A DNA stretch of 12,490 bases from a bacterium. GTDB lineage: Bacteria > SZUA-182 > DTGQ01. Positions 1 to 12,490 of this stretch are shown one piece after another. A program made the translations under genes and the position numbers. Below the pieces are notes generated by a model. That model saw only the letters and a list, made by a program, of their open reading frames with translations, was not told where the DNA came from and did no database searches. How positions within the stretch are numbered: the stretch's first letter is position 1; each line of letters opens with the position of its first letter. The DNA lies in the NCBI GenBank assembly GCA_040755755.1, contig JBFLZW010000074.1, positions 1 to 12,490 of the forward strand, given 5' to 3'.

Positions 1-2
1 CT

Positions 3-425
3 GCCACAGTCAGCTATATCGAAACCCACGGGACAGGAACCAGTCTGGGTGATCCGATCGAGATCAACGGCTTGAAGAAAGCCTTCGAGGAGCTGTATAG
101 AAAGCGGGGCAAAACCCCACCCCCAAAACCCCACTGCGGCCTTGGTTCGGTAAAGACCAATGTCGGCCACCTGGAGACAGCGGCAGGCATGGCCGGTATC
201 ATCAAGGTGGTTTTGGCCATGCAGCATAAAACCCTTCCGGCCACGGTCCACTTCGAGGAGCTCAATCCCTACATCCAGCTTGAGGGCAGTCCCTTCTATA
301 TTGTCAAGGAAACCAGACCCTGGGAGCCGCTCAAAGGTGATGATGGCAGGATTATCCCCAGGCGGGCAGGAGTAAGCTCCTTTGGCTTTGGGGGTGCCAA
401 CGCCCACATCGTGCTTGAGGAGTAT
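3..425 (+). other. KS1 domain, C-terminal part
   Basis: C-terminal third of a ketosynthase (window residues 1-141). The two catalytic histidines for decarboxylative condensation are visible: His9 in ETHGTGT (base 27) and His56 in NVGHLE (base 168). The nucleophilic Cys is outside the window. The domain ends at NAHIVLEEY. Both His are retained, so what is visible does not suggest a non-elongating KS0. It closely resembles KS2 and KS3 further along the same protein. Confidence 0.95.
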
Positions 426-3400
426 GAGAAGGGTGAAAATAACCATCACCCCCACCCAGCCTCCCCCCTCAAGGGGAATGGTCAACAGGATGAGCAGATC
501 ATCGTGCTCTCAGCCAGGAGTGAAGAAAGGCTCAAGGCTTATGCACAGCAGATGGTGGAATTCCTGAAAAGAGTTACTGCTCCAAGCCCGGCAGATGCTT
601 CTGCCTCAAGCCTGCCGGATATTCATGCAGCAAGCCTGCCGGGTGCTCGCCCTGATCCGATCAGCCTGACTGATCTTGCCTACGTCCTGCAAGTTGGGCG
701 AGAAGCTCTGGAGGAGCGATTGGCTCTGGTGGTGCCAGGCATACAGGAATTGATAGTGAAATTAACCCGATACTGCCAGGGGAGAAAGGATGAGGGTTTT
801 TATCAAGGGAATGTGAAGGCAAACAGGGCTAAATCCGAGCTTCTGGTTGCAGGAAAAGTAGGAAAGGAATTTATCAGGACCCTGGCACGGGAGAGAGAGC
901 TTGCCAGGTTAGCACATCTGTGGGTACTCGGAGTGGACATAGAATGGGAATTATTATACCAAAACTCCAGGCCAAGACGCATATCTGTGCCTACCTACCC
1001 TTTTGCCAGGGAAAGGCATTGGGTTACGGTATCATCAGTATCAAAGAGGGGCATCAACCCAGCCCTGGCGTACGTAAATCAGCATCAATTGGGCAGAGCA
1101 GACAGAGCCCCCGGTCAGGGCCAGGTTCCGGGGTTCCATTCTCTGATTGGCCTTCATCCTCTGATTGGCAGCAATACCTCGACCTTACGGGAGCAAAGGT
1201 TTTCGACCTGGCTGAGCGGAGACGAGTTTTTCCTGGCTGACCATGTGGTAGGTGAGCACAAGGTGCTGCCTGGCGTGGCTTATCTTGAGATGGCGCGGGC
1301 CGCAGGTGAGATCAGTGGAGAGAGAAAGGTCAGGGGGCTCAGGGATATTGTCTGGGCACAACCGGTCACGGTGGCCTCAGCCCCTCAACAGGTGCACATC
1401 AGCCTGTATCCGCAGCAGCAGGACAGGGTGGAGTTTGAGGTAAGTACCGCTGGCGAGAGCAACCGGCGGGTGGTGCACAGTCAGGGAAAGCTGGTCTATG
1501 ATGGCCAGGGCCTTGAAACTCCAACCAGGGCACAGCTCATCGATATTGAAGCCATCAAGACTCGATGCCGTGAGTTGAAAAGCGGCCGGGAATGCTATCA
1601 GGCATTTCAGAGCGGAGGGCTTAAGTACGGGCCGGGCTTTCAGACCATCAGGGAGCTTTTCTTCAATGGGAAAGAGGCCCTGGCACGCCTCGAGGTGCCG
1701 CAGAATCTTAAGGGCAGCATTCAGGAATTCGGGCTTCATCCTTCCCTGATGGACGGGGCATTGCAGACAGTGGCAGGACTTATGGCCAGCCAGTCCGAAG
1801 GTCAGGAAAAAAGCTCTGCCGATGCTCTCTATCTTCCCTTTGCCCTGGGAGAGGTGGAGATTATCAGCCCCCTGCTGCCTGAGACAGGCTATGCCTATGC
1901 AACTGTGGCCGATGATCAGTCAGGCAAAAGTCTTCCCTCTGCACGGTCCAGAGTCAAAAGGTTCAACATTCAGCTTGCAGATGAGACTGGCCAGGTGCTG
2001 GTAAGCATGAGGGACTTTTCAATCCGGGCACTCAGGCAGCCTCAAAAGAGCTCACCCCTTATCAGTGGAATCACCGAAGCGAATAAAGCTCAGACTGATA
2101 AGGTATTGGTCAGAGTAAAGGAACAGGAACTCAGGGCTGGTGAGCATGAGCTCGGAGCCGGTAGTGAACAGAAAGTCAAAGCAGATGCACAGGATTTGCG
2201 TCAAAGGATTCAAAAGGACCTGCTGAAGGCGGTCTCGGAGACTTTGAAGATCAAGGAAAAGGAGCTTGATCCGGATGAGGACCTGAGCGGGTATGGATTT
2301 GATTCCATCACCATAACTGAGTTCGCCAATCGGCTGAATGAGAAGTATAACCTTGAGATTACGCCCGTTGCCTTCTTTGATCATCCTTCTATTGGCTCAT
2401 TCGCTCAGTACTTGAGCCAGGAATATCGAGACAGACTCATTCCCTTTTATCAGGATAGCCTGAAGGTGACCAGGCAGCCTGCACTGAATGAGCCATCAGA
2501 GCCGGCAGAGGAGGTTTTTGAGGAGATCAGGCTGAAGCCCCGGTTCCAGAGCTTTGGTTATGAAGGGCCGCAGGCAGATGGAGCCATTCAATATGCCAGG
2601 AGTGAGCCGATAGCCATAGTTGGCATGGCCGGGGTGATGCCCCAGTCGGAAGACCTTGAGGTATTCTGGAAGCACCTTGAAGAGGGCCGGGACCTTATTA
2701 CCGAGATACCCAAAGATCGTTGGGATTGGCGCGTATGCTTTGGTAATCCGGCCAAAGAAGCCAATAAGACCAACATCAAGTGGGGCGGGTTCATGAAGGA
2801 AGTGGATAAATTCGATGCCGCCTTCTTTGGCATATCGCCCCGTGAGGCAGAGCTGATGGATCCCCAGCAGAGGCTTTTTTTGCAGACAGTATGGAAAACC
2901 ATCGAGGATGCAGGCTATAAGCCCTCCGATTTATCCGGCACCAAGACCGGCTTGTTTGTCGGGGTAGCCAGTTCAGATTATCAGGATATTTTACGCGCGC
3001 AGGGCATTACTATCGAAGCCTATACCTCAACCGGCATGGCCCACTCGATCCTGGCCAACCGCATCTCTTTCCTTCTCAATCTGCATGGGCCGAGCGAGCC
3101 GATCGATACTGCCTGCTCAAGCTCTCTGGTGGCAATCCACCGGGCTGTAGAGGCGATCCGGGCAGGGGATTGTGAGATGGCGATTGCCGGTGGAGTCAAT
3201 GTTATCCTGAGCCCGGCATTGTATATTTCTTTCAGCAAAGCAGGCATGTTGTGCGAGGATGGCCGGTGCAAGACCTTTGACAAGCGGGCTAATGGTTATG
3301 TCAGAGGTGAAGGGGTAGGAGCTATCCTGCTCAAGCCGTTAAGCAGGGCCAAATCAGAGGGGGACCACATCTATGCCCTGATCAGGGGAACAGCCGAAAA

Positions 3401-6400
3401 CCACGGGGGCCGGGCTAACTCCCTGACTGCCCCAAATCCCAGCGCCCAGGCTCAACTGCTGCTCAGGGCATACGAGAGGGCACAGCTCGATCCTGCTACA
3501 ATCAGTTATATCGAAACTCATGGAACCGGCACCAGCCTTGGAGATCCGATCGAGGTAGAGGGGTTAAAGAAAGCCTTTAAGGATCTGTCCGGAAGATGGG
3601 GCACAACCACTCTCAAAGAGCCCCTTTGTGGCCTTGGTACCGTAAAAACCAATATCGGCCACCTTGAGGCAGCAGCCGGAATAGCCGGTGTGATCAAAGT
3701 TCTCCTGGCCATGAAACACAAGAAACTTCCGGCCACGGTCCACTTTGAGGAGCTTAACCCTTACATCCAACTTGAGGACAGCCCCTTTTACATTGTCAAA
3801 GAAACCAGAGCATGGGAGCCTCTCAGAAGTGACGACAGCCGGATTATTCCACGTCGGGCAGGAGTCAGCTCCTTTGGCTTTGGAGGAGTCAATGCCCACA
3901 TCGTGCTTGAGGAATATGGAGAACCATGTCAGGAGCATGAAGAACCGGGGCTGCAGCTTAGCCCGCCAGTACAGGATGGGCAGCAGGAAGACCATATTGA
4001 CCATATTATTGTGCTCTCAGCCAAAAATGAAGAAAGGCTCAAGGTTTATGCTCACCAGATAGTTGAGCTCCTGGAAAAGACCACCCTGGTGAATTCTTCA
4101 TCCGCGCCGCAGGAAGAAGAACCGGCACGAAAAGCTCAGAAGGAGATTCAAGAGGAGTTACTCAGGCTTGTTTGCCAGAGGCTGAACGTTACAGAGAAGG
4201 ATATTGACCTGAAGGAGGACCTGGGTGAATATGGCCTCGATCCGGTCGGCTTGACCGAACTTGGCAATCATATTAATGAAAAATATAATCTTTGGATACC
4301 CCAGGCTATCCTCTTTGAACACCCGTCTCTTGAATCGCTGGTGCAATATGTATGGGAAGAGCAGAGAAGCAGTCTTATCCAGCATTACCCCTGCCCGCAC
4401 GAAGCGAAAAGAAGCCAGAGCCGGGAGGCTGTCAGTCTGGCTGATCTTGCCTATACCTTGCAGGTGGGCCGTGAGGCCATGGAAGAGCGGTTAGCTCTGA
4501 TAGTGTCGAGCCTCAAGGAATTGGAGGAGAAGCTCGTTCAATATTGCCAGGGATCAGAGGGAGAAGAGGTATATACCGGGAACGTGAAAGCAAACAAAGC
4601 GAAGCTCGGGCCTGTGCTCACCGGAAAAATCGGAGAGGAATTTGTTAAGACTGTTATTCAAAACAGGGAATTCAGCAAGTTAGCTCAACTATGGGTACTT
4701 GGAATGGAAATAGATTGGAGGCTGCTGCATCTCAATCGCACTCCGAGACGACTTGCTCTTCCTACCTATCCTTTTGCCCGGAAAAGGTGCTGGATACCTG
4801 CATCCGATAGGGGAATCAGTGCCATGATAATGAACGGTCAGGGTAAAGTGCTCAAGCATCATCCTCTGCTTGATCGCAATATTTCAACCTTACGGGAACA
4901 GAAATTTTCCACCCTGCTCATGGGAAATGAATTCTTCCTGGCTGATCGTATGGTTGAAGGGCAAAAGGTTTTACCGGAGCTGACTTACCTGGAGATGGCC
5001 CTGGCAGCGGGTGAGCTCAGTGCGGGCAGGAAGGTTCAAAGGCTGGAGAACATTGTCCTGGCAAGGCCGATCAGCATAGCCAGGGCTCCCCGGCAGGTTT
5101 ACACCAGCCTGTATCCGAAGCAGGGCTGGTTGGAGTACGAAGTGAGCACGCCCGATGGAGATAATCACGGGGATAAGCGAGGGAACAGGCAAGGCGATAA
5201 CCAGGGTAATAACCAAGATGATAATCAAAGAGTGGCACAGAGAGTAATACATAGCCAGGGGAGGTTGATCTTTCAGAGAAACGCTGGAAGCAAGGTCACG
5301 GATAACCGGACTGACGGCCAGGACGGGAAGGATGGGAGTAGTGAGGTTATCAATATTGAGGCTGTCCGGCAGCGATGTCAAAAGTCCTCAAGCGGTGAAG
5401 AGTGCTACCGGAGATTTCAGGGCGCGGGTTTGCACTATGGTTCAGGCTTTCAGGCCATTCAAGAGCTTTTTTATAACGGCAGCGAGGCCTTATCACGGAT
5501 TGAGTTGCCCGCAGAGATGAAAGATGGCTTCCAGGAATTCAAACTGCATCCTGTCCTGATGGATGGAGCGCTGCAAACAGTTATCTGGCTGATGCACAGC
5601 CAGGGAGCAGAACTCGATGACACCGCCTATTCCTATCTCCCCGTTGCCGTAAGGGAGGTGGAGATTATCAAACCCCTGTCAGCACGAGGATATGCTCATG
5701 TCACCTCGGCTGAGGACCAGCTTTCTGATGCGGGTCAGCGCCTGGCAAAATTCCCGATAAAGAGATTTACTATCCAACTGGGAGACGAGAAAGGCTGCGT
5801 TCTGGTAAGGATGAAGGATGTTTCCATAAAAGCACTCAGGCAGCCTTTAAATCTCAAAGCTCATCCCGGAGTGGTTCAACCTGATAGAGCCGGCATGATG
5901 TACTTTCGAAGTGTATGGGAGCGGTCAGTGGAGGGTGCTGAATCCTTCGAGACGGCTGCGGATGGCCAGGATGTATTGGCAGAAGGTGCCCTTTCAGGGC
6001 ATGTGCTGATCTTTGATACTAACAGGAATATCAGCGGGGATGGCACTGGAGATGCCACCGGGGATAGCAATGGGCAGATTGCTCAGACCCTCCAGGAGAG
6101 GATGACCACCAAGGGTGAGTGCGAGGCAAAGCTCATTGTGGTCAAGCCGGGACAGGAATACCGTGAGATTGATGAATTCGAGTATGAGATTAATCCCGGT
6201 CACCGGCAGGACTATTTCCGGCTAATCGGGACCCTGGCCAGCCGGCAGGCGCTGCCGGATACTGTTATTCACCTGTGGTCACTGTGCTCAAGAGGGGCAA
6301 TGGGGCCGATTGGGCCAATGGGGCTAACGAACTCAGGGAGTGATTACCCGGACAGTCTGAGTCTGGCCAGTCAACCCGATTTTAAAGCCCGGCTTGCTCT

Positions 6401-9400
6401 GGGGATGTATTCGATATGCTACCTCAGCCAGGCACTCACGGAGCGGGAGCAAAAGTCCAGGAGAAAACTCAGGCTGCTGTATGTCTATTCAAACTCAAAC
6501 GACCATCCACAGCCCCAGTATGCGGCTGTAAGTGGCCTGATCAAAACCATCCGCCTTGAAAATCCACGGTTCATCTATAAGGCGGTGGAAATAGAGGGGG
6601 CGGAGGAGGGTGAAAATACCCATCCCCCCAGCCCACACCAATCCAGGGAAGCTGCGTCAAAAATCCTCAGCATACTGCTGGCTGAGCTTCGCACCGGGCG
6701 TGAGGCCGAGGTTGAGGTCCGCTATGAGGGAGGACAAAGGTTTGTCAGACGCTGGCAGGAGATTGATTTCGCACGCGAGGCCGATAAGGCCCCCCAGGAC
6801 GATACCGATAAATCCACCCGGGACCATACACCAACTCTGCTCAGAGAGCATGGCGTGTATGTGATCACCGGGGGGCTGGGCGGGCTTGGGCTCATCTTTG
6901 CCCGGTATCTGGCCAGGCAGGTGAAGGCAAAACTTGTACTGGCAGGCCGCTCTGATCTGAGTGCCAGGGGGCAGGATAAAATCACCGGGCTGGAATCCCT
7001 GGGGACTGAGGTAGTCTATGTCAAAGCTGACATAACCAGCAAAGAGCGGGTCCAGGAGCTTATAGCCAAAGCCAGGCAGCGCTTTGGCAGGATACACGGG
7101 GTGATACACAGCGCCGGGGTAGTCAGGGATGCACTCCTGTCCAAAAAAGCACCGGAGGACATGGAACAGGTCCTGGCTCCCAAGGTATATGGCACCCTGT
7201 ATCTGGATGAGGCCACCCGTGATGAGCGGCTTGACTTTTTTATCCTGTTCTCATCACTGGCAGCCGTGACCGGCAACATTGGGCAGGCGGATTATGCCTA
7301 TGCCAACAGCTTCATGGATAATTTCGCCGCCTGGCGGGAAGGGCTGCGCGCCAGGCATGAGCGCTCTGGCAGGAGCCTGTCCATCGACTGGCCGCTGTGG
7401 CAGGAAGGCGGCATGAAGGTAAATGAGCAGACGGAAATTTTCCTCGCCAGGACCCTTGGCGTGAAAACCCTGAGAACAGAAGCAGGCCTTGCGGCTTTCG
7501 CCAGAGGGCTGACTTTGCGTGACAACCAGTTTCTGGTGATAGAAGGAGATCGAAGCAAGGTAAAACGAGTACTTGGTATCAAAGAAGAGGATTCTCACGG
7601 TGATTCCCGGCAGGGACCCGGCGCTCGCTCAAACCCGGCAGGTAATGCCGGTAAGACCGGCCAGATTCAGTCGGCGGAGGAGCAGGGCCTGCGCCAGAAG
7701 ATCCAGGAGGAATTACTGAAAGCCATCTCAGGAGTCTTGAAGATCAGGGAGCAGGATATCGACCCCGATGACGACCTGAGCGGATATGGGTTCGATTCAA
7801 TTACACTCACTGAGTTCGTCAATCAATTGAACGAAAAGTTTGGCATCACGCTTACACCGGTCGTTTTCTTTGAGCATCCCTCTATCAGCTCCTTTGCCCG
7901 GTACTTATGCCAGGAGCATAAAGACAGGCTCATTTCATACTATCATGGTAGTTTAGGTGGAGATGAAGAAGTGGAAGGAAGAACTGCGGAGACCGACTTA
8001 ACCGGGGAAACCTTCGAGGATATTGAATTAAAGCCGAAATTCTGGAGCATGGAGATTGAAGAGGGGCAGAGCGGAGCCGCCCGGCTTTCCGATGAGCCGA
8101 TAGCCATCATTGGCATGGCCGGGATGATGCCCCAGTCAGAGGACCTTGATACCTTCTGGAAGCATCTGGAAGAGGGCCGGGACCTTATCACCGAGATTCC
8201 CAAAGATCGCTGGGATTGGCGTGCTTACTTTGGTGATCCGGCCAGGGAGGAGAATAAGACCAATATCAAATGGGGCGGGTTCATGAAAGAGGTGGATACA
8301 TTCGATGCCGCCTTTTTTGGCATATCGCCCCGTGAAGCGGAGCTGATGGACCCCCAGCAGAGGCTCTTCTTGCAGACAGTCTGGAAGACCATCGAGGATG
8401 CAGGCTATAAGCCCTCTGATTTATCCGGCACCAGTACCGGCTTGTTCGTCGGGGTAAATACTTCGGACTACCACGAACTTTTGAAGGATCGGGCCATCGC
8501 GACAGGGATCTATACCGCAACGGGAGTAGCCCACTCGATCCTGGCTAACCGCATATCGTATCTTCTCAATCTGCATGGACCGAGCGAGCCGATCGACGCT
8601 GCCTGCTCAAGCTCTCTGGTAGCCATTCACCGGGCTGTGGAGGCGATCCGGGCAGGAGATTGTGATATGGCCATTGCCGGTGGAGTCAATGTTATCCTGA
8701 GCCCGACCCTGTATATTTCTTTCAGCAAGGCAGGCATGCTGAGCGAGGATGGCCGGTGCAAGACCTTTGATAAACAGGCCAATGGTTATGTCAGAAGCGA
8801 GGGGGTCGGTGCCATCCTGCTCAAGCCCTTAACCCGGGCCGAAGCGGAAGGTGACCACATCTATGCCCTGATCAGGGGAACAGCGGAAAATCATGGCGGT
8901 CGGGCCAATTCCCTGTCTGCTCCCAATCCCGGAGCTCAGGCCAGGCTGCTGGTCAAAGCCCATGAAAAGGGCAGGATCGATCCTGCCACCGTCAGTTATA
9001 TCGAGGTCCACGGAACAGGCACCAGCATTGGAGATCCAATCGAGATCAACGGCATACGGAAAGCCTTTGAAGAACTGTACAGAAAGTGGGGAAAAGAGCC
9101 ACCCAAAGTGCCTCACTGCAGGCTTGGTACCGTGAAAACCAATATCGGCCATGCGGAGGCGGCATCCGGAATAGCAGGCGTGATTAAGGTGCTTCTGGCC
9201 ATGAAGCACAGGAAACTTCCCGCCACTATCCACTTGAAAGAGCTTAACCCCTATATTCAATTGCAGGGCACTCCGTTCTCTGTTGTCAGGGAACCAACAC
9301 CCTGGGAGCCTCTGAAGGATCATGACGGACAGATCATCCCACGGCGTGCGGGAGTAAATGCCTTTGGTTTTGGCGGGGTCAATGCATACGTTATACTTGA

Positions 9401-11165
9401 GGAATACACCAGGCCTTCAATTAAACCACGCCTTTCTGGTCAAACTCTTCAACTCGTTCTCCTTTCAGCTAAAAATAAGGAAAGATTGCAGGCATCCGCC
9501 AGCCAGTTAGTAGAGTTTCTGCAAAGAGAAACAGCGCGAGAGCGGCATGAAGACCGGCAAGCACTCAACCTGGAAAACATTGCCTATACCCTCCAGGTGG
9601 GACGGGAAGCAATGGAGGAGCGACTGGCCCTGACAGTATCGAACACGGCGGAGCTGGTAGAGAAATTAGCCCGATACTGTCAGGAGACACCGGATGGAGA
9701 CAGTTGTGGCAAGGATGGTTTTTATATGGGCAATGTGAAGGCAAATAAAGGCAAAGCCGAGCTTTTTATTGGAGATAAAGAGGGAGAAGATTTTGTGAAA
9801 AGCCTCATTGCCAATCGGAAACTCAATAAGTTAGCCCAGCTTTGGGTACTTGGGATAAAAATCGACTGGAGGATGCTCTATCCGCATCATACTCCGGACC
9901 GCATTCCTCTGCCTACCTATCCTTTCGCCAGGGAGCGCTATTGGATACCGGAGGTTGAAAATTTTGCGGCAAAAGCTAATCCCGTGAGTGGTCAGCAGGG
10001 GCAAACAAGCGAATTTCACCCAAGCGGGCAGATTGAACTTGAAGAATTAAAGAAGCTTTTTTCAGGCATGTTAAAAATGGACCTTGACCATATAGATGAA
10101 AATACTACCATCGATCAACTGGGAGTTGATTCCATTCTGCTCATGGAAGCTCTCCTTACGGTCAATAAAGAACTTAACCTGGATATTAAGGCTTCTGATG
10201 TCGCTCATTTAACCAGGGTCAAGGATTTTATCGACCTTATTGCCCAATCTCAGGAAGGTACAAACTCCCCGGTTCGAACAGCTCACAGGACGACCAGGAC
10301 CGGTGTATCAATAGGGCAATCGAAATATGACCAGCACTGTCTGGAAAAATACCAGTATGCTTTTTCAGGAATTGACACGCTCAGGATATTTTTCATCCAA
10401 GGCTCACAGGGTATTAACACCGAGGTAATTACCTGCGGACACAGGGATGCCGAGACTATCCTGCTGTTATCCCCGATAAACTGCCTGGCTACAGCCTGGA
10501 TGCATCAATTCAGGGAATTATCTTCCCGGTTTCACCTTATCGCTGTGCACTATCCCGGACATGGAAGGAGTGAATTTGCCCCGGAACGGAGCGATCTCGA
10601 CTCCATCGGCCAGAATATTACAGAGATTGCAGATCTTTTGAATATCACCCGGCCCTTTCACTGGGTTGGATGGTCTCTGGGTGGCATGATTGCCCTGGCA
10701 ATCGGTGAACGATACCCGGATACCGTCAAGACATTGACCCTGGTCAGTACGACCAGCAAGATTGAACAGGATGACTCGCTTGAAAATAAGTATATTTTTT
10801 CTCAGCTTCTGGTAAAAGATTTCCATTCCAACATGCCAAGGTCAATGCGCTCCCGGAAAGAGGTGTGGGCCGATTGCATTAAGGCCGACTGCACTCCGGA
10901 GGTATCGCTTCATTATACTGATCAGGTATTCAAGTTTGATTTCCGGGAGAAAATTTCCACTCTTGCCATTCCGACCCTGGTAATTGCCGGTGGCCGGGAT
11001 AAAGTTACCCCTCCCGCATCCGGCAAATATATTTGCGACAAGATCAAAGGTTCACACTACTGTGAGCTTAAAACGGGAGGCCATTATATTCCTTTGCAAA
11101 ATCACCGGTATTTTAACCAAAAGCTGATGAATCTGGTATGCTCTCAGGCAGGTACAGAGGGGTAA
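3..11165 (+). CDS. Trans-AT modular polyketide synthase, terminal subunit (5'-partial)
   Basis: Multimodular type I PKS that extends and releases a polyketide chain bound to its ACPs. The frame is open from the first bases of the window inside a ketosynthase, so the start codon and at least the KS1 active-site Cys lie upstream; an internal Met codon at 72 is not a start. The visible 3720 residues read KS-DH-ACP / KS-[ACP-like]-DH-KR-ACP / KS-ACP-TE. Each KS is followed by the linker domain ending in the PTYPFAR-x-R-x-W motif, then directly by DH or ACP. The absence of any AT is the hallmark of trans-AT systems, where a discrete malonyl-CoA AT serves all modules. The C-terminal thioesterase shows this is the last subunit of the line. 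It ends at TAA 11163-11165, only 31 bases from the convergent methyltransferase stop. Oddities are a His-to-Arg dehydratase, a nested Ser-less ACP-like domain and several in-frame tandem repeats. Function class is certain; the product is unknown. Confidence 0.97.
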   Translation, partial: ATVSYIETHGTGTSLGDPIEINGLKKAFEELYRKRGKTPPPKPHCGLGSVKTNVGHLETAAGMAGIIKVVLAMQHKTLPATVHFEELNPYIQLEGSPFYIVKETRPWEPLKGDDGRIIPRRAGVSSFGFGGANAHIVLEEYEKGENNHHPHPASPLKGNGQQDEQIIVLSARSEERLKAYAQQMVEFLKRVTAPSPADASASSLPDIHAASLPGARPDPISLTDLAYVLQVGREALEERLALVVPGIQELIVKLTRYCQGRKDEGFYQGNVKANRAKSELLVAGKVGKEFIRTLARERELARLAHLWVLGVDIEWELLYQNSRPRRISVPTYPFARERHWVTVSSVSKRGINPALAYVNQHQLGRADRAPGQGQVPGFHSLIGLHPLIGSNTSTLREQRFSTWLSGDEFFLADHVVGEHKVLPGVAYLEMARAAGEISGERKVRGLRDIVWAQPVTVASAPQQVHISLYPQQQDRVEFEVSTAGESNRRVVHSQGKLVYDGQGLETPTRAQLIDIEAIKTRCRELKSGRECYQAFQSGGLKYGPGFQTIRELFFNGKEALARLEVPQNLKGSIQEFGLHPSLMDGALQTVAGLMASQSEGQEKSSADALYLPFALGEVEIISPLLPETGYAYATVADDQSGKSLPSARSRVKRFNIQLADETGQVLVSMRDFSIRALRQPQKSSPLISGITEANKAQTDKVLVRVKEQELRAGEHELGAGSEQKVKADAQDLRQRIQKDLLKAVSETLKIKEKELDPDEDLSGYGFDSITITEFANRLNEKYNLEITPVAFFDHPSIGSFAQYLSQEYRDRLIPFYQDSLKVTRQPALNEPSEPAEEVFEEIRLKPRFQSFGYEGPQADGAIQYARSEPIAIVGMAGVMPQSEDLEVFWKHLEEGRDLITEIPKDRWDWRVCFGNPAKEANKTNIKWGGFMKEVDKFDAAFFGISPREAELMDPQQRLFLQTVWKTIEDAGYKPSDLSGTKTGLFVGVASSDYQDILRAQGITIEAYTSTGMAHSILANRISFLLNLHGPSEPIDTACSSSLVAIHRAVEAIRAGDCEMAIAGGVNVILSPALYISFSKAGMLCEDGRCKTFDKRANGYVRGEGVGAILLKPLSRAKSEGDHIYALIRGTAENHGGRANSLTAPNPSAQAQLLLRAYERAQLDPATISYIETHGTGTSLGDPIEVEGLKKAFKDLSGRWGTTTLKEPLCGLGTVKTNIGHLEAAAGIAGVIKVLLAMKHKKLPATVHFEELNPYIQLEDSPFYIVKETRAWEPLRSDDSRIIPRRAGVSSFGFGGVNAHIVLEEYGEPCQEHEEPGLQLSPPVQDGQQEDHIDHIIVLSAKNEERLKVYAHQIVELLEKTTLVNSSSAPQEEEPARKAQKEIQEELLRLVCQRLNVTEKDIDLKEDLGEYGLDPVGLTELGNHINEKYNLWIPQAILFEHPSLESLVQYVWEEQRSSLIQHYPCPHEAKRSQSREAVSLADLAYTLQVGREAMEERLALIVSSLKELEEKLVQYCQGSEGEEVYTGNVKANKAKLGPVLTGKIGEEFVKTVIQNREFSKLAQLWVLGMEIDWRLLHLNRTPRRLALPTYPFARKRCWIPASDRGISAMIMNGQGKVLKHHPLLDRNISTLREQKFSTLLMGNEFFLADRMVEGQKVLPELTYLEMALAAGELSAGRKVQRLENIVLARPISIARAPRQVYTSLYPKQGWLEYEVSTPDGDNHGDKRGNRQGDNQGNNQDDNQRVAQRVIHSQGRLIFQRNAGSKVTDNRTDGQDGKDGSSEVINIEAVRQRCQKSSSGEECYRRFQGAGLHYGSGFQAIQELFYNGSEALSRIELPAEMKDGFQEFKLHPVLMDGALQTVIWLMHSQGAELDDTAYSYLPVAVREVEIIKPLSARGYAHVTSAEDQLSDAGQRLAKFPIKRFTIQLGDEKGCVLVRMKDVSIKALRQPLNLKAHPGVVQPDRAGMMYFRSVWERSVEGAESFETAADGQDVLAEGALSGHVLIFDTNRNISGDGTGDATGDSNGQIAQTLQERMTTKGECEAKLIVVKPGQEYREIDEFEYEINPGHRQDYFRLIGTLASRQALPDTVIHLWSLCSRGAMGPIGPMGLTNSGSDYPDSLSLASQPDFKARLALGMYSICYLSQALTEREQKSRRKLRLLYVYSNSNDHPQPQYAAVSGLIKTIRLENPRFIYKAVEIEGAEEGENTHPPSPHQSREAASKILSILLAELRTGREAEVEVRYEGGQRFVRRWQEIDFAREADKAPQDDTDKSTRDHTPTLLREHGVYVITGGLGGLGLIFARYLARQVKAKLVLAGRSDLSARGQDKITGLESLGTEVVYVKADITSKERVQELIAKARQRFGRIHGVIHSAGVVRDALLSKKAPEDMEQVLAPKVYGTLYLDEATRDERLDFFILFSSLAAVTGNIGQADYAYANSFMDNFAAWREGLRARHERSGRSLSIDWPLWQEGGMKVNEQTEIFLARTLGVKTLRTEAGLAAFARGLTLRDNQFLVIEGDRSKVKRVLGIKEEDSHGDSRQGPGARSNPAGNAGKTGQIQSAEEQGLRQKIQEELLKAISGVLKIREQDIDPDDDLSGYGFDSITLTEFVNQLNEKFGITLTPVVFFEHPSISSFARYLCQEHKDRLISYYHGSLGGDEEVEGRTAETDLTGETFEDIELKPKFWSMEIEEGQSGAARLSDEPIAIIGMAGMMPQSEDLDTFWKHLEEGRDLITEIPKDRWDWRAYFGDPAREENKTNIKWGGFMKEVDTFDAAFFGISPREAELMDPQQRLFLQTVWKTIEDAGYKPSDLSGTSTGLFVGVNTSDYHELLKDRAIATGIYTATGVAHSILANRISYLLNLHGPSEPIDAACSSSLVAIHRAVEAIRAGDCDMAIAGGVNVILSPTLYISFSKAGMLSEDGRCKTFDKQANGYVRSEGVGAILLKPLTRAEAEGDHIYALIRGTAENHGGRANSLSAPNPGAQARLLVKAHEKGRIDPATVSYIEVHGTGTSIGDPIEINGIRKAFEELYRKWGKEPPKVPHCRLGTVKTNIGHAEAASGIAGVIKVLLAMKHRKLPATIHLKELNPYIQLQGTPFSVVREPTPWEPLKDHDGQIIPRRAGVNAFGFGGVNAYVILEEYTRPSIKPRLSGQTLQLVLLSAKNKERLQASASQLVEFLQRETARERHEDRQALNLENIAYTLQVGREAMEERLALTVSNTAELVEKLARYCQETPDGDSCGKDGFYMGNVKANKGKAELFIGDKEGEDFVKSLIANRKLNKLAQLWVLGIKIDWRMLYPHHTPDRIPLPTYPFARERYWIPEVENFAAKANPVSGQQGQTSEFHPSGQIELEELKKLFSGMLKMDLDHIDENTTIDQLGVDSILLMEALLTVNKELNLDIKASDVAHLTRVKDFIDLIAQSQEGTNSPVRTAHRTTRTGVSIGQSKYDQHCLEKYQYAFSGIDTLRIFFIQGSQGINTEVITCGHRDAETILLLSPINCLATAWMHQFRELSSRFHLIAVHYPGHGRSEFAPERSDLDSIGQNITEIADLLNITRPFHWVGWSLGGMIALAIGERYPDTVKTLTLVSTTSKIEQDDSLENKYIFSQLLVKDFHSNMPRSMRSRKEVWADCIKADCTPEVSLHYTDQVFKFDFREKISTLAIPTLVIAGGRDKVTPPASGKYICDKIKGSHYCELKTGGHYIPLQNHRYFNQKLMNLVCSQAGTEG
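431..480 (+). repeat. In-frame dispersed repeat copy 1 (GGGTGAAAATA/poly-C type)
   Basis: A stretch beginning GGGTGAAAATAACCATC, then C-rich, ending in a small hairpin (CCCCT 465-469, AGGGG 472-476). It encodes GENNHHPHPASPLKGN between the KS1 end and the linker domain, where the other two KSs have different, unrelated residues. A very similar stretch occurs at 6608-6640 in the same reading frame. It looks like an interspersed palindromic repeat captured in a tolerant loop; identity as a genome-wide repeat is inference. Confidence 0.6.
498..1025 (+). other. KS1 linker/flanking domain (LD1)
   Basis: The region from IIVLSARSEERLKAY (residue 166) to PTYPFARERHW (about 341) is the KS-flanking linker domain that in cis-AT PKSs joins KS to AT. 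Here it leads straight to DH. The sub-elements LADLAYxLQVGRE-like, GNVKAN and LWVLG are shared with the linkers after KS2 and KS3. The loop before DLAYVLQVG carries a direct repeat CAAGCCTGCCGG at 607-618 and 631-642 (24-base spacing), which encodes two SLP(D/G) units. An in-frame G/C-rich repeat (431-480) sits between KS1 and this domain. Confidence 0.85.
1152..2042 (+). other. DH1 domain, probably active dehydratase
   Basis: Double-hotdog dehydratase (residues 384-680) that would remove water from a beta-hydroxyacyl-ACP. Catalytic His414 is in ADHVVGEHKVLPG (base 1242); the usual HxxxGxxxxP is present except that Glu occupies the Gly position and Gly is one earlier. The second-hotdog Asp584 lies in LMDGALQ (base 1752), and the YGPGF motif is intact. 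No KR accompanies it in this module. The beta-hydroxy substrate must therefore come from an upstream module (dehydrating-bimodule logic), from a trans KR, or from the module 2 KR. Activity is likely but not certain given the Gly-to-Glu deviation. Confidence 0.88.
2196..2426 (+). other. ACP1 domain
   Basis: Acyl carrier protein (residues 732-808) with the phosphopantetheine attachment site YGFDSI, Ser768 at base 2304. It is a typical four-helix ACP with downstream FFDHPS and QYL elements. It resembles ACP2 and the Ser-less ACP-like domain in the KS2 linker, which points to internal duplication. A linker with EEIRLKPRF joins it to KS2; the equivalent EDIELKPKF joins ACP2 to KS3. Confidence 0.95.
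2604..3917 (+). other. KS2 domain, complete and catalytically intact
   Basis: Ketosynthase (residues 868-1305, 1314 bases) from EPIAIVGMAG to NAHIVLEEY. The full triad is present: Cys1038 in DTACSSS (base 3114), His1173 in ETHGTGTS (base 3519) and His1220 in NIGHLE (base 3660). It has exactly the same length as KS3 and is highly similar to it at both protein and DNA level, so the two form a long direct repeat. It should be able to perform Claisen condensation with a malonyl unit supplied in trans. Confidence 0.96.
4005..4796 (+). other. KS2 linker domain (LD2), interrupted by an inserted domain
   Basis: The first element, IIVLSAKNEERLKVY (residue 1335 on), and the second part, from SLADLAYTLQVGRE (residue 1478 on) to PTYPFARKRCW (1598), match LD1 and LD3. 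The loop between them is much longer than the corresponding loop of about 20-35 residues after KS1 and KS3, because it holds an ACP-like domain (4131-4388). Both flanks are intact, so this is an insertion into a loop and not a disrupted linker. Confidence 0.85.
4131..4388 (+). other. ACP-like domain nested in KS2 linker, Ser replaced by Pro
   Basis: Residues 1377-1462 align without gaps to ACP1 over 81 positions (IQ..LL to LI..Y); a hand count gives 37 identities, including the NEKYNL stretch, the F-x-HPS motif and the QY/E-x-x-R tail. The phosphopantetheine motif reads YGLDPV: Pro1414 (CCG, base 4242) replaces the Ser of YGFDSI, so it cannot carry a phosphopantetheine arm at that position. 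The frame and the fold-defining hydrophobic pattern are preserved across the whole domain, which argues against random decay. It sits in a loop of the KS2 linker domain. Possible roles are a structural or docking module, or a relic of domain duplication; none is demonstrated. Confidence 0.85.
5157..5228 (+). repeat. 12-base tandem repeat, six units, within DH2
   Basis: Six consecutive 12-base units with consensus GGNGATAAYCAR (some degenerate) encode G-(D/N)-(N/K/R)-(Q/H/R) repeats. Between the flanking motifs EVST and VIHSQG, DH1 has just a few residues, so this is an expansion in a surface loop. The period is a multiple of three, and the frame is kept. Confidence 0.85.
5313..5339 (+). repeat. 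9-base tandem repeat, three units, within DH2
   Basis: Three units of a 9-base repeat (GACGGCCAG, GACGGGAAG, GATGGGAGT) encode DGQ-DGK-DGS in the loop before VINIEAV. DH1 has a different sequence there. This is a small in-frame expansion. Confidence 0.65.
6036..6071 (+). repeat. 12-base tandem repeat, three units, in KR structural subdomain
   Basis: Three 12-base units (GGGGATGGCACT, GGAGATGCCACC, GGGGATAGCAAT) encode GDGT-GDAT-GDSN, followed by a partial fourth. The period and GGNGAT start are the same as in the six-unit repeat in DH2 (5157-5228), which suggests the same slippage mechanism. Confidence 0.75.
6294..6329 (+). repeat. 9-base tandem repeat encoding collagen-like G-x-y triplets
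   Basis: Four 9-base units beginning GGG (GGGCAATGG, GGGCCGATT, GGGCCAATG, GGGCTAACG) encode GAM-GPI-GPM-GLT in the KR structural subdomain after HLWSLCSR. This is a collagen-like run, but too short to form a triple helix; most likely a loop expansion. Confidence 0.7.
6608..6640 (+). repeat. In-frame dispersed repeat copy 2
   Basis: Begins GGGTGAAAATACCCATC and continues C-rich, closely matching 431-480 over about 30 bases but lacking its terminal CCCCT/AGGGG hairpin. It is read in the same frame and encodes GENTHPPSPH (copy 1: GENNHHPHPA). It lies in a loop between the VEIEGAEE strand and the SREAASKIL helix of the KR structural subdomain. Confidence 0.6.
7689..7919 (+). other. ACP2 domain
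   Basis: Acyl carrier protein (residues 2563-2639) with YGFDSI and phosphopantetheine Ser2599 (base 7797). It is nearly colinear with ACP1 in sequence, including the IDPDDDLSGYG lead-in and FFEHPSI. It carries the module 2 intermediate to KS3. Confidence 0.95.
8094..9407 (+). other. KS3 domain, complete
   Basis: Ketosynthase (residues 2698-3135) of exactly the same 1314-base length as KS2. Cys2868 is in DAACSSS (base 8604; KS2 has DTACSSS), His3003 in EVHGTGTS (base 9009) and His3050 in NIGHAE (base 9150). The catalytic set is complete, so this last KS should elongate and not merely transfer. Long stretches are near-identical to KS2 at the DNA level, notably 8094-8460 against 2604-2970. Confidence 0.96.
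9456..9947 (+). other. KS3 linker domain (LD3)
   Basis: Linker domain (residues 3152-3315) from VLLSAKNKERL to PTYPFARERYW, with IAYTLQVGREAMEER, GNVKANK and LWVLG elements. The loop that holds the ACP-like insert after KS2 is short here (about RETARERHEDRQA), which serves as the internal reference for the insertion. It leads directly to ACP3, with no processing domain. Confidence 0.85.
10032..10247 (+). other. ACP3 domain, divergent terminal carrier protein
   Basis: Carrier protein (residues 3344-3415) with phosphopantetheine motif LGVDSI, Ser3377 (base 10131). It lacks the YGFDSI and FF-x-HPS signatures of ACP1 and ACP2, so it was probably acquired with the thioesterase and not by duplication of an internal module. 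It presents the full-length chain to the adjacent TE. Confidence 0.9.
10377..11141 (+). other. Thioesterase domain (alpha/beta hydrolase), chain release
   Basis: Alpha/beta-hydrolase (residues 3459-3713) with a complete triad: Ser3558 in GWSLGG (base 10674), Asp3666 in GGRDKVTPP (base 10998) and His3694 in GGHYIP (base 11082). The HYPGHGRS oxyanion-side motif and the overall pattern look like the MhpC/RsbQ-type stand-alone hydrolase family and less like classical PKS TEs with a GHS elbow. It should release the chain from ACP3 by hydrolysis or lactonisation; sequence alone cannot decide which. The protein ends about 13 residues after the domain. Confidence 0.88.
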
Positions 11166-11170
11166 AGGCA

Positions 11171-11196
11171 CAGAGGGGCAAAGCTTTGCCCCTCTG
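11171..11196. terminator. Perfect 26-base palindrome between convergent genes (probable bidirectional terminator)
   Basis: CAGAGGGGCAAAG (11171-11183) is followed directly by its exact reverse complement (11184-11196). As RNA this forms an 11-bp G/C-rich stem with an AGCT loop from either strand. It starts 5 bases after the PKS stop and ends immediately beside the methyltransferase stop (complement 11197-11199), the classic site for a shared terminator. Neither side has a real T-tract, so intrinsic termination strength is uncertain. A third near-copy of the arm (CAGAGGGGTAAAG, 11155-11167) overlaps the PKS stop codon. Confidence 0.6.
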
Positions 11197-12117
11197 CTAA
11201 TCGTGGCCTGCACGGTTAACGGTGGCATGGACGATCCGGAAAAAATCATAGGCATGGCCGTGCAGGGTGCCATCGGAGCGGAGGAGATATCTTCCTTCCA
11301 AATCGTATGGGCCAAGGTCTGAAATAGTCTTCAGCCCCCTTTCCCGGAGAAATTGTTCCGTGCTGCCATCTTCGATCCCGAAAATCAGGGGTTCTCCAAT
11401 TGCAGCAGCGCAGATCTTTGTTGCCCTGGCCCCCCTGAAGGCCCTCCAATCACCCCGGATGAAAGATTGCAGTGCATAATCGAAGACAAGAGAGCTTCCT
11501 GGCAGGCAGTTATCGGTAACGAACTGTAATACCCTATCCACTGCCCCTTCGGAGATATAGTAACTGACCCCCTCCCAGATGAAGAAAGTCTTCAGGGTTG
11601 TCTTAAAACCTCCCCGAAGAAGCACTTCCTCCAGGGATTGAGAATTGAAATCAATGGGAACGAAAGTAACGTTTTCAGGGAGATGGCCGAAGAACTTGAG
11701 CAACTGGCTTTTCTTTTCCGCCTGGGTGCCGGGGAAATCTACTTCGAAAACAGGTACCCTGCCGAGCCGGCTGCAAAACCTGTATGCCCGGCTGTCATTT
11801 CCAGCCCCAAGGATTACCAGTTGTTCAACCCCTTCTTTCAGTACCTGAATCAAGAGTGAATCTATATGTTTGGTTCGGGCGATATGATAGCAATAAATAC
11901 CCGGACTGCCGATTTCCATTACCCGCCGGGTGATCCATCCAAGATGAAAGCATATACGCCACCACCGATTCAGGAACTGCCTGGCCAGATAGTCCGGATT
12001 ACGCACGCTTTCATCACGCTCACAGGCAGCTATCGCCCGCGCACAGGCCACGAGCTGTGCTGATTTTATTGCACGATCTAAAGACCGTCTGCGGATATTG
12101 CGGGGAATGATCTTCAT
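11197..12117 (-). CDS. SAM-dependent O-methyltransferase, PpM1/LCMT/TcmP-like family
   Basis: 306-residue class I SAM methyltransferase of the leucine carboxyl methyltransferase-like family, which includes TcmP-type polyketide O-methyltransferases. Motifs are VILGAGNDSRAYR (101-113, SAM-binding loop), VFEVDFP (123-129, acidic ribose contact), VPIDF (153-157) and FIWEGVSYYI (179-188, family EGVxxY signature). An IARTKHIDSLL helix (79-89) precedes motif I as is usual in the family, and length is normal. The ATG is supported by AGGGAG five bases upstream. It is transcribed towards the PKS on the opposite strand with a 31-base gap, so it is not in the PKS operon. Proximity makes O- or carboxyl-methylation of the polyketide plausible, but this family has many members outside such clusters. 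No signal peptide or membrane segment was seen; it is presumably cytosolic. Confidence 0.88.
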   Translation of the reverse strand: MKIIPRNIRRRSLDRAIKSAQLVACARAIAACERDESVRNPDYLARQFLNRWWRICFHLGWITRRVMEIGSPGIYCYHIARTKHIDSLLIQVLKEGVEQLVILGAGNDSRAYRFCSRLGRVPVFEVDFPGTQAEKKSQLLKFFGHLPENVTFVPIDFNSQSLEEVLLRGGFKTTLKTFFIWEGVSYYISEGAVDRVLQFVTDNCLPGSSLVFDYALQSFIRGDWRAFRGARATKICAAAIGEPLIFGIEDGSTEQFLRERGLKTISDLGPYDLEGRYLLRSDGTLHGHAYDFFRIVHATVNRAGHD

Positions 12118-12122
12118 CTCTT

Positions 12123-12128
12123 CTCCCT
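12123..12128 (-). promoter_or_regulatory. Ribosome binding site of the methyltransferase
   Basis: AGGGAG on the minus strand, with AAGAG between it and the ATG at 12117-12115. Good Shine-Dalgarno match and spacing, supporting this start. Confidence 0.7.
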
Positions 12129-12153
12129 GTTTACCTGTGTTCAGTTCACCCGT

Positions 12154-12434
12154 CTAGGGAGAATGGCACTTACATAAGAATTAGTAATTCTCCCGCAGAG
12201 ACGCTGAGACGCAGAGGATATCATTGAAAAGTAAAAGTAAAACAAGTTCCTCCTTGTGCCTTTTTACTTTTTGCTTGCTTCCAGGCCGTTGACACATCGA
12301 TATATCCCGACTTTCATCAGGACCTTGCCGGATTGGTTGTTCTCTGCGTCTTCTGCGGGAGATCTTTTTTCCCTGTGTGCTTTGTGTCCTCTCTATATTA
12401 TAAGCTTGGCTTATGTAAGTGCCATTCCTCTTAG
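12154..12434. repeat. MITE-like element with nested inverted repeats in the methyltransferase upstream region
   Basis: GAATGGCACTTACATAAG (12161-12178) occurs as an exact 18-base inverted copy at 12410-12427. The match extends imperfectly outward to CTA (12154-12156) and TAG (12432-12434), which places a TA dinucleotide at each edge. Inside are further inverted pairs: TCTCCCGCAGA (12189-12199 with 12352-12362) and GACGCAGAG (12208-12216 with 12342-12350). A central A/T-rich pair also pairs (AAAAGTAAAA near 12227 with TTTTACTTTT near 12262), closing on ACAAG/CTTGT. The whole can fold on itself. No credible gene lies inside. The rest of 12118-12490 shows no gene or clear promoter. Confidence 0.7.
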
Positions 12435-12490
12435 TATACCTCTGTTTCGGCAGCTTCGGTTCTTTTTCGCTATATCACCTCCGGTTTGAC

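Follow-up and report, generated by a model that had tools for sequence, protein, structure and literature searches.

A Ser-less acyl carrier protein-like domain nested in ketosynthase flanking subdomains of trans-AT polyketide synthases, with a probable non-carrier role

In a trans-AT polyketide synthase (PKS), the flanking subdomain (FSD) of the ketosynthase KS2 is split by a domain that has the fold of an acyl carrier protein (ACP) but lacks the phosphopantetheine (Ppant) Ser, and that recurs at this one site across phyla as a coherent family under purifying selection. We consider it likely that this insert is one of a conserved family of pseudo-ACPs, ACP-fold domains without carrier function that reside in trans-AT KS flanking subdomains and have a structural or protein-contact role. 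The stretch of DNA analysed (the window, 12,490 nucleotides) corresponds to contig C74 in a draft genome of 5.26 Mb and carries the end of a multimodular trans-AT PKS, encoded as a single 3720-aa ORF in the order KS1 (partial)-DH-ACP1, KS2-DH-KR-ACP3, KS3-ACP4-alpha/beta hydrolase (Pfam, ORF translation). Its assignment as a trans-AT PKS follows from the absence of an AT domain from this ORF (Pfam) together with AT-ER type genes elsewhere in the genome, where discrete proteins of this type are encoded on PKS contigs C71 and C50. The features of the window that bear on the insert are:

2196..2438, forward strand: ACP1 (DSI, Ser present), the closest ordinary ACP within the window (blastp of ACP domains, alignment)
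2604..3914, forward strand: KS2, catalytic C-H-H intact (DTACSSSL, HGTGT, NIGH; Pfam, alignment)
4002..4085, forward strand: N-terminal part of the flanking subdomain, strand HIIVLSAK plus helix RLKVYAHQIVELLEKTT (alignment A1 with seven other linkers; AlphaFold2 strand and helix at 468-499)
4086..4130, forward strand: N-terminal tether of the insert (AlphaFold2 residues 501-504 at pLDDT <50; its final residues belong to helix I)
4131..4388, forward strand: Ser-less ACP-fold domain (pseudo-ACP, INS; PF00550, E=6e-15; pLDDT 91-97; ACP helices; 35/81 identities with ACP1)
4242..4244, forward strand: CCG (Pro) at the phosphopantetheine Ser position (sequence, Ser-column census)
4389..4433, forward strand: C-terminal tether, predicted flexible (AlphaFold2 residues 599-607 at pLDDT <50)
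4434..4793, forward strand: C-terminal part of the flanking subdomain, SLADLAYTLQVGRE ... LPTYPFARKRCW (PF22336, alignment A1)
4938..4979, forward strand: DH2 motif LADRMVEGQKVLPE, catalytic His replaced by Arg (compared with DH1, LADHVVGEHKVLPG)
6852..7406, forward strand: KR of the insert-bearing module (PF08659)

Pfam places the insert, in frame, as a PP-binding domain (PF00550) with one half of the RhiE-like KS linker (PF22336) on either side, and alignments A1 and A3 locate its insertion site in the flanking subdomain after the LSAK helix and before the LADLAYTLQ helix. An earlier, sequence-only reading of this DNA had proposed just such an ACP-like domain splitting the KS2 linker, with the Ppant Ser replaced by Pro (CCG), and on both points it was correct. 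Its gap-free alignment with ACP1 over 81 residues also stands, although the 37 identities that it counted by hand come to 35 on recounting; with ACP3, the insert shares 32. Insert and ACP1 agree at 142 of 243 nucleotides (0.62, 0.75 and 0.38 by codon position), and with third codon positions only 38% alike, a recent duplication of the local ACP is rejected. The insert is missing from the seven other aligned linkers of the window's genome, LD1 and LD3 included; the loop had been called short in these two, but that of LD1 is moderately long, without a domain. Within this LD1 loop (HHPHPASPLKG), window positions 444-476 hold, in frame, a dispersed repeat of about 33 bases, CATCACCCCCACCCAGCCTCCCCCCTCAAGGGG, which has 45 copies in the genome at ≤3 mismatches (vs. 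0 for a reversed control), several of them in PKS coding loops. An assembly error, which the sequence-only reading had considered as an explanation of the insert, is ruled out by the identical arrangement at the identical site in dozens of unrelated genomes.

The AlphaFold2 model of KS2 with its flanking subdomain (a 736-aa construct, 50 sequences) has a mean pLDDT of 90, with values of 91-97 across the insert and below 50 in the tether stretches on both sides. The insert is modelled with ACP helices at construct residues 506-528, 541-544, 548-562, 568-573 and 577-587, and the helical part spans residues 506-592, or about 4116-4379 of the window. This prediction, in which the insert folds as an ACP, supports a domain that would project from the flanking subdomain on flexible tethers. 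L115, a distant family member, is likewise predicted to adopt an ACP fold, and its model superimposes on free-standing ACPs (AntF, AcpM and others) with TM scores of 0.80-0.84 over 70-76 residues and rmsd of 1.4-1.6 Å (Foldseek). Among the solved KS structures matched by sequence or fold search, trans-AT KSs included, none has such an insert. Pfam recognises a PP-binding domain in all 27 of 27 family members, and annotation tools that call such matches ACPs could miscount the carriers of insert-bearing modules.

The sequence-only reading had treated the insert as a feature of one KS, but it proves to be a widespread domain family. Scanning genome contigs with the window protein alone returned nothing; with linker alignment A1 as query, the scan returned many loci in which the match runs through the insert, and uniqueness to the window's genome is thereby rejected. 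After domain annotation of these loci with models built in this analysis, an insert was present at the same site in 47 of the 235 non-redundant KSs with a full linker, a fraction that does not measure prevalence, since the loci were picked by similarity to an insert-containing query. Insert-bearing KSs occur in Pseudomonadota (among the recorded hosts are Parabeggiatoa, Methylobacter, Methylovulum, Paraburkholderia and Breoghania), Desulfobacterota (Desulfobacteraceae), Bacillota (Paenibacillus, Brevibacillus, Tumebacillus, Desulfosporosinus and Desulfocucumis), Chloroflexota (an Anaerolineae MAG) and Aminicenantes (a MAG). There are up to five inserts per genome, and only a minority of the KSs in each assembly line carry one. 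Among the relatives of three carrier genomes, searched with strict thresholds, the insert was found in 7/119, 1/118 and 3/115 genomes (the carrier counted in each).

Loss of the Ppant Ser is a property of the family: this residue is absent from 46 of 48 aligned inserts but present in 256 of 259 ordinary ACPs of the same loci, which supports a non-carrier role, in line with the non-catalytic one that had been suggested for the window's copy. The Ser column of the inserts holds Pro in 23, Ala in 7, Thr in 6, Leu in 3, Gln and Ser in 2 each, and Gly, His, Lys, Glu and Tyr in 1 each; the two with Ser are L108, whose locus is broken into many short frames, and G147_889 of Paenibacillus harenae. The Gly before helix II (0.92), an Asp/Glu (0.96) and the hydrophobic core positions are kept. 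The helix III signature T-L-F-F-E-Y is lost family-wide (from ACPs to inserts, T54 falls from.68 to.16, F57 from.73 to below the top three and Y59 from.68 to.15), and the window insert still has ILFEHPS there. The inserts are like the PF00550 ACPs of type I PKSs in fold, in the core of helices I and II and in the G-[FL]-D turn before helix II, and unlike them in lacking the Ppant Ser (46/48) and, as a family, the helix III signature and in being sited inside another domain rather than between domains. The host linker, the flanking subdomain with the LINKS motifs of trans-AT KSs, keeps both halves intact and its LPTYPFx5W end, and differs from the usual PF22336 by an extra domain of about 85 residues in the loop that joins its first helix to its second. 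In the literature searched, where specialist papers on trans-AT KS structures were thinly covered and may hold an earlier mention, we found no published description of such a domain.

Even with the Ser column masked, profiles of inserts and ACPs separate with an AUC of 0.995 (five-fold cross-validation, folds split by genome). When held out, the window insert scores +2.5 bits toward the insert model, vs. -10.6 to -19.1 for the window's ACPs. We also weighed whether local ACPs had been captured many times independently into the same loop, as might be read from the scatter of inserts over the KS tree and from the window insert being slightly more similar to its own ACP1 (43.8%) than to its nearest counterpart among the other inserts (43.4%). 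The majority of inserts, however, show no close similarity to ACPs from their own line; the insert model outscores the ACP model for 46 of 48 held-out inserts, that of the window among them, and a tree in which all 48 form one clade is 24 lnL units better than the free quick tree (p-AU 0.82), such that we regard repeated capture as quite improbable. A single origin of the inserts is compatible with the data, for which 71 columns are insufficient as proof. Outside KS linkers, four Paenibacillus loci (L091, L092, L104 and L117) contain ACP-like domains that are likewise Ser-less and insert-like by profile, placed right after a KR and before a true ACP or an MT.

A search of 145 relatives yielded no close ortholog of the window gene, and dN/dS was therefore taken from other lineages. 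For the insert it is 0.28 (bootstrap 0.11-0.63) in a Methylobacter ortholog pair and 0.25 (0.10-0.71) in a Paenibacillus ortholog pair, vs. 0.05 and 0.06, respectively, for the KS; a third comparison, inside a Paenibacillus trio, gives 0.46 (0.17-1.31), with the closest pair too close to judge. The insert is therefore under purifying selection, but this constraint is modest: its dN/dS exceeds that of the host KS and, where compared, is at least that of the upstream ACP. Such relaxation relative to the KS might be expected of an inert relic, the copy of an ACP that landed in a permissive surface loop, lost its Ser and is merely tolerated, the alternative raised by the sequence-only reading; the variable tethers, the absence of the insert from most homologous KSs and its scatter across the KS tree can be read in the same way. 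Inserts from good assemblies show no frameshifts, however, the bootstrap upper bounds stay below 1 in two independent ortholog pairs, and one coherent family retains its fold core at deep divergence across several phyla, all of which make an inert relic improbable. The insert is probably a working structural or docking part and not a relic.

Inserts are scattered over both the KS tree, on which their presence requires 35 changes (shuffled labels: mean 43, lowest 35), and the tree of the C-terminal half of the linker, with 31 changes (shuffled lowest 37); they follow the linker slightly more closely than the KS. Pairwise distances between inserts correlate with those of the linker at 0.39 vs. 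0.31 for the KS, and at 0.28 vs. 0.10 among divergent KSs. These results fit exchange near the KS/linker boundary, a site of recombination according to work on trans-AT PKSs (PMC11260071, PMC7930024), although the scatter could also come from repeated loss. The pseudo-ACP may thus have spread among KSs by recombination near this boundary, partly along with the linker, or have been lost many times. At the same junction between KS and flanking subdomain, L087 (ORF 897-6074) has a methyltransferase domain, in the order KS-MT-linker.

The KSs that carry inserts have an intact catalytic C-H-H triad in 28 of 30 cases, and they mostly follow dehydrating modules: a DH is present in the upstream module of 39 of 44 insert-bearing KSs and of 85 of 130 others (p=0.0035, uncorrected for relatedness, locus choice and several comparisons, in a set of loci chosen by similarity to the insert and with related KSs that are not independent). 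In the same KSs, composition of the downstream module does not differ with and without the insert. The window follows this pattern, its KS2 being preceded by a KS-DH-ACP module, and the insert-bearing module itself probably acts as a KR-only module, because the catalytic His of DH2 is replaced by Arg. A strict link with two successive dehydrating modules, and hence with dienoyl substrates as macrolactin suggested, is not general (14/29 vs. 36/85); the weaker link, of the insert with an upstream DH only, stands.

Two inserts lie in one PKS cluster of Bacillus velezensis pDMB05-1, which we identify as that of macrolactin from the order and sizes of its genes, from the pdh genes next to it and from the split of KS and KR between MlnD and MlnE that has been described for this line (PMC9113145). 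This PKS resembles that of the window in having the insert at the same site with Pro at the Ser position, a KR-only module after it and dehydrating modules before it, and unlike the latter it is a characterised assembly line. We take its insert-bearing KSs to be the C-terminal KS of MlnD and the KS of MlnG, and presume from colinearity with the known structure that both would receive dienoyl chains and start KR-only modules. None of the accounts of the macrolactin line that we read mentions the insert. The end of the flanking subdomain is used as an engineering fusion site, and a conserved extra domain in the tractable Bacillus macrolactin line offers a direct way to test what this subdomain does. 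Its function in trans-AT PKSs has been described as unclear (PMC11260071).

Because the Ser is missing, the insert is predicted not to be phosphopantetheinylatable, from which we infer that it is tethered to the flank of the KS as a structural or protein-contact element. There, the pseudo-ACP would most likely make contacts within or between assembly lines that aid the KS in receiving or retaining the chain from a dehydrating module. No surface patch is clearly conserved across the insert family, and therefore no common partner is visible. A more specific and speculative version, which we hold to be rather unlikely, is that the pseudo-ACP docked on the KS flank controls when the KS accepts an enoyl or dienoyl chain from the dehydrating module, and moves between lines as a cassette.

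An ACP fold close to the KS might instead mimic an ACP to recruit a trans-acting enzyme (AT, ER or oxygenase) to the module; trans-AT PKSs need such recruitment, and in gladiolin the ACP is a key determinant of trans-ER recruitment (PMC10921412). For the trans-AT specifically, one of the docking partners named in the sequence-only reading, such a role is weakly supported and less likely: the trans-AT must load every module of a line, yet the majority of modules in these lines do without the insert. The insert-bearing modules of macrolactin are, by colinearity, not enoyl-reduced, and the family as a whole has lost the helix III signature seen in working ACPs; we rate recruitment of any of these enzymes as improbable. 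Lateral contact between neighbouring assembly lines, with the insert supplementing the LINKS region of the trans-AT flanking subdomain, is conceivable but doubtful: in known systems, KSs touch laterally and form filaments through the flanking subdomain (PMC11907408, PMC11260071), and the insert is predicted to project from it on flexible tethers, but a zipper built on a flexible tether would be unusual. Linkers that carry the insert and linkers that lack it do not differ in the length of their C-terminal region; the insert therefore does not replace the LINKS region, and replacement is rejected. As a tethered structural or contact domain, the pseudo-ACP would clearly exemplify an ACP that was converted to a non-carrier part and has been retained in several phyla.

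Positions 1-100 of the window and three further PKS contigs of its genome (C71, C62 and C75 of G000) begin or end in a common repeated KS stretch, ATVSYIETHGTGTSLGDPIEING; this near-identical KS DNA at the contig ends indicates that the PKS cluster is broken there. Downstream of the PKS, on the opposite strand (11197-12117), the window encodes a SAM-dependent methyltransferase of the TIGR00027 family (E=8e-58). On contig C50, a frame of locus L041 (6902-9715) starts as a KR-ACP-reductase and ends as a GMC-type oxidoreductase; it resembles two separate genes in the relative G003 (L043), and the frame is possibly a fusion or an assembly join.
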